This document shows, in pieces, positions 1 to 64,000 of a stretch of DNA of 64,000 nt. Position 1 is the stretch's first letter, and every line of letters begins with the position of its first letter. Source of the stretch: Frigoriglobus tundricola. GTDB lineage: Bacteria; Planctomycetota; Planctomycetia; Gemmatales; Gemmataceae. The stretch covers positions 1,426,001-1,490,000 of the forward strand of contig NZ_CP053452.2 in NCBI RefSeq assembly GCF_013128195.2, read 5' to 3'. Position numbers and translations under genes: made by a program. The notes below the pieces were generated by a model. The model made no database searches. It saw nothing but the letters and a program-made list of their open reading frames with translations, and was not told where the DNA came from.

Positions 1-103
1 GAGCGTGGAGGAGGCCGGCGACGCCCTGGGGATGTCACGGGCGGTGGCCTACCGGAACTGGAAGTACGCCCGCGCCTGGCTCCGCGACGCCCTCGGCAAA
101 TAA
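1..103 (+). CDS. ECF sigma factor, C-terminal end (partial)
   Basis: Only the last 33 codons lie in the window, ending with TAA at 101-103. The peptide (EEAGDALGMSRAVAYRNWKY followed by ARAWLRDAL) is the helix-turn-helix of sigma region 4, which in the planctomycete ECF family reads promoter -35 elements. It ends 69 bp before a membrane Ser/Thr kinase on the same strand. In planctomycetes such sigma/kinase pairs are common, so the kinase probably signals to this sigma factor. The 5' part is outside the window, so the subgroup cannot be named. Confidence 0.75.
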   Translation, partial: SVEEAGDALGMSRAVAYRNWKYARAWLRDALGK

Positions 104-172
104 TCCGGAATCCGCGAGACGCTTTTCCGCCCAACGGGGCATTGTGGGTAGACCCCGAACCCGAGGTACGCC

Positions 173-2677
<2,505 letters not shown>

Positions 2678-2701
2678 CGGGCGGTCGAGGACAACCTTTC
2701 G

Positions 2702-4246
2702 TTACCGCGTCTGGCCGTGAGGCTTCACTCTGGCATCGGGCAGCAGATCACCCACATCGGCCCCGGCCGGACGGTGGGCGATTCGGTCGAGCACCTCGCG
2801 GAGGTACTCCCACGGATTGAGCCGATGACGGGTCGCGGTGGCGCACACACTCAGCAGCACGGAGGCGGTCTTCAGGCCGCCGTCACCGCCCACGTGCAGC
2901 CAGTTGGCGCGGCCAGTTGCCAGCGGACGGATGGCCCGCTCGGCCGCCCCGTTGTCGATAGCGAACCGTGCGTCGTCGAGGTAACGGACGAGCGACGCCC
3001 ACTGGTTCCGCGCGTACCCGACGGCCTGACCGAACAGGCTCTTCGGCGTCGCAGATCGGTGCTGTACGTCGAGCCAACCGGCGAACGCGGTGAGGATTGG
3101 CCCGGCCCGCGTTCGTCTCACCCGCACCACATCGGCGTCGGTAAACGTGCGGCCGGGCCGATCGCGTTCGTCGTGGATCGCGCGTTCGACGGCGTACAGG
3201 GTGCGGACGAAGGCCAGGGCCTCGACCGCTCGCGGGTCACTCGGCTCGGCCTCCACGAAGTACCGCCGGGCGTGCATCCAGCACCCGAGATGCCGAATGT
3301 TGTTATGGCCCCCGTTGTATCCGTCGTAGGCGTCGGCGTGGACGAACCCGCGGTACCCGCCGAGGAACGCCTGGGGGAACTCCTGGCGGCGGCCGGCGGT
3401 CAGGTCGAACACGGTGTACGGGTTCGCGGCGTCGCCGAGGTACACCCACGCGAAGGCGGTGCGCCGCGGCCGCAGCTGCACCAGCGGCGTGTCGTCGGCG
3501 TGAATCGCGAACGACCGGAGCAGGCGGCGGTGCATCAGATCGTAGAGCGGGGTGAGCAGTTCGCCGCACTTCCGCAGGTGGTCGCACAGGGTTGAGCGAC
3601 ACACGTCCCAACCGTGTCGGGCGAGGATCGATTCCTGGCGGTGCAGCGGCAGGTGATCGACCATCTTCGACACGATGACGTGGGCCAACAGGCCGCTGCC
3701 GATCCCGCTCTTGGGGATCGGCTCCGGCGGCAGCGTCGCCCGCGCGATCTGCGGGTCGTGGCCCTGCGATTCACACGACCGACAGGCGTACGTCGGCCGC
3801 ACCAACTCGCGGACGAAGAGGCTCATCGGCTGGTAGTCGAGGCGCTCGCTGACGACCTGCCCGATGCGGATCTTGGCCGTCCCGCAGCACGCGCACAGCT
3901 TCTCGGCGGCGCTCAGGTCGATCTCCTCGCGGCGGCGCGGCAGGTCCGCCGGCTTGCGCCGCCGGCCGTGCCCCTTCCGCTTCCTCGGGGCCGGTGGTTC
4001 GGGCACCGGCGGCGCGACCGGCGGCGGGACCTCGGCTTCCGGCGGGTCGATCCCGTCGAACAGGGTCGGGCCTTCGACCCGCTCGCCGCCGCGGCCGAAC
4101 GTCCTCTTCACCAGGCGGTGGAAGTGGGCCTGCTGGGCCTCGACCTGCTTGCGGAGGCCGGCCACCACGCCGCGGAGTTCGGCGATCACGGCCTCCACGT
4201 GTGTCAGCTTCTGGCGAAGCACGTCGATGTCATCGGTCGGCGGCAT
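2702..4246 (-). CDS. tnpC: IS66 family transposase TnpC
   Basis: A 514-residue DDE transposase of the IS66 family. The N-terminal leucine-zipper-like helix (residues 8-48) is followed by a zinc-binding region with CACC near 115 and CRSC near 154. The catalytic acids are visible in HADDTP (about 248-253), HADAYDGY (about 303-310) and DNGAAERAIRP (about 430-440). The length is normal for the family and no frameshift is seen. Its start overlaps the end of tnpB by 43 bp, as is usual in IS66 elements, where translation is coupled. The chemistry is excision and integration of the element. Confidence 0.93.
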   Translation of the reverse strand: MPPTDDIDVLRQKLTHVEAVIAELRGVVAGLRKQVEAQQAHFHRLVKRTFGRGGERVEGPTLFDGIDPPEAEVPPPVAPPVPEPPAPRKRKGHGRRRKPADLPRRREEIDLSAAEKLCACCGTAKIRIGQVVSERLDYQPMSLFVRELVRPTYACRSCESQGHDPQIARATLPPEPIPKSGIGSGLLAHVIVSKMVDHLPLHRQESILARHGWDVCRSTLCDHLRKCGELLTPLYDLMHRRLLRSFAIHADDTPLVQLRPRRTAFAWVYLGDAANPYTVFDLTAGRRQEFPQAFLGGYRGFVHADAYDGYNGGHNNIRHLGCWMHARRYFVEAEPSDPRAVEALAFVRTLYAVERAIHDERDRPGRTFTDADVVRVRRTRAGPILTAFAGWLDVQHRSATPKSLFGQAVGYARNQWASLVRYLDDARFAIDNGAAERAIRPLATGRANWLHVGGDGGLKTASVLLSVCATATRHRLNPWEYLREVLDRIAHRPAGADVGDLLPDARVKPHGQTR

Positions 4247-4632
4247 GCCGGATTCAACACCGCCGGGTGGTCCGGGTAGCGCGAGTCACGTCGGAGTTTA
4301 TACCGGCGCCGTTCGCGGGCCTTGGCCGGGTCGAGGCCGCCGAGGATCATCGCCAACTGTGTCGGGGTGACGGGCACGCTGGCGTCCGTGGCGGCGGGGA
4401 AGGCAAACGTCCCCTTCTCCAACCGCCGCAGGGACAGGGCGAACCCGTCGCCCATCCAGGCCAGGATCTTGAGCTTGTCGGCACGGCGAGTTCTGAAAAC
4501 GAACAGGTCTCCGGACAGCGGATCGCCGTTCAGGGCCGACCGCACCACCCCGGCGAGGGAGTCGATCCCCCTGCGGCCGTCCGCCGGCTCGACGGCGACC
4601 AGGATGCGGCCGCCGGGCAGCAGGGTCAGCAT
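4204..4632 (-). CDS. tnpB: IS66 accessory protein TnpB (IS66 Orf2)
   Basis: A 142-residue protein starting MLTLLPGG, with the family core DSLAGVVRSALNGDPLSGDL followed by FVFRTRRADKLKILAWMGDG and an ALSLRRLEKG strand. It is required with TnpC for transposition in studied IS66 elements, though its exact role is unresolved. The start at 4632 is chosen because it overlaps the tnpA stop by a few bases (tnpA ends at 4626), which is the usual coupling. A longer upstream reading of the same frame is not family-like. Confidence 0.88.
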   Translation of the reverse strand: MLTLLPGGRILVAVEPADGRRGIDSLAGVVRSALNGDPLSGDLFVFRTRRADKLKILAWMGDGFALSLRRLEKGTFAFPAATDASVPVTPTQLAMILGGLDPAKARERRRYKLRRDSRYPDHPAVLNPACRRPMTSTCFARS

Positions 4633-4946
4633 GTGGCCGCCCCCACGGCGGTGACCAACCGGGTGACGGCGTCGGGCACGGCACCCAACGGCAGCCGCAC
4701 CACGACCCCCGACCGGAGGACGATCTCGGCCATCGGTTCGGCGACGACGCGAACGGGCACGAAGGCCGACGCCGAAGGTGGAGACGAGATACCCGCTTCG
4801 GCGGCCAGGATCCGCCTCCAGCGGTCGAAGTTCGACCGGGTGAGTTGACGGGCGCGACAGAAGGCGTTGACCGTCTGGCCTGACTGCTTCCAGGCGTCGA
4901 TCGTTCCTCGCCAGAACCGGACCTTCTTGGGACGGTGTGCTGACAT
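4626..4946 (-). CDS. tnpA: IS66 accessory protein TnpA (IS66 Orf1)
   Basis: A 106-residue small protein with an N-terminal helix-turn-helix (FWRGTIDAWKQSGQTVNAFC and RARQLTRSNFDRWRR), followed by the short beta-rich tail typical of IS66 Orf1. It is the first gene of the element and probably binds the element ends. About 100 bp of A/T-richer sequence separates it from the neighbouring IS66 element. Confidence 0.85.
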   Translation of the reverse strand: MSAHRPKKVRFWRGTIDAWKQSGQTVNAFCRARQLTRSNFDRWRRILAAEAGISSPPSASAFVPVRVVAEPMAEIVLRSGVVVRLPLGAVPDAVTRLVTAVGAATC

Positions 4947-5050
4947 GACGGAGTTCTCCCTCGGGAAAACTCACAGACTACCGTACACACCCGGCCAAAG
5001 ACGGTCGGTGAGCGACAGCCGGGATCGGCGGGGTTCGGTGTGGGATGGGC

Positions 5051-6600
5051 TTACGCGACGAGGAGTCGGGATTGTTGACGCTTCGCCCACACGTCGGGCA
5101 GAAGAGGTGCGAGTTGGTCCGCCGTCGGCTTCTCGCCCAACGCATGAAGGGCCGGAAGAACCTCACGCAGGTATGCCGTCGCATCGAGACCCAAGTGCCG
5201 ACACGTGCCCACCACCGAGAAGTGAACCGCGGCGTGCGCACCGGCCTTCGCACTGCCCACGAACTTCCAATTGCTCCGACCCACGGCGATCAGCCGGAGC
5301 GTTCGCTCGCTCAGGTTATTATCGATCGAGAGTCGCCCGTCCTCGGTGTACCGGACGAACGCGGCCCAGTGATTCGCCACGTACCGGATCGCGGCCCCCA
5401 GGGCCGACTTGGGCAACGCCGTCCCGAGTGCCGCGTCGAGCCACGCCTTCAGGTCGTTCAGGATCGGGAGCGCCCTTGCTTGCCGCGTCGCGCGACGGGC
5501 GACGATGTGCTCCGGTGAGTCCGGCGCCGGAAGCGTGTGCTCGATGTGGTACAACCGGTTGATGCGTTCGACCGCCTTGGCCCCGGGGTCCCCGGCGCCG
5601 AGGAACTTGCGGCGCGCGTGGGACCAACAGGCGACGTGCTTGGCTCCGGCGGCGAACAGGCCGTTGTACTGTGCGAGGCAATCGGCATGCACGTGGCCCC
5701 GGAAGCCGCCTAAGAACTGGTCCGGTCCGCTCGCGGCGTCGTAACCGGTCGTGAAGTGGAACGCCGTGTACGGGGCCGTCGGATCTCCGATCCCCACCCA
5801 GAAGTGGCCGTGCGGCATCGTTCGCTCACCGGGCTGGGCGAACCGCGAGCGGGTGTCATCGGACCAGAGGACCGGACACGTGCACCCGCTCGAGCATCAA
5901 CTGGTACAGCGACGTCAGTAACACCGCGGACTGTTTCACCCAATCGCCCAAGGTACTCTCGGACACCGTCACCCCCGCGCCCGATCCGGGCGACTTGGCG
6001 GTGCAGCGGCAGGTGGTCGAGGAACTTCCCGACGAGAACCTCGGCCAACAAGCCCGGACCACACAGTCCCTTGTCGATCGGTCCGACGGTACTCGGCGTG
6101 GCGGTCCGATCCGGTCCTCGGCCCGGACCGTCGGGGGCACTGTTGGCACGCGTACGTCTTGCGGATCGTGCGCCGCACGAAGTACGGGGTCGGGTCGCAA
6201 TCGAGTTGCTCGGTCTGGGTCTGGCCGATGCACACGCGGTCGCCACCACAGCCCGAGCAGCGGCGCTCGTCGGGGTCAGATCGAGGACCGTGTCGCGGCG
6301 TTCGAGGTGCGCCGGGAGTGGCGAACGGCCGTGGTCGTGGCGCCGCTTCGCGGGTCCGTCGCCGGGGACCTTCGGTGGCTTCGGTGTGCGTTCGGACCGC
6401 CGGCCGAACCGGTGCGTCGTGGCCCGGTCCAACTTCGCCTTCAAGGCCGCGACCTCGGCACGCAGGTCGTCGATGGTCCGTTGGAACTGCTCGGCCTGGC
6501 GTTGGAGCTGCGTGCGGAGGTCGGCGTTTTCGGCCTGGAGGGCACGCACCATCCCTTGGAGGGTCAGCACGTCGGTCGGCAGCGGGGCGTCGGAGTCCAT
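5051..6600 (-). pseudogene. tnpC: IS66 transposase TnpC, frameshifted
   Basis: The N-terminal part starts at 6600 (MDSDAPLPTDVLTLQ, with a coiled coil at residues 20-60) and stays in frame to about 6285. The zinc region with GQTQTEQLDCDPTPYFVRR continues in another frame (6235 to about 6130). The helix with GPGLLAEVLVGKFLDHLPLH returns to the first frame, and SESTLGDWVKQSAVLL is in a third. The C-terminal catalytic part (VHADCLAQYNG, DNNLSERTLRL) reads cleanly from 5818 to the stop at 5051. At least three frame changes are needed, so the gene is dead unless they are sequencing errors in G/C-rich runs. Confidence 0.85.
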
Positions 6601-6613
6601 GCCGAAAGATGGG

Positions 6614-6991
6614 TCAGGACGTGCGGGTGCGCAAGTCGGATTCGGACGCTTTCGGGCGACAATAACGGGTGAAACGTTTGGCCGACGAGTAGTCGATGCC
6701 GTCGAGGATCATGGCGAACTCGGTGGCGGTGAGTTCGAGTTTGCGGTCGGTCGGGGTGGGGAAGTGGTACCGCCCGCGCTCGAGTCGCTGGCACCACAAG
6801 CAGAGCCCGTGGCGGGTCCAGTACAGGGCCTTGAGCCGGTTGGCCGAGCGATTGGTGAAAATGAACAGATGCCCGCTCAAGGGATCGGCCTGAAGCGTGG
6901 ATTGGACGTGGCGGTACAGGCCGTCGAACCCGAGGCGCAGATCGACGGCCCCGCCGTACCAGAGCTGGGTGGTGGGTGGAATGCTCAGCAC
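6614..6991 (-). CDS. tnpB: IS66 accessory protein TnpB
   Basis: A 125-residue protein with the family core GFDGLYRHVQSTLQADPLSG followed by HLFIFTNRSANRLKALYW and a CLWCQRLERGRY strand. The start is taken as GTG at 6991 (VLSIPPTTQLW), which overlaps the tnpA stop at 6985 in the usual coupled arrangement. It appears intact although the transposase beside it is broken. Confidence 0.85.
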   Translation of the reverse strand: MLSIPPTTQLWYGGAVDLRLGFDGLYRHVQSTLQADPLSGHLFIFTNRSANRLKALYWTRHGLCLWCQRLERGRYHFPTPTDRKLELTATEFAMILDGIDYSSAKRFTRYCRPKASESDLRTRTS

Positions 6992-7332
6992 GGGCGCCCC
7001 TCCACCGCATGCACGAGGGCGGCGATGACCTCCGGTCGGGCATCGACCGGGAACCGCAGGACGGTTCCCGACGGGAACACCACCTCGATCGGCGGTCCGG
7101 CGGGCGACGGGGTCAGGCGGATGGGGACGAGCGTCGGAGTGACCGGTACGGGTGATGGGGCGTGGTCCGCGAGGGTTCGCCGCCACACATAAAAGGACGG
7201 CGGTGAGACGCCCTCGGCGGCACAGAACTGAGCGATCGTCTGCCCCGACCGGCGGAACCGTTCGAGTCGTTCGGCCCACCGGCGACGGGTGGCGGCCGGG
7301 TCACGGCGAGAGGCAGCAGGGACAGCAGGCAC
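6985..7332 (-). CDS. tnpA: IS66 accessory protein TnpA
   Basis: A 115-residue protein. The helix-turn-helix (RFRRSGQTIAQFCAAEGVSP then PSFYVWRR) is at about 24-52, with a C-terminal beta part ending VVFPSGTVLRFPVDARPE. It is the first gene of the second IS66 element. The Pro/Ala/Arg-rich first 20 residues are weakly supported, and a start further in is possible. Confidence 0.82.
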   Translation of the reverse strand: MPAVPAASRRDPAATRRRWAERLERFRRSGQTIAQFCAAEGVSPPSFYVWRRTLADHAPSPVPVTPTLVPIRLTPSPAGPPIEVVFPSGTVLRFPVDARPEVIAALVHAVEGRPC

Positions 7333-7451
7333 AGCGGCATCCTCCAGGGAAAACGGATGCCATCGAACTTACCTTACCTGTCAATGACGCCGTTCGCCGG
7401 TCGTGTACAGACTACCCGATGATGCAAGGCGTCAATTTACCGGACACGTAC

Positions 7452-7500
7452 GGAACAAACAACCGATGTGCAGCGGCCCGGTGCCGCGACCGGTTCGGCG
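7452..7500 (-). repeat. attC-like site 1 (right half only)
   Basis: Only the VTS-side half and the GTTCGGC box (7493-7499) remain. The other half is replaced by sequence leading to the IS66 element, so this marks the truncated end of the array. Confidence 0.75.
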
Positions 7501-7564
7501 CGCTTGCCTTCCGGTTATGGCCTCCCCACCCGTTCAACAAGGCACCCTGTGATACGGGATCGTA

Positions 7565-7700
7565 TTGATCGGTAACCCTGGGGCCGCGGGCGTCCCGCCC
7601 GCTTGCTACCGCCCACGAAATCGCGCCGGCGTGCCTCGTATCGCGAATTGATCCGCAACGCAGCGGGCGGGACGCCCGCGGTCCCAGGGGTACCGATCAA
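7565..7700. repeat. MITE-like inverted repeat with 39-bp arms
   Basis: Arms 7565-7603 and 7662-7700 are inverted copies with two mismatches, around a 58-bp centre. The arms start TTGATCGGTA. No gene is inside. It occupies most of the gap between the end of the zinc-ribbon gene and half site 1, and looks like a small non-autonomous element. Confidence 0.8.
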
Positions 7701-7716
7701 CACGACTTGGTATGAG

Positions 7717-8049
7717 TCAGTAACCGAGTACCGCGGCCAGACCGGCGATCAGTACGAACGCGGAGAAAACAAGCAGGCACCCGTACCGGCGCAACAAGGG
7801 AATGGGCTCCCGGGCCAGGCGTCCGAGCTTGCGACCCGCCGCGCGGGGGATGCGAAAAGGGGTGCCACAGTCCCCACAAACAATCACGTAGGACAGGGCG
7901 CGGACGTGACCCAATACGAACCATACGTGGTCGTAACGATAAACCAGGCGCAGTCGAAAGGGCTGATCCGCCTTGTTGCAGACTTCGCAGTCCTGCGGGT
8001 GTACGGGTCCGAGGTCGAGCTCCTCCTGGCGCGTCCCGAAAATGATCAT
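7717..8049 (-). CDS. Small zinc-ribbon membrane protein (cassette)
   Basis: A 110-residue protein starting MIIFGTRQEE at 8049; the same frame reads upstream into repeat sequence and was rejected. Two CxxC pairs, CEVC (about 22-25) and CGDC (about 58-61), should bind one zinc. One hydrophobic segment (about 87-108: CLLVFSAFVLIAGLAAVLGY) ends the protein, so it is tail-anchored with the ribbon in the cytoplasm. Zinc-ribbon proteins of this layout are common orphan genes in Gemmata. Function unknown. It is the last minus-strand cassette before the IS66 cluster. Confidence 0.75.
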   Translation of the reverse strand: MIIFGTRQEELDLGPVHPQDCEVCNKADQPFRLRLVYRYDHVWFVLGHVRALSYVIVCGDCGTPFRIPRAAGRKLGRLAREPIPLLRRYGCLLVFSAFVLIAGLAAVLGY

Positions 8050-8084
8050 GAAACGCTCCGAAGGCACGCACCGGGCAAATCCGT

Positions 8085-8178
8085 GCGGAACGATCAAGCC
8101 CCCCGGCCCGGCCGCGTCCGAAGGAGCCGTGCAAAACATACCACGTGGCCGGGGCCGGTGCCGCGCCGGGGTTCGGCG
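8085..8178 (-). repeat. attC-like site 2
   Basis: Ends GCGGAAC (8085) and GTTCGGC (to 8177), with inner arms CCCGGCCCGGCC and GGCCGGGGCCGGTG. It lies 35 bp upstream of the zinc-ribbon gene start. No gene is recognisable on its other side (8179-8455), so the cassette it belonged to has probably decayed. Confidence 0.75.
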
Positions 8179-8455
8179 CGCCTTTGTACGTCCAGGACAC
8201 GGCGCACCCGAACTCCGGTCGAGACAGACGGGAATGAGGGTTGCGGGCTACGGGCTCAATCATCGAAGCGCTCGTCACCAGTCGGAGCGGGAACCTTGCG
8301 GCTTGAGATCGGTATCCGCGTCTGGATCGGGCACGTTACGATTGTGAGGTTGCCACACGGCCGGCGGTCGCCCGCCGGCGGCCGCCCGCGCGGGCGGCCC
8401 AACCTCGATGCCTGCCCCGGCCTTCGTCCGACGAACGCCGTGCCTGGTCGGTCGA

Positions 8456-8953
8456 TCACCGGGTCGCGTCCGGTGGCGGATCGGGCTCCGCCAGCAGGGA
8501 CGCATCGACGGCGATCAGTGTGCGGTGGTTGAACCGGTCCAGTTCGTCCTGGAGGCGGTCGATCTCCTTCTCCACCCGCCGGACCTCCGTGTCGATGTCC
8601 GGCTTGCGGAACTGGGCCACGTAGTTCGTCCTCGCGCCGGAGAACCCCTCGACCGACGGCCCGTGCCGGGTGTTGACCTTGCCGAGCATGGCGACGAGCG
8701 CCTTGCACTCGGCCAGTTCGAAGATCAGGCCCTGGATCGGCTGGTTGGCGGCGTTGATGGCCACCTTCAGTTTGACCAACTGCTCGGCCAGCACCATCCG
8801 GGCCTTGTAAAGCTGACGCACATCGTACTCTTGGTTGTCTTCGATCACGCTGTTATACGTCGCGATCTGCGTGTCGAACTGCGACAACCGGTGGACGACG
8901 CGGTTCTTGAGCTTCAACGCCCGCGACAGGTTGATCTGCGTCGGCTCGGCCAC
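8456..8953 (-). CDS. Coiled-coil protein, possibly DIP1984/DUF6847-like (cassette)
   Basis: A 165-residue, charged, almost wholly helical protein with a GTG start at 8953. It begins LSRALKLKNRVVHRLSQFDT and ends in a second helix with VRRVEKEIDRLQDELDRFNH. The central AINAANQPIQGL turn between two long helices recalls the small DIP1984-type family. That assignment is from memory of its pattern and is weak. No catalytic motif is visible. The start lies 26 bp downstream of attC-like site 3 on the coding strand. Confidence 0.7.
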   Translation of the reverse strand: MAEPTQINLSRALKLKNRVVHRLSQFDTQIATYNSVIEDNQEYDVRQLYKARMVLAEQLVKLKVAINAANQPIQGLIFELAECKALVAMLGKVNTRHGPSVEGFSGARTNYVAQFRKPDIDTEVRRVEKEIDRLQDELDRFNHRTLIAVDASLLAEPDPPPDATR

Positions 8954-8978
8954 GTCCGCCCCTCCTTCGCCTTCCGCC

Positions 8979-9068
8979 GCCTAACGGTCAAGCTCGCCGG
9001 CCGCGCACGCCGCGAGCGGTGGAACAAACAATCTATGTGCCGCGGTCCGGTGCAGCGACCGGTTCGGC
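8979..9068 (-). repeat. attC-like site 3 (canonical GCCTAAC box)
   Basis: The distal box reads GCCTAAC (8979-8985), an exact fit to the attC consensus RYYYAAC. It is paired with GTTCGGC (9062-9068). Inner arms are CGCCGGCCGCGCAC and GTGCCGCGGTCCGGTG. Short subtype. The following 9069-9325 holds no recognisable gene and may be a dead cassette. Confidence 0.85.
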
Positions 9069-9325
9069 GCGTGCCCCGCGAACGGAACCCTGACGACTGG
9101 CAACACCCGCCCGCGTACCCGGGCGAGAACGCCGTCCCATGCCTTGCTCAACTGCCCGGGTCGAGGCGACACAGGGCCAGTTCCGGGGGCCGAGTCGTCA
9201 CTTCTCCGGCAATCGGCCCCCGTCCCACTCTTTGCGCCCCGGAGCGAAGGACAAGTGGAGCAGGCGCTGGCCTGTCGCCGAAAGCAAACGGGTGCCCTTC
9301 GCCCCCGCTTCGCCCTCCGCCGGGT

Positions 9326-11026
9326 TCAGCGCCGCATCTCCTCTTGGACCTTCGTGCGCACCTTCGTGCGAAGCTCGCGCCACTCCGCCTCGTCCCAGGC
9401 GTGCTTCTGTTCTTCGGTGTCGAACTGGAACAGGTCCGCCAGCCGCACCGCGACGGCGTTACGCACTTCGAGTCGGGGGAAGTTGGCACCGAAGGCCTGG
9501 CTATCCACGAGTGCGTCGTCGTCGGTGAGGTAGTCCGCGAGGAACGCGAGCCGGTGCTTCCGCGCGTGCGGAGTTGTCGCGCTCGCGATCGCGCCGAGAA
9601 ATTCGATCCGGTCGGCCACATTGGCCCGCCGCACCGCGAGCGCGAGCGCCTTCCACTCTTCGGGGTCCGTGCCCTCGGCGACGATCTTCGCGAGACTGTA
9701 CTGGGGAACGGCATTCCTGAAACCCCGTTGGGGAACCATTGGTTCGGTCTCCAGCTCGGACAGGGACCGGAGCAAACGGTTCTTTGCCAGTTTCGGGCTG
9801 AACGGGCGGAGGTAGTAGATCCCGGCGGTGCGGCTCACAGGGTCCGTGTGCCGCGCCGCGTATTCCAGAATCGTCCGCTTGTCGGCGTCGGAAATTCGCG
9901 CCCCCGCGACGGCCTTGCTGAAGTACCACGCGTTATCCGAGTTCCACGCGTAGAAACCGCGGGCCGCGACCTTGTCGAAGAATTTGTGAGCGACCTCCGA
10001 CAGGCGCTGCGGGTACTTCTCCGCGAGCAGCCAGAGCACCGTGTCGGGGAAGTAGACGTCTTCGGAGAAGAGGCGCTCCATCAGGTACTTTTCCTCACCG
10101 AGCTTGTTAGCGTCGGCGAACCATTTTGCGATGGCGGTACGCTCGTCGTCGTCCCCAGGGAAGAACGTCCCGCCGTTAAGTTGTTCGAGGATGTCTTTGG
10201 CGATGAACTTCACGCGGTGTGTATTATTGCAGATGTCCCCGGCGCGGGTGATGCGGTCGTCGTCGAGGTGCGCAACCAGTTCGGGCACAACGGCCAACCC
10301 GCGGCGCACGACGGCGCGGTACCGCGGGTCTTTCTGAAACCCGTAACCGCCGCGCTCCTCGTTGGGCCAATCCCGCACGTTAACGAGGTCGTCAACGAGG
10401 GCCTCGTCGCTGCCGGGGGGCGCGTTGCGCGGTTGGAGTGCGAGTTCCACGGACCGGAGCAGGTCGGGATCGAACTCATCTTCGCTGAGGGTCCGCAAGA
10501 CGCGCCTCAGGTACTTCGCGACGACCGTCAGCGGAACGTCGGGCGTGGCGTGAAGGCTCCGCTTCCAGTGCCACAACGCTCGGGTGGCGAATTCCTTCTC
10601 CGTGCGAGGCCACTCGTTATCGGTCTTCCACCTCCGGAACGCGGCGAGTGCGAGCGGCTCCCACCCGCGCTCGCGAGCCACGAGGGCCACGTCCAGCCAC
10701 TCGGCGAACACTTTGCCGTGAACGAGCGACGCCGCGGGCGCCACGCCCTTGACGGACGCGATCTGCCCTTTCCAGTGTTCGCTGTTCGCGAAGGACAAGT
10801 TGCCATCGACCCGGAACGCCAGGATTCGCGCGGGGGCCTTCTCCGGGCTGAACGCTTCGACCGGCACCGGAATTGTGACGACCTGCACCAGCTCCGCGTT
10901 CTGCGGGGGCAGGGGTAAACCGTAATGCTCGTGCCACGCGAGCAGTTGATCGAGTTGCTTCAGGTCGTGACGGTAATCGGCCCCGAGCGACGCGAGGAGC
11001 AGAACGGCACCGAGAATGTTCGACAC
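9326..11026 (-). CDS. Secreted helical-repeat hypothetical protein (cassette-region gene)
   Basis: A 566-residue protein of unknown function. The start is set at GTG 11026 because it gives a clean short signal-like N-terminus (SNILGAVLLLASLGA) before the soluble part; the frame reads further upstream through repeat sequence. The body is rich in paired helices with hydrophobic/charged spacing, for example the run from AKWFADANKLGEEKY to NRLLRSLSELETEP, suggesting a HEAT/ARM-like superhelix. No enzyme motif was seen. It is much longer than a usual cassette, and 257 bp without a gene separates its end from site 3. It may therefore be a resident gene or a large cassette. Confidence 0.72.
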   Translation of the reverse strand: MSNILGAVLLLASLGADYRHDLKQLDQLLAWHEHYGLPLPPQNAELVQVVTIPVPVEAFSPEKAPARILAFRVDGNLSFANSEHWKGQIASVKGVAPAASLVHGKVFAEWLDVALVARERGWEPLALAAFRRWKTDNEWPRTEKEFATRALWHWKRSLHATPDVPLTVVAKYLRRVLRTLSEDEFDPDLLRSVELALQPRNAPPGSDEALVDDLVNVRDWPNEERGGYGFQKDPRYRAVVRRGLAVVPELVAHLDDDRITRAGDICNNTHRVKFIAKDILEQLNGGTFFPGDDDERTAIAKWFADANKLGEEKYLMERLFSEDVYFPDTVLWLLAEKYPQRLSEVAHKFFDKVAARGFYAWNSDNAWYFSKAVAGARISDADKRTILEYAARHTDPVSRTAGIYYLRPFSPKLAKNRLLRSLSELETEPMVPQRGFRNAVPQYSLAKIVAEGTDPEEWKALALAVRRANVADRIEFLGAIASATTPHARKHRLAFLADYLTDDDALVDSQAFGANFPRLEVRNAVAVRLADLFQFDTEEQKHAWDEAEWRELRTKVRTKVQEEMRR

Positions 11027-11212
11027 CTGCGGCCTCCGGGTTGATTCGGTACAACCATCCGTGATTACAACGCTCCGGCCACAACGGTGTTTACGAAAAA
11101 TGTCACCAGCCTGCCCGCCCCGGGGTATCCGAAGCTCGTTGTGTGGGTGAAGGGCGTCATGGGGAACGACAGTGTCCCCACCGCTGCGGCGCACGTCCGG
11201 TGCGCCCTCCTC

Positions 11213-11329
11213 GCCGAACGAATCCGCTCGCCGGCCGCGCACGCCGCGACCCCAGTACCGCACACGGACGCGCGATGAGCAACGAGACACAAATCACGTG
11301 GCCGGGTCCGGTGCGGCGGCGGGTTCGGC
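11213..11329 (-). repeat. attC-like site 4
   Basis: Long subtype. Boxes GCCGAAC (11213-11219) and GTTCGGC (11323-11329); gene-proximal arm GGCCGGGTCCGGTG. It overlaps the last 36 bp of the phosphatase-like gene. Confidence 0.85.
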
Positions 11330-11848
11330 CGGCCGTTGCTTGGACGGGAGGGTGTGGGCGAACCAATCCGTCACCCACGCCCGCTGTGCCGGGGTATCCG
11401 GAACCGACTGGCCCCGCGCCCGCTGAACCGCCACCCAAGCCGACTCGACCGGCACCCCAAGGGCGGCCAGTACGCACACCGCCAGCGCGGCCGAACGGCC
11501 CACACCGATGCGGCAGTGAATCCCAACCCCGCGACCGGCCCTCAACTCGGCAACCAGCACGGTCACCAGCTCCGAAACGGCCGCGGGTGACGCCGGAACG
11601 CCTCGATCCGGGACCGGGAAGCGGGCGAACGTGAGGCCCGCACGCGAGCAGCACTCTGGTTCCGCGCCCAACCCCAACTCGGCAACCTCGTCATCGTCGA
11701 GCAACGATACCACGATATTGAGGGTCTGCTTCCGCCACGACGCGGCCTCGTCACCCAGCCAGTCGCCCGCGCGGGGGCGCGGCATGATCGCGAGGCGACC
11801 CGTTGGGCACTCGGCGATCGGAACAGTTCTGCTCGCACCGCTGTGCAC
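11294..11848 (-). CDS. Dual-specificity/tyrosine-phosphatase-like protein (cassette)
   Basis: A 184-residue protein with the PTP loop HCRIGVGRS near residue 109-117 (Cys and Arg of Cx5R present). Upstream is GRLAIMPRPRAGDWL, a start typical of small bacterial PTP-like proteins, with NIVVSLLDDDEVAELGL as the following strand-helix. It should hydrolyse phosphotyrosine or a related phosphate ester in the cytoplasm. GTG 11848 is used because the GRLAI segment is conserved and lies upstream of the first ATG. The C-terminal tail (AEPAAAPDPAT) is encoded by attC-like site 4, not by the phosphatase domain. Confidence 0.82.
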   Translation of the reverse strand: MHSGASRTVPIAECPTGRLAIMPRPRAGDWLGDEAASWRKQTLNIVVSLLDDDEVAELGLGAEPECCSRAGLTFARFPVPDRGVPASPAAVSELVTVLVAELRAGRGVGIHCRIGVGRSAALAVCVLAALGVPVESAWVAVQRARGQSVPDTPAQRAWVTDWFAHTLPSKQRPAEPAAAPDPAT

Positions 11849-11856
11849 CCCTTGTG

Positions 11857-11970
11857 GCCGAAACGATCTCGCTCACCGGCCCGGCCGCGACTCCAGTACG
11901 CGACAACGGCGATCGATGAGCAACGAGAGGCGAACTCCACGGTCGGGGCCGGTGCGGCGTAAGGTTCGGC
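11857..11970 (-). repeat. attC-like site 5
   Basis: Long subtype. Boxes GCCGAAAC (11857) and GTTCGGC (11964-11970); arm CTCACCGGCCCGGCCGCGA. It lies between the end of 11977-12426 and the phosphatase gene start. Confidence 0.8.
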
Positions 11971-11976
11971 CCGGCC

Positions 11977-12426
11977 TCACGGGTTGTTCCAGAACTCGGC
12001 GACCTCGGCGACCGCCTCGCCGCCGAAACGGAGGTTAACGTAGTGGTACCCGCGCTGCCACGGCTTGCGGAACCGCTCCCACTGGTCGGACACGGCGTCG
12101 GTCCGCGCCTCAAACCCCTCCGCTCTCAGCGCCGCGGTCGCGTCGGCCCGCGTCGTGCCCCTGGACACCCCGGTCGGCTTGCTGTCGCGCGTGAACCACA
12201 TCTCGGGCGGGTTGAAGCGGATCGACTTCCACTGCACCGGGGCGGCCGGGGCGGGGGGTGGGACGGCCGCGACCGGAACCGGGTCCGCGTGCGCGGCGGG
12301 TGGGACGACGGCTGCCGCCTGAACCGGGTGCGCTGGCGCTACGGGCCGGCGACCGGCGACGTACCCGGTCGCGCCCCCCACGAGGAGGCCGACCGCAAGC
12401 ATCAGCAATGAAGACCGGCTCGTCAT
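11977..12426 (-). CDS. Signal-anchored small periplasmic protein (cassette)
   Basis: A 149-residue protein with an N-terminal membrane anchor or signal (LLMLAVGLLVGGATGYVAG, residues 7-25) and an Ala/Pro/Val-rich linker to about 65. The compact C-terminal domain (SIRFNPPEMWFTRDSKPTGV to LRFGGEAVAEVAEFW) has a GxTRAD helix followed by a strand pair, and faintly recalls the BamE/SmpA fold. Function unknown. ATG 12426 begins 18 bp after site 6 on the coding strand. Confidence 0.75.
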   Translation of the reverse strand: MTSRSSLLMLAVGLLVGGATGYVAGRRPVAPAHPVQAAAVVPPAAHADPVPVAAVPPPAPAAPVQWKSIRFNPPEMWFTRDSKPTGVSRGTTRADATAALRAEGFEARTDAVSDQWERFRKPWQRGYHYVNLRFGGEAVAEVAEFWNNP

Positions 12427-12443
12427 GCGAAGCGCCCCCCGCC

Positions 12444-12525
12444 ACCGAACGAAAAAAACTCACCGGTCGCGCGCCCCGCGAGCGGTGCTGGAACCAACGC
12501 ATGTGCAGCGGCCGGTGCAGCGCGC
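12444..12525 (-). repeat. attC-like site 6
   Basis: Short subtype, box ACCGAAC (12444-12450) and arm CTCACCGGTCGCGCG. The gene-side GTTCGGC box has been lost, and the palindrome ends near the pentapeptide gene stop. Confidence 0.7.
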
Positions 12526-12531
12526 CCATTG

Positions 12532-13074
12532 CTACCCGCCGGGCGGCTCTGGCCCCTCGTCCGGCGACAACGCCATGACCGCCTGTTGCTCCCGGCTGAG
12601 AGAGTCGTGGACGCACCCGTCGGAGTCCCCGGCCTCGGCCACCGCTCCCAACAAGTCGGCCCCGGTGAAGTCGCAGCCCTCGAACGACGACCTGCGGAGG
12701 TCCGCGCCTCGCAGTAACGCCCCGGCGAACTTGCACCCCCGGAAGTGCGACGCCCGCATGTCGCACCCGGACAGATCGGCCCCGCTGAAGTCGCACGCGT
12801 CGAAGTCGTTCCAGCACATGCACGACTCGGACAGGTCGGTGCCGGCGAAGGTGGTGCCCACCAGCCATGACCGGCTGAACAAGGTGCGGGGCATGGTCAG
12901 GTGGCTACGGTCGGCGCCCTCCAGACCGGATCGGAAGTAGCTGAACCCGAGCGGTTCCTCGTCGTGGACGCTGGGCACCCGGTCCCGGATGAACGGGCGA
13001 CCGTCGGGATGGCGGGGTACATCCGCGTGCTGCGACTCCAGGAACAGCCAGGTGCCTTCCAGCGACTTCCGCAT
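12532..13074 (-). CDS. Pentapeptide-repeat protein (cassette)
   Basis: A 180-residue protein with A(D/N)LXX-type pentapeptides from about residue 60 to 145 (for example FSGADLSGCDMRASHFRGC and FAGALLRGADLRRSSFEGCD). They predict a right-handed quadrilateral beta-helix. The N-terminal 50 residues are not repetitive. Pentapeptide proteins include DNA-gyrase mimics that protect against quinolones, but many have no known role. Nothing here shows a gyrase link. The length suits a gene cassette. Confidence 0.85.
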   Translation of the reverse strand: MRKSLEGTWLFLESQHADVPRHPDGRPFIRDRVPSVHDEEPLGFSYFRSGLEGADRSHLTMPRTLFSRSWLVGTTFAGTDLSESCMCWNDFDACDFSGADLSGCDMRASHFRGCKFAGALLRGADLRRSSFEGCDFTGADLLGAVAEAGDSDGCVHDSLSREQQAVMALSPDEGPEPPGG

Positions 13075-13090
13075 CCCAAGCCCTCTTGTG

Positions 13091-13148
13091 GCCGAAAGAA
13101 TCCACGCAAGCCGCGCTGGTACCGTGCGGGGCGGCCCTCGGGTTCCGG
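13091..13148 (-). repeat. attC-like site 7, degenerate
   Basis: Box GCCGAAAG (13091-13098) preceded by the usual TTGTG, and GTTCCGG near 13142. The centre is shortened and the inner arms are poorly kept. The next 61 bp before the stop at 13210 contain nothing recognisable. Confidence 0.55.
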
Positions 13149-13209
13149 AGGCTTGCGATGTCCGACGCGATTCTCGCCGTGAGGGCCCCCCTGGTGACGC
13201 TCACGCGCG

Positions 13210-15020
13210 TCACCGGGCGAACCCGCCCTCCGCCCCCAGTACGAAGGAGTGGGTCACGTCCTGACCGCTCGCGTCGGACACCACGATCACAACGTTCACC
13301 GACCGGCCGGGTCCCGCAGCCTCGTTCCAAACGACCTTCCCGTTGTCGCCGACGCTCATCCCGGGAGGTCCGACCTCGAGCTTGTATTTCACCCCGCCCT
13401 GCTTCGACCGGACCTCGATCTGGTACTCGAACGGCTTGCCCGCGGTGGCCGGCGGCGGGCGCGACGTGACGGCCAGGTAGTCGGCCCCGGTCCGTTCCAG
13501 TTCCTCCCCGAGGTCGACGCGCCGCAGGACGAGCCGGTCCTTCCCGGGGGCGAGGGTGAGCAGCAGCCCGGACCTCGGGTAGTAGAACACCCGCTTCTCC
13601 CACGGGAGCGCGTCGGCGGTCAACTCGTCCGCCTCGCGGAGCACGAACAGCTTCTGCCGGTCCTCGGTATACACGCCGACCGCGGCGGGCCGTTGGCCCG
13701 GTTGGTTCCCGACCCCCACCCTGCCGACGCCGGCCAGCGCGAGCACGAAACCGGGCTCGACGCCGGGCACGACGTACGCGTCCTTCCCCCCGGTCCACTC
13801 CGTCTGGGCGAGCGCGCGGTCGAGCACGCGACCGGAGGCGAACACGTACCGGCCGTCGGCGGTCGGCAGTGCGGCGGCGCTGACGGCGTTCCAGAACGGG
13901 ATCTTGTCGCACGCGCCGATCTGTTTGCCGCGCGCGAACAGGGCCACGTCGCACCCGGCCCAGCCGCCCCCGCGGCCGGTCAGGACGGACCCATCGCCCG
14001 ACACGCGCATCTCCAGCGGGCCGTACGCGCCGCCCGGGCCCCAGTGGTTCCACCGGACCTCGGTCGCCTTCATGGTGCCGAGGGCCACGGCGAGCGTCCG
14101 CTTCTCCGGCGCGATGTAGGCGAACAGCGTCTCGTCACACGCGGACCCCATGCACACCTGGTGGATGGGGCTCTTCGTTAGCTCGTCGGGGAGCAGTACG
14201 ACCTTCTCCTTCTCGAAGGTGGTCAGGTCCCAGAACTGCGCGACTTTGGCGCCAGGGTAAACGGCCACCAGCCGGTTCCGCCCGGCCGCGACGTGCGTGG
14301 TCCCTTCCGCCAGCGGGAGCTCCTTGACCACCTTGGCGAGGCTCGTGTCGAAGACGGCGAGCTTCCGCCCGCCGGCGAGTTGGAAGATGAGGAACCGCCC
14401 GCCGCCGCCGCCGCAGACGTCAGTGACCGGACCGGGCAGCCTGACTTCTTCCGGCGCGCCCTTGGGAACGTAGGGCGGCTCGACCGGGGGGGCCGGGGGG
14501 GCATCCGGCTCGGGCGGCTCGGGCGGCTCGGGCTGCTCCACCTGGGGGCCGGGGGCTTGCGCCGCGGGCGGCTCGAGCTTGGTGGCCGGGGGTCTTGCGC
14601 CGCGGGCGGCTCGACTCGGGGCCGGGCGCGGCCCCGCCGGCGCCGCGCCCTTCGGAGGGGGATGGGTCCGTGCCGCGGGTTCGGGCGGCTTCTCGGGCTT
14701 CTTGTGCGTCCCGGCGGCCGCGACCGACTCGCGGGGGCTTGCCGATTCAAGGCGACGTATCCCGCCACACCCGCACCGATCAGCACGACCCCGAGCAGCA
14801 GCGCCACAACCGCGCCCGCAGCGGACGGGGCCGCGGGGGCCTCGCGCGGGCGGGACCGGGGCTGGAACTGGGGCATGGACCGGGGCCGCGCGGGTGCGTC
14901 GGGCACTTCGTGGCCCTCGAACACCTCATAGCAGTCGGGGCATCGGTACCGGCCGTCGGGGTCGCGTTCAACGTGGGCGACCGCGGAACAACACGGGCAC
15001 CGGACCTTTCGACCGCTCAT
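13210..15020 (-). pseudogene. Zinc-ribbon, membrane-anchored propeller-like protein, frameshifted
   Basis: The N-terminus reads from ATG 15020 in one frame: a zinc ribbon (CPCC near residue 9, CPDC near 28) and a membrane helix (AVVALLLGVVLIGAGVAGYV, about 71-90). From about 14750 the open frame is the next one, giving a Pro/Glu/Ala linker and a large beta-rich domain (from VRLPGPVTDVCGGGGGRFLI) that ends with an Ig-like putative domain (residues PPATAGKPFEYQIEVRSKQG onward). Both parts look like one protein of about 603 residues split by a one-base change, probably in the C-run at about 14734. Read as a single protein it would be a membrane-anchored sensor or scaffold. It is either a sequencing error or a real mutation. 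Confidence 0.75.
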
Positions 15021-15125
15021 AATCGACCCGTCATACGATGAAAACTGCTGATTTTCACTTCACAGCGTATCCTGCTCACCACACGCGCACAACAAGAAAG
15101 CACTGTCTCATACATGAACCCGGTG

Positions 15126-15220
15126 AGTCTGTCCGGTTTTCGGCTCGTGGCACAGGCTTTCGAGCCTGTGCTTCGAGGCACACAGGCTCGAAAGTCTGTG
15201 CCACGAAAACAGACACTCTC
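15126..15220. repeat. MITE-like hairpin
   Basis: Arms 15145-15170 and 15181-15206 pair with one mismatch around a 10-base loop, and weaker pairing extends outward to about 15126 and 15220. The core reads GTGGCACAGGCTTTCGAGCC. The surrounding 15021-15380 contains no gene. Confidence 0.75.
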
Positions 15221-15380
15221 AGCGGGTTCGTGTATCAGGAGGGCGACACCGCCCCCGTCGCCCGAGCGGGTCGCGGAACGTACGCCCCTCCACTTCTGAA
15301 TGACCGTCCAAGTGCCGCCGCGGCCGGAACCCGTGCGAAAGATCGCGCACTCTGTGGTAGCGCTTGCTCGCGCCCACAAT

Positions 15381-15471
15381 GGTCGAATAAATAACCTCAC
15401 CGGCGCCGCACCCGGCGCTCGGTGCTCGAAGCACCCAATGTACCGCGGTTTGGTGACGCGGCGGGATCGGC
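15381..15471 (-). repeat. attC-like site 8, degenerate
   Basis: GGTCGAA at 15381 and GGATCGGC at about 15464, with the arm CCTCACCGGCGCCGCAC and the usual short-subtype centre (CACCCAATGTACCGCGG). The boxes are mutated. Confidence 0.55.
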
Positions 15472-15540
15472 TTTGCGGCGCCCGACGGTGACGCCTACTC
15501 ACTGCGAGCAGTACCCGTTCGCCCGACCGGGTGAGCGGTG

Positions 15541-15828
15541 CTACTCCGATTCGCCGGGGCGGCCGCGGTCCGGTGCCGCCTCGGGTCCGGGGCGCTTGTC
15601 GGCCGGCGCGTGTCCCCCGCCGCGGGGGTCGCGGCCCCCGAACGCGACCCAGATGAGCCGCTCGCCGAGATCCGAGCCGAGCAGGGCGTAGAGCCCGAAC
15701 CCGGCACCGATGGCCCCGATCCCGAACAGTTCCTTCAGCGACAACTTGGAGGTGTCGCCGAACGCGAGGAGGCTGCCGAACGCCACAGCGAGCAACCCCG
15801 CCAGTACCCGGAACACGGCTCCCCGCAT
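15541..15828 (-). CDS. Small membrane protein (cassette)
   Basis: A 95-residue protein starting MRGAVFRVLAGLL at 15828, with hydrophobic segments at about 6-24 and 35-55, then a Gly/Pro/Arg-rich cytoplasmic tail. The frame reads upstream only through repeat sequence, so the internal ATG is chosen. It lies 14 bp after site 9 on the coding strand. No family recognised. Confidence 0.65.
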   Translation of the reverse strand: MRGAVFRVLAGLLAVAFGSLLAFGDTSKLSLKELFGIGAIGAGFGLYALLGSDLGERLIWVAFGGRDPRGGGHAPADKRPGPEAAPDRGRPGESE

Positions 15829-15841
15829 CCGCTCCTCCCCC

Positions 15842-15930
15842 GCCGAACCAAAACCCTCGCCGGCCGCGCACGCCGCGACACGGTTAGGAAACAAGCTATG
15901 TGCAGCGGTCCGGTGCGGCGGGTGGGGCGG
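15842..15930 (-). repeat. attC-like site 9
   Basis: Short subtype. Box GCCGAAC (15842-15848), arm CTCGCCGGCCGCGCAC and the centre AAACAAGCTATGTGCAGCGG. The gene-side box is degenerate (GTGGGGC, 15922). Confidence 0.75.
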
Positions 15931-15944
15931 CCGGTACGACGAGC

Positions 15945-16409
15945 CTACCAGAACCGCCACCACGATTTGGCAGCCGTCCGCGCCCCGCTCGGCTGCACGA
16001 GCGCCTGGTCGGCAGCACGGTCAATGACCACCGACACCTCCGCTCGCGCGCTGTTAACCAACACTCCGGCACATTCGGGGTTGAGAAGCACCGTGGACAG
16101 CACCGCCGCGCCAGCCATCGAGGCGTTGAACGGACGACCGAACCGGGCCGCGAATGCGACGGGGTCCGCAAATGCCAATGCCATTGGTCGGCCATCCGCA
16201 TGGCGCGTGAGCCCGATCGAAACGGGTTGATTGGCCGCCGACACAACTTCGCCCCCGGTGCGTGCCGGGACTCCGACGACGACCACACCCACCTGCGACT
16301 TGCGGAACCCGTCGAGGAATCGCGCCCAACCGTCCGACGACCCGCTCGTCATGTGGGCGGCGATCAAGTCCGATAGCGGCGTTGTGCTTGCGGCCTCTGC
16401 GTCACGCAC
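15945..16409 (-). CDS. SseB-like protein (cassette)
   Basis: A 154-residue protein whose layout fits the SseB N-terminal domain: helix SDLIAAHMTSGSSDGWARFL, strand GVVVVGVP, the LAFADPVAFAARFG segment, a hydrophobic helix, and LLNPECAGVLVNSARAEVSV near the end. In SseB this last part is the G-x-x-VNPG region. SseB proteins are linked to serine sensitivity and occur in integron cassettes and near toxin loci; their molecular role is not settled. ATG 16409 is 18 bp from site 10. Confidence 0.65.
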   Translation of the reverse strand: MRDAEAASTTPLSDLIAAHMTSGSSDGWARFLDGFRKSQVGVVVVGVPARTGGEVVSAANQPVSIGLTRHADGRPMALAFADPVAFAARFGRPFNASMAGAAVLSTVLLNPECAGVLVNSARAEVSVVIDRAADQALVQPSGARTAAKSWWRFW

Positions 16410-16427
16410 ATCAATCGCGCCCCTGTG

Positions 16428-16503
16428 GCCGAACGAAAAAACTCACCGGCCGCGCACCCCGCGGCTCGTCCGGAAACAGCGCCGGTGCAGCAGCGGGTTC
16501 GGG
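16428..16503 (-). repeat. attC-like site 10
   Basis: Box GCCGAAC (16428-16434) preceded by CCTGTG, and GTTCGGG (16497-16503). Arm CTCACCGGCCGCGCAC; the centre is shortened. Confidence 0.75.
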
Positions 16504-16510
16504 TTCGAGG

Positions 16511-17215
16511 CTACTCTTTCCCCAGTACGAGATCAACGGCCCAGCACCCGCGGGCGTGCGATCCGCCGCCCCGGAGGTGGTCAAGCACGCCCTCGTCTTC
16601 GCACCCCGCATCCTGGAGAGCGTCCGCCAGGATCGGGGCGCGGTCGAACGCCCGCTGCTCGTAGATGCCCCGCGCCAACGCCGTCACATCGGCCGTCAGC
16701 CACGCCGGGTCGTGCGGGGTCGGCCGGAACGGGTTGCCGGCAACGTCCCAAACCGTGAACGGTGAGACGAATCGCCGGTACGGAAGGTACGGATGCTGCG
16801 GGAACACTCGGAGGTTCGCGAGCCCCGGATCGATCACGATGAACACGAACCAGCGAGCCAAAGATATGAGTTCCCTGCGACTGCGGGCGAACTCTTCGTC
16901 GCCCCAACTCGCGAGCCGGGTAACGTCCGGTGGGGGCCAAGCGAGCACAGATTCCTCGTCGGACCTGGAGATGTGGTAACGGGCCTCGTCCGCTTCCTCG
17001 TGCGCACGTTGGAGGGCTTTACGTGAGACCTGCCCGTCGGCGTACTGCTCGGCGATCGTAATGGCGGTTCGGTCCGCCTCATCCGGCAACAGCGGCCCGA
17101 GCGCCCGACAGCACGCGACGCCGAGCAACCGAAGCTTGCGGGGGCTGAGCCTCCCGTGGAGGAACGGCAGCAATTGTCCGGGGTCGGGTCCGGCCAGCCA
17201 CTCGTCTTCCGTCAT
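16511..17215 (-). CDS. Gemmata-type helical protein of unknown function (cassette)
   Basis: A 234-residue protein starting MTEDEWLAGPDPGQLLPFLH. The pattern W-x-x-G-x-DP with SPRKLRLLGVACCRALG, a central block with GNPFRP and DPAWLTADV, and the C-terminal block FDRAPILADALQDAGCEDEG with RGCWAVDLVLGKE is a paralogous family I recall as frequent in Gemmata genomes. No function is known. The frame reads upstream into repeat sequence, so ATG 17215 is used. A member of a chromosomal multi-copy family inside the array suggests capture of a host gene. Confidence 0.75.
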   Translation of the reverse strand: MTEDEWLAGPDPGQLLPFLHGRLSPRKLRLLGVACCRALGPLLPDEADRTAITIAEQYADGQVSRKALQRAHEEADEARYHISRSDEESVLAWPPPDVTRLASWGDEEFARSRRELISLARWFVFIVIDPGLANLRVFPQHPYLPYRRFVSPFTVWDVAGNPFRPTPHDPAWLTADVTALARGIYEQRAFDRAPILADALQDAGCEDEGVLDHLRGGGSHARGCWAVDLVLGKE

Positions 17216-17242
17216 CGGCTCGCCCCGCGACGCCCGTTTGTA

Positions 17243-17368
17243 GCCGAACGGTCCCGCTCCCCGGCCCGGCCGCGGCTCCCGTAACTCGCACGGACGACCT
17301 GCGAGCAACGAGAAATAAGCTGCTACGCGGCCGGGGCCGGTGCGGGGCCGGTGCGGCGGGCCTTCGCG
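17243..17368 (-). repeat. attC-like site 11
   Basis: Long subtype. Box GCCGAAC (17243-17249), arm CCCCGGCCCGGCCGCGG, and a doubled GGGGCCGGTGC on the gene side. The gene-side box is CTTCGCG, mutated. Confidence 0.7.
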
Positions 17369-17378
17369 GTCCGGGCGC

Positions 17379-17957
17379 TCACCGCCGCGCCACGTCATAG
17401 TAGTGGTTGTCGCCCTCGTCCGTGTACTCCGCAACCGGCACCAGCCCCGCCTCCCGGCAGATCACGCGGTACGTTGCCGACCCGAGGGACACGGACGGGA
17501 GCCCGGTCAGCAGGTCGTCCCACGTGCAGACCTGTTCGGGAGCGGTGAACAGAAACCGGCCGCCCGGCTCCAGCGCCGCTGCCACGTTGCGGATGACGGC
17601 CCGCTGCGCCTCGGCCGGGAGCAAGAACAGGAGCCCCCATGCGACGGCTCCGGCGAACGTGTGCGCGAAGAGGGCGGACCGCTCGGCCGGTTCGCAGACC
17701 ACCCGCGCGTGTGGGAAGTTGGCGCGGAAGGCGGCCGCCATCGAGGGGGACGCATCGACCCCGTAGACCGACAAGCCGGCCGCGACCAGCGCCCGTGAGA
17801 CCGGCTCCCCGTCGCCACATCCGACGTCGAGGACGGACGCACCCGGCGGCAGCGCGCCGGCCCACGCGCGGACGGTTTCCAGCCCGACATTGGACCTGCG
17901 ACGGGTCGCCAGGTACTCTGCCGAGGCGCGGTCGTACCCGTTCGAGGAATCTGCCAT
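17379..17957 (-). CDS. Class I SAM-dependent methyltransferase (cassette)
   Basis: A 192-residue Rossmann-fold methyltransferase. Motif I VLDVGCGDGEP is at about 42-52, the acidic residue of motif II follows in VYGVDAS (about 65-71), and LEPGGRFLFTAP marks the post-III strand. Substrate unknown; the small size and lack of a target domain suggest a small molecule. ATG 17957 (MADSSNGYDRASAEYLATRR) is the natural family start. The upstream extension of the frame crosses site 12 and was rejected. Confidence 0.88.
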   Translation of the reverse strand: MADSSNGYDRASAEYLATRRRSNVGLETVRAWAGALPPGASVLDVGCGDGEPVSRALVAAGLSVYGVDASPSMAAAFRANFPHARVVCEPAERSALFAHTFAGAVAWGLLFLLPAEAQRAVIRNVAAALEPGGRFLFTAPEQVCTWDDLLTGLPSVSLGSATYRVICREAGLVPVAEYTDEGDNHYYDVARR

Positions 17958-17984
17958 GCGGCCCCCCTCAGCTGTGGGCTCCCG

Positions 17985-18078
17985 CGGCGAACGATCCCGC
18001 TCACCGGCCCGGCCGCGCCACCAACACGCGACAGTAACTTCGGCGAACAGGGCCGGTCCCGCATCTGGCGGGGTCGGG
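17985..18078 (-). repeat. attC-like site 12
   Basis: Box CGGCGAAC (17985-17992), arm CTCACCGGCCCGGCCGCG; the gene side GGCGGGGTCGGG is mutated. It directly abuts the stop of 18079-18306. Confidence 0.65.
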
Positions 18079-18306
18079 TCAGGCCATCGGACCGCGCCGG
18101 AGCACCACGACCAGCACCAACCCGAATGCCAACCCGCCGACGAGCAAGTAAGCGACCCCGGCCAGGTGCGGTTCGCCCCTGCTCGCGGCACCGCCGGTCA
18201 ATCCGACCACGCCCGTGGCGAACAGGCCTACAAAGCTGAGCCAACCGAGCAGGTTGACGAACCACCCTTGCGGGTTCCGGTCGCCCGGCCGGTTTTGGTC
18301 ACCCAT
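18079..18306 (-). CDS. Small two-helix membrane protein (cassette)
   Basis: A 75-residue protein with a short charged N-terminus (MGDQNRPGDRNPQGWF) and two membrane helices (about 17-38 and 47-69). No signal peptidase site or known motif. It ends exactly where site 12 begins and starts 16 bp from site 13. Function unknown. Confidence 0.65.
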   Translation of the reverse strand: MGDQNRPGDRNPQGWFVNLLGWLSFVGLFATGVVGLTGGAASRGEPHLAGVAYLLVGGLAFGLVLVVVLRRGPMA

Positions 18307-18321
18307 TCCACCTCTCCTGCG

Positions 18322-18412
18322 GCCGAACGAACACGGTCACCAGCCGCGCACGCCGCGGCCCGGTCACCCGGCAACGCATCTAACCGCGACCCGGTGCCGC
18401 GCCCGGTTCGGC
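18322..18412 (-). repeat. attC-like site 13
   Basis: Boxes GCCGAAC (18322-18328) and GTTCGGC (18406-18412), with arms GTCACCAGCCGCGCAC and GCGACCCGGTGCCG. Confidence 0.8.
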
Positions 18413-18418
18413 CTCGGC

Positions 18419-18664
18419 TCAGTCGTCCGCGGCCGCTTGCTCAATGACCGTGACGCCTGCGGCACCCAGTTGCTCACGGAGGATGCGGACAACCCGCTCA
18501 CCCTCATCGCCCGGAACCGGACCGACAAGTTGAACGGCCCCGTCTTCCCCCAGCACCTTGTCACCCGATGGCTTCAGGCCACTAATCCAGACGCTAATCT
18601 GACCGGCCGGGCGTAAGTCGCAGCGGAACTCGACGATCACCCACACCACGACCGGGCGTGCCAT
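18419..18664 (-). CDS. Hypothetical protein, 81 residues (cassette)
   Basis: The protein starts MARPVVVWVIVEFRCDLRPA, has a beta-rich first half and a C-terminal helix (GERVVRILREQLGAAGVTVI), and ends AAADD. It lies between sites 13 and 14 with 6 and 18 bp spacing, just where a cassette gene should be. No family recognised. The upstream cassette frame overlaps its first 71 bp. Confidence 0.6.
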   Translation of the reverse strand: MARPVVVWVIVEFRCDLRPAGQISVWISGLKPSGDKVLGEDGAVQLVGPVPGDEGERVVRILREQLGAAGVTVIEQAAADD

Positions 18665-19217
18665 CTGATCCGCCCTTCTGTGGCCGAAAGAAACAGCTCA
18701 CCGGCCGCCCACCGCGAGCGGTGCTCCCAACAACCGATGTGCGGCGGTCCGGTGCAGGGGCGGGTTCGGCCGCTTGTGCTTCCCGACCGGCGAGCAGTTC
18801 GACCTTCGCAACGTCTTTGAGCCGGACGATGTCCCCCTCGGCACTGGCTTTCAAAATACAGTTCTCGTACTGATCCGGCCGGAGGTGCGCGTTGAACACG
18901 ACCCCTGGGGGCGGGACGGGTTCCTTCGGATCGACTATGCCGCTTGGCGTCAACGCTCTCATCACGTCTTCTTTGGACAGGCCATAGGCACGCAAACGTT
19001 CGGGATCGAGCCGAACTCGGACCGCGTCGCCGCGATCCCACGGGCGCCGAACTTGGAACGTGATCTCGGACCGTGCAACGCCTCCCGGCCCCTCAACCCT
19101 TCCCGCTGGGAGGGCGTTGGCGGTTGTTTCTCTTTTTGTCGCATCAGGTTTGCCACCACATCCGATGGAAGAACTGAGCAACCCGATGACCGCCAAAAGT
19201 TTCGCTAACCTTTTCAT
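18594..19217 (-). CDS. Lipoprotein with an RND-porter-like fragment (cassette, runs through its attC-like site)
   Basis: A 207-residue frame. The signal is lipoprotein-like (MKRLAKLLAVIGLLSSSIGC, lipid-anchored Cys at about 20). The next 120 residues contain RLDPERLRAYGLSKEDVMRA and ILKASAEGDIVRLKDVAKVE, which resemble the porter/docking segments of RND efflux pumps (the RLKDVA-x-VELG motif). This looks like a fragment of a pump domain placed behind a lipoprotein signal. The frame has no stop before site 14, passes through it, and ends at 18594 inside the next gene. The natural end was probably near 18770. Confidence 0.65.
   Translation of the reverse strand: MKRLAKLLAVIGLLSSSIGCGGKPDATKRETTANALPAGRVEGPGGVARSEITFQVRRPWDRGDAVRVRLDPERLRAYGLSKEDVMRALTPSGIVDPKEPVPPPGVVFNAHLRPDQYENCILKASAEGDIVRLKDVAKVELLAGREAQAAEPAPAPDRRTSVVGSTARGGRPVSCFFRPQKGGSDGTPGRGVGDRRVPLRLTPGRSD
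18683..18770 (-). repeat. attC-like site 14
   Basis: Short subtype. Boxes GCCGAAAG (18683-18690) and GTTCGGC (18764-18770), arms CTCACCGGCCGCCCAC and GTGCGGCGGTCCGGTG. It is inside the reading frame of 18594-19217. Confidence 0.82.
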
Positions 19218-19274
19218 CGTGGAGACGCCCGCTACAGAGCGTTGCTACACCGGAGCGGTGCGCGTGCTCTCTGA

Positions 19275-19385
19275 GCCGAACGTAAAAGCTCACCGGCCCG
19301 GCCGGGATCGCAACCAGCCTATACGAGGCGCGGTGAGCAACGGGACAAATCACACGACCGGGTCCGGTGCAGCGCGGGGTTCGGC
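19275..19385 (-). repeat. attC-like site 15
   Basis: Long subtype. Boxes GCCGAAC (19275-19281) and GTTCGGC (19379-19385), arms CTCACCGGCCCGGCC and GACCGGGTCCGGTG. It overlaps the 3' end of 19350-19730 by 36 bp. Confidence 0.87.
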
Positions 19386-19730
19386 CGCGGGGCTTGCGGG
19401 GGGGCAGCGATCTGCGGTCCGGGCCGCCGCCGCCGCCCGTTTACCTGCCCGGATCCCAACGACCAGCAGAGGGAAAAACGCACACATCAGAACCAACGTG
19501 AGATCGCGATACGTGCCCAACCACCGGCCGCCGGCCTCGATGGCGAACCATCCGAGGGCCAGCCAGCCGCCCAGAGCCACGGCCAGGACCCACCCGACGC
19601 CCAGCTGTCGTCGGGTCGTCGCACGGACCCGGGGTCCGGCCCCGCGCAGGCTCCCGAGCATGGGCAACGAGCAGACCCCCAGCGCCGTCAGCAGCGACCC
19701 GAAAACGTAGACGACTTCCGCTGTGCTCAT
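19350..19730 (-). CDS. Small integral membrane protein (cassette)
   Basis: A 126-residue protein with three membrane helices (about 5-27, 43-66 and 74-95), a short basic loop between the first two, and a C-terminal tail AEPRAAPDPVV encoded by site 15. ATG 19730 has the strong Shine-Dalgarno GGAGGG just upstream (GAGGAGGGTGATG). No family recognised. Confidence 0.72.
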   Translation of the reverse strand: MSTAEVVYVFGSLLTALGVCSLPMLGSLRGAGPRVRATTRRQLGVGWVLAVALGGWLALGWFAIEAGGRWLGTYRDLTLVLMCAFFPLLVVGIRAGKRAAAAARTADRCPPASPAAEPRAAPDPVV

Positions 19731-19758
19731 CACCCTCCTCCGGTGGTCGGCCTTCCTC

Positions 19759-19871
19759 GCCGAACGTACAAGCTCACCGGCCCGGCCGCGACTCCAGTGT
19801 GCGGCAACCGGAACCGGTGAGCAACGGGAAACAGACTCAGTGGCCGGATCCGGTGCAGCGCCAGGTTCGAC
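19759..19871 (-). repeat. attC-like site 16 (type example)
   Basis: Boxes GCCGAAC (19759-19765) and GTTCGAC (19865-19871). Inner arms CACCGGCCCGGCC (13 nt) and GGCCGGATCCGGTG (14 nt) pair fully except for one extra base on the gene-proximal arm. Unpaired spacers of about 9 nt lie between boxes and arms. Confidence 0.88.
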
Positions 19872-20160
19872 GTCTTGGGGTGTGGGGGTCTGGTACAGTG
19901 ACAACTCGAAGCCGACGCCCCCCCGGCGAGTCGCTGCAGTTCGGGGCCGAGGTAGTCGCACTGCACCACCACCCGCCCGCCGTCTATCCGATGGTAGTGC
20001 CCGAAGTCGATTCGCACGTCCGCGACAGTCGAGTGGTCGCGGAGGCGGGCGAGATCGGCCCGGTGGGCGGCCAGAAACGCCAAAGCGTCGTCAGCTTCGT
20101 CTTCTAGAAGCCCGTTGGGTCGAAGTTCTCCCCATCGACGTGGAGTACCGCGCCCGGCAT
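19868..20160 (-). pseudogene. Degenerate hypothetical protein with two frameshifts (cassette)
   Basis: A clear start, MPGAVLHVDGENFDPTGF at 20160, runs into a stop after 18 codons. The continuation (DEADDALAFLAAHRADLARL, DFGHYHRIDGGRVVVQCDYL, GPELQRLAGG) is in the next frame. Its end (VGFELSLYQ) is in a third, after a run of seven C at about 19918-19924. The order of blocks matches a small family I have seen in Gemmata but cannot name, with the middle part missing. It is a decayed or mis-sequenced cassette gene. Confidence 0.6.
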
Positions 20161-20172
20161 ATGCCCTCCCTC

Positions 20173-20285
20173 GCCGAACGATGAAACTCACCCGCCCGGC
20201 CACGATCCCAGTGTGCGGCAACCGGAACCGGTGAGCAATGGGAAACAAACTACGCGGCCGGGTCCGGTGCTGCAGCGGGTTCGGC
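20173..20285 (-). repeat. attC-like site 17
   Basis: Long subtype. Boxes GCCGAAC (20173-20179) and GTTCGGC (20279-20285); gene-side arm GGCCGGGTCCGGTG. The centre is almost identical to site 16. It overlaps the end of 20250-20723 by 36 bp. Confidence 0.87.
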
Positions 20286-20723
20286 TCCGGATGACCCGAG
20301 GGCGTGCCCCTCTATCAGCGGGAGCAACCGTGAGTCTTCCAACGCGGCGAACCGGTGCCCGATGCCCGAGAGATAGTCTTGATTGGACGCGAACGCGACG
20401 AACGACGCAACACGGGATTGGCGAACCAACAGGGCCGCATCCCAGTGCTCGTCGCTCGGGCCGATCAAGAACGGGCCGCCCCGGCCGAAGAACAGGATCT
20501 CGCCGCCGGAGGATCTCAGGTGCGGGAGCGTGTGGGCCATGTAAAGGCGGTACGCCGCCTCGCCCGTGATCGGCGCGCGCGGCGCGAGTTCGGGTGTGGC
20601 CGAGTAGTCCGCGATCTCGCGATAGCGGAGCAAATTCAGCATCACGACGCTGCCCGAAATGGAGCGGGCAAACAAGGCGCGTCCCGACTCCTGCGTTGGC
20701 TCCAGGTACGTTTGCGATGCCAT
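20250..20723 (-). CDS. DUF1330/NIPSNAP-like ferredoxin-fold protein (cassette)
   Basis: A 157-residue protein starting MASQTYLEPTQESGRALFAR. The core VVMLNLLRYREIADY, ITGEAAYRLYMAHTLPHLRS, GGEILFFGRGGPFLIG and WDAALLVRQSRVASFVAFAS fits the dimeric alpha-beta barrel of DUF1330-like proteins. These bind small ligands or have unknown activity. The tail AEPAAAPDPAA is encoded by site 17. An upstream in-frame ATG (20759) lies inside site 18 and was rejected. Confidence 0.75.
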   Translation of the reverse strand: MASQTYLEPTQESGRALFARSISGSVVMLNLLRYREIADYSATPELAPRAPITGEAAYRLYMAHTLPHLRSSGGEILFFGRGGPFLIGPSDEHWDAALLVRQSRVASFVAFASNQDYLSGIGHRFAALEDSRLLPLIEGHALGSSGAEPAAAPDPAA

Positions 20724-20739
20724 CGGCTTGTCCTCCGCT

Positions 20740-20830
20740 GCCGGACGTAAAAAGCTCACCGGCCGCGCACGCCGCGATCGGTCCTACAAACAAGCTATGT
20801 GCGGCGGTCCGGTGCCGCGTGGGGTTCGGC
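20740..20830 (-). repeat. attC-like site 18
   Basis: Short subtype. Boxes GCCGGAC (20740-20746) and GTTCGGC (20824-20830), arms CTCACCGGCCGCGCAC and GTGCGGCGGTCCGGTG. It overlaps the end of 20795-21367 by 36 bp. Confidence 0.87.
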
Positions 20831-21367
20831 GGGGTCTTGCATTGATTGCCCCTCCGCGGAACCTTTCTTGCCCTGCTCGATGAGAGCGGCCGCGAACGGG
20901 TCGGCCGGCGGCAGCCAATCACAGCCCGGCCCGAAGGCATCGGCGATCAGCGCCCCGATGCGCCGGTAGTCCTGCTCAGCCGCGCCCATGTCCCCCCGGT
21001 GGCGAGCCACACCGGCAACGTTGTTGAGCGTGCCGACGAGCCCCATGAACACATGCACGAACAACTCCCCCCGCACGGCTGATTGCTCGTGGAGGCACCG
21101 CTCATAGATGCCGAGGGCTCGCCGCCACAGGGCTTCGGCTTCGGGGCCCCTCCACCCGGGCTCACCAACAGTACTGGCGAGACGGACGAGGCTGTTAGCA
21201 ACATTGTGGTGGTCCGGCCCGAGCACTCGCTCGCGGATGGCCAGGGCACGGCGGTAGTACGACACGGCGTCGGATCGCCGGTCGTGGCAGCGACACTCGA
21301 CAGCAAGGTGGTCGAATGCCGCTGCCGCCTGGAAGTCAAGGGGCGTGCTTTCCCCGTCAGACATCAT
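20795..21367 (-). CDS. TPR-repeat protein (cassette)
   Basis: A 190-residue protein with tetratricopeptide motifs, best seen in AVSYYRRALAIRERVLGPDH, ALWRRALGIYERCLHEQS and AAEQDYRRIGALIADAFGPG. It is a likely cytoplasmic protein-binding scaffold. The tail AEPHAAPDRRT is encoded by site 18. The start is MMSDGEST; either of the two adjacent ATGs (21367 or 21364) can serve. The frame extends upstream only into site 19. Confidence 0.78.
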   Translation of the reverse strand: MMSDGESTPLDFQAAAAFDHLAVECRCHDRRSDAVSYYRRALAIRERVLGPDHHNVANSLVRLASTVGEPGWRGPEAEALWRRALGIYERCLHEQSAVRGELFVHVFMGLVGTLNNVAGVARHRGDMGAAEQDYRRIGALIADAFGPGCDWLPPADPFAAALIEQGKKGSAEGQSMQDPAEPHAAPDRRT

Positions 21368-21381
21368 AGCGCCCCGCTTGA

Positions 21382-21471
21382 GCCGAACGAACTCGCGCAC
21401 CGGTCGCGCGCGTCGCGAGCGGTGTTGCAAACCACGCATGTGCGGCGGTCCGGTGCCGCGTGGGGTTCGGC
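21382..21471 (-). repeat. attC-like site 19
   Basis: Short subtype. Boxes GCCGAAC (21382-21388) and GTTCGGC (21465-21471), arms GCACCGGTCGCGCGC and GTGCGGCGGTCCGGTG. Followed by 76 bp without a gene. Confidence 0.87.
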
Positions 21472-21547
21472 CGTGAGGCGGTTCAGCCCACGCCCGCCAC
21501 CCGCCGTTCCGTCGCGTCGGCTGCGGTCGGCCGCTCGGGTGCGCGGT

Positions 21548-21867
21548 TCACGCCCCAGGCCCCGCTAGCGGGGCCGCGGGCAACTTCCGCTTCAGCGCCT
21601 CATGTTCCGCGGCGGACAGTATGCCTGTAAAGCGGAGCTGATCCAGAACGGCGGCGAAATCCGTCGGCCCGCGCGGCCGCGCCGGCTCCGGGCCGCGCCG
21701 AGCAGACACAACCCGCCAGCAAGCGCGAACCCGAGGATGGCGGCGGCGGCCACCACGTCCGCTCCCCGGACCGACGCCGACGGTGCGGCACCGGTGGCGT
21801 GGTTGATCCCGAACACCAGTGCGACCGCCCAAGCGATCGCACCGAACGCGAACAGCCAGCCTTGCAC
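21548..21867 (-). pseudogene. Small membrane protein with SHOCT-like tail, frameshifted (cassette)
   Basis: From GTG 21867 the frame gives two membrane helices (LFAFGAIAWAVALVFGIN and VVAAAAILGFALAGGLCLLG). After about 21690 the sensible reading is the next frame, RGPTDFAAVLDQLRFTGILS then AAEHEALKRKL, a short C-terminal helix pair of SHOCT type (the GILTxEEFxxKK pattern). A one-base change in the G/C-rich stretch at 21680-21700 separates the two. The uncorrected frame ends at 21592. Confidence 0.65.
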
Positions 21868-21885
21868 GCGAGCGCCCTCTCTGTG

Positions 21886-21985
21886 GCCGAACGAACTCGC
21901 TCACCGCCCCGACCGCGGCACCCGTGTGCGACAACGATGACCGGGGGGGCACCGAGAAACACGTCACGCGGCCGGCCCGCCGACC
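21886..21985 (-). repeat. attC-like site 20
   Basis: Box GCCGAAC (21886-21892) preceded by CTGTG, with the arm CTCACCGCCCCGACCGCGG. The gene-side box is lost and the site runs into the end of 21964-22494. Confidence 0.7.
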
Positions 21986-22494
21986 GGAACGATCCGATCA
22001 GGGGGGCCGAGGTCCGAACGCCGGAACACGTTCGCCGAGTCGCGGAGCACCAGTCCTTCGCCCGTATCCGCCAGCACCCACAGGCGACGGCTGAACTCCG
22101 GTCGGTCCCACTCGTGCCGCACGATGGGCCGCCGCATCTCCCGTTCCAGCCAGTCGGCCGCCGCCGCCGCCAGCCCGGGGACCGATTGGCGGGACAGAAC
22201 GGAAACGCCCGGGTGGGCCGGGTCCAGCTCGGTGGCAAACTGGTGCGTCTCGTCCGGGCCGAACCAGACCGTTGTGCCGTCGAAGTCCACGCGAAGGGTG
22301 CGCAAGACACAATTGTACGCCGGGTCGTTGTCGCACGGGCAGACGGACAAGGTGATACGGCCGTCCCGCACCCGCCAAACGTCCGCGACCCACGCGCCCG
22401 TTTCGGCGCGGGCGTGGAGCGCCTCAATGAACCCGCGTTCCGCCTCGCTGGTGCACTCGGCGAGGTCGAACCGGGGCGCGGCAACGGGGATCAT
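21964..22494 (-). CDS. Hypothetical protein, 176 residues (cassette)
   Basis: A soluble alpha-beta protein starting MIPVAAPRFDLAECTSEAER. Recognisable blocks are a strand pair GRITLSVCPCDNDPAYNCVL, LRVDFDGTTVWFGPDETHQF, and a helix-strand end with LEREMRRPIVRHEWDRPEFS and RRLWVLADTGEGLVLRDS. It resembles small immunity-like proteins in size and composition, but no family can be named. It starts 17 bp from site 21. Confidence 0.7.
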   Translation of the reverse strand: MIPVAAPRFDLAECTSEAERGFIEALHARAETGAWVADVWRVRDGRITLSVCPCDNDPAYNCVLRTLRVDFDGTTVWFGPDETHQFATELDPAHPGVSVLSRQSVPGLAAAAADWLEREMRRPIVRHEWDRPEFSRRLWVLADTGEGLVLRDSANVFRRSDLGPPDRIVPVGGPAA

Positions 22495-22510
22495 CGGTGC
22501 GCCTGCTGAA

Positions 22511-22567
22511 GCCGAACCGGGCGGCCCCGGCCCGGAGGTGGGGGCCGCTGCCGCGCCCGGCTCGGCG
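22511..22567 (-). repeat. attC-like site 21, short
   Basis: A 57-bp palindrome with GCCGAAC (22511-22517) and GCTCGGC (22560-22566). The outer boxes remain but the central structure is reduced, near the lower size limit for attC. Confidence 0.65.
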
Positions 22568-22569
22568 CG

Positions 22570-23793
22570 CTATTTGGTCGCCTTCGCGGGGACGAGGGCG
22601 TCGGCGAACGCCTTGCCGATCGGTGCCATGATCTTGGCCGCGCCGAGGTAGTGGTACCCCCCGTTGGAGACCCCCGCCTTCAGGCGCTTCTGCTCCTCGG
22701 GCGTGAACTGCTCCGCGACGGCCGCCCGGCGCGCCTCCTCTTTGGCCGCCGGTTTCAGGCCCGGGTCCTTCTTGAACTCCCGGTCGAGCTGGGCTTCGAG
22801 CTTCTCCCACCGCTGTTGGAGCGCGTCCAGATCGTCGTCCCAAAACGGTGCCGTCTCCACCGCGACCACGTTGCCCTTGAACTCGGGCCGCGCCGCCGGC
22901 GCGGCCTGGGCCCGGCGGAAATACATCTGGGGCGCCTTCTGCCCCTCCGCCGCGCCCCCGATCCCCATGACGCCGATCACGACGGGCAGCTTCGGGGCCG
23001 ACAGGTCCTTGCGGACGTCGCGGACGAGGTGCGCCAGGAGGTCCGCGTACGGGTCGTACCCGCCGGGCTTCATCCGGTCGTGGTACGTCCAGTCGTCGAC
23101 CAGGTCGTTGAACCCCTGGAACCACACGAACCCGGCCAGTTCGTACCCCTGCTTGTCGTCGTAGTCCGGCACCACCCGTTTGATGTCCTTGAGCACCTTC
23201 CGGACGTGGTCGATCATGTGGCGGTAAAACACCCCGCCGTTCTTGTGAATCTTCGCCGCCTCCTTTTCGACGTCGAGGCCCTGCTTCTTCCACTGGTCGA
23301 TGATGAAGTCGTTGAACGGCTCCGGCCCGGCGCCGGGGGGCCGGAAGTCCGTGTGGAGGCTCCGGCCGCCCCAGGCGGTCTTGATGATCAGCACGGGCCC
23401 GCCCAGCCGCTGCTCCGTGTAAATGCCGAACGTGAACTCCGGACCGATCTTCTCGGCCGAGGCGCCGAAGCCGGCCGTCAGTTTCCCTTTCTGCTCGATG
23501 ACATCGGACCAGCCGTCTCCGGCGCAGCCGACCGACGAGATCCAGACCCGCTCACAGGTCCGGGGCTTGCCGTCGGGGCCGCGCATCTCCTTGAGGAGCG
23601 GCGCCGTCTTCGGGTCGTCGGCCAGCGAACCGAACGTCGAGACGCGCGCGTGCCCCTGCATGTTCGACTGCCCGGCCAGGATGAACACCTTTAAGGGCTT
23701 GTCGGCCGCCGGCGCGCCGCTCGCGGTCACGAGCAGCGCGAGGGCACAGGCGCCGAGTGTCGGCGCGGGAAACTGTCCGTGTCGCGGACCCAT
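22570..23793 (-). CDS. Secreted SASA-domain carbohydrate esterase (sialate O-acetylesterase-like)
   Basis: A 407-residue protein with a signal peptide (ALALLVTASGAPAA, cleavage near 29). The block KVFILAGQSNMQGHA (about 34-48) carries the catalytic Ser of the GQSNM motif. IIKTAWGGRSL and GFVWFQGFNDL are the following SASA/CE6 blocks. The C-terminal part has a charged helix and ends KAFADALVPAKATK; the YHYLGAAK segment near the end probably contributes the catalytic His. It should remove acetyl groups from polysaccharides outside the cytoplasm. It is larger than a typical cassette but is framed by sites 21 and 22. Confidence 0.88.
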   Translation of the reverse strand: MGPRHGQFPAPTLGACALALLVTASGAPAADKPLKVFILAGQSNMQGHARVSTFGSLADDPKTAPLLKEMRGPDGKPRTCERVWISSVGCAGDGWSDVIEQKGKLTAGFGASAEKIGPEFTFGIYTEQRLGGPVLIIKTAWGGRSLHTDFRPPGAGPEPFNDFIIDQWKKQGLDVEKEAAKIHKNGGVFYRHMIDHVRKVLKDIKRVVPDYDDKQGYELAGFVWFQGFNDLVDDWTYHDRMKPGGYDPYADLLAHLVRDVRKDLSAPKLPVVIGVMGIGGAAEGQKAPQMYFRRAQAAPAARPEFKGNVVAVETAPFWDDDLDALQQRWEKLEAQLDREFKKDPGLKPAAKEEARRAAVAEQFTPEEQKRLKAGVSNGGYHYLGAAKIMAPIGKAFADALVPAKATK

Positions 23794-23855
23794 ACTGGTA
23801 CCTCGGAAAAGGTGTCGATCGCCGCCCCGCCGGGACGGGCGGCCCGTCTCAATTC

Positions 23856-23940
23856 GCCGAACGGTCCGGCCGGCCGCGCACGCCGCGATCGGTGCCGCGA
23901 ACCACGCACGTGCAGCGGTCCGGTGCCGCGTGGGTTCGGC
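23856..23940 (-). repeat. attC-like site 22
   Basis: Short subtype. Boxes GCCGAAC (23856-23862) and GTTCGGC (23934-23940), arms GGCCGGCCGCGCAC and GTGCAGCGGTCCGGTG. The next 100 bp (23941-24044) carry scraps of the long subtype, suggesting a second, broken site. Confidence 0.85.
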
Positions 23941-24044
23941 CGCGCCGGGACCACTCGTGGGCCGCTACCCGCGGGCGGGTCCGGTGCGGCCGACGGGGCC
24001 TCGGGAGCAACGCGGGTCCCGGCCGCCCTGCGGACGCGAGCCCG

Positions 24045-24416
24045 TCAGTCGAAGAAGGCGACCTCCCGCACGCGGCCGGTGTCGGGGTCGAAGCGGACCC
24101 ACAACCGCTCCCGCCACCCGAGCGGATCGAGCACGCTCCCGCGGACGAGTTCGTACTTCAGAAGGTGGCCGGGCGACTCCTGGTCCCCCGGGCCGAGCAG
24201 GGCCACGACCTCGGCCCAGGTCCGGTTGACCAGCACCCGGCTCCGGTTCAGGTCGCCGACCATCCGCATCCGCTGGCGGGGTCCGCCGGCCGGCCACCGC
24301 TCGGCCTGGAACGGGCGATCCGAGTAAAACAGGCACTCCGCGATAACGCCGACGATGGGACCGCCCACCACCAGTGCGAGCACGGCCACGCAGGCGGCGT
24401 ATCTCGCCCGACCCAT
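24045..24416 (-). CDS. BamE/SmpA-like membrane-anchored protein (cassette)
   Basis: A 123-residue protein with an N-terminal membrane segment (AACVAVLALVVGGPIVGVIA, about 7-26). The small domain contains NRTWAEVVALLGPGDQESPG, a Tyr-rich strand LKYELVRG, and WVRFDPDTGRVREVAFFD at the end. This helix-LLG-strand-strand layout is that of BamE-like domains, here without a lipobox. In the family such domains attach to outer-membrane or envelope complexes. The role here is unknown. Confidence 0.7.
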   Translation of the reverse strand: MGRARYAACVAVLALVVGGPIVGVIAECLFYSDRPFQAERWPAGGPRQRMRMVGDLNRSRVLVNRTWAEVVALLGPGDQESPGHLLKYELVRGSVLDPLGWRERLWVRFDPDTGRVREVAFFD

Positions 24417-24437
24417 CGTGCCCCTTCCACCTCCGTG

Positions 24438-24549
24438 GCCGAACGTGAAAGCTCACCGGCCCGGCCGCGCGACCCGTGTGCGGCAGACGCGCCCGGTGAG
24501 CCACAACAACAAGTCAGACGGCCGGGTCCGGTGTAGCGCCGGGTCCGGC
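24438..24549 (-). repeat. attC-like site 23
   Basis: Long subtype. Box GCCGAAC (24438-24444) and GTCCGGC (24543-24549), arms CTCACCGGCCCGGCC and GGCCGGGTCCGGTG. Confidence 0.85.
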
Positions 24550-24563
24550 AGCCGTTTCAACGC

Positions 24564-24914
24564 TCAGAGGCTCGGCTCATAGTACCACTTCTCGGACACG
24601 ACGCCGGCCCGGAGGCTGATGATAATCTCGGTGCCGCGGTCGTCCCAGCAGAAGTACTGCTCGCCGGACACAACGGCCTTGACCCGCTTGGGGTGATCGA
24701 CCGGGACGTCCCAATCGACCACGCCCGGCAGGTGCTTCTCAAGTGCCTCGGTGCCCGGCCCGCCCAGCAACCGTTCGACCTGGGCGAGGTTCATACCGGG
24801 GCGGATGCGCTCGTAGTTCGCGTGGGAAATCACTCCCACGCGGTCAAACCACGCGCCCGCGGCAAGAACCGCGAGCACAAGCACCGCAAGGATCGCAAGG
24901 CATCCGCTTCGCAT
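24564..24914 (-). CDS. BamE/SmpA-like membrane-anchored protein (cassette)
   Basis: A 116-residue protein, MRSGCLAILAVLVLAVLAAG at the N-terminus (membrane anchor), then YERIRPGMNLAQVERLLGGP, the hallmark helix of BamE-like domains (GMxxxQVxxLLG). Two strands follow, including EQYFCWDDRGTEIIISLRAG. It is only distantly similar to the neighbouring cassette 24045-24416, so this is not a simple duplication. ATG 24914 is the start; an upstream ATG lies in site 24. Confidence 0.75.
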   Translation of the reverse strand: MRSGCLAILAVLVLAVLAAGAWFDRVGVISHANYERIRPGMNLAQVERLLGGPGTEALEKHLPGVVDWDVPVDHPKRVKAVVSGEQYFCWDDRGTEIIISLRAGVVSEKWYYEPSL

Positions 24915-24941
24915 GCCGCACCCCAACGGGCCTCTTCTATG

Positions 24942-25034
24942 GCCGAACAAAGCCGCTCACCGGCCCGGCCACGACTACAGTGTGCGGCAGAAGGGGCCGG
25001 CGAGCAACACGAAACAAGTCACATGGCCGGGTCC
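24942..25034 (-). repeat. attC-like site 24, gene side truncated
   Basis: Long subtype. Box GCCGAAC (24942-24948), arm CTCACCGGCCCGGCCACGA and the arm ACATGGCCGGGTCC, after which the repeat stops at about 25034. It is the last minus-oriented site. Confidence 0.75.
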
Positions 25035-25042
25035 ACTCGTGA

Positions 25043-25244
25043 GCGACCGGGAGGGGTCGGCAATTGGGCCACAGGACCATGTAAATTGCGTCGGGTACCT
25101 CCTCGGCGTCTACAGCGTTCGCCGACTCCACCCCGCTGAAGCCGGTGACCCCGTCGCTGACTTCCTGGAGCAGCGCAAGCACTTGTGGCTATTCGAGTCG
25201 ATTCCGGAGTCGGTGGTCCCATCGAAGAGTCCGATTCTGATGTC
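25043..25244 (-). pseudogene. Remnant of a small gene (cassette), function unknown
   Basis: Two protein-like fragments lie in different minus frames: FDIRIGLFDGTTDSGIDSNS (from about 25244) and then LALLQEVSDGVTGFSGVESA with NAVDAEEVPDAIYMVLWPNC. Together they would make the C-terminal two thirds of a protein of about 90 residues, broken by one frameshift. No start codon or family is clear. Confidence 0.35.
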
Positions 25245-25657
25245 GAATACGCGGCTGAACAGCCAGCACGCGATTATGCGCGTTTACGTATTCCTTGTGC
25301 GGTAATTTTAAAATTGAGTGCGTTGGCTTGATTACCTGGGACGGGAACGAAGCTGCGCCGCACCGGCACGGGTCGTAAGCCCCGCCCCGGACGCACCCCC
25401 GAGGGCCTGTCAAGGCGACGGGCACGACCCGGGCGCCTCTGCGGTGGTCCCGGCCGCTTCAGCCCCGCCACCGGCGGCCGTCTCGCGCCGCTCGCGCCCG
25501 ATGATCCGCTCCAGGTTCTCGCGGCCGCGCGGTCCGAACGGGCGCGACAGGCCGGCAACAGATGCCGAGAAGTTCACGTCCACCTCCGCTGTCCGCGCCG
25601 TTGACAGGGGTCGGTGCATTCGAGACCCAAACCACCGGCAGCGGTGTCGGCACCCGG
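25245..25657. other. Gene-poor divergence point between the two cassette blocks
   Basis: No convincing gene. An A/T-rich patch (GCGGTAATTTTAAAATTGAG, about 25300-25320) stands out in otherwise G+C-rich DNA. A minus-strand reading at 25410-25600 (AEVDVNFSASVAGLSRPFGP) might be a fragment of a protein end. Minus-strand cassettes lie on the left and plus-strand cassettes on the right, so an integrase gene and attI would be expected here in an intact integron; none is visible. Confidence 0.5.
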
Positions 25658-25760
25658 GCAGCGAATCCGCCCCGGCCCCGGCCGCGTTTTCCCGTTGCTT
25701 GCGGCTCACCCGTATGCGTTACTGGTGTCGCGGCCGGGCCGGTGCCCGGGACCGTTCGGC
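25658..25760 (+). repeat. attC-like site 25 (inverted orientation)
   Basis: Next-gene box GTTCGGC (25754-25760) followed by CACAGAG, the reverse of the CTGTG seen beside minus sites. Arm GGCCGGGCCGGTGC; the other end is GCGAATCC, mutated. Confidence 0.75.
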
Positions 25761-25776
25761 CACAGAGGGCGCGCGG

Positions 25777-26093
25777 ATGGCGAATCGCTCCGGCAGGCAG
25801 AATCGCAAGGCGGCCCTCGCCGTATGGAAGGCCGAGCAACGGGCCGCCGCGCGGGCCAAGTTCCCGCTCCCCGCGGCGGCACGGTCGGCCCTGTTCGATG
25901 ACTCGACACGGGGCTGCCCCGCCGCGGCTGCGACCACACGCTCCGGCTGGTGAGGGCGTGGTGCGCCGCGTCCGGGCTCGAGTTCGCGCCCGTGGAGGCA
26001 TGGCTGCTCGACACCGGCGGGGGCTGCGACTGTGAGGCCCTCGCCGGTGCGGAGCCGGCGTTTCGGGAGGCGTGTGGCGAGCCCGGCGGGTGA
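25777..26093 (+). pseudogene. DUF2695-like protein, frameshifted (cassette)
   Basis: ATG 25777 starts MANRSGRQNRKAALAVWKAE, a basic N-terminal helix. After LPAAARSALFD the frame changes by one base near 25900. In the new frame LPRRGCDHTLRLVRAWCAAS and FAPVEAWLLDTGGGCDCEAL run to the TGA at 26091. The CDH and GGxCDCE elements are those of DUF2695, a small cysteine/histidine-rich family of unknown function. Restored length is about 105 residues. It is the first plus-strand cassette, 16 bp after site 25. Confidence 0.75.
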
Positions 26094-26127
26094 GCGCGAG
26101 GCGCGGGCCGAAGGCCGTCCGCAGCGA

Positions 26128-26239
26128 GCCGAATCCCGCGCTGCACCGGCCCAGACCGCGTAACTTGTTTCCCGTTGCTCCCCGGCGCGTCTGCGGCACA
26201 CTGGGGTCGTGGCCGGGCCGGTGAGTGGATTCGTTCGGC
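26128..26239 (+). repeat. attC-like site 26 (inverted orientation)
   Basis: Long subtype. GCCGAAT (26128-26134) on the gene side and GTTCGGC (26233-26239) on the far side. The extra arm base is again on the gene-proximal arm (CACCGGCCCAGACC, 14 nt, against 13 nt), so the asymmetry has turned with the gene. Confidence 0.85.
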
Positions 26240-26264
26240 GGCGAAGGCCGGAGGAAGCGCGAAG

Positions 26265-26579
26265 GTGTATTGCCCCCACTGCGGCCGGACGCTCGTCGAG
26301 TCGGGCGGCAAGTTCTTCTGCTATCCCGGCCAGGCGTGCTTCGCCGGCGGTGTCGCTGCGGCGCTCCGGGAGCGCTTCCCGGCCCCGCGACCGGCTGCCC
26401 CGGAGTTCGAGGTCGGGTGCCGGCCGGACGAATGGTGGTGCCCCGGCTGCGGAGTGCCGCTCGGTGAGGGCTCGGCCTGCTCGGTCTGCGGGGGCACGAT
26501 CGCGGACCTGCGTGTGCGCTTGGTGGAGTTGGCCCCGCACCGCGACGAGAACGGCTCGTGGGCGTGGGGCCACTCCTGA
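26265..26579 (+). CDS. Zinc-ribbon protein (cassette)
   Basis: A 104-residue protein with a GTG start at 26265 and a strong Shine-Dalgarno (GGAGGAAGC, about 26250) just upstream. It carries CPHC (about 3-6), a lone C in FFCYPGQACF, then CPGC and CSVC (about 65-81), so one or two zinc ribbons. The end GTIADLRVRLVELAPHRDEN is a helix. The first part (YCPHCGRTLVESGGKFFCYP) resembles ribbons of nucleic-acid-binding proteins. Role unknown. Its start is 26 bp after site 26. Confidence 0.75.
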   Translation: MYCPHCGRTLVESGGKFFCYPGQACFAGGVAAALRERFPAPRPAAPEFEVGCRPDEWWCPGCGVPLGEGSACSVCGGTIADLRVRLVELAPHRDENGSWAWGHS

Positions 26580-26710
26580 GCAACGTGCGCCGATCCGGCG
26601 CGCCCCTGCGAGCAACCGGCGGCAGGGCCAATCGGCACTTGGAAGCCTCGCTCGGACGCCCGGTCCGTTGCGTGCGGTGTCGCGAGCCGGCATCACCGGA
26701 TAGCCCCGGC

Positions 26711-26800
26711 GCCGAACCCGCCACTGCACCGGACGGCTGCACGTGCGTGGTTTGCGGCACCGATCGCGGCGTGCGCGACCGGTGCGCGGGATCGCTCGGC
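26711..26800 (+). repeat. attC-like site 27 (inverted orientation)
   Basis: Short subtype. GCCGAAC (26711-26717) and GCTCGGC (26794-26800), arms CTGCACCGGACGGCTGCAC and GTGCGCGACCGGTGC. The 131 bp before it (26580-26710) hold no gene and may be a dead cassette. Confidence 0.8.
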
Positions 26801-26819
26801 CCGGGGTAGGCACGACGCA

Positions 26820-27266
26820 ATGGAACGGTGGTCGCCTCTGACGCTGGCTCTCGCCCCCGTCCTCGACCGCATCGCCCCAGAGCCGATGACGGATGAGACG
26901 CGCGACCGGCTGGAAGTCATCGTCGGGGATCACGGGCTGAGTGGGCCGTCGCCGCCGGCGTGGATGGTCGAACTGTTCGGCGACATCCGGGCCGGGCACA
27001 CCGCGCGCCCCCGTCGGTGGGTGCCGGGCGGGTACCCGCTGGGCGAGATGGGGCTGGCCAATGTCCTCGCGGACGTCGAGGCGGAGTTGTTTCCGCTCGG
27101 GGTGGACGACTACGGGGAGGATGTCACCTGGCCCGTCCCCGGGTGCGGCGTGCGCGTCGTCGTCACCCGCGAGAGTGCCGCCCCGGGTCCGTGGGTGTAC
27201 CTGGAAAGGCTTCCGGGGCGGGGCGAGCCGGCCGACCCCCACGCGGCACCGGCCCCGCCCGCGTAG
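26820..27266 (+). CDS. Hypothetical protein, 148 residues (cassette)
   Basis: A soluble protein, MERWSPLTLALAPVLDRIAP, with a central block WVPGGYPLGEMGLANVLADV and EAELFPLGVDDYGEDVTWPV followed by the strand VRVVVTRESAAPGPWVYLER. The tail GEPADPHAAPAPPA is encoded by the repeat remnant that follows, just as in the minus-strand cassettes. No family recognised. It is the last cassette of the plus block. Confidence 0.65.
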   Translation: MERWSPLTLALAPVLDRIAPEPMTDETRDRLEVIVGDHGLSGPSPPAWMVELFGDIRAGHTARPRRWVPGGYPLGEMGLANVLADVEAELFPLGVDDYGEDVTWPVPGCGVRVVVTRESAAPGPWVYLERLPGRGEPADPHAAPAPPA

Positions 27267-27285
27267 TTTGTTCCCGACCGCGTCT
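27225..27285 (+). repeat. attC-like site 28, half (inverted orientation)
   Basis: The gene-proximal arm (GAGCCGGCCGACC then GCGGCACCGGCCCCG) and part of the centre (GTAGTTTGTTCCCGACCGCG) remain. The distal half is missing where ordinary chromosome begins. It marks the right end of the array. Confidence 0.65.
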
Positions 27286-27293
27286 CGACGCGC

Positions 27294-28274
27294 TTACGGG
27301 GGCGTATTTTGCCAGCTCCGGTTGTAGGACCAGAAGGACTGCCAGACCGCGTCGTCGGAGTAGCCGCTCGAGTCCACGTAGCCGTAGGAGTACATTCTCA
27401 CACCGCCGTCGGCCCACAGAACGGGCGAGCCGCTGGTGTGCGGGCCGCCGAGGTGGTTCTCGTCCACGTTATTGTCGTCCTTGAAGTAGCCCCGGTGCGC
27501 GTTCGAGCCGCCGGCGTAGGTGTCGCACCACCGCATGTGATCGTAGCCGGTCTGGCCCTTGAGTGTGACCGCCCAGCCCAGGTCCTTGCACGAGGTCCCC
27601 GGGCCGCACGGGTTGGCCAGGGTGGAGGGGGCACCGCTGTAGTTCACCGGCTGGAGGATCTTGTGGGCCAGGAGGAGCGTGTTCGACGTCCCCGCACCGT
27701 TCGTGACCGCGGTCATGCTCGTGCCCGCGGTGTTCAGGATCGACCGGTCGCCGGTCGCGCTGGGCTGGTAGTTCGTGATGTCCAGTTCGTCGATGCCGCC
27801 GTTGTAGGTCCCCGCGTAATCGACCTTGCCGAGGCCGCCCGGCGCGCTCCGGCGCGACGGGCAGAGGAAGGTCTTGATCGCGACGGTGTTGGCGAGAGTC
27901 TGGTTCCCGATGAAGTTGTTGAGGCCGCCCGGCTGGGCGCTCATTTGTTGGTAGAGGTTACCCTGCTCGATGAAGGGCAGGACCTGCACGAAGATGCTCG
28001 GGGGCACCAGGCCGTTGGCGGGCAGACTCATGGGGCCGTCCTCGAAGGGGAACGCGCCGTTGACGTCGTGGTACGCGTGCGTGGCGATTCCGAGCTGCTT
28101 CAGGTTGTTGGAGCACTGCATCCGGGCCGCGGCCTCGCGGACCTTTTGAACCGCCGGGAGCAGCAGGCCGATCAGGATCGCGATGATGGCGATCACGACC
28201 AACAGCTCGATCAGGGTGAAGCCGGTCGCGGGCCCGCGCCGCGGGCGGGCCCCGGGAGAGAGGTGTGGGCGCAT
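27294..28274 (-). CDS. DUF1559 prepilin-like protein
   Basis: A 326-residue protein starting at ATG 28274. Residues about 18-46 ([20 protein letters not shown]) are a type IV prepilin signal and transmembrane helix with the G/F-T-L-I-E cleavage site. [20 protein letters not shown] follows, and the C-terminal block has [16 protein letters not shown]. This is the DUF1559 (SBP_bac_10) family, expanded to dozens of copies in planctomycetes, thought to be exported pseudopilin-like surface proteins. The frame reads upstream without support. It is divergent from the DUF1592 gene. Confidence 0.92.
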
Positions 28275-28962
28275 AATGGACCTCGGGTGCTCGGAGAGGG
28301 GAGACGCGCCGGCACTCGGACCCCGACACAGAAAGCGAGCGCCGGACACGGGAAAGGCTATCTGATCGTCCCGCCCGACGCAAGAGAATTGATCCCGGTG
28401 CACGGAACCGCGCTCCGGGTCCGGTGCCCGCCTTCAACCGTAAATGTGTGGCGCGGGCGGCCGCCTGGTTCTGCCGCGTCCCCGTTCGCCGTACTCGCCC
28501 GCCCTGCCCCGCCACCGGGCGGCAGTGGGGGTTCGGGGCTGCCGTACAACCCGACGCCAGCGGCAAGAGGTCCCGCCCGGGGCCGTGCGCCGGACCGACC
28601 GGACCGAAAGGGATCGCCTGGGCGGACGAACGGCCCCCCCGACGCCTCTCGGTACTGCAAGAACCCTCCCGGCGGAGGAGCCCAAGAACGCGCCGCCGGC
28701 ATTCGCGCTCAGTTCCTGCCCGGCGCGGGGCTCGGGCGGCTCGGCGGGTGGGATGGGGCGCTCAACCTGGGGATCTGGGGATCGGAACGGGACATTTTTC
28801 GTTGAGCTTTCGACCGGATTTTGTTACATTCTCAATCAGAACGACAGTCCCACCCGGTATTCCTCCCCGCCGAACGGGTTGAATCGGATACGATCTCGCT
28901 ACGCTCTAACCTCCACGCCCTGCCCGCGCCGACCACGCCCGGTTGTACTCCCGGAGTCTGCA
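28275..28962. other. Divergent intergenic region, 688 bp
   Basis: No gene was found. It separates the minus-strand DUF1559 gene from the plus-strand DUF1592 gene and must hold both promoters. The right part (28795-28960) is less G+C-rich than the rest. Most open frames here are by-products of high G+C. Confidence 0.6.
28803..28830 (+). promoter_or_regulatory. Candidate sigma-70-type promoter
   Basis: TTGAGC (28803) and TTACAT are separated by 16 bp in the A/T-richer part of the intergenic region, about 130 bp before the DUF1592 gene. It is the only such pair that stood out there. Evidence is limited to sequence resemblance. Confidence 0.25.
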
Positions 28963-31335
28963 ATGGGGTTGCGAACCGCCCTTGTGTTGTTCGGCACGGC
29001 CGTCGCGGGGAGCGGCGCGGGCGCGTGGTTGATTCCGACCCTCGCGCGGCCCAGCACCGTTGCCGCAAAGCCAGCGGAAGCGCCCACGGGCCCCGCCGCG
29101 CCCCCTGAGGACGCGACCTTCACCACAAAGGTTCTGCCCCTCATCAACAAGTATTGCCTCGAGTGCCACAACGGCGAAAAGGCCAAAGGCGGGCTCACGC
29201 TCGAGGGCTACGTCAGCGAGGCGCACGCCCGCAAGGACCGCAAGAACTGGCTCGCGATCCAGCACGTCATCGCCTCCGGCGAAATGCCGCCCAAGAAGAA
29301 GCCGCAACCGACCAAAGACGAGAAGGAGTTCCTGCTCGACTGGATCGCCAACTCGCTCACGAAGGTCGATTGCACCACGCCCAAAGACCCCGGCCGCGTC
29401 ACCCTCCGGCGGCTCAACCGGGCCGAGTACAACAACACGATCCGCGACCTGTGCGGCGTGGACTCCAAGCCCGCGGACGAGTTCCCCGCCGACGACGTCG
29501 GGTACGGGTTCGACAACATCGGTGACGTGCTCTCGTTCCAGCCCGTGCTGCTCGAGAAGTATCTGGCCGCCGCCGACAAGGTCCTCGCGACCGCGCTCCA
29601 CGTTCCCGAACCGGTGAAAAGCAGCAAACAGGGGTTCGGCTCCCAGAACATCCTCGTCCTCCCGCGCAGTGCCAAGACACCGGACCCGGGGAACAAGATC
29701 GTCTTCAAATCGGACGGCTCCGCGTTCCTGGAGAAGTTCAACTTCCCGGCCGAAGGCGAGTACATCATCCGGTTCCGCGCCTGGGGCACGAAGGCGGGCG
29801 ACGAGTTTCCGAAAGCGACCGTCCGCGTCAGCGGGGACGACGTGGAGAGTTTCGCCGTGGAGGCCGAGCAGGGGAAGGCCAAGGTGTACGAAGCGCGGAC
29901 CCGAATCAAGCGCGGCGAAAGGCGGGTGGCGGTCGCCTTCGTCAACGCGTTCGAGGACAAGCCGAACAAGAAGTTCCGCGAACTCGGCCTGGAGCGGATC
30001 GAGATCGAGGGGCCGTTCGGCCCGGTCCCGCCGCCGGAGCCCGCGTCGGTCAAAGTGCTGCTCGTCGCCCGCCCCGGTTCCGGCACCGACGCCCGCAGCG
30101 CGGCCGAGGCGGTGCTGACGGCCTTCGCCCGCCGCGCGTACCGCCGCCCCGTCACGCCCGATGAGGTCGCCCGGCTGATGAAGCTCTACGACACCGCGAC
30201 CAAGCAGGGCGAGGCGTTCCCCGCCGCGCTCAAGCTGCCGATGAAGGCGGCCCTGGTGTCGCCGCACTTCCTCTACCGCATCGAGGAAGACCCGAAGAAC
30301 CCGAACGACGTGCGGACCCTCAACGACTTCGAGTTCGCCACCCGCCTGAGTTACTTCCTGTGGTCGAGCATGCCGGACGAGGAGCTGTTCGCGCTCGCAG
30401 CGCGGGGCGAACTCCGGAAGCCCGGGACGCTCGAAGCGCAGGTGAAGCGGATGCTGAAGGACCCGAAGGCGAAGGCGCTCTCGGAGAACTTCGCCGGCCA
30501 GTGGCTCGAGCTGCGGAAGCTGAACGCGCTCGCCCCCGACAAGGGCTACTTCCCCGGTTGGGACGACGCGCTCCGCAACGCGATGGTCCGCGAGGCCGAG
30601 GCGTTCTTCGAGTACGTCGTCCAGAACGACCGCTCCGTCCTCGAGTTCCTCGACGCCGATTACACCTTCGTGAACGACCGCCTCGCCAAGCACTACGGCA
30701 TCCCGAACGTGACCGGCGCGCAGTTCCGGCAAGTGAAGCTACCGGACGGCCGGCGCGGCGGGGTCATCACAATGGCGAGCACGCTCACCGTGACGTCCAA
30801 CCCGACCCGCACCAGCCCGGTGAAGCGCGGGAAGTGGATTCTGGAAAACGTGCTCGGCACGCCGCCCCCGCCGCCGGCGCCCGACGTGCCCGAACTGCCG
30901 CCGACGGGCCAACTGAAGGGCACCCTCCGCCAGCAAATGGAGCAGCACCGGGCCGACCCGGCGTGCGCGGTGTGCCACAGCAAGCTCGACCCGCTCGGCT
31001 TCGGGCTGGAGAACTTCGACGGCATCGGCGGCTGGCGGACCCAGGACAACAAGAAGGACATCGACCCGTCCGGCGAGCTGCCCGGGGGCGTAAAGTTCAG
31101 CGGCCCGGCCGAGCTGAGGAAGGTGCTGCTCGGCAAGTCCGACCAGTTCCGCTCCTGCTTCGCGGAAAAACTGCTCACCTTCGGACTGGGGCGCGGGTTA
31201 GAGTATTACGATAAATGCGCCCTGGACGACATCGTGAAGGCCGCAAAGGCCAACGACGACAAGTTTTCCGCGCTGGTGCTGGCGGTCGTGAAGTCCGACC
31301 CGTTCCAGAAGCGCAAGGGTAAGAGGAGTGAGTGA
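28963..31335 (+). CDS. Planctomycete cytochrome-like DUF1587/DUF1592/DUF1588/DUF1585 protein
   Basis: A 790-residue exported protein. The N-terminal hydrophobic segment ([20 protein letters not shown]) is a signal or anchor. A c-type heme site CLECH lies near 65-69 (planctomycete cytochrome PSCyt1 type), then DUF1587 ([20 protein letters not shown]), DUF1592 ([20 protein letters not shown]), DUF1588 with a second CAVCH near 667, and DUF1585 ([20 protein letters not shown]) at the C-terminus. Such proteins are paired with DUF1552 proteins, as here, and may act in extracytoplasmic electron transfer or polymer breakdown; the reaction is unproven. ATG 28963 gives the signal peptide; an upstream extension is unsupported. 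Confidence 0.93.
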
Positions 31336-31353
31336 GAGACAGCAGAAGAGTAT

Positions 31354-31406
31354 TAACCACAGAGAGGGTCCCCGCGCAGCGGGGGGAGAGAACACAGAGG
31401 AAGAAG
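31354..31406. repeat. Left arm of inverted repeat around the GxxExxY gene
   Basis: TTAACCACAGAG (31354) and GAACACAGAGGAAGAAG (about 31390-31406) recur inverted at 31964-31996 (CTTCCTCTGTGCTCTCTGTG then ACTCTGTGGTTAA). They flank the GxxExxY gene, separated from it by other sequence. Confidence 0.7.
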
Positions 31407-31502
31407 AAGGCCGAGAAAATCGATTTTCCGAGACAAGACAGAAGCGTGTCAAAACTACCGAGGTACAGAAGAAGGCAAATACCGAGAAAGGCAGACGTTC
31501 GA

Positions 31503-31880
31503 TGGAAGACGAAGATGGCCCGCTCACCCGAGCTGTCATCGGGGCCCGCAATTGAGGTTCACCGGATCATGGGTCCGGGGCTACTGGAGTCTGTGTACCA
31601 GCGCTGCCCCTGCCACGAACTCAATTTGCGGTCGATTCCGTTTGAGCCTCAAGTTCCCTTGCCCCTGCTGTACAAGGGACGCGAGCACGGAAACGAGCTG
31701 ATCCCAGACGTTTTGGTTGATGGGCGTCTGATCCTTGAACTCAAAGCGGTAGACGAACTCGCCCCCGTGCACGAGGCCCAACTGCTGACTTACTTGAGAC
31801 TCAGCGGCATCAAGCTCGGCCTCCTCATCAACTTCAACGTTCGATTTTTGAAAGACGGTATCCGACGGCGAATTCTCTAG
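31503..31880 (+). pseudogene. GxxExxY protein (PD-(D/E)XK-like), frameshifted
   Basis: The family body is complete: [20 protein letters not shown] (the GxxExxY motif), [20 protein letters not shown], then [20 protein letters not shown] with [18 protein letters not shown] and the end [10 protein letters not shown]. The natural start [15 protein letters not shown] (31503) is in a different frame and stops after 17 codons, so one base has been lost or gained near 31545. GxxExxY proteins have a PD-(D/E)XK nuclease-like fold with unknown function and are scattered in planctomycete and cyanobacterial genomes. Here it interrupts the DUF1592-DUF1552 pair. Confidence 0.82.
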
Positions 31881-31963
31881 ATCGAGCGGGGGCCCCCGCA
31901 ACAGCGGTGACGTGTTGTGACGAACTCGTCCTTTGCTTCACTCTGTTGGCACTCGGCTTTTGT

Positions 31964-31996
31964 CTTCCTCTGTGCTCTCTGTGACTCTGTGGTTAA
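31964..31996. repeat. Right arm of inverted repeat around the GxxExxY gene
   Basis: Inverted partner of 31354-31406. It ends GGTTAA 42 bp before the DUF1552 start. Confidence 0.7.
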
Positions 31997-32038
31997 CACT
32001 CTTTAGACTGAATTCTTCCAAGCCCGAGGCACGCTGCC

Positions 32039-33379
32039 ATGAAGTCGATTTCCCGCCGGGCCGCACTGAAGGGGTTGGGGACCGCGGTGGCCCTGCCCTT
32101 CCTCGAATCGCTGGCCGGTGCCGCGCCCGCCGCGTCCGCGGTCGCCGCGCCCAAGCGGCTGGCCTTCATTTACGTCCCGAACGGCGTGAACATGCCCGAG
32201 TGGACGCCGAGGGCCGAGGGCCCACTCAAGGAGCTGACGGGCACGCTCGCCCCGCTCAACCCGTTCAAGGACCACGTCAACGTGTTGTCCGGGCTGGCGT
32301 GTGACAAGGCGCGGGCGAACGGCGACGGCCCCGGCGACCACGCCCGCGCCATGTCGGCGTTCCTGACGGGCCGCCAGGCGCGCAAGACGCACGGCGCCGA
32401 CATCCGGGCGGGCGTGTCCGCCGACCAGCACGTCGCGAACGCCATCGGCGACAGGACCCGGTTCCCGTCCCTCGAGCTCGGCATCGAGCGGGGCGGCAGC
32501 ACCGGGAACTGCGACAGCGGCTACTCGTGCGCGTACTCGCACAACCTGTCGTGGCGCGGCGAGTCCACCCCGAACTCGAAGGAGGTGGACCCGAAGGCCG
32601 TCTTCGAGCGGCTCTTCAGCGGCACCGACCCGAAGGAACTCGCCGAGGCCCGCGCCAAGCGCGAGCTGTACAACAAGAGCGTCCTCGACTTCGTGATGGA
32701 AGACGCCAAGGGGCTCAACAGCACGCTCGGGTCCGGCGACCAGAAGAAGCTCGACGAGTACCTCACGAGCGTCCGCGAGGTCGAGCAGCAGATCCAGAAG
32801 GCGCGGGCCGCCAACACGGCGCCGGTTCCGAAGCCGGACATGAAGGCCCCGACGGGCATTCCCAAGGACGTCCAGGACCACATCCGGCTGATGTGTGACC
32901 TGATGGTACTCGCGTACCAGACCGACCTCACCCGCGTGGTGACGCTGCCGTTCGCCAACGAGGGCAGCAACCGGCCCTACAAGCACATCGAGGTGCCGGA
33001 GGGGCACCACGACCTGTCGCACCACGGCAACGACGCGAAGAAGCTCGAAAAGATCGCGAAGATCAACAAGTTCCACACGGAACAGTTGGCGTACCTGCTC
33101 GGCAAGATGAAGGCCGTGAAGGAGCCGAACGGTACGAGCCTGCTGGACAGCGTCATGCTCGTGTACGGGAGCGGCAACGGCGACGGCAACCGGCACAACC
33201 ACGACGAGTTGCCGGTCCTGCTCGTGGGCAAAGGCGGCGGCACGATCGAAAGCGGGCGGCACATCAGCTTCCCGAAGCACGCCGACACGCCGATCACCAA
33301 CCTGTTCCTGGCCCTCTTCGAGCGGATGGGCACCCCGACCCGGACGTTCGGCGACAGCACCGGCGTGCTGAAGATCTGA
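32039..33379 (+). CDS. DUF1552 exported protein with Tat-type signal
   Basis: A 446-residue protein. The signal MKSISRRAALKGLGTAVALP has the twin arginines of Tat substrates. The body fits DUF1552: PKRLAFIYVPNGVNMPEWTP, the SGLACDKARANGDGPGDHAR block, GYSCAYSHNLSWRG, and a C-terminal SVMLVYGSGNGDGNRHNHDE block like those of DUF1501/alkaline-phosphatase-fold proteins. It is the usual partner of the DUF1592 cytochrome-like protein upstream. A 703-bp gap caused by the GxxExxY module has probably broken their co-transcription. The activity is not established for the family. Confidence 0.92.
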   Translation: MKSISRRAALKGLGTAVALPFLESLAGAAPAASAVAAPKRLAFIYVPNGVNMPEWTPRAEGPLKELTGTLAPLNPFKDHVNVLSGLACDKARANGDGPGDHARAMSAFLTGRQARKTHGADIRAGVSADQHVANAIGDRTRFPSLELGIERGGSTGNCDSGYSCAYSHNLSWRGESTPNSKEVDPKAVFERLFSGTDPKELAEARAKRELYNKSVLDFVMEDAKGLNSTLGSGDQKKLDEYLTSVREVEQQIQKARAANTAPVPKPDMKAPTGIPKDVQDHIRLMCDLMVLAYQTDLTRVVTLPFANEGSNRPYKHIEVPEGHHDLSHHGNDAKKLEKIAKINKFHTEQLAYLLGKMKAVKEPNGTSLLDSVMLVYGSGNGDGNRHNHDELPVLLVGKGGGTIESGRHISFPKHADTPITNLFLALFERMGTPTRTFGDSTGVLKI

Positions 33380-33389
33380 GTTTCGTGGG

Positions 33390-33456
33390 GTGGGGCGCGG
33401 CTCTGCGCCGGCCCGCCGTCCTCGTGCGGGTGGGCCGGCGCAGAGCCGCGCCCCAC
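33390..33456. terminator. Perfect hairpin between convergent genes
   Basis: Arms 33390-33414 and 33432-33456 are perfect 25-bp inverted copies (core GTGGGGCGCGGCTCTGCGCC) around a 17-base loop, lying between the DUF1552 stop and the stop of the carrier gene. There is no T-run. It may act as a two-way terminator or be a mobile palindrome. Confidence 0.6.
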
Positions 33457-33477
33457 CCGCACGAACCAGAGCCGCTC

Positions 33478-34833
33478 TCACAGCACCCCGGCCCCCCGCA
33501 AGGCGAGCACCACCACAATCCCGATCAGCAGCGGTGCGGCGACCCGCTTCACCAGGTCGAGCGGCCGGGAACCGGTTAGCGACGCGCACATCAGCACGAC
33601 CGCGGCCACCGGCGACATCGTGCGCCCGGCGGCCGAGCCCACCGCGACCAGCGCCCCGACGGAAGTCGGGTCCAGCCCGAGCGCGACCGCCGGGCCGTAA
33701 AAGAAGCCGTACAGGCTCTGCGTACTCGCCATCCCCGAACCGCCGAGGGCGGCAAACGCGAGCGGCACGAACGCGGCCAGCGGGTCCATCAGCCGCGGGT
33801 TCGACTCGATCACCCGACCGAGTTCGGCCGCCAGCCCGGACTCACGAACGGCCGCCCCGAAACAGTTCGCCGCCACGATCAGGCTGATGATGTTGGCAAA
33901 GCCGTAGCCGGCGCCGTCGAAGAAGTGCTTCACACAGTCGCGCGCCCGGCGCGGCGCCGCGACCATCGCGGCCCCCACGCCGACGAGCATCGCCAAACCA
34001 ATGAGCCGGCTCCCGTAAAGCGGGTCCCGGTGCCCACTTTTCGGGAGGACGACCCACGCGTCCGGGACATCGACCCCGTTGAACGGCGCCGGCAACCCGG
34101 ACGCGAACAACAGCCCCAATGGAACGAGCGGAACCGCAGCCTTCAGCAAATTGATACGTTCGAGCTGGCTCTCGACCTGCGCCGCGCCAGGATCACTCGA
34201 TGGCTCCGGTCGTTTACTCCGCTCCCACCAGAGGGACAGGAGCCAGATCACCGCGCCCGAGACGGCGAGCAGAGTGAACACCGGCGCCGGGAGGTAGCGC
34301 CGCGCCTGTTCGGTACTCGTTACGCCGGTTTTGTCAAAAACAGTTAGCAGTTCCGGTGCCCCCGGGTTGAGCAGTTCCCCGCCCACCGATGTGCCGAGCA
34401 ACAGGCACGCACCGATCGTCAGCATCGAGTACCCGGCGGCACGCATGAGCGGGATCACGACCGGACCGATGCACACGGCGGTGCTCGTCTGGCTGATGAC
34501 CGGAACGTTGACCAGGAACCCGACGACCACGACGCCGGGCACGAGCAGCCCCCGCGCGTGCGCGATCGGGCGCACCAGGAGCCGCACGAGGTGCCGCTCG
34601 CACCCGGTGTGTTTCAACACGTAGGCGAAGCCCATCGCGGTGCAGATCGGCACGACGAACTTTTCGTTGGAAAACGTGCCGAGGAACTCGCGGATCACGG
34701 GCGTCACGTCGCCGCTCAGCCCGGCGATGGCCAGCGCGGCGGCGAGCAGCACCAGCCGCACGTCCGCGCCACGAACGACGGCGTACACGGCCAGAGCGAT
34801 GAGAACGAGCACCGGCAGCATTGCGAACGTCAC
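33478..34833 (-). CDS. C4-dicarboxylate/anion carrier, DcuC-like
   Basis: A 451-residue inner-membrane protein with about 12 hydrophobic helices, beginning FAMLPVLVLIALAVYAVVRG. The two half-repeats keep the family signatures: SNEKFVVPICTAMGFAYVLK with NVPVISQTSTAVCIGPVV in the first, and LGGSGMASTQSLYG with VGSAAGRTMSPVAAVVLMCA in the second. This is typical of the DcuC/GntP-like ion transporters, which exchange or take up dicarboxylates. Substrate is not fixed by sequence. GTG 34833 is preferred over ATG 34821 because GAGG precedes it at good spacing. Confidence 0.8.
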   Translation of the reverse strand: MTFAMLPVLVLIALAVYAVVRGADVRLVLLAAALAIAGLSGDVTPVIREFLGTFSNEKFVVPICTAMGFAYVLKHTGCERHLVRLLVRPIAHARGLLVPGVVVVGFLVNVPVISQTSTAVCIGPVVIPLMRAAGYSMLTIGACLLLGTSVGGELLNPGAPELLTVFDKTGVTSTEQARRYLPAPVFTLLAVSGAVIWLLSLWWERSKRPEPSSDPGAAQVESQLERINLLKAAVPLVPLGLLFASGLPAPFNGVDVPDAWVVLPKSGHRDPLYGSRLIGLAMLVGVGAAMVAAPRRARDCVKHFFDGAGYGFANIISLIVAANCFGAAVRESGLAAELGRVIESNPRLMDPLAAFVPLAFAALGGSGMASTQSLYGFFYGPAVALGLDPTSVGALVAVGSAAGRTMSPVAAVVLMCASLTGSRPLDLVKRVAAPLLIGIVVVLALRGAGVL

Positions 34834-34891
34834 GGGCGCACCTCGGGGAGAACCGCTACCCACACGGCCCAGCGGCCATTCACGAGCATCC

Positions 34892-36373
34892 TCACCCGCC
34901 ACACCCACCGCAACCACCTCCACACCCGCCCCCGCCGCACCCACCGCCACCGCACCCGGCCCCGCCGTCACCACCGCTACCCGCGGTACAGCCGGTGCCG
35001 CACCCGCCCCCGCCGTCACCGCCTCCCGGCGTCGGGCGCGGGCACCAAGTGGCGAAGGCCGCGAGATCCACCAGCACGCAACCGGCAAGAGCCGACGTGC
35101 CGTACAACCCGACCAACTGACCGACCGCGTCCGGTTTCGCGTCCATCGGCGGGGGGGCCGCCGTCGCGCGGAGGCACGCCAGGGCCAACGTCCCGCGACG
35201 CGTTGTGCGATTCAGGGAAACGAGAAACAGTAACACGCCGGTCACGAGTGCGGCAATGAGGGTGAAGAGGAGAAGGCCGACCGGTTTACCGGTTTCGATC
35301 CCGCTCACCAGACGCGAACCCCCGAAACCAACAGCGACCGCGAAGAGCGGGAAGACCGCGGCGAATCCGGACGCCACCATCCGGCCGGCCGACAGCAGGT
35401 AACCGGCGGTCCGCAACTCGGCCGCACGTTCGGCGAATGCGCGATCGACCCACCGGGCAACGTGCGCCATCTTCTCGCGCTCGTCCCGCGCAAATGGCAG
35501 CGCGTCGAACACCTCGCGTTCGACATCCGACATTTCCGGCGGCGCGGCCCCGACCGCTTCCATCACCTTCCCGTCGGCCGAAACCCGTGCCGCCCCGGTG
35601 GCCACCAGTCGCGCGATCGCCGCCGTGGTCAATCGGTGGGGGCCACCGGCCAGATACGCGGCGTCCGCCCAGTCGAGTTGGGACTCGTCGGCGGGTTGGG
35701 TGCCAGGCCCGCGCAGGGCGTTCCGCAGCCACAACCCGACGGCGAGCGCCGCGAGCAGCAGTGGAACGAGAAACCAGAGATAATCGGTCCCGACGAGATC
35801 GAACGGGTCGGCCACCACGCCCCCACACCCGGCGGCACACGCGACCACACCGAAGCCGAAACCGGTCGATCGGAGCCCCCGCCGGAGCGCAGATTTGGGC
35901 ACCACCCAGTTCCGGGCCGTATTCACTCGAACGAAGTGTGCGGCTTCACCGAACCGCACGTCGACGGGCGGCCAGACGTCGGCCGGCGGCGTCTCGCCGA
36001 ACGTCAACCGATACGAGGCCAGGGTCGAGGTATAGAGATCGCGAAACTTTCTCGACTCGGCGGCCCCACCACGGGTCGGGCCGTGGTGGAGCGGGCGGCC
36101 GAGCAGCTCGCCGCACATCCGCTCCCAGTACGACCGCGTGTAGGTGAGGTGCAGGTGCCACGCCTGATCGACCGACTCGGACGGCGTGACGGTGTGGTCG
36201 GCGGTGAGGGCCAGAAAGAGGAACCGGCGGTACTCGAGGACGACGCGGCGAGCGAACGCCGTGTCCCAGCCGTTCTCGCGGGCCAAACGGGCCTCGAACG
36301 ACAGGGCGGGAGTGCCCTCGTCGATGGGAAAGTTCAAGAGCCGGCGGTACAGGTCGGAGTCGGGGGTCGGCAT
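34892..36373 (-). CDS. TIGR04222-type membrane protein with Gly/Cys-rich tail
   Basis: A 493-residue protein. The N-terminal soluble domain (EYRRFLFLALTADHTVTPSE, VDQAWHLHLTYTRSYWERMC) is the WHLH-type motif of the glycine-rich domain family. It is followed by a membrane segment (TDYLWFLVPLLLAALAVGLW), the TIGR04222 region (LDWADAAYLAGGPHRLTTAA), and two more helices. The C-terminus is a nearly pure Gly/Cys run beginning GGGGCGTGCTAGSGGDGG. Gly/Cys tails of this kind mark a widespread group of unknown function. ATG 36373 has GGAG upstream; GTG 36382 is the alternative start. Confidence 0.8.
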   Translation of the reverse strand: MPTPDSDLYRRLLNFPIDEGTPALSFEARLARENGWDTAFARRVVLEYRRFLFLALTADHTVTPSESVDQAWHLHLTYTRSYWERMCGELLGRPLHHGPTRGGAAESRKFRDLYTSTLASYRLTFGETPPADVWPPVDVRFGEAAHFVRVNTARNWVVPKSALRRGLRSTGFGFGVVACAAGCGGVVADPFDLVGTDYLWFLVPLLLAALAVGLWLRNALRGPGTQPADESQLDWADAAYLAGGPHRLTTAAIARLVATGAARVSADGKVMEAVGAAPPEMSDVEREVFDALPFARDEREKMAHVARWVDRAFAERAAELRTAGYLLSAGRMVASGFAAVFPLFAVAVGFGGSRLVSGIETGKPVGLLLFTLIAALVTGVLLFLVSLNRTTRRGTLALACLRATAAPPPMDAKPDAVGQLVGLYGTSALAGCVLVDLAAFATWCPRPTPGGGDGGGGCGTGCTAGSGGDGGAGCGGGGCGGGGCGGGCGGCGG

Positions 36374-36445
36374 GGCGGTCACTCCATTCGAGGAGAGGGT
36401 CCGGGTGTCAAGACACGCTCCCGGAGCGAACCGACCGCGCGGCCG

Positions 36446-38659
36446 TTATTTTTCTTCCCGGAGCGCGCCCCTGGTCCGCCGCGCGCGGGCGCCGGCGAGC
36501 GCCGCGAACACCAGCAGGCCGACCACGGCGACGCCACCGGCCCAGGCGGCGAACCGTTCAAAAAACGCCCGCTGCGGCGCGAGAGCCACGTCCTCCCGCT
36601 GCTGAACGATCACCACCATTTCCGTGTTGCCGACCCGGGCCGCGCCCGTCAGCCACCGGCCCGCGTACCGCGGGTGACCGTGGTCCGCGACCGGGTCGTG
36701 GTAGTTCGAATTCTGCGGAAACGGCGGCGCGCCCGGCTCGACCGGGTAGCTCAGCTCCGGGCGACCGTTCGGTACGGGCACCGGCCCCGGCTGGTCCACG
36801 GGAAACGGCGCGCACGGCGTCCCCTTCTTCCCGCCGAAAGCGTCGTGAACGAGGATGAGGTACCCGGCCGGCCCGTCAGGTTCCCCCGGTACACGCGACG
36901 ATGACGGGTCTCGTGGCACGAGCAGGGCCGTTTTCAGGTCGCCGTCCTGAAGTTTGATCAGCCCGAGCGTATCGTCGGTGGTGATCGTGGCCGCCAGTAC
37001 CCACGGTTCTTCCGACGGGGCACCGGGTCGAAGGGGGCACGAAATGGCGAACTTGTCCTTCTGGTCATGGACCGAGCGGAACACGCGGGAAACGTGAACG
37101 CGCTCGCGCCCGGACTCACGCGCGTGCTTTCGCGCGCCGGTGAAGTAGTCGCGGTCCGGAAACGATCGGCCCACTACTCCCGTGCCCGGCGGTCCGGCGC
37201 CGCCCGTTTCAATCAGGGCGACGATGGTGCCCGCGGGGTCGAGAACGTACACCGTTTCGAAGGGCGGGGCGCCTCGAGTGAACAAGAGGCCCAGTTCGTG
37301 CTCGACGGCTTCCCGTTTCCCGGCGCGACACGCGGCGCGCAGGCGTTCGTCGTCCGCGGCTCGGGACACCGGCGCGGCCAGGTCGTCCAACTTCCGCAAG
37401 ACGCTCCCGGCGACGTGCCAAGCGGTGTGTTCGTTCGACCGACAGACGGCCGACCGCAGCGCCGCGGCCTGTTCGCCGGCGAGTTCGACCCCCAGCCCGA
37501 CGCCGCCGACCAGAAGGGCCACGAGTAACAGCCCGCCCCAGGTTGCCGCCGGGTTGTGTCGGCACCAGCGGGCGACCTGTTCGCGGCGTGTCGGCGTGCG
37601 CGCCCGGACCGGCCGGTCCTGCAACCAGCGCTCCAACTCAAGGGCGACCGCCGACGCCGACTCGTACCGCCGCTCCGGCTTCTTCTCCAGACAGCGCCGG
37701 CACACGGCATCGAGGTCCGGTGGCACCCGGCGGTTGAGGCCCCGGGGCGGGGGCGGATCGTGGTCCAGAATCGCGGCCCGCAACTCGGCCCGCGTCGCTC
37801 CCCGGAACGGGCGGACGCCGGTAATCAGCTCGTACAGGATCGCGCCGAGCGCCCAGACGTCCACTCCCGTCGTGACGGGACCGCCCCGGACGGCCTCCGG
37901 CGCCATCCACGGGAGCGACCCGGCCGGCCCCGCGTCGGCCGCACCGGTCGCGCCCAACCGCGCGGCCAGTCCGAAGTCCGCGACGAACGGTTCGCCGGTC
38001 TCGTCGAGCAGGATGTTGGCCGGTTTGAGGTCGCGGTGGATGACCTGCCGCTGGTGCGCGTGGTGGACGGCACGGGCGACCTTTACTATCAGCTCCGCGG
38101 CGCCCCGAACGTCGTCCCGGAAGCGGCCCACCTGACGATCCAGGCCCCCGCCGGTCACCAGGGGCATCGTGAAGTACGGGCGCCCGTCGCGCTCACCGAC
38201 GTGGTACACCGGAACGATGTTCGGGTGCCGGAGCCCGCTCTGGGCCGTCACCTCTTCGAGAAACAGGCTCGCGTCCGCGTCGCCGAAAGCGACTTTGAGC
38301 CGTTTCAGCGCGACGGTCAGCGACGTCCCCACCAGTATGGCCCGGTGGACCACGCCCATCGCGCCTTCACCGATCACCCCGACCAGTTCGTACTCACCGA
38401 ACCGGTCGGCCGGCGGCTCGCTGCCGCGGGCCGACTCGTCGGACGAGTACCCCGCGGTGCGGTCGAGGTCCGGGGGCAGTGCGGGCAAACCGAGGAACGG
38501 TCCGAACCGGCCGAGGTCGGCCAGGAACGCGGCCAGTTCGGCCGCGTGCGCCGGGTGCCGGGCCAGCCACTCCGCGGGGTGGGGCGGGTCCCCGCGCTCG
38601 ACAGCGGCCAGGAACTCCGCCGCCAGTTCGTCCACCCGCGTTTGGCCGTGGGCACTCAT
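36446..38659 (-). CDS. Receptor-like Ser/Thr protein kinase with extracytoplasmic sensor domain
   Basis: A 737-residue protein. The N-terminal 85 residues are of sigma-linked type (ELAAEFLAAVERGDPPHPAE). The kinase core is at about 88-350, with GEGAMGVV, HRDLKPANILL (about 206), DFGLAARL and WMAPEA. A membrane helix at about 371-393 is followed by an extracytoplasmic region (FETVYVLDPAGTIVALIETG, GRSFPDRDYFTGARKHARES) with the R-x-Y-F motif of dCache/PDC sensors. A second helix lies near the C-terminus. It overlaps the ECF sigma gene by 4 bp, so ligand sensing outside likely controls that sigma factor. Confidence 0.92.
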   Translation of the reverse strand: MSAHGQTRVDELAAEFLAAVERGDPPHPAEWLARHPAHAAELAAFLADLGRFGPFLGLPALPPDLDRTAGYSSDESARGSEPPADRFGEYELVGVIGEGAMGVVHRAILVGTSLTVALKRLKVAFGDADASLFLEEVTAQSGLRHPNIVPVYHVGERDGRPYFTMPLVTGGGLDRQVGRFRDDVRGAAELIVKVARAVHHAHQRQVIHRDLKPANILLDETGEPFVADFGLAARLGATGAADAGPAGSLPWMAPEAVRGGPVTTGVDVWALGAILYELITGVRPFRGATRAELRAAILDHDPPPPRGLNRRVPPDLDAVCRRCLEKKPERRYESASAVALELERWLQDRPVRARTPTRREQVARWCRHNPAATWGGLLLVALLVGGVGLGVELAGEQAAALRSAVCRSNEHTAWHVAGSVLRKLDDLAAPVSRAADDERLRAACRAGKREAVEHELGLLFTRGAPPFETVYVLDPAGTIVALIETGGAGPPGTGVVGRSFPDRDYFTGARKHARESGRERVHVSRVFRSVHDQKDKFAISCPLRPGAPSEEPWVLAATITTDDTLGLIKLQDGDLKTALLVPRDPSSSRVPGEPDGPAGYLILVHDAFGGKKGTPCAPFPVDQPGPVPVPNGRPELSYPVEPGAPPFPQNSNYHDPVADHGHPRYAGRWLTGAARVGNTEMVVIVQQREDVALAPQRAFFERFAAWAGGVAVVGLLVFAALAGARARRTRGALREEK

Positions 38660-39228
38660 GACGGGTCGCTTTCGCTCATGAGTTCGCGGAGCCGTTCGAG
38701 CCCCCGGCGGAGCGCCCCGGCGACCGCCGCCGGGGTGCGGCCCGTCCGCGCCACAATGGCGGCCAATGAGAGCCCTTCGCAGTGTTTCCACAGAACGATG
38801 TCCCGCTGGTCCGGCGGGAGCTGCTCGACGGCGGCGGCGAGTGCCGCGGCGCGTTCGTGCATCACGGCTCGTTCGCTCGGCGAGGTCTGGTCGGCGGCGA
38901 GCCACGCGTCGAGGCGGCACGAGCTGGCGCCGAGGTCGGCTTCCAGCGACCGCTCGGCGCCGACGTCCCGCTTCGCCTGGGCGTGGGCGCGCAGCTCGTT
39001 CGCCAGGGTCCGCGCGAGGATCTGCCGGAGCCACGCGACCGCCTCAGCCGCCGTCCGCCCGCGGAACTCGCCGCGCGCGGCATGGGCCTTCAGCATGACC
39101 TGTTGAGCGAGGTCGCTCGCGTCCAGCCGGGCCGCGAGCCACGGCCGGGCCGCCAATTGAAAACGCGCGACCGCGGTCAGATACCCGCGGTGCGGTCCGA
39201 TCAGGTCCGGCTCGGGATCCGCTCCCAT
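38656..39228 (-). CDS. ECF sigma factor
   Basis: A 190-residue protein with regions 2 (LDASDLAQQVMLKAHAARGE with FRGRTAAEAVAWLRQILART) and 4 (QLPPDQRDIVLWKHCEGLSL and VARTGRTPAAVAGALRRGLE). Planctomycete ECF factors of this type are encoded with Ser/Thr kinases. The stop codon overlaps the kinase ATG (ATGA at 38656-38659), implying translational coupling. It would direct RNA polymerase to a small stress or envelope regulon. No anti-sigma gene is adjacent; the kinase probably replaces it. Confidence 0.92.
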   Translation of the reverse strand: MGADPEPDLIGPHRGYLTAVARFQLAARPWLAARLDASDLAQQVMLKAHAARGEFRGRTAAEAVAWLRQILARTLANELRAHAQAKRDVGAERSLEADLGASSCRLDAWLAADQTSPSERAVMHERAAALAAAVEQLPPDQRDIVLWKHCEGLSLAAIVARTGRTPAAVAGALRRGLERLRELMSESDPS

Positions 39229-39430
39229 CGCAAGCGCCCTGGAGAGGTTGCGAGCCGGGACAACGCCGCAATTCTAGCGAATCAACGTGCGTCGGATCGA
39301 TTCTGTTTGGAACAAGTTCGGTGTCCGGGGCCGAACCCCTGGAGGCCTCTCAAGACACTCTGGCGCCGAAAACCGACCGCCGATTTTCCACTTTCTTTGC
39401 CGACCGACAGAAAATCGGGCCCACAAACGC

Positions 39431-39461
39431 CGAACGGCCCGCCAAACTGGCGGGCCGTTCG
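39431..39461 (-). terminator. Hairpin after the response regulator gene
   Basis: A perfect 13-bp stem CGAACGGCCCGCC with loop AAACT, 19 bp beyond the stop of the response regulator. A likely terminator of the two-gene operon. Confidence 0.65.
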
Positions 39462-39480
39462 AGTGCGCGATTCGGGTGAA

Positions 39481-40194
39481 TCAGTTGCGCTGGACCGCGT
39501 GGAACAGTTCGCTCATCTTCATGCCCAGCGCCAGGCAGATGCGGTACAGCGTTTCGATGGACGCCGAGTTCTTGCCCAGTTCGATCTGGCTCAGGTAGCC
39601 GAGCGAGACGCCGGTCCGGTCGCTCATGTTCGCCAGGGTCAGGTTGAGCGCCTTGCGGCGCTCGCGGATGGCGGTGCCGAGCGCCTCCTTGAGCGCGTCC
39701 TCGGTCATCCGCAGGAGGCCCTTGCTCTCCAGGCAGCGGAACACGATCTCGCGGAGCTGGTCCACCTGGAACGGCTTGGTCAGGTAGTCGCAGGTCTTGG
39801 CCCGCAGGCAGTTGATCGCGCTGTCCACCGACGGGTAGCCGGTCACGACAACGATGTTCGCGTCCGGCTGGCGGTCCCGGATCCAGCCGAACACCTGTTC
39901 GGCCTCCAGCCCCGGCAGGACGTAGTCGAGGACGATCAGGTGGTAGCTGTGCGGCCCGGCGAGGGCCGACTCGACCAGCATCGGGTCCGAAACGACCTCG
40001 ATGACGAAGTCGCGGTTCGACAGCGCCGCCTGGATGACCGCGCAGGTGTGGGGGTCGTCGTCCAGGATCAGAATGCGGATATCGCCGGACGACTGAAGTT
40101 CGCGCGCCCCGCCCTGCGCCTTGGGCGCGGGCGTCTGCGGCGGGAACAGGGGTTTCGGGGTCTGGGTCAAGCGGTCCTCGACGTCGTAAGGCAT
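39481..40194 (-). CDS. Response regulator with Cro/C1-type DNA-binding output
   Basis: A 237-residue protein. The receiver domain is at about 38-155, with acidic pocket LDDD (44-47), phospho-acceptor D90 in LIVLDYVLPG, and K in LTKPF. The output domain is an XRE helix-turn-helix at about 172-232 (RRKALNLTLANMSDRTGVSL, GYLSQIELGKNSASIETLYR). Most response regulators use OmpR, LuxR or Fis domains; a Cro/C1 output is uncommon. The gene starts 6 bp after the histidine kinase stop, so the two are one operon. Confidence 0.92.
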   Translation of the reverse strand: MPYDVEDRLTQTPKPLFPPQTPAPKAQGGARELQSSGDIRILILDDDPHTCAVIQAALSNRDFVIEVVSDPMLVESALAGPHSYHLIVLDYVLPGLEAEQVFGWIRDRQPDANIVVVTGYPSVDSAINCLRAKTCDYLTKPFQVDQLREIVFRCLESKGLLRMTEDALKEALGTAIRERRKALNLTLANMSDRTGVSLGYLSQIELGKNSASIETLYRICLALGMKMSELFHAVQRN

Positions 40195-40200
40195 GGCAGG

Positions 40201-41436
40201 TTAACCTCCGACCGCGGTGGCGGCGACAGACCCGTTGGCGACCGCCGGGGGCCGGGCGGCCGCCAGGGGCAGCACGACCCGCACCTGCGTGCCGGTTCCG
40301 GGGGGTGGTACGGGTTCGATTTGGATGCCACCCCGGTGGGCGCAGAGGACACGGTAGGCGGTGGCCAGTCCGAGCCCGCGGTGCCGCACCTTGGTGGTGT
40401 AAAACGGTTCGACGAACAGCCGCCGCCGCACCTCCGGTTTGATCCCCGGGCCGGTGTCGGAAACGGTGATTTGCAAGTGCCCGCCGACCCCGACGCGGCC
40501 CAGGTAGGCCCGCGCGTCGGCGTCGGACAGTTCGACCGGGCGGGCGGCGACCCGCACCACCCCGCCCTGCGGGCACGCCTCCACGGCGTTCTCCAGCAGG
40601 TGGCCGAGTACGATCTGCAACGGGCCGGCTTCCACCGCTACCGAGGGCAGCCCCGGTGCGAACTCCTTCTCCACCCGAACGCCCGGCGGCGCGGTCGCCT
40701 TCAGCCGGGCCTCTTCTTTCGTGACCGCCAGTGGCACCGAGGCCGGGTTCGGCTTCACCTGGCCGCTGCGGCTCAGGTGGTGCAACTGTTGGGTGAACGT
40801 GATGCCCCGCTGGCCGACCTTGCCGATCTCCGCGACGAAGCTCGCCGCCTGGGACCCGGGGGCGACGAGCGGCAGGGTGAGGTCCGAGAACCCGATGATG
40901 CCCTGGAGCAGGTTGTCAAAATCGTGGGCCATGCGGCCCGCGATGACGGCCGTGTCGCCGAGCCGCTGGTACAGCCGGTCCGGGTCGATCACCGGGCCGA
41001 CGACCGCGGCCACGGCCGGCGCCCGTTCGATCGTTTTGGCGGTCAGCGCGAGGTAGGCCCGCTCCGCATCGACCCACGGCTGGCCGGCGGGCTTCTCCGC
41101 CCACAGCACGCCGACCGGCCGCCCGGACGGGTGGACCGCGGCGAACACCCGACCGGCGGTGTTGGGGATCGAATATAAGGTGGTGGCTTCCCCGCTCTTC
41201 AGGCGGCGGAGCGCGTCCGGTACTTCGAGCGGTGCCGGCGCGTCAACGTGGCTCCCGCCCTGAACCGTCTTCACCACTGTGCCGTTCTCGCCGGTCCACA
41301 CGAACCCGCAGGCCCGCCATCCGCACGCACGCCCCCACCCGGCCAGAAGCTCGTCGAACGCGGCAAGGTCCGTAGTCTCCTGCCACCAGTTGGGCAGAAA
41401 GGCCAGAGCGGCGGATAAAGTGCCGGGTGATGACAT
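40201..41436 (-). CDS. Cytoplasmic histidine kinase
   Basis: A 411-residue protein without membrane helices. The N-terminal 150 residues look like a GAF-type sensor (TLYSIPNTAGRVFAAVHPSG). The phospho-acceptor helix is GRMAHDFDNLLQGIIGFSDL with His near 171, and the ATPase has the N box HLLENAVEAC, G1 VSDTGPGI and G2 RGLGLATAYRVLCAHRGG. The HDFxNLLQ form is that of NtrB/hybrid-type kinases. It is the first gene of the operon with the Cro/C1-output regulator. The signal is presumably cytoplasmic and unknown. Confidence 0.92.
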   Translation of the reverse strand: MSSPGTLSAALAFLPNWWQETTDLAAFDELLAGWGRACGWRACGFVWTGENGTVVKTVQGGSHVDAPAPLEVPDALRRLKSGEATTLYSIPNTAGRVFAAVHPSGRPVGVLWAEKPAGQPWVDAERAYLALTAKTIERAPAVAAVVGPVIDPDRLYQRLGDTAVIAGRMAHDFDNLLQGIIGFSDLTLPLVAPGSQAASFVAEIGKVGQRGITFTQQLHHLSRSGQVKPNPASVPLAVTKEEARLKATAPPGVRVEKEFAPGLPSVAVEAGPLQIVLGHLLENAVEACPQGGVVRVAARPVELSDADARAYLGRVGVGGHLQITVSDTGPGIKPEVRRRLFVEPFYTTKVRHRGLGLATAYRVLCAHRGGIQIEPVPPPGTGTQVRVVLPLAAARPPAVANGSVAATAVGG

Positions 41437-41738
41437 CTGCGACGTTCTCCAAACCGGCGGGCCAGGTCGCGGTTGTACTGCGGGTGTTTGGCGTTAGATG
41501 AATTCAGGGAATTCACCCTGTATCTAGAACGGGCCTGAACGAAGTCAACCGGGTTGTGCGGCTTGAGCCGAAACGAACGACCGTGCCGAAAGATGGGGTG
41601 AGTACGGAAACAGCGACGCTTGTCGCGGTTATGCCGACGCGGCGCCCGAATTCATGGGCGGCGCGAGGCGGTCTTTTATCGGCGCGCCGCGGAGTGCGAG
41701 TTTCTCCACGGCTGCCGCAAATCGGACACAGTTCAGCC
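41437..41738. other. Intergenic region, 302 bp
   Basis: It lies upstream of the histidine kinase operon and downstream of the HEAT gene, both on the minus strand, so it should hold the kinase promoter. Apart from a short palindrome GGTGAATTCCCTGAATTCA read on the minus strand (about 41500-41518), I see nothing specific. Confidence 0.4.
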
Positions 41739-42956
41739 TTACTGGTCTTTCTTTTCTGATTCTTTCTTCGGCTCCGGCTTCTTCTCGATCTTGCGGACCG
41801 CGATCCCCGCCGCTTCACGCACCTTCACTTGCGGATCAGCCAGTCGGAGGCGGAGGGTGCCCAGGGTGTGTTGAGCTTCGGCCTTAATAGCCGGGTCGAG
41901 TGATGCAAGATCCATGCCAAGATGTTCCCATCCGAGCGCACCGATCTCCTCGACGAGCGCCAACCGCACCTCGTAGTCCGGTTGCTTGGCGGGATCGAGT
42001 TGCGGCCGAAGGTCTTTCAACCGGGCCTTCACACGGGCCGGTCCGAGGGTGGACCCGAACGCCCGCACCGCATCAACTCGCACATCTTTCAACTTGTCCG
42101 CCGCAATAACCTTCAGCAGATCGTCCGCTAAAATCGCCCCTTCGGCCCCAAACGTGCCTAGGGTCCGCGCTGCGGTGCGCCGCACCTCATCGTTCGCATC
42201 GAACAGTGCCGTTCCGATGGCCTCCACCACCACCTCGGATTTCTCCCCGAGGAGCCCCAGTGCCCCGATCAGTTCCCGCTTGATGTCCGCGTCCTTTTCA
42301 GACGCGAGCATAGCGGCCATCGATTCGGCGATCGTACTCGCGCCTTCCGGCTGGATGCGCCCGAGCGCGTACACCGCGGCGATGCGCACGGACTTGTTCG
42401 TGTCCTTTAGGAGCGGCACCAACCCCGGCGCCGCGGACTTCGCCATCGTCTTGACCTGTGACCCGGCCAGTGCGAGCGCTTCGGCCGCGGCGACTTTCAC
42501 CGCCGGGTCGGGGTCCTTCAGAGACGTGATCAGCGGATCGATGCCGAGCGCGCACACCTCCGGGAACTTGGCCATCGCCGCGATGATCTCCTTGCGGACG
42601 CGCGACTCCTTCTCGGTGCCGAGCGCGTCGATGAGCGCTTTGGACCCCAGCTCCTTGTCCTGCAACCCGGCAAGGACGATGGCGGCCTGGGCACGAACCG
42701 CGGTGCTGGCGTCCACGCGGAGGGCCCGGCACACGTTCGGAATGGCGTCCTTGTGCTTGTGAAGGATCCAGATCTTGCCGAGCGCGTCCACCGCCAGTGC
42801 CCGCTGTCGGGCCGAGCCGTCGTTCTGCACAATGTCGATCCACTTCGACACCTTCCGCCCCTCGTAAACGGGGTCGGCCTCCTGTCCGGGGGCGAACCCG
42901 ACGGCCAGTGCGAGCAGTACGAACGCCCCGACGAACCGGGGGGCAGCGGACAACAT
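41739..42956 (-). CDS. Exported HEAT-repeat protein
   Basis: A 405-residue protein with a signal peptide (FVGAFVLLALAVGFAPGQEA, cleavage near 25). It has about nine HEAT-like helical repeats (for example DPDPAVKVAAAEALALAGSQ, DTNKSVRIAAVYALGRIQPE, DANDEVRRTAARTLGTFGAE) and a lysine/glutamate-rich end (KKPEPKKESEKKDQ). HEAT proteins are binding scaffolds; in planctomycetes secreted ones are numerous. No catalytic domain. Partner unknown. Confidence 0.88.
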   Translation of the reverse strand: MLSAAPRFVGAFVLLALAVGFAPGQEADPVYEGRKVSKWIDIVQNDGSARQRALAVDALGKIWILHKHKDAIPNVCRALRVDASTAVRAQAAIVLAGLQDKELGSKALIDALGTEKESRVRKEIIAAMAKFPEVCALGIDPLITSLKDPDPAVKVAAAEALALAGSQVKTMAKSAAPGLVPLLKDTNKSVRIAAVYALGRIQPEGASTIAESMAAMLASEKDADIKRELIGALGLLGEKSEVVVEAIGTALFDANDEVRRTAARTLGTFGAEGAILADDLLKVIAADKLKDVRVDAVRAFGSTLGPARVKARLKDLRPQLDPAKQPDYEVRLALVEEIGALGWEHLGMDLASLDPAIKAEAQHTLGTLRLRLADPQVKVREAAGIAVRKIEKKPEPKKESEKKDQ

Positions 42957-43260
42957 GGTGCGATCCTCAGATGCGGCGCGAAGACCAACTCGGATAATAC
43001 GACGCCCGCCGCCGGTCGGTCAAACAGTTTCGTGGCGGGTTGAGTGCGCAGAGGCCAGGACACGGTTTGCCGTTGCAGACGATTTGTGGTAGCAAGGAGA
43101 ACGAACTGGATCGGTGGCGTGTGTCGCAAGTCCAAGGTGGGCAGAACCATGCAATCCCGGCGCCACTCATACTATTCTTTGATTATATTGCACCTGCCGG
43201 CGTCGCCGTGAGGCCCATCACGGCCCAGCGTACTTGTTTAGCGCCCTTTCGAGTTGCATC
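42957..43260. other. Intergenic region, 304 bp
   Basis: An A/T-richer stretch (CTATTCTTTGATTATATTGC, about 43172-43191) stands out and could carry a promoter for the HEAT gene on the minus strand. No gene and no repeat was recognised. Confidence 0.4.
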
Positions 43261-43377
43261 CTACCAGTGATCTTCTTCCTGCTCCTCCGGGGCCACTCGG
43301 GTGCAACGCCGAATGAAACGGCAGACCAGTAAGAGGATTCCCCAGCCGAGAAGTTGGAGGAGCAGGAGCCCGACCAT
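43261..43377 (-). CDS. Small single-pass membrane protein, 38 residues
   Basis: MVGLLLLQLLGWGILLLVCR forms one membrane helix, and FIRRCTRVAPEEQEEDHW a charged tail. A textbook Shine-Dalgarno (GGAGGT, 3 bases before the ATG) supports translation, which is notable because many genes nearby have weak sites. It begins 14 bp after the IS66 transposase stop, so its own promoter, if any, must be within or beyond the insertion. No family recognised. Confidence 0.55.
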   Translation of the reverse strand: MVGLLLLQLLGWGILLLVCRFIRRCTRVAPEEQEEDHW

Positions 43378-43391
43378 CGTACCTCCGCGTA

Positions 43392-44789
43392 TCAATTCGG
43401 ACTGGGTTGACGTGCCGGCAGCAGCGTGGGGCGCGGCAGGAGCCGGTTGCCGAACCATCGCAACGACTGGCTGACGTGGTCCACCACCGAGAGCGCCTGG
43501 CGCCGGCACGTCTCGAACACGGACATCAACACGCCTTGCGCCTTCGCGCCCACCTCGGTTCGGTTCCCGCCCCACACCTTGCGGTTCACCACCGCCGGGC
43601 GGATGGCCTGCTCGGCCTTCCAATTCGTCGGCTCGATCCGCGGGTCGAACACGAACGCGAACCACTGCTCGAAGTGGTTCCGCAGGTGCCTTGCTAGAGT
43701 CGCGTACTCCGGCACCGCCCGCGGTCGCCGCACCAACTCCAACAGGCGGTCATCGAACGACACCCTGTGCGCGTCCAGTTGGTTGTCGCTCCACGTCCCC
43801 GGCACGTACCCGTTCCGCCAGTGGACCGCTTCCGTGAACAGGGCGATCACCTGACGTGGGAACCGCACGGCCCCGCGCGTGGCGCGCTCCAGCAACTCCC
43901 GCGCGCGGCGGAGCACGTGGGCCACGCACTGCTGGTGGATCGCCCCCTCGAACCGCTCATAGGAGGCGAAACCGTCGTGGCTCAGGACGCCCGACCAGTC
44001 CCGGCCGATCACCCGCTCCAGGACGTCGGCACTGCGCTTCGAGTCGATGGCGTACGCGGTGGCCCGGTCACCGACCCACGCGTGGAGCCAGGCCGGGTGT
44101 CCTCCGATCCGCCAACCCGTCTCGTCGCCCGCGATCTGCTCGGACGACCGCACCTCGTCGAGGATCTGCGTGTAGTCTGGCTCCAAGCGGACCGCAGCCC
44201 GTAGGTCAATTTGGGCGCTGGCCCCGCGGGTCAACGTGATGCCGAACAGGGCGTCGAAGACAGCCGCGACCTTGCCGTGCGACAGACCCATCTGGGTGTG
44301 CAGGATTGCCGCGGCCGCCTGCGCGTTGGGGCCGATCTGACTGGCGGCCGCACCCAGAGTGTCGGACGTTTGGAGCGGGTGCCGGCCCTGGGTCCGCTTG
44401 CCACACGCCTCGCAGTGCCCGATGTGGACGCGGAACTTGCGGATCAGCGGCGTTCGGGGTATGTCGGTCTGGTACTGGTCGGCCGTGCCGGTCTCGACGA
44501 GGCGGCCCCGGCAGTGCGGGCAGGCGTCGGGAAGGTGGGCCTCGTGGCACTCAGCGACCTGTTCGGGTGGGGGCGGCGGGCGGTGACCGTGCTTGCCGTG
44601 GGCGTCGCCCGGCTTGCGGCCCGGCGTCTTCGGGTCGGGCTTCGGCGGACCCTTGCGGAACGGGGCGGCCTGTCTCTTGCCGGCGCGCACTGCCTCGTCC
44701 AACTTCCGGGTCAGTTCAGCGACCTGGGCTGTGAGTTCGGCAACCTGTTTGGAGAGTTCCCGGCAGCCGGGACACGAGGGCTCGTCCAT
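43392..44789 (-). CDS. IS66-family transposase (stand-alone)
   Basis: A 465-residue transposase with an N-terminal heptad helix (ELSKQVAELTAQVAELTRKL), a basic linker, two zinc pairs (CPHC near 90, CEAC near 125), and catalytic acids in SEQIAGDETGWRIGGHPAWL, SHDGFASYERF and EPTNWKAEQAIRP. It is of the IS66 subgroup that lacks tnpA and tnpB. Neither neighbour encodes them, so it forms a single-gene element. Terminal repeats were not identified. Intact by length. Confidence 0.9.
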   Translation of the reverse strand: MDEPSCPGCRELSKQVAELTAQVAELTRKLDEAVRAGKRQAAPFRKGPPKPDPKTPGRKPGDAHGKHGHRPPPPPEQVAECHEAHLPDACPHCRGRLVETGTADQYQTDIPRTPLIRKFRVHIGHCEACGKRTQGRHPLQTSDTLGAAASQIGPNAQAAAAILHTQMGLSHGKVAAVFDALFGITLTRGASAQIDLRAAVRLEPDYTQILDEVRSSEQIAGDETGWRIGGHPAWLHAWVGDRATAYAIDSKRSADVLERVIGRDWSGVLSHDGFASYERFEGAIHQQCVAHVLRRARELLERATRGAVRFPRQVIALFTEAVHWRNGYVPGTWSDNQLDAHRVSFDDRLLELVRRPRAVPEYATLARHLRNHFEQWFAFVFDPRIEPTNWKAEQAIRPAVVNRKVWGGNRTEVGAKAQGVLMSVFETCRRQALSVVDHVSQSLRWFGNRLLPRPTLLPARQPSPN

Positions 44790-44903
44790 GCCGCCATCGT
44801 AGTGAAGGAGACCACGAGTTCACGCCCCGATCGAAGCCGCGTCGGAGCGAGACGCTAATCAAGTACGGCCCAGCGAACCCGCGCGGCAACAGGGGGAACC
44901 GGT

Positions 44904-45731
44904 ATGTCCCACGAACTCGTCGGACTGATCGGATTGGACCGCGAAGAGGTCACGGAGTTGAAGGCCCGCGTCGAGTGCCGACTCGTCAGCTTCGACATGA
45001 TGCCGAAGGTGCAACTGCGCGACCAGCATCTCTACCTCGCACGGTTCGGCACCTGGGACTGGGTCGGACCGGTCACCAAGGTCGTGTTTCACGGCATCTT
45101 TGAGGACGACCTCCCGGGAATCGCGGCTCTGGCATTGTGGGGCGGGCAGTGCCTTCCGAGCGCGTCCGGGTTGCTCGACTGCCGCCCGCGGATCGCGAAC
45201 ATGGCCCGCGTGCGCCGCGTTTCTCGGTTCGCCACCCTGCCCCGCTCGTACACCGACGCCGAAACCACCTTCCGCACGGACACGCCCTCGGTCGCCAAGT
45301 GGGGCGAGTGGCACTGCGGCGTCGGGAAGGAGCGGTTCACGGGTGAATGGACGGCACAAGAGCCGTCGCTAATCGAACCGTTCATTGAGGGCGAAGCCGT
45401 CCGCGTAACGGCGATCGGTGACACACTGTTTCAGCTCCGCCTCGGTGGCGATGACTGGAAGAAGTCCATCCACCACGCCGGCGCCGACTTCGTGCCGCTC
45501 AATTCAGACCTGGCCGCGGATATGCGGCACCTGCGGGACCACTTCGACCTCGCCGTGTGCGCGGCCGATTACATCATCGCGGCCGATGGCAACCCCCACT
45601 TGCTCGAACTGAACCACGTGCCCAACGTAACGCAGTTCCCGGCAATCCGCTCCGCGTACCTCGACCTCGCGGCCCAATGGATCGCCGAACCGCCGGCGGT
45701 GTCACCTGTTCTTCCCATCGGTCACTTCTAA
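44904..45731 (+). CDS. ATP-grasp-type protein
   Basis: A 275-residue cytoplasmic protein. The C-terminal half has the ATP-grasp end pattern: EPSLIEPFIEGEAVRVTAIG (strand with acidic residue), the helix ADMRHLRDHFDLAVCAADYI, and GNPHLLELNHVPNVTQFPAI (metal-binding E-x-N). The N-terminal part (MSHELVGLIGLDREEVTELK) is unusual. Family enzymes join a carboxylate to an amine or thiol using ATP; the substrates here are unknown. It lies 41 bp before the aldolase-like gene, perhaps in one operon. Confidence 0.75.
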   Translation: MSHELVGLIGLDREEVTELKARVECRLVSFDMMPKVQLRDQHLYLARFGTWDWVGPVTKVVFHGIFEDDLPGIAALALWGGQCLPSASGLLDCRPRIANMARVRRVSRFATLPRSYTDAETTFRTDTPSVAKWGEWHCGVGKERFTGEWTAQEPSLIEPFIEGEAVRVTAIGDTLFQLRLGGDDWKKSIHHAGADFVPLNSDLAADMRHLRDHFDLAVCAADYIIAADGNPHLLELNHVPNVTQFPAIRSAYLDLAAQWIAEPPAVSPVLPIGHF

Positions 45732-45772
45732 GATGTTCGGCGAATCCATGCCACGGTCCAGGGAGATTCTCG

Positions 45773-46870
45773 ATGGCCACGACTTCGATCACGCGCCTAT
45801 ACGGCCTCGGCCTCACGCCCGGTAAGCTGCGCGGGCTCCAGCGCATCAGCAACCCGAACGGCACGCTCAGCATGGTCGCCACCGACCAGAACAGTTCGAT
45901 GATCAAGATGATGAAAAAGGCGCTGAAGGACGCCACCGGCGAGGACCGCGAGCCGACCTACGCCGAGATCGCCGACGCCAAGGTGATGCTGTCGCGGGCG
46001 CTCTCCCCGCACTGCTCCGGGCTGCTCGTGGACGGCTACTACGGCTACGCCAGCACCATCGCCGCGTACGCCGTCCCGCCGGGCACCGGGCTCCTGATCC
46101 GGGTCGAGAAGTCGGGCGCCGACAAGAACGCCGCCGGGGCGCCGTGCGGCGAGGTCGAACCGGGCTGGGGCGTCCACAAGATCAAGCGGTGCGGGGCCGA
46201 CGCGGTCAAGCTCCTCGCCCAGTTCGAGCCGGGCGAGTTCGACTCCGCCGAGAAGAACTTCGAGTTCACCCGCCAGATGTACGAACAGTGCATCGAACAC
46301 GACATCCTGTTCCTGCTGGAGCCGATCCACTTCCCGTACAACGGCGAGAAGGAAGGCGCCGCCAGCCAGGTGGCGCGGAAGGCCAGCACCGTCATCGAGT
46401 CGGCCAAGTACCTCAGCCGGTACTGCGACATCTACAAGTCCGAGTTCCCCGGCACGCTGGGCGTCGAGACCGACGCGCAACTCGTGGACAACCTGAAGCG
46501 CCTCAACGACGCCTGCGTGAAGCCGTGGGTGCTGCTCTCCGCGGGCGTGGACTACGACAAGTACAAGAAGCAGGTGGAGATGGCGATGAAGGCCGGGGCC
46601 AGCGGCATCCTCGGCGGGCGGGCGTTCTGGAAGGAGTTCTTCACCTACAACTCACCGGCCGACCGCCAGAAGTTCGCCGAGACCGAGTGCGTGAAGCGGG
46701 TCAAGGAGACGGACGCGATCGTCCGGACCGGCACGCCGTGGTTCGCGAAGTACGGGCTGACGATGGAAGACCTGCACGGCATCCGCACGACCGAAGGCTG
46801 GCACGCTCGCTACGGCGGCGGCACGGCCGTCAAGGGCTCCGGCCCGGTCGATCCGAACGCGGTGTATTGA
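45773..46870 (+). CDS. Tagatose-1,6-bisphosphate aldolase-like (LacD-type) protein
   Basis: A 365-residue TIM-barrel protein. NPNGTLSMVATDQNSSMIKM is the LacD-type start, SGLLVDGYYGYAS and GTGLLIRVEKSG follow, CGADAVKLLAQFEP holds the Lys expected to form the Schiff base, and CIEHDILFLLEPIHFPYNGE continues the barrel. ASGILGGRAFWKEFF is the phosphate-binding end. It should cleave or form a ketose bisphosphate; whether tagatose is the true substrate is not clear. GGGAG precedes ATG 45773. Confidence 0.85.
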   Translation: MATTSITRLYGLGLTPGKLRGLQRISNPNGTLSMVATDQNSSMIKMMKKALKDATGEDREPTYAEIADAKVMLSRALSPHCSGLLVDGYYGYASTIAAYAVPPGTGLLIRVEKSGADKNAAGAPCGEVEPGWGVHKIKRCGADAVKLLAQFEPGEFDSAEKNFEFTRQMYEQCIEHDILFLLEPIHFPYNGEKEGAASQVARKASTVIESAKYLSRYCDIYKSEFPGTLGVETDAQLVDNLKRLNDACVKPWVLLSAGVDYDKYKKQVEMAMKAGASGILGGRAFWKEFFTYNSPADRQKFAETECVKRVKETDAIVRTGTPWFAKYGLTMEDLHGIRTTEGWHARYGGGTAVKGSGPVDPNAVY

Positions 46871-46877
46871 TCCTCCC

Positions 46878-46968
46878 GTCGGAAGTCATAAAGTCGCAAG
46901 TCGTAAAGTCGAAGACCTGAATGTTTCAGGATTTCGACTTTACGACTTGCGACTTTATGACTTCCGAC
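46878..46968. repeat. 91-bp palindrome between convergent genes
   Basis: Perfect 36-bp arms 46878-46913 and 46933-46968 (start GTCGGAAGTCATAAAGTCGC), with a loop that itself pairs CCTGAA with TTCAGG. It fits with 7 bp to spare on each side between two convergent stop codons. Related to the palindrome at 58971-59061. It can act as a two-way terminator. Confidence 0.85.
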
Positions 46969-46975
46969 TCTTAAA

Positions 46976-48160
46976 TCAGGGGCGCAGCCCCGCGGGCACC
47001 GCCGGTGCGGTTCGGCTCTGGAGCCGGTTCAGCTCCGCCTGGGCGAGATCGGCGTGCCGCGTGTTCGGGCAGAGCGCCATCACCTTCTTGAGGCACCCCG
47101 CGGCCTCCGCGGACTGACCCTTCTTCGACCAAGATTCGGCCAGGGCCATGTACATGGCCGCCGTGCGGTCGTTCATCTGGTCGCACGCCTTCGCCAACCG
47201 CTCCGGGTTGTTCTTGATGTCCGCGAGGAGCGCGTTCGCGTCCCGCGCTTCGGGCAGTTCGGCGAAGGCGGACGCCAGTTGCTCGCACTTCTGGATGCAG
47301 TCGTACAGCCGGTCGGAGCGGAAATCGTCGCGGGCGACGGCGAGCAGGTCGCGGGCGAGCCGCCGGCGCCGCTGCTCCACTTCTTCCGGCTTCTCGGCCA
47401 GTCCCGCGAGCTGCGTCGCCGCATCGGACGCCGCCCGGGTGCCGGCGAACTGCTTGACGGTGCCCGCGAGGGCGTCCATCGCGTCCTGGGTCCGCCCGCG
47501 CTGTTCCAGGAGCTTCGCCTGGGCCAGATTCCCGGCCGCGAGCTTCTCCACTTCCTCCAGGATCTGCTTCGCCTTCACGCCCACGGGCTTCTCGCCAGCG
47601 TCCCGCGTGATGCCCTTCAGGAGCGTGACCGCACGCGGGTAGTCACTGGCGCCAAGGGCCTTCGACGCCTCGTTAAAGTCGCGGGCCGCCCAGTCGGCCG
47701 TGGCCACGGCGGTCGCGGTGCGCTTCAACTGCTCGGCGAGCCGGTCGGCCTCGACGTAGCCCTCGATGAAGGCGTGGATCTTGCCGTCCGGCGCGGCGAG
47801 AACCATCGTGGGGTAGAGCTGGACCTTCAGCGCCTTCGCCAGGTCCGGCGCGCGGGAGGCGTCGAGCTTCAGGGGAACGAAGCCGCCCGCCAGGAGGTCG
47901 GTGACGGCCGGGTCCTTGAACGGCCCGGCCTCGAGCTTGCGGCAGTAGAAGCAGTCGGTCGTCCCGACGACCACCATCAGCGGGAGCCCCTTCTCCTGCG
48001 CCTCCTTCCGCGCGCTGTTGTAATCCGTCCGCCACACGAGCGGTGCGGCGGGTGCGGGTACCGGCCGCGCGGGCTGGGCCAGGGCCGGTTGCACCAGCCC
48101 GAGCGCCGACACGGTCACGAGCGGGAACAGCGCGAAGGAACGTGCGGAGAGTCGGCGCAT
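46976..48160 (-). CDS. Exported thioredoxin-fold protein with TPR-like tail
   Basis: A 394-residue protein with a signal peptide (FALFPLVTVSALGLVQPALA, cleavage near 28). The thioredoxin-like domain is at about 40-150 (LMVVVGTTDCFYCRKLEAGP contains CFYC, and VQLYPTMVLAAPDGK contains the cis-Pro). The CxxC makes redox activity or thiol reduction likely outside the cytoplasm. The C-terminal half is a helical-repeat region ending NTRHADLAQAELNRLQSRTA. A planctomycete-wide arrangement. Substrate unknown. Confidence 0.88.
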   Translation of the reverse strand: MRRLSARSFALFPLVTVSALGLVQPALAQPARPVPAPAAPLVWRTDYNSARKEAQEKGLPLMVVVGTTDCFYCRKLEAGPFKDPAVTDLLAGGFVPLKLDASRAPDLAKALKVQLYPTMVLAAPDGKIHAFIEGYVEADRLAEQLKRTATAVATADWAARDFNEASKALGASDYPRAVTLLKGITRDAGEKPVGVKAKQILEEVEKLAAGNLAQAKLLEQRGRTQDAMDALAGTVKQFAGTRAASDAATQLAGLAEKPEEVEQRRRRLARDLLAVARDDFRSDRLYDCIQKCEQLASAFAELPEARDANALLADIKNNPERLAKACDQMNDRTAAMYMALAESWSKKGQSAEAAGCLKKVMALCPNTRHADLAQAELNRLQSRTAPAVPAGLRP

Positions 48161-48267
48161 GTAGCGAACCCCTGGAGCGAAGCAACCATGAACCGCGGGC
48201 GATGCCTCCCTCCGGGAGACGCGATGAAACGACTCAAGAAGGCGTCCGGTCCCCGCCCGACTCGAAC

Positions 48268-49173
48268 TCACGAGCGCGGGTGGGCCTTCTGATAGCTCTT
48301 TTGCAGCCGCTGCGTACTCACGTGTGTGTAAACCTGGGTCGTCGCCAAACTCTTGTGGCCGAGGAGTTCTTGCACCCCGCGGATGTCGGCCCCGGCGTCG
48401 AGCATGTGGGTCGCGAAACTGTGCCGCAGCGTGTGCGGACTGGTCCGGGGGTCGAGGCCCGCGGCCTTCAGGTGCTTCGCGAGCAGCCGGCCGACGCTGC
48501 GCGTGGTCAGCCGCCCGCCCTTGTTGTTGAGGAACACCGCCGGCGTGTCCTTCCCGGCCGCCTTCAGGAGCACGGCCCGGTCGTCGAGCCACACCCGAAT
48601 CGCTCGCACCGCGTCCGGCCCCAGCAGGGCCAAGCGTTCCTTCTTTCCCTTCCCGCGAACCGTAATCACCCCATCGTTCAGATCGACGGAGAGCAGATCC
48701 AGACCAACCAGCTCGGATACGCGAATTCCGGCCGAGTAGAGCGTCTCCAACATGGCGCGATCGCGCCGCCCGGCCCAATCCGCGCCCGGGGGCGCGGCCA
48801 GCAGTTTGTGAACATCCGCGAGGGTCAGGAAGTGGGGGAGCCGCTTGTCCTGGCGCGGGCCGCGCAGCCCCTGGGCCGGGTTCGCCGCGAGCACCCCGCC
48901 CCGGCACAGGAACTTGCCGAACGAGCGGACCGCGGCGAGGCGGCGGGCGATGGTCGTCTTCGCGTACTTCTGCTCGTGGAGCCACGCCACGAACGCGCGG
49001 AGCAGCCGGGTGGTCCAGTCGGCCGGATCGACGTGCGATTTCTTGAGCCGGTCGCGCGCGAAGACGAGGGCCTGCGTGAGGTCTTCGCGGTACGACTTCA
49101 CCGTCTTTTCGGAGGCGTTTTTTTCAAGGCCGAGGTGGGTGAGGAACTCGGCCAGCCCCTGTTCCATCGTCAC
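48268..49173 (-). CDS. Tyrosine recombinase, XerC/XerD type
   Basis: A 301-residue recombinase. The N-terminal SAM-like domain (EFLTHLGLEKNASEKTVKSY) is followed by the catalytic domain with R in SAGIRVSELVGLD, K in VRGKGKKERLALLG, H-x-x-R in TSPHTLRHSFATHM, and H and Y in LLGHKSLATTQVYTHV. It is the usual length and lacks the added segment of integron integrases, so it is read as the chromosome-dimer-resolving Xer enzyme and not IntI. GTG 49173 or ATG 49167 may start it. Confidence 0.93.
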   Translation of the reverse strand: MTMEQGLAEFLTHLGLEKNASEKTVKSYREDLTQALVFARDRLKKSHVDPADWTTRLLRAFVAWLHEQKYAKTTIARRLAAVRSFGKFLCRGGVLAANPAQGLRGPRQDKRLPHFLTLADVHKLLAAPPGADWAGRRDRAMLETLYSAGIRVSELVGLDLLSVDLNDGVITVRGKGKKERLALLGPDAVRAIRVWLDDRAVLLKAAGKDTPAVFLNNKGGRLTTRSVGRLLAKHLKAAGLDPRTSPHTLRHSFATHMLDAGADIRGVQELLGHKSLATTQVYTHVSTQRLQKSYQKAHPRS

Positions 49174-49209
49174 GTTGAAGTCTCAGCGGGCGAAGACCGA
49201 CCGAACAAA

Positions 49210-49428
49210 TCAGTCGTCTAAAAGGTCTGCGGCCGGGTTCGGCTCGGCCGACGGGTTCCGGACCCGCTCCGTGAGAACGGAGGCGTCGAACCAGTTCAGC
49301 GCCACGGCCGGATCGGCGGCCGCGTGGCGGATGTCGTCGATGAGCGATCCCTTGCTCTGGTCGTCGTATACGAAGATGAACCGCTCGTCGCCTTTGATCA
49401 GGGCGAGGACGTTGAGTTCCTGTGTCAC
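49210..49428 (-). CDS. Conserved small hypothetical protein, 72 residues
   Basis: MTQELNVLALIKGDERFIFV then YDDQSKGSLIDDIRHAAADP and VALNWFDASVLTERVRNPSA. A GTG start with GGGAG upstream. The beta-beta-alpha layout is compact. I recall close relatives as single genes in Gemmata-type genomes, often near xerC, but no function is known. It precedes the xer gene on the same strand by 36 bp. Confidence 0.7.
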   Translation of the reverse strand: MTQELNVLALIKGDERFIFVYDDQSKGSLIDDIRHAAADPAVALNWFDASVLTERVRNPSAEPNPAADLLDD

Positions 49429-49708
49429 GCGACTCCCCCCGGCGCGGTCGATGTCACAGTCTTAAAGTCGGCGGCGCGCGAAACAGAACTCCAGCAGAAT
49501 TCCGGGCGCGTCCCGCGGTTCCCGCAGCCGCCCCGAACGACCGGCGCAACCGGCGCCACCCGGCCCGCCCCGGAACCCCGGCTCGAAGGCCGAGCGCGCA
49601 ATCGCGCGCGCGGGCCTCCTTTTCCCTGGAACGCGGTTGCCGCGCTTGCTACACTCGCCGGACACTCATCCCGTTCTCGCAGACCTTATCTCCCCACGGA
49701 GCCGCTAA

Positions 49709-51367
49709 GTGAGCAGCGCGACCTCTCCCGGCAGTTCGCCCGGAACGAACGAAAAGATCCTGTTCTGGGCCAGCTTCTTCACCCTGATCGCGGCCGGCAT
49801 CGGGTTCTCGGTCCGGGCGTTCATCCTGAAGGACTGGGGCAACCAGTTCGGTTTCACGCAGAGCGAACTCGGGGCGATCACCGGCGGCGGGCTGGTCGGG
49901 TTCGGCATCGCGATCATCTTTTTCAGCTTCTGCGCCGACCAGTTCGGCTACGGCAAACTGATGCTCGTCGCGTTCCTCCTCCACGCGTCGAGCGCGGTCG
50001 TCACGTTCGCGGCCACCCCGGTCTTTAACGCGTACGGCAAAGAAGGCGCGCACTGGTGCCTCATCATCGGGATGTGGCTGTTCGCGCTGGGCAACGGGAC
50101 GTGCGAGGCGGTCATCAACCCGCTGACCGCGACGCTGTTCCCGCGGAACAAGACGCACTGGCTGAACATTCTGCACGCCGGCTGGCCGCTGGGCCTGATC
50201 CTCGGCGCGCTCATCGTGCTGGGCTTCAAGCAGGCCGCCCCGGACGTCCGGTGGGAGATCAAGCTCGGGGTGTTCCTGGTGCCGGTGCTGCTGTACGGGC
50301 TGATGATGTTCAACAAGCCGTTCCCGCACTCGGAGGCGAAGTCGTCCGGCGTGTCGCTCGGCACCACGCTGCTCACGATCCTGTCGCCGGTCCTGCTGTT
50401 CCTGTTCCTCATGCAGGCCCTGGTCGGGTACGTGGAACTCGGCACGGACAGTTGGATCGGGAACATCACCGAACGGGTGCTCCAGGACGAAACGAAGGCG
50501 CTGCTCGCGTTCATCTGGACGAACGCCCTCATGTTCACGCTGCGGTTCTTCGCCGGGCCGATCGTGGAGCGCATCAACCCCGTCGGGCTGCTGTTCGCCA
50601 GCGCGCTCCTGGGCACGGCCGGGCTGTTCATGCTCGGCCAGGATTTCACCAACGCGACGTGGCCCTGGATGTTCGCGGTGACGATCTACGGCCTGGGCAA
50701 AACCTTCTACTGGCCGACGCTGCTGGGCACGATCTCCGAGCGGTTCCCGAAGGGCGGCGCGCTGGCGCTGGGCATCAGCGGCGGCATCGGGATGATCTCG
50801 GCGGGGCTCCTCGGCAGCCCGGGCATCGGCTACACGCAGGACTATTTCGCGGTGCAGAAGCTGAAGGAGACGTCCCCCGCGGCCTACGCCCGGTACAAGG
50901 CGCCGGACGCGTCCGGGTTCCCGGTCTTCACGTCCATTACCCCGGACCAGTTCCCGCCGGTCGCCGGCCTGGACAACGCGAAGTTGAAAGTGTTCGACGA
51001 CTGGGGCGGCGTGATCGACCCGACCGACTGGAAGCGCAAAGAGGGGAAGACGACGACCCTGGAATCCGACCTGGAAACCGTCGAACGGCTCGAGAAGGAG
51101 AACAAGCCGGTCGAGAAATCGCTGAAGGAGAACCTCACCGGGCTGATAAAGTGGTGGGACGCGGAGGGCCGGCCGAACTACGCCACCGACAAGGACAAGC
51201 TGGCCGAGGCCCGGCTCTACGGCGCCAAGCAGGCGCTGCTCTACACCGCGGTCGTCCCGGCGCTGCTCGCGGTCGGGTTCCTGCTCCTCATCCTCTACTT
51301 CATGATGACCGGCGGGTACAAGCAGATCCACCTGCACGACACCCACCCGCCGATGGAGGAATACTAA
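49709..51367 (+). CDS. MFS transporter with large periplasmic or cytoplasmic insert
   Basis: A 552-residue major-facilitator protein: TNEKILFWASFFTLIAAGIG starts helix 1, and about 12 helices follow, with LGAITGGGLVGFGIAIIFFS as helix 2 and FALGNGTCEAVINPLTATLF in the fourth. Between helices 11 and 12 there is an insert of about 130 charged residues (DYFAVQKLKETSPAAYARYK to YATDKDKLAEARLYGAKQAL), unusual for the family. The carried substrate cannot be told. GTG 49709 has GGAG upstream. Confidence 0.88.
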   Translation: MSSATSPGSSPGTNEKILFWASFFTLIAAGIGFSVRAFILKDWGNQFGFTQSELGAITGGGLVGFGIAIIFFSFCADQFGYGKLMLVAFLLHASSAVVTFAATPVFNAYGKEGAHWCLIIGMWLFALGNGTCEAVINPLTATLFPRNKTHWLNILHAGWPLGLILGALIVLGFKQAAPDVRWEIKLGVFLVPVLLYGLMMFNKPFPHSEAKSSGVSLGTTLLTILSPVLLFLFLMQALVGYVELGTDSWIGNITERVLQDETKALLAFIWTNALMFTLRFFAGPIVERINPVGLLFASALLGTAGLFMLGQDFTNATWPWMFAVTIYGLGKTFYWPTLLGTISERFPKGGALALGISGGIGMISAGLLGSPGIGYTQDYFAVQKLKETSPAAYARYKAPDASGFPVFTSITPDQFPPVAGLDNAKLKVFDDWGGVIDPTDWKRKEGKTTTLESDLETVERLEKENKPVEKSLKENLTGLIKWWDAEGRPNYATDKDKLAEARLYGAKQALLYTAVVPALLAVGFLLLILYFMMTGGYKQIHLHDTHPPMEEY

Positions 51368-51376
51368 CGCTCAGAC

Positions 51377-51408
51377 GGGGGCCCGCGGGTGCGCACCCGC
51401 GGGTCCCC
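51377..51408 (+). terminator. Hairpin after the MFS gene
   Basis: GGGGCCCGCGGGTGC and GCACCCGCGGGTCCCC form a near-perfect stem with no loop surplus, 9 bp after the stop. A likely terminator or attenuator before the next gene, whose start is at 51444. Confidence 0.65.
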
Positions 51409-51443
51409 TTGTCACAGTGGCCCGCCGCCAGTGAAATAGCGGG

Positions 51444-52247
51444 GTGAGAGTCACCGACCCGCACGCCGGCACCCGCACGTTCACGTTCCTCGGCACCGGC
51501 ACCTCGATGGGGGTGCCGATGCTCGGGTGTGACTGTCGCGTCTGTACGTCCACCAACCCGAAGAACAACCGCTACCGCTGCTCGGTGGTCGTCGGCACGC
51601 CGGCCGGCAACATCCTGATCGATTCCACGCCCGAACTGCGGCTCCAGCTCCTGCGCGAAAACGTGAAGCTGGTGAGCGCGGTGCTGTACACGCACTACCA
51701 CGTCGATCACCTGTTCGGCCTCGACGACCTCCGCGTCTTCCCGGTGAAGCTCAACGGCCCGCTGCCGATCTACTGCACCGACGAGGTGGAGGAGATCATC
51801 CGGCGGGCCTTCGCATACGCCTTCGCACCGGGGAGCGAGGACGTGCCCATCGGGATGCTGCCCCGGCTCGAGCTCCGCCGCATCGACGAGCGCCCGTTCG
51901 AGGTCCTGGGCCAGCAGTTCACGCCGATCCCGCTCGTCCACGGCCGGTTCAACGTGTTCGGGTTCCGCATCGGCGACGTCGCGTACTGCACCGACGTGAG
52001 CAGCATCCCGGACCGCAGTTGGCCGCTCCTCGACGACCTGGACGTGTTCGTCGTGGACGCGCTGCGACCGGGCAAGCCGCACCCGTCGCACTTCAGCCTG
52101 GATCAGGCGATCGAGGCGGTCCGGCGCGTGAAACCGCGCCGGGCGTACCTCACGCACATGGCGCACTCGATGGAGTACGAAGAGTTGATGCGCACGCTGC
52201 CGCCCGGCATCGAACCTGCTTACGACGGGCTGAAGTTCGAGTTCTGA
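51444..52247 (+). CDS. MBL-fold metallo-hydrolase, PhnP-like
   Basis: A 267-residue metallo-beta-lactamase-fold protein. FTFLGTGTSMGVPMLGCDCR is the PhnP/RNase Z-like start, with a CDCxxC zinc motif. Metal ligands are in THYHVDHLFGLDDLR (about 82-96, HxHxDH), H in IPLVHGRFN, and the Asp of YCTDVSSIPD. It should cleave a phosphodiester, possibly a cyclic phosphate as PhnP does. No phn genes lie nearby, so the substrate is not settled. Confidence 0.9.
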   Translation: MRVTDPHAGTRTFTFLGTGTSMGVPMLGCDCRVCTSTNPKNNRYRCSVVVGTPAGNILIDSTPELRLQLLRENVKLVSAVLYTHYHVDHLFGLDDLRVFPVKLNGPLPIYCTDEVEEIIRRAFAYAFAPGSEDVPIGMLPRLELRRIDERPFEVLGQQFTPIPLVHGRFNVFGFRIGDVAYCTDVSSIPDRSWPLLDDLDVFVVDALRPGKPHPSHFSLDQAIEAVRRVKPRRAYLTHMAHSMEYEELMRTLPPGIEPAYDGLKFEF

Positions 52248-52288
52248 CGTCGCCCCCCAGTCGCTTTTCCCATAACCCGAGGCTGCCG

Positions 52289-53668
52289 ATGACGTCCCCG
52301 CCGCCGCACTTGCAGGACCGGCTCTCGAAGTTCGGACAGGAACACGTCTTGCGCGGGTGGGACGCCCTCGACGCCGACACGCGCACGCGGCTGGTTCAGC
52401 ACCTCTCAGCGATCGACTTCGCCGAACTCGACGCGCTCCGGCACCAGGCCACGAAGCCGCCGGAGTCGGTCCCCGCCGACATCCGGCCCGTACCGATCAC
52501 CCCGGCGGCGTTCACGGCCGAGGAAACGGCCCGCGGGGCAGAGGCGCTGCGGCGCGGCGCGGTCGCGGCCCTCCTGGTCGCGGGCGGTCAGGGCAGCCGG
52601 CTCGGCGTCCTCAAGCCGAAGGGGACGTTCCCCGCGGGCGCGGTGTCCGGGGCGCCCCTCTACCAGATCCACGCGGAAAAGGTGCTCGCCCTGAGCCGCC
52701 GCGCCGGCCGCCCCGTGCCCTTCCTCGTGATGACGAGCCCGGCGACCGATACCGACACCCGCGCGTTCTTCGCCGAACACGCTAATTTCGGTCTGCGCGC
52801 CGAGCAGGTGAGGTTCTTCCAGCAGGGGACGATGCCCGCGGTGTGCCCGCACTCCGGGCGGCTGCTGCTCGAAGCGCCGGGCAAGCTGTTCCTCAGCCCC
52901 AACGGCCACGGCGGGACGCTCACCGCACTCGCGGACAGCGGAGTCCTGGCCGATCTCGTCTCGCACGGCGTGGAGCACGTCTTCTACTTCCAGGTGGACA
53001 ACCCACTTGTGAAGGTGTGCGACCCCGGCTTCATCGGCCGCCACATCGGCACGGGCTCGGAGGCGTCTTCAAAGGTCGTTGCGAAGACCGAGCCGGGGGA
53101 GAAGGTCGGGGTGCTGGTCGCCACGAACGGCCGCTGCGGTATCATCGAATACACGCTCCTGCCGAAGCACCTGGCCGAGCAGCGGGAGCCGACGGGCGAA
53201 CTCAGCTTCCGCGCCGGCAGCCCGGCGATTCACGTGTTCTCGGTGCCGTTCCTGGAGCGCGTCACCCGCACCGCGGCCGGGTCGCTCCCGTACCGCACGG
53301 CGCTGAAAGCGGTGTCGCACTACGACCCGCACCGCGGGGAAACCGTGGCGGCGGTCGGCAAGGAGCCGAACGCGGTGAAGTTCGAGCGGTTCATCTTCGA
53401 CGCGCTGCCGCACGCCGAGCGGTGGCTCGCGGTGGAGACGCCGCGGGCGGAAGAGTTCGCCCCGATCAAGAACGCGACCGGCCCCGATTCGCCGGACACG
53501 TCCCGCGCCGCGCAGGTCGCGCTGCACGCGCAGTGGCTGAAGCGCGCCGGCGTCGAGACGCACGGCCACCCGGTCGAGGTGTCGCCGCTGTTCGCACTGG
53601 ACGCGGACGAACTGGCGGCCAGGATCCCGGCCGGAACGACGATCACCGAACCGACGGTACTCAAGTAA
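52289..53668 (+). CDS. UDP-N-acetylhexosamine pyrophosphorylase-type (UDPGP family)
   Basis: A 459-residue nucleotidyltransferase. AALLVAGGQGSRLGVLKPKG (about 93-112) is the UTP-binding loop G-G-x-G-S-R-L. TSPATDTDTRAFFAEHANFG, HVFYFQVDNPLVKVCDPGFI (metal and sugar site) and KFERFIFDALPHAERWLAVE are the other family blocks. It joins UTP with GlcNAc/GalNAc-1-P or a related sugar phosphate, in sugar-nucleotide supply for envelope polymers. It is followed closely by a GDP-mannose type gene. Confidence 0.9.
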   Translation: MTSPPPHLQDRLSKFGQEHVLRGWDALDADTRTRLVQHLSAIDFAELDALRHQATKPPESVPADIRPVPITPAAFTAEETARGAEALRRGAVAALLVAGGQGSRLGVLKPKGTFPAGAVSGAPLYQIHAEKVLALSRRAGRPVPFLVMTSPATDTDTRAFFAEHANFGLRAEQVRFFQQGTMPAVCPHSGRLLLEAPGKLFLSPNGHGGTLTALADSGVLADLVSHGVEHVFYFQVDNPLVKVCDPGFIGRHIGTGSEASSKVVAKTEPGEKVGVLVATNGRCGIIEYTLLPKHLAEQREPTGELSFRAGSPAIHVFSVPFLERVTRTAAGSLPYRTALKAVSHYDPHRGETVAAVGKEPNAVKFERFIFDALPHAERWLAVETPRAEEFAPIKNATGPDSPDTSRAAQVALHAQWLKRAGVETHGHPVEVSPLFALDADELAARIPAGTTITEPTVLK

Positions 53669-53674
53669 CAGCCC

Positions 53675-53706
53675 GGCGAACTCCGCCCAATTGGGCGGAG
53701 TTCGCC
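53675..53706 (+). terminator. Perfect 32-bp palindrome
   Basis: GGCGAACTCCGCCCAA and its exact inverse occupy the gap between the two sugar-nucleotide genes, 6 bp after the first stop and 15 bp before the next ATG. It may terminate or attenuate transcription, or be a small mobile palindrome. Confidence 0.65.
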
Positions 53707-53721
53707 ACAAACGGAAGACCC

Positions 53722-54810
53722 ATGCTCCACGCGATGATTATGGCCGGCGGTGGCGGAACGCGGTTCTGGCCCCGGAGCCGCGCGAAGCGGCCGAAACAGT
53801 TCCTCACGTTCAGCGGCGACCGCACGCTCCTTCAGGGCACCGTGGACCGCCTCGCGGCGCAGGTGCCCCCGGAGCGGACGTGGGTCATTACCGGCGAACC
53901 CTACGTCGCGGAGACGCGCGCGCAGCTCCCCGAGGTGCCCGCGGGCAACATCATCGGGGAACCGGCCGCGCGTGACACCGCGCCGTGCGTCGGGCTCGGC
54001 GCGGCGGTCATCGGCAAAGTCGATCCCGACGCGACCATCGCCGTCATGCCGGCCGACCACGTCATCGAACCGGTGCAGGAGTTCCGCCGCGCGCTCCACG
54101 CCGCCGAGCAGTTCGCGAACGACTTTCCCGAGAAGCTCATCACGTTCGGCATCCGCCCCACGTTCCCGTCCACCGGCTACGGCTACATCCGCCGCGGCGA
54201 ACCGGCGGGCACGCGCCAGGGGGTGAACGCGGCGCACGTGATCGAGTTCAAGGAAAAACCGCCGGCGGAGGTGGCCGAGGAGTACGTCGCGAGCGGCAAC
54301 TACGACTGGAACAGCGGCATCTTCGTGTGGAAGCCGCGGACGATTCTCGGCGAACTGCACGCCCGCCGACCGGCGATTCACGCGGTCGTGGTCCGCATCG
54401 CGGAGGCGTGGGGCACGCCCGCATGGGACGACGTGTTCCGCGCGTCCTACGAAACGGCCGAGAAGAAGAGCATCGACTACGTGGTCATGCAGGACGCCGC
54501 CAAGGACGGCAAGGTGCTGGTGCTGAACGCGCCGTACACCTGGGACGACGTGGGCAGTTGGCTCGCACTGGAACGCGGCAACCCGCAGGACGCGGACCAC
54601 AACACCGTACAGGCGCTCCACTGCGGCATCCAGACGACCGGCTGCGTGATCGTCGGCGACGCCGGCCGCGTGATCGGCACCTACGGGGTGAGCAACCTGC
54701 TGATCGTGCAGGACGGCAACGCGATCCTCGTGGCCGACCGGAAGTACGAGGACAAGGTGAAGGAGATCGTGGACAAGCTCAAGAGCACCGGCCGCGGGGA
54801 GTACACGTGA
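53722..54810 (+). CDS. Mannose-1-phosphate guanylyltransferase
   Basis: A 362-residue enzyme. HAMIMAGGGGTRFWPRSRAK (GxGTRFWPRS, about 3-22) is the GTP-binding loop, IGEPAARDTAPCVGLGAAVI and AVMPADHVI the following motifs, and FKEKP plus YDWNSGIFVW are the sugar-phosphate site. TWDDVGSW is the third metal/loop motif. It makes GDP-mannose from mannose-1-phosphate and GTP. The single domain, without the isomerase part, matches the shorter bacterial type. Its stop overlaps the ruvX start (GTGA). Confidence 0.93.
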   Translation: MLHAMIMAGGGGTRFWPRSRAKRPKQFLTFSGDRTLLQGTVDRLAAQVPPERTWVITGEPYVAETRAQLPEVPAGNIIGEPAARDTAPCVGLGAAVIGKVDPDATIAVMPADHVIEPVQEFRRALHAAEQFANDFPEKLITFGIRPTFPSTGYGYIRRGEPAGTRQGVNAAHVIEFKEKPPAEVAEEYVASGNYDWNSGIFVWKPRTILGELHARRPAIHAVVVRIAEAWGTPAWDDVFRASYETAEKKSIDYVVMQDAAKDGKVLVLNAPYTWDDVGSWLALERGNPQDADHNTVQALHCGIQTTGCVIVGDAGRVIGTYGVSNLLIVQDGNAILVADRKYEDKVKEIVDKLKSTGRGEYT

Positions 54811-55442
54811 GCGGGGAAGAACCCACCCCCAGCCCCTCCCTGAAGGGAGGGGAGCAAGACCTTCGGAGTTCCGATGCCTTGGGAGGGTCGGAGGAGGCCT
54901 CTCGCGCCGTCCCCCCCTCCCTTCAGGGAGGGGGCTGGGGGGTGGGTTTTTCAACTTCCGGCCCCCTCCTCGGTATCGACTTCGGCACGGTCCGCGTCGG
55001 GCTGTCCGTCTGCGACCCCGACCGCATCGTCGCGTCGCCGCTGGAAACGTACACCCGAAAGGGCGCGTCGGCCGACGCGGCTTACTTCATCGGCGTCGTG
55101 GCCCAGCAGCGCGCGGTCGGCCTAGTGGTCGGGCTGCCGCTGCACAGTAGCGGCGAGGAGAGCGACAAGTCGCGCGAAGCGCGGGCGTTCGCCGCGTGGC
55201 TCGCGGGGGTGACGAACCGCCCCGTCGTCCTGTGGGACGAGCGGTTCACGACGTCACTCGCGCAGGACGCAATGATCGGCGCGAAGCTGAACCGCAAGAA
55301 GCGGAAGGAGCGCGTGGACCGGGTCGCGGCGCAGATGATTCTGCAAGCGTTCCTCGACGCCGGCTGCCCGCCCGGCGGCAGCGACGCGGTCCTCACGGAC
55401 ACTTCACACGACCCGCCCGCGACCGACACAGGGCCGAATTGA
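54807..55442 (+). CDS. ruvX: RuvX/YqgF Holliday-junction resolvase-like protein, N-terminus changed by a repeat
   Basis: A RuvX-type RNase H fold: LLGIDFGTVRVGLSVCDPDR (first Asp and G-x-x-x-x-G), VGLVVGLPLHSSGEESDKSR, and VVLWDERFTTSLAQDAMIGA with KKRKERVDRVAAQMILQAFL. The family acts on rRNA processing or Holliday junctions. From the overlapping GTG at 54807 the frame first reads about 45 residues (SGEEPTPSPSLKGG and so on) that are translated from a G/C-rich inverted repeat. Normal proteins begin near LLGIDFG. A start at GTG 54943 with GGAGG upstream would avoid it. Confidence 0.88.
   Translation: MSGEEPTPSPSLKGGEQDLRSSDALGGSEEASRAVPPSLQGGGWGVGFSTSGPLLGIDFGTVRVGLSVCDPDRIVASPLETYTRKGASADAAYFIGVVAQQRAVGLVVGLPLHSSGEESDKSREARAFAAWLAGVTNRPVVLWDERFTTSLAQDAMIGAKLNRKKRKERVDRVAAQMILQAFLDAGCPPGGSDAVLTDTSHDPPATDTGPN
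54821..54947. repeat. Inverted repeat inserted at the ruvX start
   Basis: Arms 54821-54851 (ACCCACCCCCAGCCCCTCCC onward) and 54915-54947 are inverted copies, each containing CCCTCCCT/AGGGAGGG. The centre is 63 bp. It lies inside the overlapping-gene junction and keeps the frame open. Confidence 0.8.
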
Positions 55443-55541
55443 AATCCGCTGTAGTTTGCCTAACTTATCTCGATTCCGGGCGGCTCTCCTCTCTCTGTGC
55501 TGCCCATCAAAACGACCCCCAGTTCGGCAGAGGATGCCTGC

Positions 55542-58103
55542 ATGCCCGGCCGTTCCATCCGTCAGTTCACCGTCCTGCCGTGCCTGCCCGATCGGCTCCG
55601 CCCGCTCCAGACGCTCGCGTACAACCTGTGGTGGTGCTGGAACGCCGACGCCGTCGCCCTGTTCCGGCGGGTAAACCCCGACCTGTTCGAGGCGCTCGAC
55701 CACAGCCCCATCCGGCTGCTCGGCGCCACCGACCAGTCGCGGTTCGAGCAGCTCGTCGAGGACGACGGGTTCCTCGCGCACATGGACCGGGTCGCCGCGG
55801 CGCTCGACCACTACCTCAAAGCGCCGACGTGGTTCCAGGAGACGCACGCGGCCGAGGCCGACACCCGCATCGCGTACTTCTCGGCCGAGTTCGGCATCCA
55901 CGAGAGCGTGCCGGTGTACTCCGGCGGCCTCGGCGTGCTGGCCGGCGACCACCTGAAGAGCGCCAGCGACCTGGGCATCCCGCTCGTGGGCGTCAGCCTC
56001 ATGTACCGCGAGGGGTACTTCCGCCAGTACCTGAACGTGGACGGGTGGCAGCAGGAGCGGTACCCGGAGAACGACTTCTTCACGCTCCCGCTCGTGCTCG
56101 AGCGCGACGCGGCCGGCAAGCCCGTGACCGTGAGCGTTCAGCTCCCGGGCCGGGAGCTGGCGCTGCGCGTCTGGCACATCCAGGTCGGCCGCGTGGCCCT
56201 GTACCTGCTGGACGCGAACATCCCCGAGAACGCCGTAGCCGACCGCTCGATCACGGCCCAACTGTACGGCGGCGACCTGCACACCCGCATCCAACAGGAG
56301 ATCGTGCTGGGCGTCGGCGGCATCCGCGCGCTGCGGGCGCTGGGGAAGATGCCGACCGTGTGCCACATGAACGAGGGGCACGCGGCGTTCACCGGGCTCG
56401 AGCGCATCCGCCTGCTCATGGAGGAGCACGGGCTGGACTTCGCCACCGCCTTCGAGGCGGTGAAGGCCGGCACCTGCTTCACCACGCACACCCCGGTCCC
56501 GGCCGGGAACGACGCGTTCCCCATGCCCATGATCGAGCAGTACCTCGGCGAGTACATGGGCAAGATGGGCGTGGACCGCGCCGCCCTCGCGGCCCTCGGC
56601 CGGCAGCACCCCGGCAACGAGCAGGAGCCGTTCGGGATGACGGTGCTGGCGCTGCACCTGGCGAACACCTCGAACGGCGTGAGCAAGCTCCACGGCAGCG
56701 TGTCGCGGCGCATGTGGAAGGACCTGTGGCCGGAGCTGCCGGCCGCGGAGGTACCGATCACCAGCATCACCAACGGGGTCCACACGCAGAGCTGGCTGGC
56801 CCCCGAGGTGGCGCAACTGTACGACCGGTACCTGGGCATCCAGTGGGAGGAGCGGCCGACCGACTTCGCCATCTGGAAGCGCGTGGAGCACATCCCCGAC
56901 GGCGAGCTGTGGCGGACGCACGAGCGGGGCCGGGAGCGGCTCGTGGCGATGGCCCGCGCGCGGCTCAAGGCGCAGCTCAAGCGGCGCGGGTCGCCCCCGT
57001 CGGAGGTGGACGCCGCCGACGAGGTGCTCGACCCCGACGCGCTGACCGTCGGATTCGCCCGCCGGTTCGCCACCTACAAGCGGGGCGACCTCGTGTTCCG
57101 CAACTTCGAGCGCCTGGTCTCGCTCGTCGGCAGCAAGGACCGGCCGATCCAGTTCATCTTCGCCGGCAAGGCCCACCCGCAGGACCGCGGGGGCAAGGAG
57201 CTGATCCAGCGCGTCGTCCAGCAGTCCCGCAAGCCGGAGTTCCGCAAGCGCGTGGTCTTCATCGAGGACTACGACATGAACGTCGCGCGGCACCTGGTGC
57301 AGGGCGTGGACGTGTGGCTGAACAACCCGCGGCGCCCGCTGGAGGCGTCGGGCACCAGCGGCATGAAGATCTGCGGCAACGGCGGGCTGAACCTGTCCAT
57401 CCTCGACGGCTGGTGGGTGGAGGGGTACGACGGCGACAACGGCTGGGCGATCGGCGCCGGCGAGGAGTACACGGACCTGGCCTACCAGGACGAGGTGGAG
57501 AGCCGCGCGCTGCTCGACCTGATCGAGCAGGACATCGTCCCGACCTTCTACAAGCGGGACGCGGGCGGGCTGCCGCGCGAGTGGATCCGGCGGATGAAGC
57601 GGTCCATTATGAGCCTGGTGCCGGTGTTCAACACGAACCGCATGGTGGAACAGTACACCGAGCGGTGCTACGTGCCCAGCGCCCGGCGGGCCGCCAAGCT
57701 CAGCGGCGACCACCTGACCGGGGCGAAGGAGCTGGCCGGCTGGCGCCGGCGGGTGCAGGCCGACTGGCACCAGGTACAGGTCGCGAGCGTGGACGCGCCG
57801 ACGAGCGAGCTGATGAAGGTCGGCGGCAGCTTCCCGATCAAGGTGCGGGTCGGCCTGGGGCCGTTCAAGCCGGACGAGGTGGAGGTGCAACTGTGCTACG
57901 GCGTGCTGGACGCGATGGGCGAACTCGCCGAACCGAAAACGCTCCCGCTCTCGGCCAACGGCGCGGTCGCGAGCGACGGCACGGTGTTCACCGGCGAGGT
58001 GCCGTGCCGCGCGAGCGGCCACTTCGGGTTCAGCGTCCGCGTCCTGCCCCGGCACACCAACCTGCCGAACCTGTTCGAGCCGGGCCTGGTGACGTGGGGC
58101 TAG
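55542..58103 (+). CDS. glgP: Alpha-glucan phosphorylase
   Basis: An 853-residue enzyme with the N-terminal DUF3417 (LQTLAYNLWWCWNADAVALF, about 20-39) typical of the glgP subgroup with that domain. RIAYFSAEFGIHESVPVYSG and GGLGVLAGDHLKSASDLGIP are the conserved phosphorylase start. The pyridoxal-phosphate lysine lies in EASGTSGMKICGNGGLNLSI (Lys near 608) with LDGWWVEGYDG. It releases glucose-1-phosphate from glycogen or starch-like glucan in the cytoplasm. ATG 55542 has GAGG upstream. Confidence 0.95.
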   Translation: MPGRSIRQFTVLPCLPDRLRPLQTLAYNLWWCWNADAVALFRRVNPDLFEALDHSPIRLLGATDQSRFEQLVEDDGFLAHMDRVAAALDHYLKAPTWFQETHAAEADTRIAYFSAEFGIHESVPVYSGGLGVLAGDHLKSASDLGIPLVGVSLMYREGYFRQYLNVDGWQQERYPENDFFTLPLVLERDAAGKPVTVSVQLPGRELALRVWHIQVGRVALYLLDANIPENAVADRSITAQLYGGDLHTRIQQEIVLGVGGIRALRALGKMPTVCHMNEGHAAFTGLERIRLLMEEHGLDFATAFEAVKAGTCFTTHTPVPAGNDAFPMPMIEQYLGEYMGKMGVDRAALAALGRQHPGNEQEPFGMTVLALHLANTSNGVSKLHGSVSRRMWKDLWPELPAAEVPITSITNGVHTQSWLAPEVAQLYDRYLGIQWEERPTDFAIWKRVEHIPDGELWRTHERGRERLVAMARARLKAQLKRRGSPPSEVDAADEVLDPDALTVGFARRFATYKRGDLVFRNFERLVSLVGSKDRPIQFIFAGKAHPQDRGGKELIQRVVQQSRKPEFRKRVVFIEDYDMNVARHLVQGVDVWLNNPRRPLEASGTSGMKICGNGGLNLSILDGWWVEGYDGDNGWAIGAGEEYTDLAYQDEVESRALLDLIEQDIVPTFYKRDAGGLPREWIRRMKRSIMSLVPVFNTNRMVEQYTERCYVPSARRAAKLSGDHLTGAKELAGWRRRVQADWHQVQVASVDAPTSELMKVGGSFPIKVRVGLGPFKPDEVEVQLCYGVLDAMGELAEPKTLPLSANGAVASDGTVFTGEVPCRASGHFGFSVRVLPRHTNLPNLFEPGLVTWG

Positions 58104-58130
58104 TGTGCCGAACCGGAGTTGTTTCTGGTG

Positions 58131-58228
58131 CCCGACTGTCTCCGACAGTCGGGCCGTAGCCCGCATGACGCCACACGATCCCCCAAACGCTCCCGCGCTG
58201 CGGAGCCGTCGCTGTCGGAGACAGCGAC
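58131..58228. repeat. Two related short palindromes, inverted to each other
   Basis: CCCGACTGTC-TCC-GACAGTCGGG (58131-58153) and GTCGCTGTC-GGA-GACAGCGAC (58208-58228) share the core CTGTCTCCGACAG in opposite strands, 54 bp apart, between convergent genes. Probably a small palindromic element, possibly terminating transcription from both sides. Confidence 0.65.
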
Positions 58229-58264
58229 CCACCCGAAAAGATCGGGCCGCGCACCGAGCCGCGC

Positions 58265-58570
58265 CTATTTCAGCTCTCGAATCGGGGTCGTTGCTCCCTC
58301 GCCCACAACGGTCGTCCACGGCCGCACCCTCCAGCGCGTGACCACCCCGTTCACCACATAGGGATCGGCGCGGGCGAACGCTTCGACGGGCGCGGGCGAA
58401 TCACATTTGAACAAGAGGACCGCGCCATCGGGCGGGTCCGCGAGCGCCCCGCCGAGTAGCAACTCGCCGCGTTCGACGGCCGCCCAGGCGTGGGCGAGGT
58501 GGCCCGCCCGTAACGGAACGCGGCGTTCGGTGTAGTCCGCCACCACATCGTACAACAGCAAAAAGTGCAT
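58265..58570 (-). CDS. YciI-like protein
   Basis: A 101-residue ferredoxin-like-fold protein: MHFLLLYDVVADYTERRVPL, RAGHLAHAWAAVERGELLLG (His and Asp region of the family), GALADPPDGAVLLFKCDSPA, and AFARADPYVVNGVVTRWRVR. This is the YciI/DGPF-like family, whose Asp/His pair suggests a hydrolase or dehalogenase-like role; no substrate is known. ATG 58570 gives the normal length; the frame extends upstream without family support. Confidence 0.88.
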   Translation of the reverse strand: MHFLLLYDVVADYTERRVPLRAGHLAHAWAAVERGELLLGGALADPPDGAVLLFKCDSPAPVEAFARADPYVVNGVVTRWRVRPWTTVVGEGATTPIRELK

Positions 58571-58860
58571 CTGAGCGTCCCAACTGGATGGTGTCAGAAC
58601 CGGCGTGCCGCGCGCCGCCCTTCGGGTCCGCAAAACGTGCCCACACGGCGAGTCGCGCGAGACGCTCAGAACCGGCACCACCGGAACATCTGAATTATCC
58701 CGGCTCACCCGTTCGCGCGGGTGCCCTTGCGTCACCCGCGGTGTCGCTTCGCTTGATTCGCCACTCGCGGGCGCTCCGATATTCCCCGCGTTCCCGCAAG
58801 GGAGCCGGGCAGCAGTGAGTTGCCCTCCCACCCATCGCCCGTCCAAGGAAGGACCGACCC

Positions 58861-58962
58861 GTGCGCAAAATCCTCGTCGCTCTCGTGATCGCCACCCTCA
58901 CCCTCAGCGCCGCCTCCGGCTGCCGTTCGACCGGCGGCAGCGGCTGCTCCTGCGGGAAGTAG
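58861..58962 (+). CDS. Tiny lipoprotein, 33 residues
   Basis: MRKILVALVIATLTLSAASG then CRSTGGSGCSCGK. The N-terminus is a clear lipoprotein signal (basic residues, hydrophobic core, lipobox SASGC-like at Cys 21), and the mature part is 13 residues rich in Gly, Ser and Cys. The GTG start has GGAAGGA upstream at normal spacing. Similar one-gene lipoproteins are found next to envelope genes in planctomycetes; role unknown. The 58571-58860 gap before it shows no gene. Confidence 0.65.
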   Translation: MRKILVALVIATLTLSAASGCRSTGGSGCSCGK

Positions 58963-58970
58963 TTTTTTCA

Positions 58971-59061
58971 GTCCCGAGTCGGAAGGTCGCACGTCGTACA
59001 GTCGAAAACCACTACGATTCAGGTTTTCGACTGTACGACGTGCGACCTTCCGACTCGAGAC
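58971..59061. repeat. 91-bp palindrome between convergent genes
   Basis: Arms 58971-59010 and 59022-59061 pair with one mismatch (core GAGTCGGAAGGTCGCACGTC), with an 11-base loop. It sits 8 bp after the tiny lipoprotein stop and 2 bp before the SDR stop. The stepwise AGTCG pattern is shared with 46878-46968. Confidence 0.85.
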
Positions 59062-59063
59062 TT

Positions 59064-59822
59064 TTAGTAGGTCGCCCGTCCGCCGCTGATGTCGAAGCAG
59101 AAGCCCGTCGTGAAGCTGCAATCCGCGCTCGAGAGGAAGTGAACCAGGGCCGCGACCTCCTCCGGCTTGCCGGTGCGGCCGAGCGGGATCTTCGAGAGCA
59201 TCATGTTGATCTGCGCCGCGTCGAGCTGATCCAGGATCGGCGTCTGGATCACCGCCGGGGCCACGCTGTTCACGCAGATGTCGCCCTTGCCCACCAGTTC
59301 TTTCGAGAGCGACTTCGTCAGCGCGATCACCGCGGCCTTGCTCGCGGAGTACGGCCCCATCTTCGGGTTGCCCTCTTTCCCCGCGATGCTGGCGATGTTC
59401 ACGATGCGGCCGTACCTGCGCTCGATCATGCCCGGCAGCACCGCCTTGCAGCACAGCACGAGCCCGGTCACGTTGATGCCGAAGACGAACTCCCAGTCCT
59501 CGCGGACGCTCTCCCAGATGGGCACGTCGCGGCCCTTGCGGCTCGCCACGCCGGCGTTGTTAACGAGCACGTCCACCGGCCCGGCCTGCGCGACGATCTC
59601 GCCGAACACGCGGTCCAGATCGCCCTCCCGCGTGAGGTCGCCGACCAGCGGCACGCCGCCGATGGCCTTCGCGACGCGGCCGGCGCTGTCCGCGTTCACG
59701 TCGAAGACGCCGACCTTCGCCCCGGCCCCGGCCAGCCGGCGGCAGATCGCTTCACCGATGCCCTGACCGCCGCCGGTCACCACCGCCACCTTACCGTCGA
59801 GTCGGAAGAAGTTCGTGGACAC
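59064..59822 (-). CDS. Short-chain dehydrogenase/reductase (SDR)
   Basis: A 252-residue classical SDR. VTGGGQGIGEAICRRL (TGxxxGxG, about 14-29) binds NAD(P), the D in VFDVNADS suggests NAD preference, NNAG follows in DVLVNNAGVASRKG, the catalytic Ser is in VNIASIAGKEG, and Tyr-Lys in YSASK (about 157). The C-terminal block is GKPEEVAALVHFLSS. Substrate unknown; 3-oxoacyl- or sugar-type are both possible. GTG 59822 is chosen; the longer frame has no support. Confidence 0.92.
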   Translation of the reverse strand: MSTNFFRLDGKVAVVTGGGQGIGEAICRRLAGAGAKVGVFDVNADSAGRVAKAIGGVPLVGDLTREGDLDRVFGEIVAQAGPVDVLVNNAGVASRKGRDVPIWESVREDWEFVFGINVTGLVLCCKAVLPGMIERRYGRIVNIASIAGKEGNPKMGPYSASKAAVIALTKSLSKELVGKGDICVNSVAPAVIQTPILDQLDAAQINMMLSKIPLGRTGKPEEVAALVHFLSSADCSFTTGFCFDISGGRATY

Positions 59823-60024
59823 GTCGCACCTGTAGGAATCGTGAGTGGGAGGCGGGGTCGTTGTAGCCCACAACCGGCGGTCTGGCCTTCCCCCACGCGC
59901 CCGGGTTTTGCACAATGTCTTTCGGGCCGGGACCGTTGGCCGGTCCCGGCCCGAACGGGCCGCACTCGCCGGACCCGGAACGGTGTTCCGGGCCCGCTAC
60001 ACGCAACGCACTGGCAGGAACGGG

Positions 60025-61452
60025 ATGAAATCTCACCGCGCGAGCGACGGCGAACGATCGCTGGCCGTGTTCATCGACTTCGAGAACATGGGGCTCGGGT
60101 TCAACAACCGCCGCGACCGGTTCGAGATCGGCAAGGTCCTCGAGCGGCTCGTCGAGAAGGGCAAGATCGTCTGCAAGAAGGCCTACGCCGACTGGAGCCG
60201 GTTCGGCATGTACACCGGCGGGCTCCACGAGGCCGCCATCGAGCTGATCGAGATCCCGCGCCGCGGGATGACCGGCAAGAACTCGGCCGACATCCGCCTC
60301 GTGGTGGACGCGGTGGACCTGGCCTACTCGAAGGACCACATCGACACGTTCGTCATCGTGTCCGGGGACAGCGACTTCTCGCCGCTCGTCTCCAAACTCA
60401 AGGAACTCGGTAAGCACGTCATCGGGCTGGGCCTGTCCGACGCGACCTCCGACCTGCTCCGGGACAACTGCGACGAGTTCATCTACTACGAGGACCTGGA
60501 CCGCGCCCCGATCATCCCGGTGTCGGTGAACGACTCGATCCCGGAGAAGAAGCGGAAGGTGTTCGCGCTGCTCCTCGACTCGCTCCTGGCCCTGCGGCGC
60601 GAGAACAAGGAGGTGATCTACTCGTCCATGCTCAAGGACACCATCAAGCGGAAGAAGCCGTCCTTCAACGAGGGGTACTACGGCTACCGCACGTTCAGCG
60701 AGCTGCTCGAGGACGCCCAGCGCGAGGGGCTGCTCGAACTCGAAAAGCACCGGACCAGCGGCATGTACGTGGTCACGCGGTTCGGCCTGGAACTGAAATC
60801 CGGCCCGGTGGCCGCGCCGGCCGCCCGGATCGTTCAGCTCCCGGTCCGCAACGGCGGCGAACCGAAGAAGGTCGCGGAGCTCCCGCCGCGGAGCAGCACC
60901 GAGCCGAAGAAGGTTGTCGAACTGCCGCCGCGCCCCGCCGAGCCGAAACGGGTGGTCGAAGTGCCGAAGCCGGTCACGCTCGCGGAGAAGCGGCTGGTCG
61001 CGCCGCCGGTTCCACCCAAACCGGCGCTCCTCCCCAAGCCGATCCCCCCGGCCGACGACCGCGAGGACGAGCGCCCGCTGGGTCGCGCGCTCGCGGACGA
61101 GTTCGACCCGCTCGACGACGATCCGCTCGACGAGGTTCCGAGCTACGCGCCCCGGAAAGTCGAAACCAAGCCCGCCGCCAAACCGGCGAAGGAGCCCGCC
61201 GCCAAACCGGCGAAGGAGCCCGCAAAGGAACCGGCCAAGGCGAAGGCCCCGGCCAAGTCCGCCGCAAAGCCCGCGACCCGGACCGCGCGCCCGGCGAAGG
61301 AGGCCCCGCCCGCAAAGGCGCCCGCAGCGAAGCCGGCCGTGGAAAAACCGCCCGCCGCAAAACCGCCCGTGGAAAAACCGCCCGTCCGCAAGTCGGAAGC
61401 GAAACCACTGCCCCCAGCCAACGACGACGACGAGTTCGGCGCCGGGCTGTGA
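60025..61452 (+). CDS. NYN/LabA-type RNase-like protein with OST-HTH domain and long charged tail
   Basis: A 475-residue protein. The NYN domain is at about 14-155: SLAVFIDFENMGLGFNNRRD (first Asp), KNSADIRLVVDAVDLAYSK, TFVIVSGDSDFSPLVSKLKE (Asp pair) and HVIGLGLSDATSDLL. A winged OST-HTH-like domain (VFALLLDSLLALRRENKEVI onward) follows to about 255. The last 215 residues are Pro/Lys/Ala-rich and probably disordered, with many PAKEPAKE-like repeats. NYN proteins are usually RNases. The target RNA is unknown. Confidence 0.9.
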   Translation: MKSHRASDGERSLAVFIDFENMGLGFNNRRDRFEIGKVLERLVEKGKIVCKKAYADWSRFGMYTGGLHEAAIELIEIPRRGMTGKNSADIRLVVDAVDLAYSKDHIDTFVIVSGDSDFSPLVSKLKELGKHVIGLGLSDATSDLLRDNCDEFIYYEDLDRAPIIPVSVNDSIPEKKRKVFALLLDSLLALRRENKEVIYSSMLKDTIKRKKPSFNEGYYGYRTFSELLEDAQREGLLELEKHRTSGMYVVTRFGLELKSGPVAAPAARIVQLPVRNGGEPKKVAELPPRSSTEPKKVVELPPRPAEPKRVVEVPKPVTLAEKRLVAPPVPPKPALLPKPIPPADDREDERPLGRALADEFDPLDDDPLDEVPSYAPRKVETKPAAKPAKEPAAKPAKEPAKEPAKAKAPAKSAAKPATRTARPAKEAPPAKAPAAKPAVEKPPAAKPPVEKPPVRKSEAKPLPPANDDDEFGAGL

Positions 61453-61476
61453 CGTGAACAGCTCAACGCGCGACCA

Positions 61477-61517
61477 GTGCCCGGCGGTGCTCCGAATCGG
61501 GGAGCGCCGCCGGGCAC
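61477..61517 (+). terminator. Hairpin after the NYN gene
   Basis: GTGCCCGGCGGTGCTCC and GGAGCGCCGCCGGGCAC pair almost fully around a 7-base loop, followed by ATTGTTGTTGG. A likely intrinsic terminator. The remainder of the gap to 61776 shows no gene. Confidence 0.7.
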
Positions 61518-61776
61518 ATTGTTGTTGGTCGCGGTCGGGCGTGGCTTTGCACGCGAGGCCCGACGGCGCTGAGCACGACGGTTCTCGCGTGCGCCGATCC
61601 GCCAAGCGGAGGGCCGTCGGGCCTCCTCGCAAAGCCCCCGCGACCGCGCCGCTCGCCAAGTTGTGATTTCGCAACTCGCACCGGCAGATTCGTGCCACCC
61701 GTCTCGCGCCAAATACCCATTCCGACTCCGCCCGGGTATACTCACGCCGAACGACCCCGCCGGAGACCCCCTCATC

Positions 61777-64000
61777 ATGCAGCCGAATCGCTTCTCCCTA
61801 CCACTTGCGCTGGCAGCGGTGCTGGTCGCGCTCGCCCCGAGCGCGGCGCCCGCGCAACCGCCCGCGAAAAAGAAGGCCATTGAGCCGCCCGCCACCGACC
61901 CTGCCACGATGAAAGTCGCGAAGGGCTTCCGGGTGGAGTTGCTCTTCTCCGTCCCGAAGGACGAGATGGGGTCGTGGGTGTGCATGTGCGTCGACCCCAA
62001 GGGCCGGCTGATCGTGTCCGACCAGTACGGCGCGCTGTACCGCGTCCAGCCGGGACAGACGCCGGGCGAAACGCGCGTGAAGAAGATCATCGCCCAGGTC
62101 GGCAGCGCGCAGGGACTGGTATGGGCGTTCGACGCGCTGTACGCGGTCGTGAACGCGCCGGGCAAGAGCGGGCTGTACCGCGTCACCTCGTCCAAGAACA
62201 ACGACGAACTCGACACCGTGGAAACGCTGCGCCTGTTCCAGGACGGCGGGGGCGAACACGGCCCGCACGCCGTACTGCGGCACCCGGACGGCAAGCGCCT
62301 CACGGTCGTCTGTGGGAACCAGACCAAGCTCGTGAAGTACGACACGACCCGCGTCCCGCCGGTGTGGGGCGAGGACCACCTGCTGCCGCGCCTGCCCGAC
62401 GGCAACGGCTTCATGAAGGGCGTGCTGGGGCCGGGCGGGGCGATCTACAACGTCTCGCCCGACGGCAGGACGTGGGAACTGTTCAGCGTCGGGTTCCGCA
62501 ACGAGTACGACGCCACCTACCACAAGAACGGCGACCTGTTCACCTACGACGCGGACATGGAGTGGGACTTCAACACGCCGTGGTACCGGCCGACGCGGGT
62601 GTGCCTGGTGCCGAGCGGCAGCGAGTTCGGGTGGCGCAACGGCGCGGGCAAGTACCCCGCGTACTACCCCGACACGCTCCCGCCGGTCCACAACGTCGGC
62701 CCCGGTTCGCCGACCGGCGTGTGCTTCGGGTACGGCGCGAAGTTCCCGCAAAAGTATCAAGACGCGTTCTTCATGTGCGACTGGAGCTACGGCAAGCTCT
62801 ACGCGGCCCACCTGCGGCCCAGTGGGAGCGCGTACACGGCGGAACTGGAGGAGTTCGTCACCGGCACGCCGCTCCCGCTCACGGACGTGGTCATCAACCC
62901 TGTTGACGGCGCGCTCTATTTCACCATCGGCGGCCGTAAAACCAAGAGCGGCCTCTACCGGGTGACGTACACGGGAACGGACAGCACCGAGCCGGCGGGG
63001 CCGATCAACTGGGCGGAGTTCGACAATCTTACTCTGAAGCAGCAATTAACCCTGTACGGCGAGAAGCTCACTCTCCGGCTCCTCAAAGAGCGGAAGGCGG
63101 AAGCCAACAGGCAACAGCGCCTCCATATCGAAAAATATCACCGCCGGCTCCCGGAAGAGGTGACGGAGATCATGCCCTCGATTTGGGACGGCCTCGGCAG
63201 CGCCGACCGGTACATCCAGTTCGCCGCCCGCGCCGCGCTCGAACAGCAAGACCCGAAAGTGTGGGCTAAAAAAGCGCTCGCCGAGAAGGAGCCGCAGAAA
63301 GCGATCCTTTCGCTACTCGCGCTAATTCGTGTGTCCGCACCGTGCCCGGAACACACGACCGACAAGAAGGTTCACGGCGCCCCGGCGCTGCGCGGGCAGA
63401 TCCTGACGGCTCTCAGCAAAATCGATTTCGCCCCGCTCACCGAGCAGCAGAAGTTAGATCTGATTCGTGTGTACCATGTACTCTTCAACCGCTTCGGGCC
63501 TCCGACCAGCGCCGAGCGGACCGCGTGGCTCAAGACGTTCTCTCCGGTCTTCCCCTCCGGCCTGCGCTACATTGACGGCGAACTGCTCCAGGTGTTCGTC
63601 TACCTTCAAGACGACACGGCCGCTTCGAAGGGCGTGAAGTTACTGAAGGACGCGCCGACGCAGGAGGAGCAACTGGAATACGCCCGGGCGCTGCGGGTGC
63701 TCCGGAGCGGGTGGACCCCGGACCTGCGGAAAGAATACTTCACCTGGTTCCTGAAGGCCGCAAACTACAAGGGCGGGAGCAGTTTCGGGAACTTCCTGAA
63801 GCTGATCAAAACGGACGCTATTGCGACCCTTACTCCGGCCGAAGCCGCGGCCCTCAAAGCCGTCATCAGTGCCGACCCGGCGACCGCGAAGTTGCCCGCC
63901 GAGCCGCCCCGCCCGTTCGTGAAGGCGTACAAATTGGCCGATCTGACGGAGGCGCTTGATACCGGGCTGAAGTCGGGCCGCGACTTCGACCGCGGCCGCA
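61777..64000 (+). CDS. PVC-type membrane-bound dehydrogenase/propeller protein (partial, runs off the window)
   Basis: At least 741 residues, open at 64000. Signal peptide MQPNRFSLPLALAAVLVALA, then KVAKGFRVELLFSVPKDEMG and VDPKGRLIVSDQYGALYRV, the start of a six-bladed propeller of the planctomycete membrane-bound dehydrogenase family. Later blocks are GFRNEYDATYHKNGDLFTYD and MEWDFNTPWYRPTRV, then GSPTGVCFGYGAKFPQKYQD. Helical, HEAT-like sequence follows from about residue 420. In the family a C-terminal cytochrome c domain is usual and would lie beyond the window. It is thought to act in sugar or polymer oxidation outside the cytoplasm. Confidence 0.88.
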   Translation, partial: MQPNRFSLPLALAAVLVALAPSAAPAQPPAKKKAIEPPATDPATMKVAKGFRVELLFSVPKDEMGSWVCMCVDPKGRLIVSDQYGALYRVQPGQTPGETRVKKIIAQVGSAQGLVWAFDALYAVVNAPGKSGLYRVTSSKNNDELDTVETLRLFQDGGGEHGPHAVLRHPDGKRLTVVCGNQTKLVKYDTTRVPPVWGEDHLLPRLPDGNGFMKGVLGPGGAIYNVSPDGRTWELFSVGFRNEYDATYHKNGDLFTYDADMEWDFNTPWYRPTRVCLVPSGSEFGWRNGAGKYPAYYPDTLPPVHNVGPGSPTGVCFGYGAKFPQKYQDAFFMCDWSYGKLYAAHLRPSGSAYTAELEEFVTGTPLPLTDVVINPVDGALYFTIGGRKTKSGLYRVTYTGTDSTEPAGPINWAEFDNLTLKQQLTLYGEKLTLRLLKERKAEANRQQRLHIEKYHRRLPEEVTEIMPSIWDGLGSADRYIQFAARAALEQQDPKVWAKKALAEKEPQKAILSLLALIRVSAPCPEHTTDKKVHGAPALRGQILTALSKIDFAPLTEQQKLDLIRVYHVLFNRFGPPTSAERTAWLKTFSPVFPSGLRYIDGELLQVFVYLQDDTAASKGVKLLKDAPTQEEQLEYARALRVLRSGWTPDLRKEYFTWFLKAANYKGGSSFGNFLKLIKTDAIATLTPAEAAALKAVISADPATAKLPAEPPRPFVKAYKLADLTEALDTGLKSGRDFDRGR

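Follow-up and report, generated by a model that had tools for sequence, protein, structure and literature searches.

Integrons are systems that capture and shuffle genes, and an integron is usually described as an integrase with a single attI and a single array beside it. In the described attC sites the extrahelical bases sit on the R''-L'' arm (PMC2727003). IntI1 is reported to be efficient in excising both T-N6-G and T-N6-C cassettes, IntI3 chiefly those with T-N6-C, and the contact residues Q145, W157, K209, Y210 and W219 of VchIntIA correspond to K156, R168, K219, Y220 and W229 of IntI1 (PMC3053210). A cluster of attC sites without an integrase is called CALIN in the usage of IntegronFinder and is reported to hold almost 6 sites on average (PMC9024848). 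Integrons and attC sites are also known from planctomycetes (PMC2426708, PMC8618304, PMC8352920), and planctomycete attC sites have already been used for a taxon model (PMC8352920).

We analyzed a stretch of 64,000 nucleotides from Frigoriglobus tundricola, here called the window, whose repeats an earlier note had read as attC sites. This reading was borne out and we are highly confident that these repeats represent attC sites from an integron of a planctomycete, as the same genome encodes an intact IntI, about 20 like repeats surround its gene and the model built from them finds the window copies, genes end at R'' and start at R', and identical cassettes bounded by R boxes are present in a relative. 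The fold, the side and spacing of the extra bases, the gene order, the family shared with the intI array and the cassette boundaries can all be read from the sequence.

Integrase, repeat family and the array of the window

The 9.86-Mb genome holds one intact intI above the cut-off, located at 6.705 Mb, 5.2 Mb from the window. IntI reaches 449.7 bits with TIGR02249 (curated cut-off 265) and aligns over its full length to VchIntIA 2A3V (E 5.9e-90), and the gene, which lies outside the window, includes the integron-specific domain. The repeats around intI, of both subtypes, number about 20, at least 17 of them downstream and three on the other side. A covariance model (R1), preceded by a strict regular expression and built solely from 20 sites around intI, detected 117 sites genome-wide at E <= 0.01. 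These form arrays at about 1.41-1.45 (window), 2.45-2.47, 6.69-6.71 (intI), 6.74-6.76, 8.37-8.38 and 8.61 Mb as well as smaller groups. As a point against the attC reading, 3 of 59 genomes have IntI but no R1 sites and 15 have R1 sites but no IntI. A 36-aa fragment of an IntI C-terminus (72% identical) lies near decayed sites at 6.758 Mb (L031:16792-16899) and is probably part of a second, broken integron. The tyrosine recombinase encoded in the window at 48268-49167 (299 aa) was rejected as the integrase, being XerC/D-like and below the IntI cut-off.

Using R1 with a cut-off of E < 1e-4 we obtained 22 predicted sites in the window, given here with two cassette genes:

7380-7499, strand -: decayed attC, E 5e-5
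8085-8177, strand -: attC, E 1.6e-9
8979-9068, strand -: attC, short subtype, E 5.4e-20
11213-11329, strand -: attC, E 6.9e-12
11857-11970, strand -: attC, E 1.2e-10; the gene 11977-12402 ends 6 nt off
12448-12533, strand -: attC, E 1.8e-9
15382-15471, strand -: decayed attC, E 1.9e-7
15842-15931, strand -: attC, short subtype, E 2.9e-14
16428-16503, strand -: shortened attC, E 6.6e-10
17243-17357, strand -: decayed attC, E 4.3e-5; from the window search only, absent from the whole-genome list
18322-18412, strand -: decayed attC, E 2.2e-7
18683-18770, strand -: attC, short subtype, E 1.7e-16
19275-19385, strand -: attC, long subtype, E 4.1e-16; fold z -2.24
19759-19871, strand -: attC, long subtype; its parts are given below
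20173-20285, strand -: attC, long subtype, E 1.6e-13
20740-20830, strand -: attC, short subtype, top model score in the window, E 1.4e-20
21382-21471, strand -: attC, short subtype, E 4.6e-20
23856-23940, strand -: attC, E 1e-11
24045-24416, strand -: cassette gene; its cassette has an 80% identical relative at 9.694 Mb
24438-24549, strand -: attC, long subtype, E 9.4e-13
24942-25061, strand -: decayed attC, final member of the '-' run, E 4.3e-5
26128-26239, strand +: inverted attC, gene on '+', bulges on the R'' side, E 3.1e-12
26265-26579, strand +: cassette gene of the inverted part, from the gene calls
26711-26800, strand +: inverted attC, gene on '+', bulges on the R'' side, E 8.4e-16

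Another decayed, inverted site-like stretch (25667-25783) is located where the array changes orientation. Family matches of the array genes 11294-11785, 12532-13074, 17379-17957, 20795-21400 and 22570-23793 are phosphatase-like, pentapeptide, methyltransferase, TPR and SASA esterase. Elsewhere in the window, 2.4 kb at 4983-7409 are 99.7% identical to L031:2599-5032 (6.74 Mb) and are perhaps a recent insertion element, and tandem 126-nt repeats at 1738-2667 likely belong to a repeat protein. Neither an Rfam match nor a tRNA (ARAGORN) was found in the window.

Genes were called by a self-trained codon model, the calls being mechanical and uncurated, and a gene was scored when it was within 400 nt of a site. 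Gene calls cover the surroundings of 105 sites, where genes end at the R'' side in 79 of 80 scorable cases and start at the R' side in 72 of 77 (median 25 nt), showing that the sites follow the gene and turn with it. For the 21 window sites both values are 17 of 17 scorable, with both inverted sites included. Nineteen genes overlap their site by an identical 36 nt. In this genome and seven relatives sites are located downstream of the intI 3' end with the cassettes on the intI strand; this genome and G028 have additional sites on the opposite side of intI, and G021 departs from the common layout, as both of its scored sites are upstream of IntI and on opposite strands.

The window array qualifies as a CALIN, which takes two or more attC sites lacking an integrase in the vicinity. 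It is best described as a cluster of predicted attC sites that has partly decayed and has neither an integrase close by nor an attI that could be recognised. Of the 21 window sites 6 have two perfect R boxes, and the corresponding values are 17/21 at 2.46 Mb, 3/5 at 8.61 Mb, 0/7 at 6.74-6.76 Mb and 8/22 elsewhere. At 8.37 Mb the array is headed by an attI and yet has 3/9 perfect sites, so that an attI at the head is no guarantee of good sites. The whole window array (8/32) has fewer perfect R boxes than the intI array (17/21), so that it probably is of greater age or has ceased to be maintained. This also speaks for the idea that the sites are attC by descent and their array in the window is dead, a relic on which IntI has ceased to act, as does the fact that a model of the five attI copies described below found no attI for this array (1.412-1.453 Mb) and that the covariance model gave weak sites at both of its ends. 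We give this idea slightly less than an even chance, since the six sites mentioned have kept both R boxes, the site at 19275-19385 folds well and the cassette at 24047-24461 has a relative at another locus, adjoining the attC at 9.694 Mb, though just 80% identical. Some sites of the array look still usable, and we infer that IntI acts on these attC sites and that those of the window may still work.

Fold and asymmetry of the sites

For the copy at 19759-19871, the coordinates and letters given in the earlier note proved correct when the sequence was read again. Its parts are:

19759-19871, top strand '-', recombining bottom strand '+': predicted attC, long subtype (R1 65.3 bits, E 2.6e-14; bottom-strand fold)
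19759-19765, strand -: R' box GTTCGGC, from the sequence; all five attI copies have the same GTTCGGC as their core
19775-19787: inner arm CACCGGCCCGGCC, from the sequence
19842-19855: inner arm GGCCGGATCCGGTG, from the sequence
19849, strand +: extrahelical T of the bottom strand, adjoining the C-A mismatch 19781/19848
19856, strand +: second extrahelical base, C, separated from T19849 by six nt
19865-19871, strand -: R'' box with one mismatch (GTTCGAC on '+'), from the sequence

In the DNA fold of the bottom strand ('+') the R boxes are paired, the spacer is unpaired and the extra bases remain unpaired in a long stem, a fold that was not obtained for the top strand. The unpaired spacer between boxes and arms, as claimed before, is present in both the sequence alignment and the fold. 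The statement that the arms of this copy are all paired but for one extra base was wrong: C19781 is opposite A19848 next to T19849, resulting in a 1x2 internal loop, and C19856 is a second extra base, unpaired between CCGGTG and AGC, with AGC pairing with GCT. Against shuffles the fold z-scores of this copy are -1.14 (bottom) and -0.07 (top), and the best of the four window sites folded is 19275-19385, which forms a clean single T bulge. As these values are modest and single-sequence folds are slightly better than shuffles, fold energy alone is no proof.

To count extra bases, both arms of the 117 model-found sites were aligned symmetrically with equal windows on either side. The R''-side arm is richer in extra bases in 109 of the 117 sites (5 ties, 3 reversed), which have a common ancestry and so are not 117 independent tests of the side, and whose strand was assigned by a covariance model with training sites carrying the bulge on the R'' side. 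In the window this holds for 19 of 21 sites with 2 ties and none reversed. The side is therefore non-random in the aligned arms, random variation being the outcome that had been named as refuting. With two checks agreeing that do without the strand given by the model, genes ending at the R'' side and a model-free scan showing one-arm bulges in relatives, the proposal of extra bases on the gene-proximal arm stands, also for the inverted copy at 26128-26239, where the bulges are on the R'' side, the gene is on '+' and the T is displaced inward. For the well-kept copies, which had been said to share a single extra base, the side was right and the number was not, as they have two extrahelical bases and most short-subtype copies a third one on the R''-side arm. 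Well-kept sites read T-N6-C on the bottom strand; the exact form is found in 5/21 window sites vs 17/21 in the intI array, indicating that the window copies have decayed.

A stronger test of the predicted asymmetry than the count of 117 sites is the model-free scan across genomes, which used R boxes and arm pairing as its only criteria. It revealed T-N6-C in 105 of 162 sites from 12 genomes scanned, with such sites in 9 of them. The six-base stem between T and C covaries, with 12 distinct stems, a few of them from other site types; pair 3 occurs as G-C and C-G and pair 5 as four pair types. The remaining sites show other patterns, one base or no clear pattern, with T-N6-G in one site each of G011 and G021. 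By eye, the inner attC of the identical G014 cassette described below reads A-N6-G. It is very improbable that the repeats are terminators or REP-like palindromes with an accidental asymmetry: they do sit after genes and form GC-rich hairpins, but we saw by eye no T run belonging to the unit, several genomes show the same combination of pairing R boxes, spacers and two to three extra bases on one side, with covarying stems, and the family surrounds IntI and bounds identical moving units.

In this reading the bottom strand of each site forms a hairpin, in which the R boxes pair with each other, an unpaired spacer comes next and the stem pushes out two or three bases on the arm adjoining the gene upstream. 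The single strand so folded would be the substrate of IntI, the pushed-out bases would set strand and direction, and a cut between the G and TTCGGC of the box would let the gene and the following site move as one cassette.

attI copies and cassette movement

The intI stop is followed by a 130-nt element with GTTCGGC at its end, an attI next to intI. Arrays at 2.458, 3.346, 8.036 and 8.373 Mb are headed by four more attI copies, equally long, the similarity ending at GTTCGGC, and a model of the five copies finds those five only in the genome (E < 1e-29; next match E 0.06). A tblastn search upstream of the four distant attI, over at least 4 kb each, found no IntI. At the 3.346-Mb attI a few codons matching the intI end are located just past the stop of an unrelated gene, which suggests that intI was lost and attI left behind. 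The attI beside intI includes a perfect palindrome with 27-nt arms (L021:19901-19955), whose hairpin, by eye, seems to be kept at 2.458 and 8.036 Mb with changes on both sides. Five of 40 relatives have an attI match at E <= 0.001. In G014, G011, G009 and G016, several of which are draft contigs, attI copies are present without an adjoining intact IntI, and two of these copies are preceded by an IntI remnant of 38-39 aa.

Movement of cassettes can be followed with a cassette of about 419 nt, of which this genome has at least 7 copies in the intI array and at least 5 in the 2.46-Mb array. In 50 copy pairs the similarity starts exactly at the R' end in 26, at <=3 nt in 35 and at <=19 nt in all 50. 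The best pair across the two arrays is 96% identical, although the attI elements of these arrays reach just 82%. The copies are at L021:15932-18608 and L023:10122-13768, those in L021 being without a gene over the score limit. That the repeats are MITEs, the inverted-repeat ends of a small transposable element spread by a transposase, is hardly credible, as the 117 alike copies in one genome that would fit are tandem with genes between them, keep mostly to a single orientation within an array and follow gene direction, and breakpoints are at GTTCGGC, matching the end of the attI element.

In the relative G014 a 332-nt unit reaching from GTTCGGC to GTTCGGC is present at four places with 332/332 identical positions and unrelated flanks. 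Three copies are in the intI array and one is directly at an IntI-less attI 1.9 Mb away; the 75-nt start of the unit is also found at intI's own attI, ahead of a run of N. No other finding points as clearly to the R box as the cut site and to a recently moved cassette at an integrase-less attI. It is no proof of action in trans, as the distant attI may have lost its intI after the insertion, or the copy may have come there by homologous exchange.

The five attI copies, four of them heading integrase-less arrays, together with the identical G014 cassettes suggest that one integrase acts on dispersed attI in trans. We consider it reasonably probable that this is a dispersed integron, in which one integrase would serve several attI-headed arrays over the chromosome, attI and array would outlast the local loss of intI and receive cassettes in trans, and a T-N6-C / GTTCGGC code would be used lineage-wide. 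If IntI acts on all arrays, integrase-less attC clusters would not simply be dead relics, and the class 1 recognition rules could be tested against a natural and consistent alternative.

Recognition code and comparison with known systems

The R box GTTCGGC fits GTTRRRY at 6 of 7 positions with position 4 being off, and inverted R''/R' boxes with the invariant GTT cleavage triplet are present except in decayed copies. The control set consists of the best 80 of 588 IntI loci in named genomes, less four labelled planctomycete. From the resulting 76 loci, 15 gave T-N6/7 sites (38 sites) and the other 61 none. The second base is G in 35/38 and C in 3/38 of these sites, and R-box position 4 is a purine in 36/38. 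Both exceptions at position 4, from loci labelled Gallionella and Polycyclovorans, read GTTCGGC, so the GTTRRRY consensus is not strict. All 38 control sites (15 loci) are upstream of intI and divergent. The planctomycete set, six loci from five genomes picked for holding sites, has T-N6-C in 69 of 70 sites and T-N6-T in one, with a pyrimidine at position 4 in 70/70, and its difference from the control is one between lineages, not between 108 independent sites.

In our own reading of the alignment to VchIntIA, the first two contact positions are K and R in this IntI, as in IntI1, and K, Y and W are kept, as are the P, H and H holding the T. By eye, GTTCGGC in a TAA-rich attI-like context follows intI in 9 of 18 relative IntI loci and a variant box in 2, and no such box was seen after intI in the other 7, three of them at contig ends. 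No GTTCGGC array was found at the relative IntI loci G040, G045 and G056. The locus L076 of G035 has a second IntI with an in-frame stop, followed by an attI-like box of the canonical form, GTTAGGC.

Two features seem to be new: a GTTCGGC / T-N6-C code that is consistent, and attI-headed arrays that are dispersed. In the open-access literature searched, we recognised no report of this code or of dispersed attI arrays. By its description, the planctomycete set of PMC8352920 is of the same phylum and site type. Like a CALIN, the window has 22 sites and no IntI nearby; unlike the almost 6 sites given as the average (PMC9024848), 32 are listed for the whole window array, and the genome also has attI-headed IntI-less arrays. 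With class 1 attC sites and the VCR of V. cholerae, as far as described in the sources cited here, the sites share the R''-L''-L'-R' order, the unpaired spacer, the bottom-strand hairpin and the position after a gene, as well as an R''-L'' arm with two or three extrahelical bases, among them a T and a second base six nt apart. They differ from both in the second base, which in most sites is C and not G (69/70 in the six planctomycete loci vs 3/38 in the controls), and in the R box, which is GTTCGGC and not GTTRRRY.
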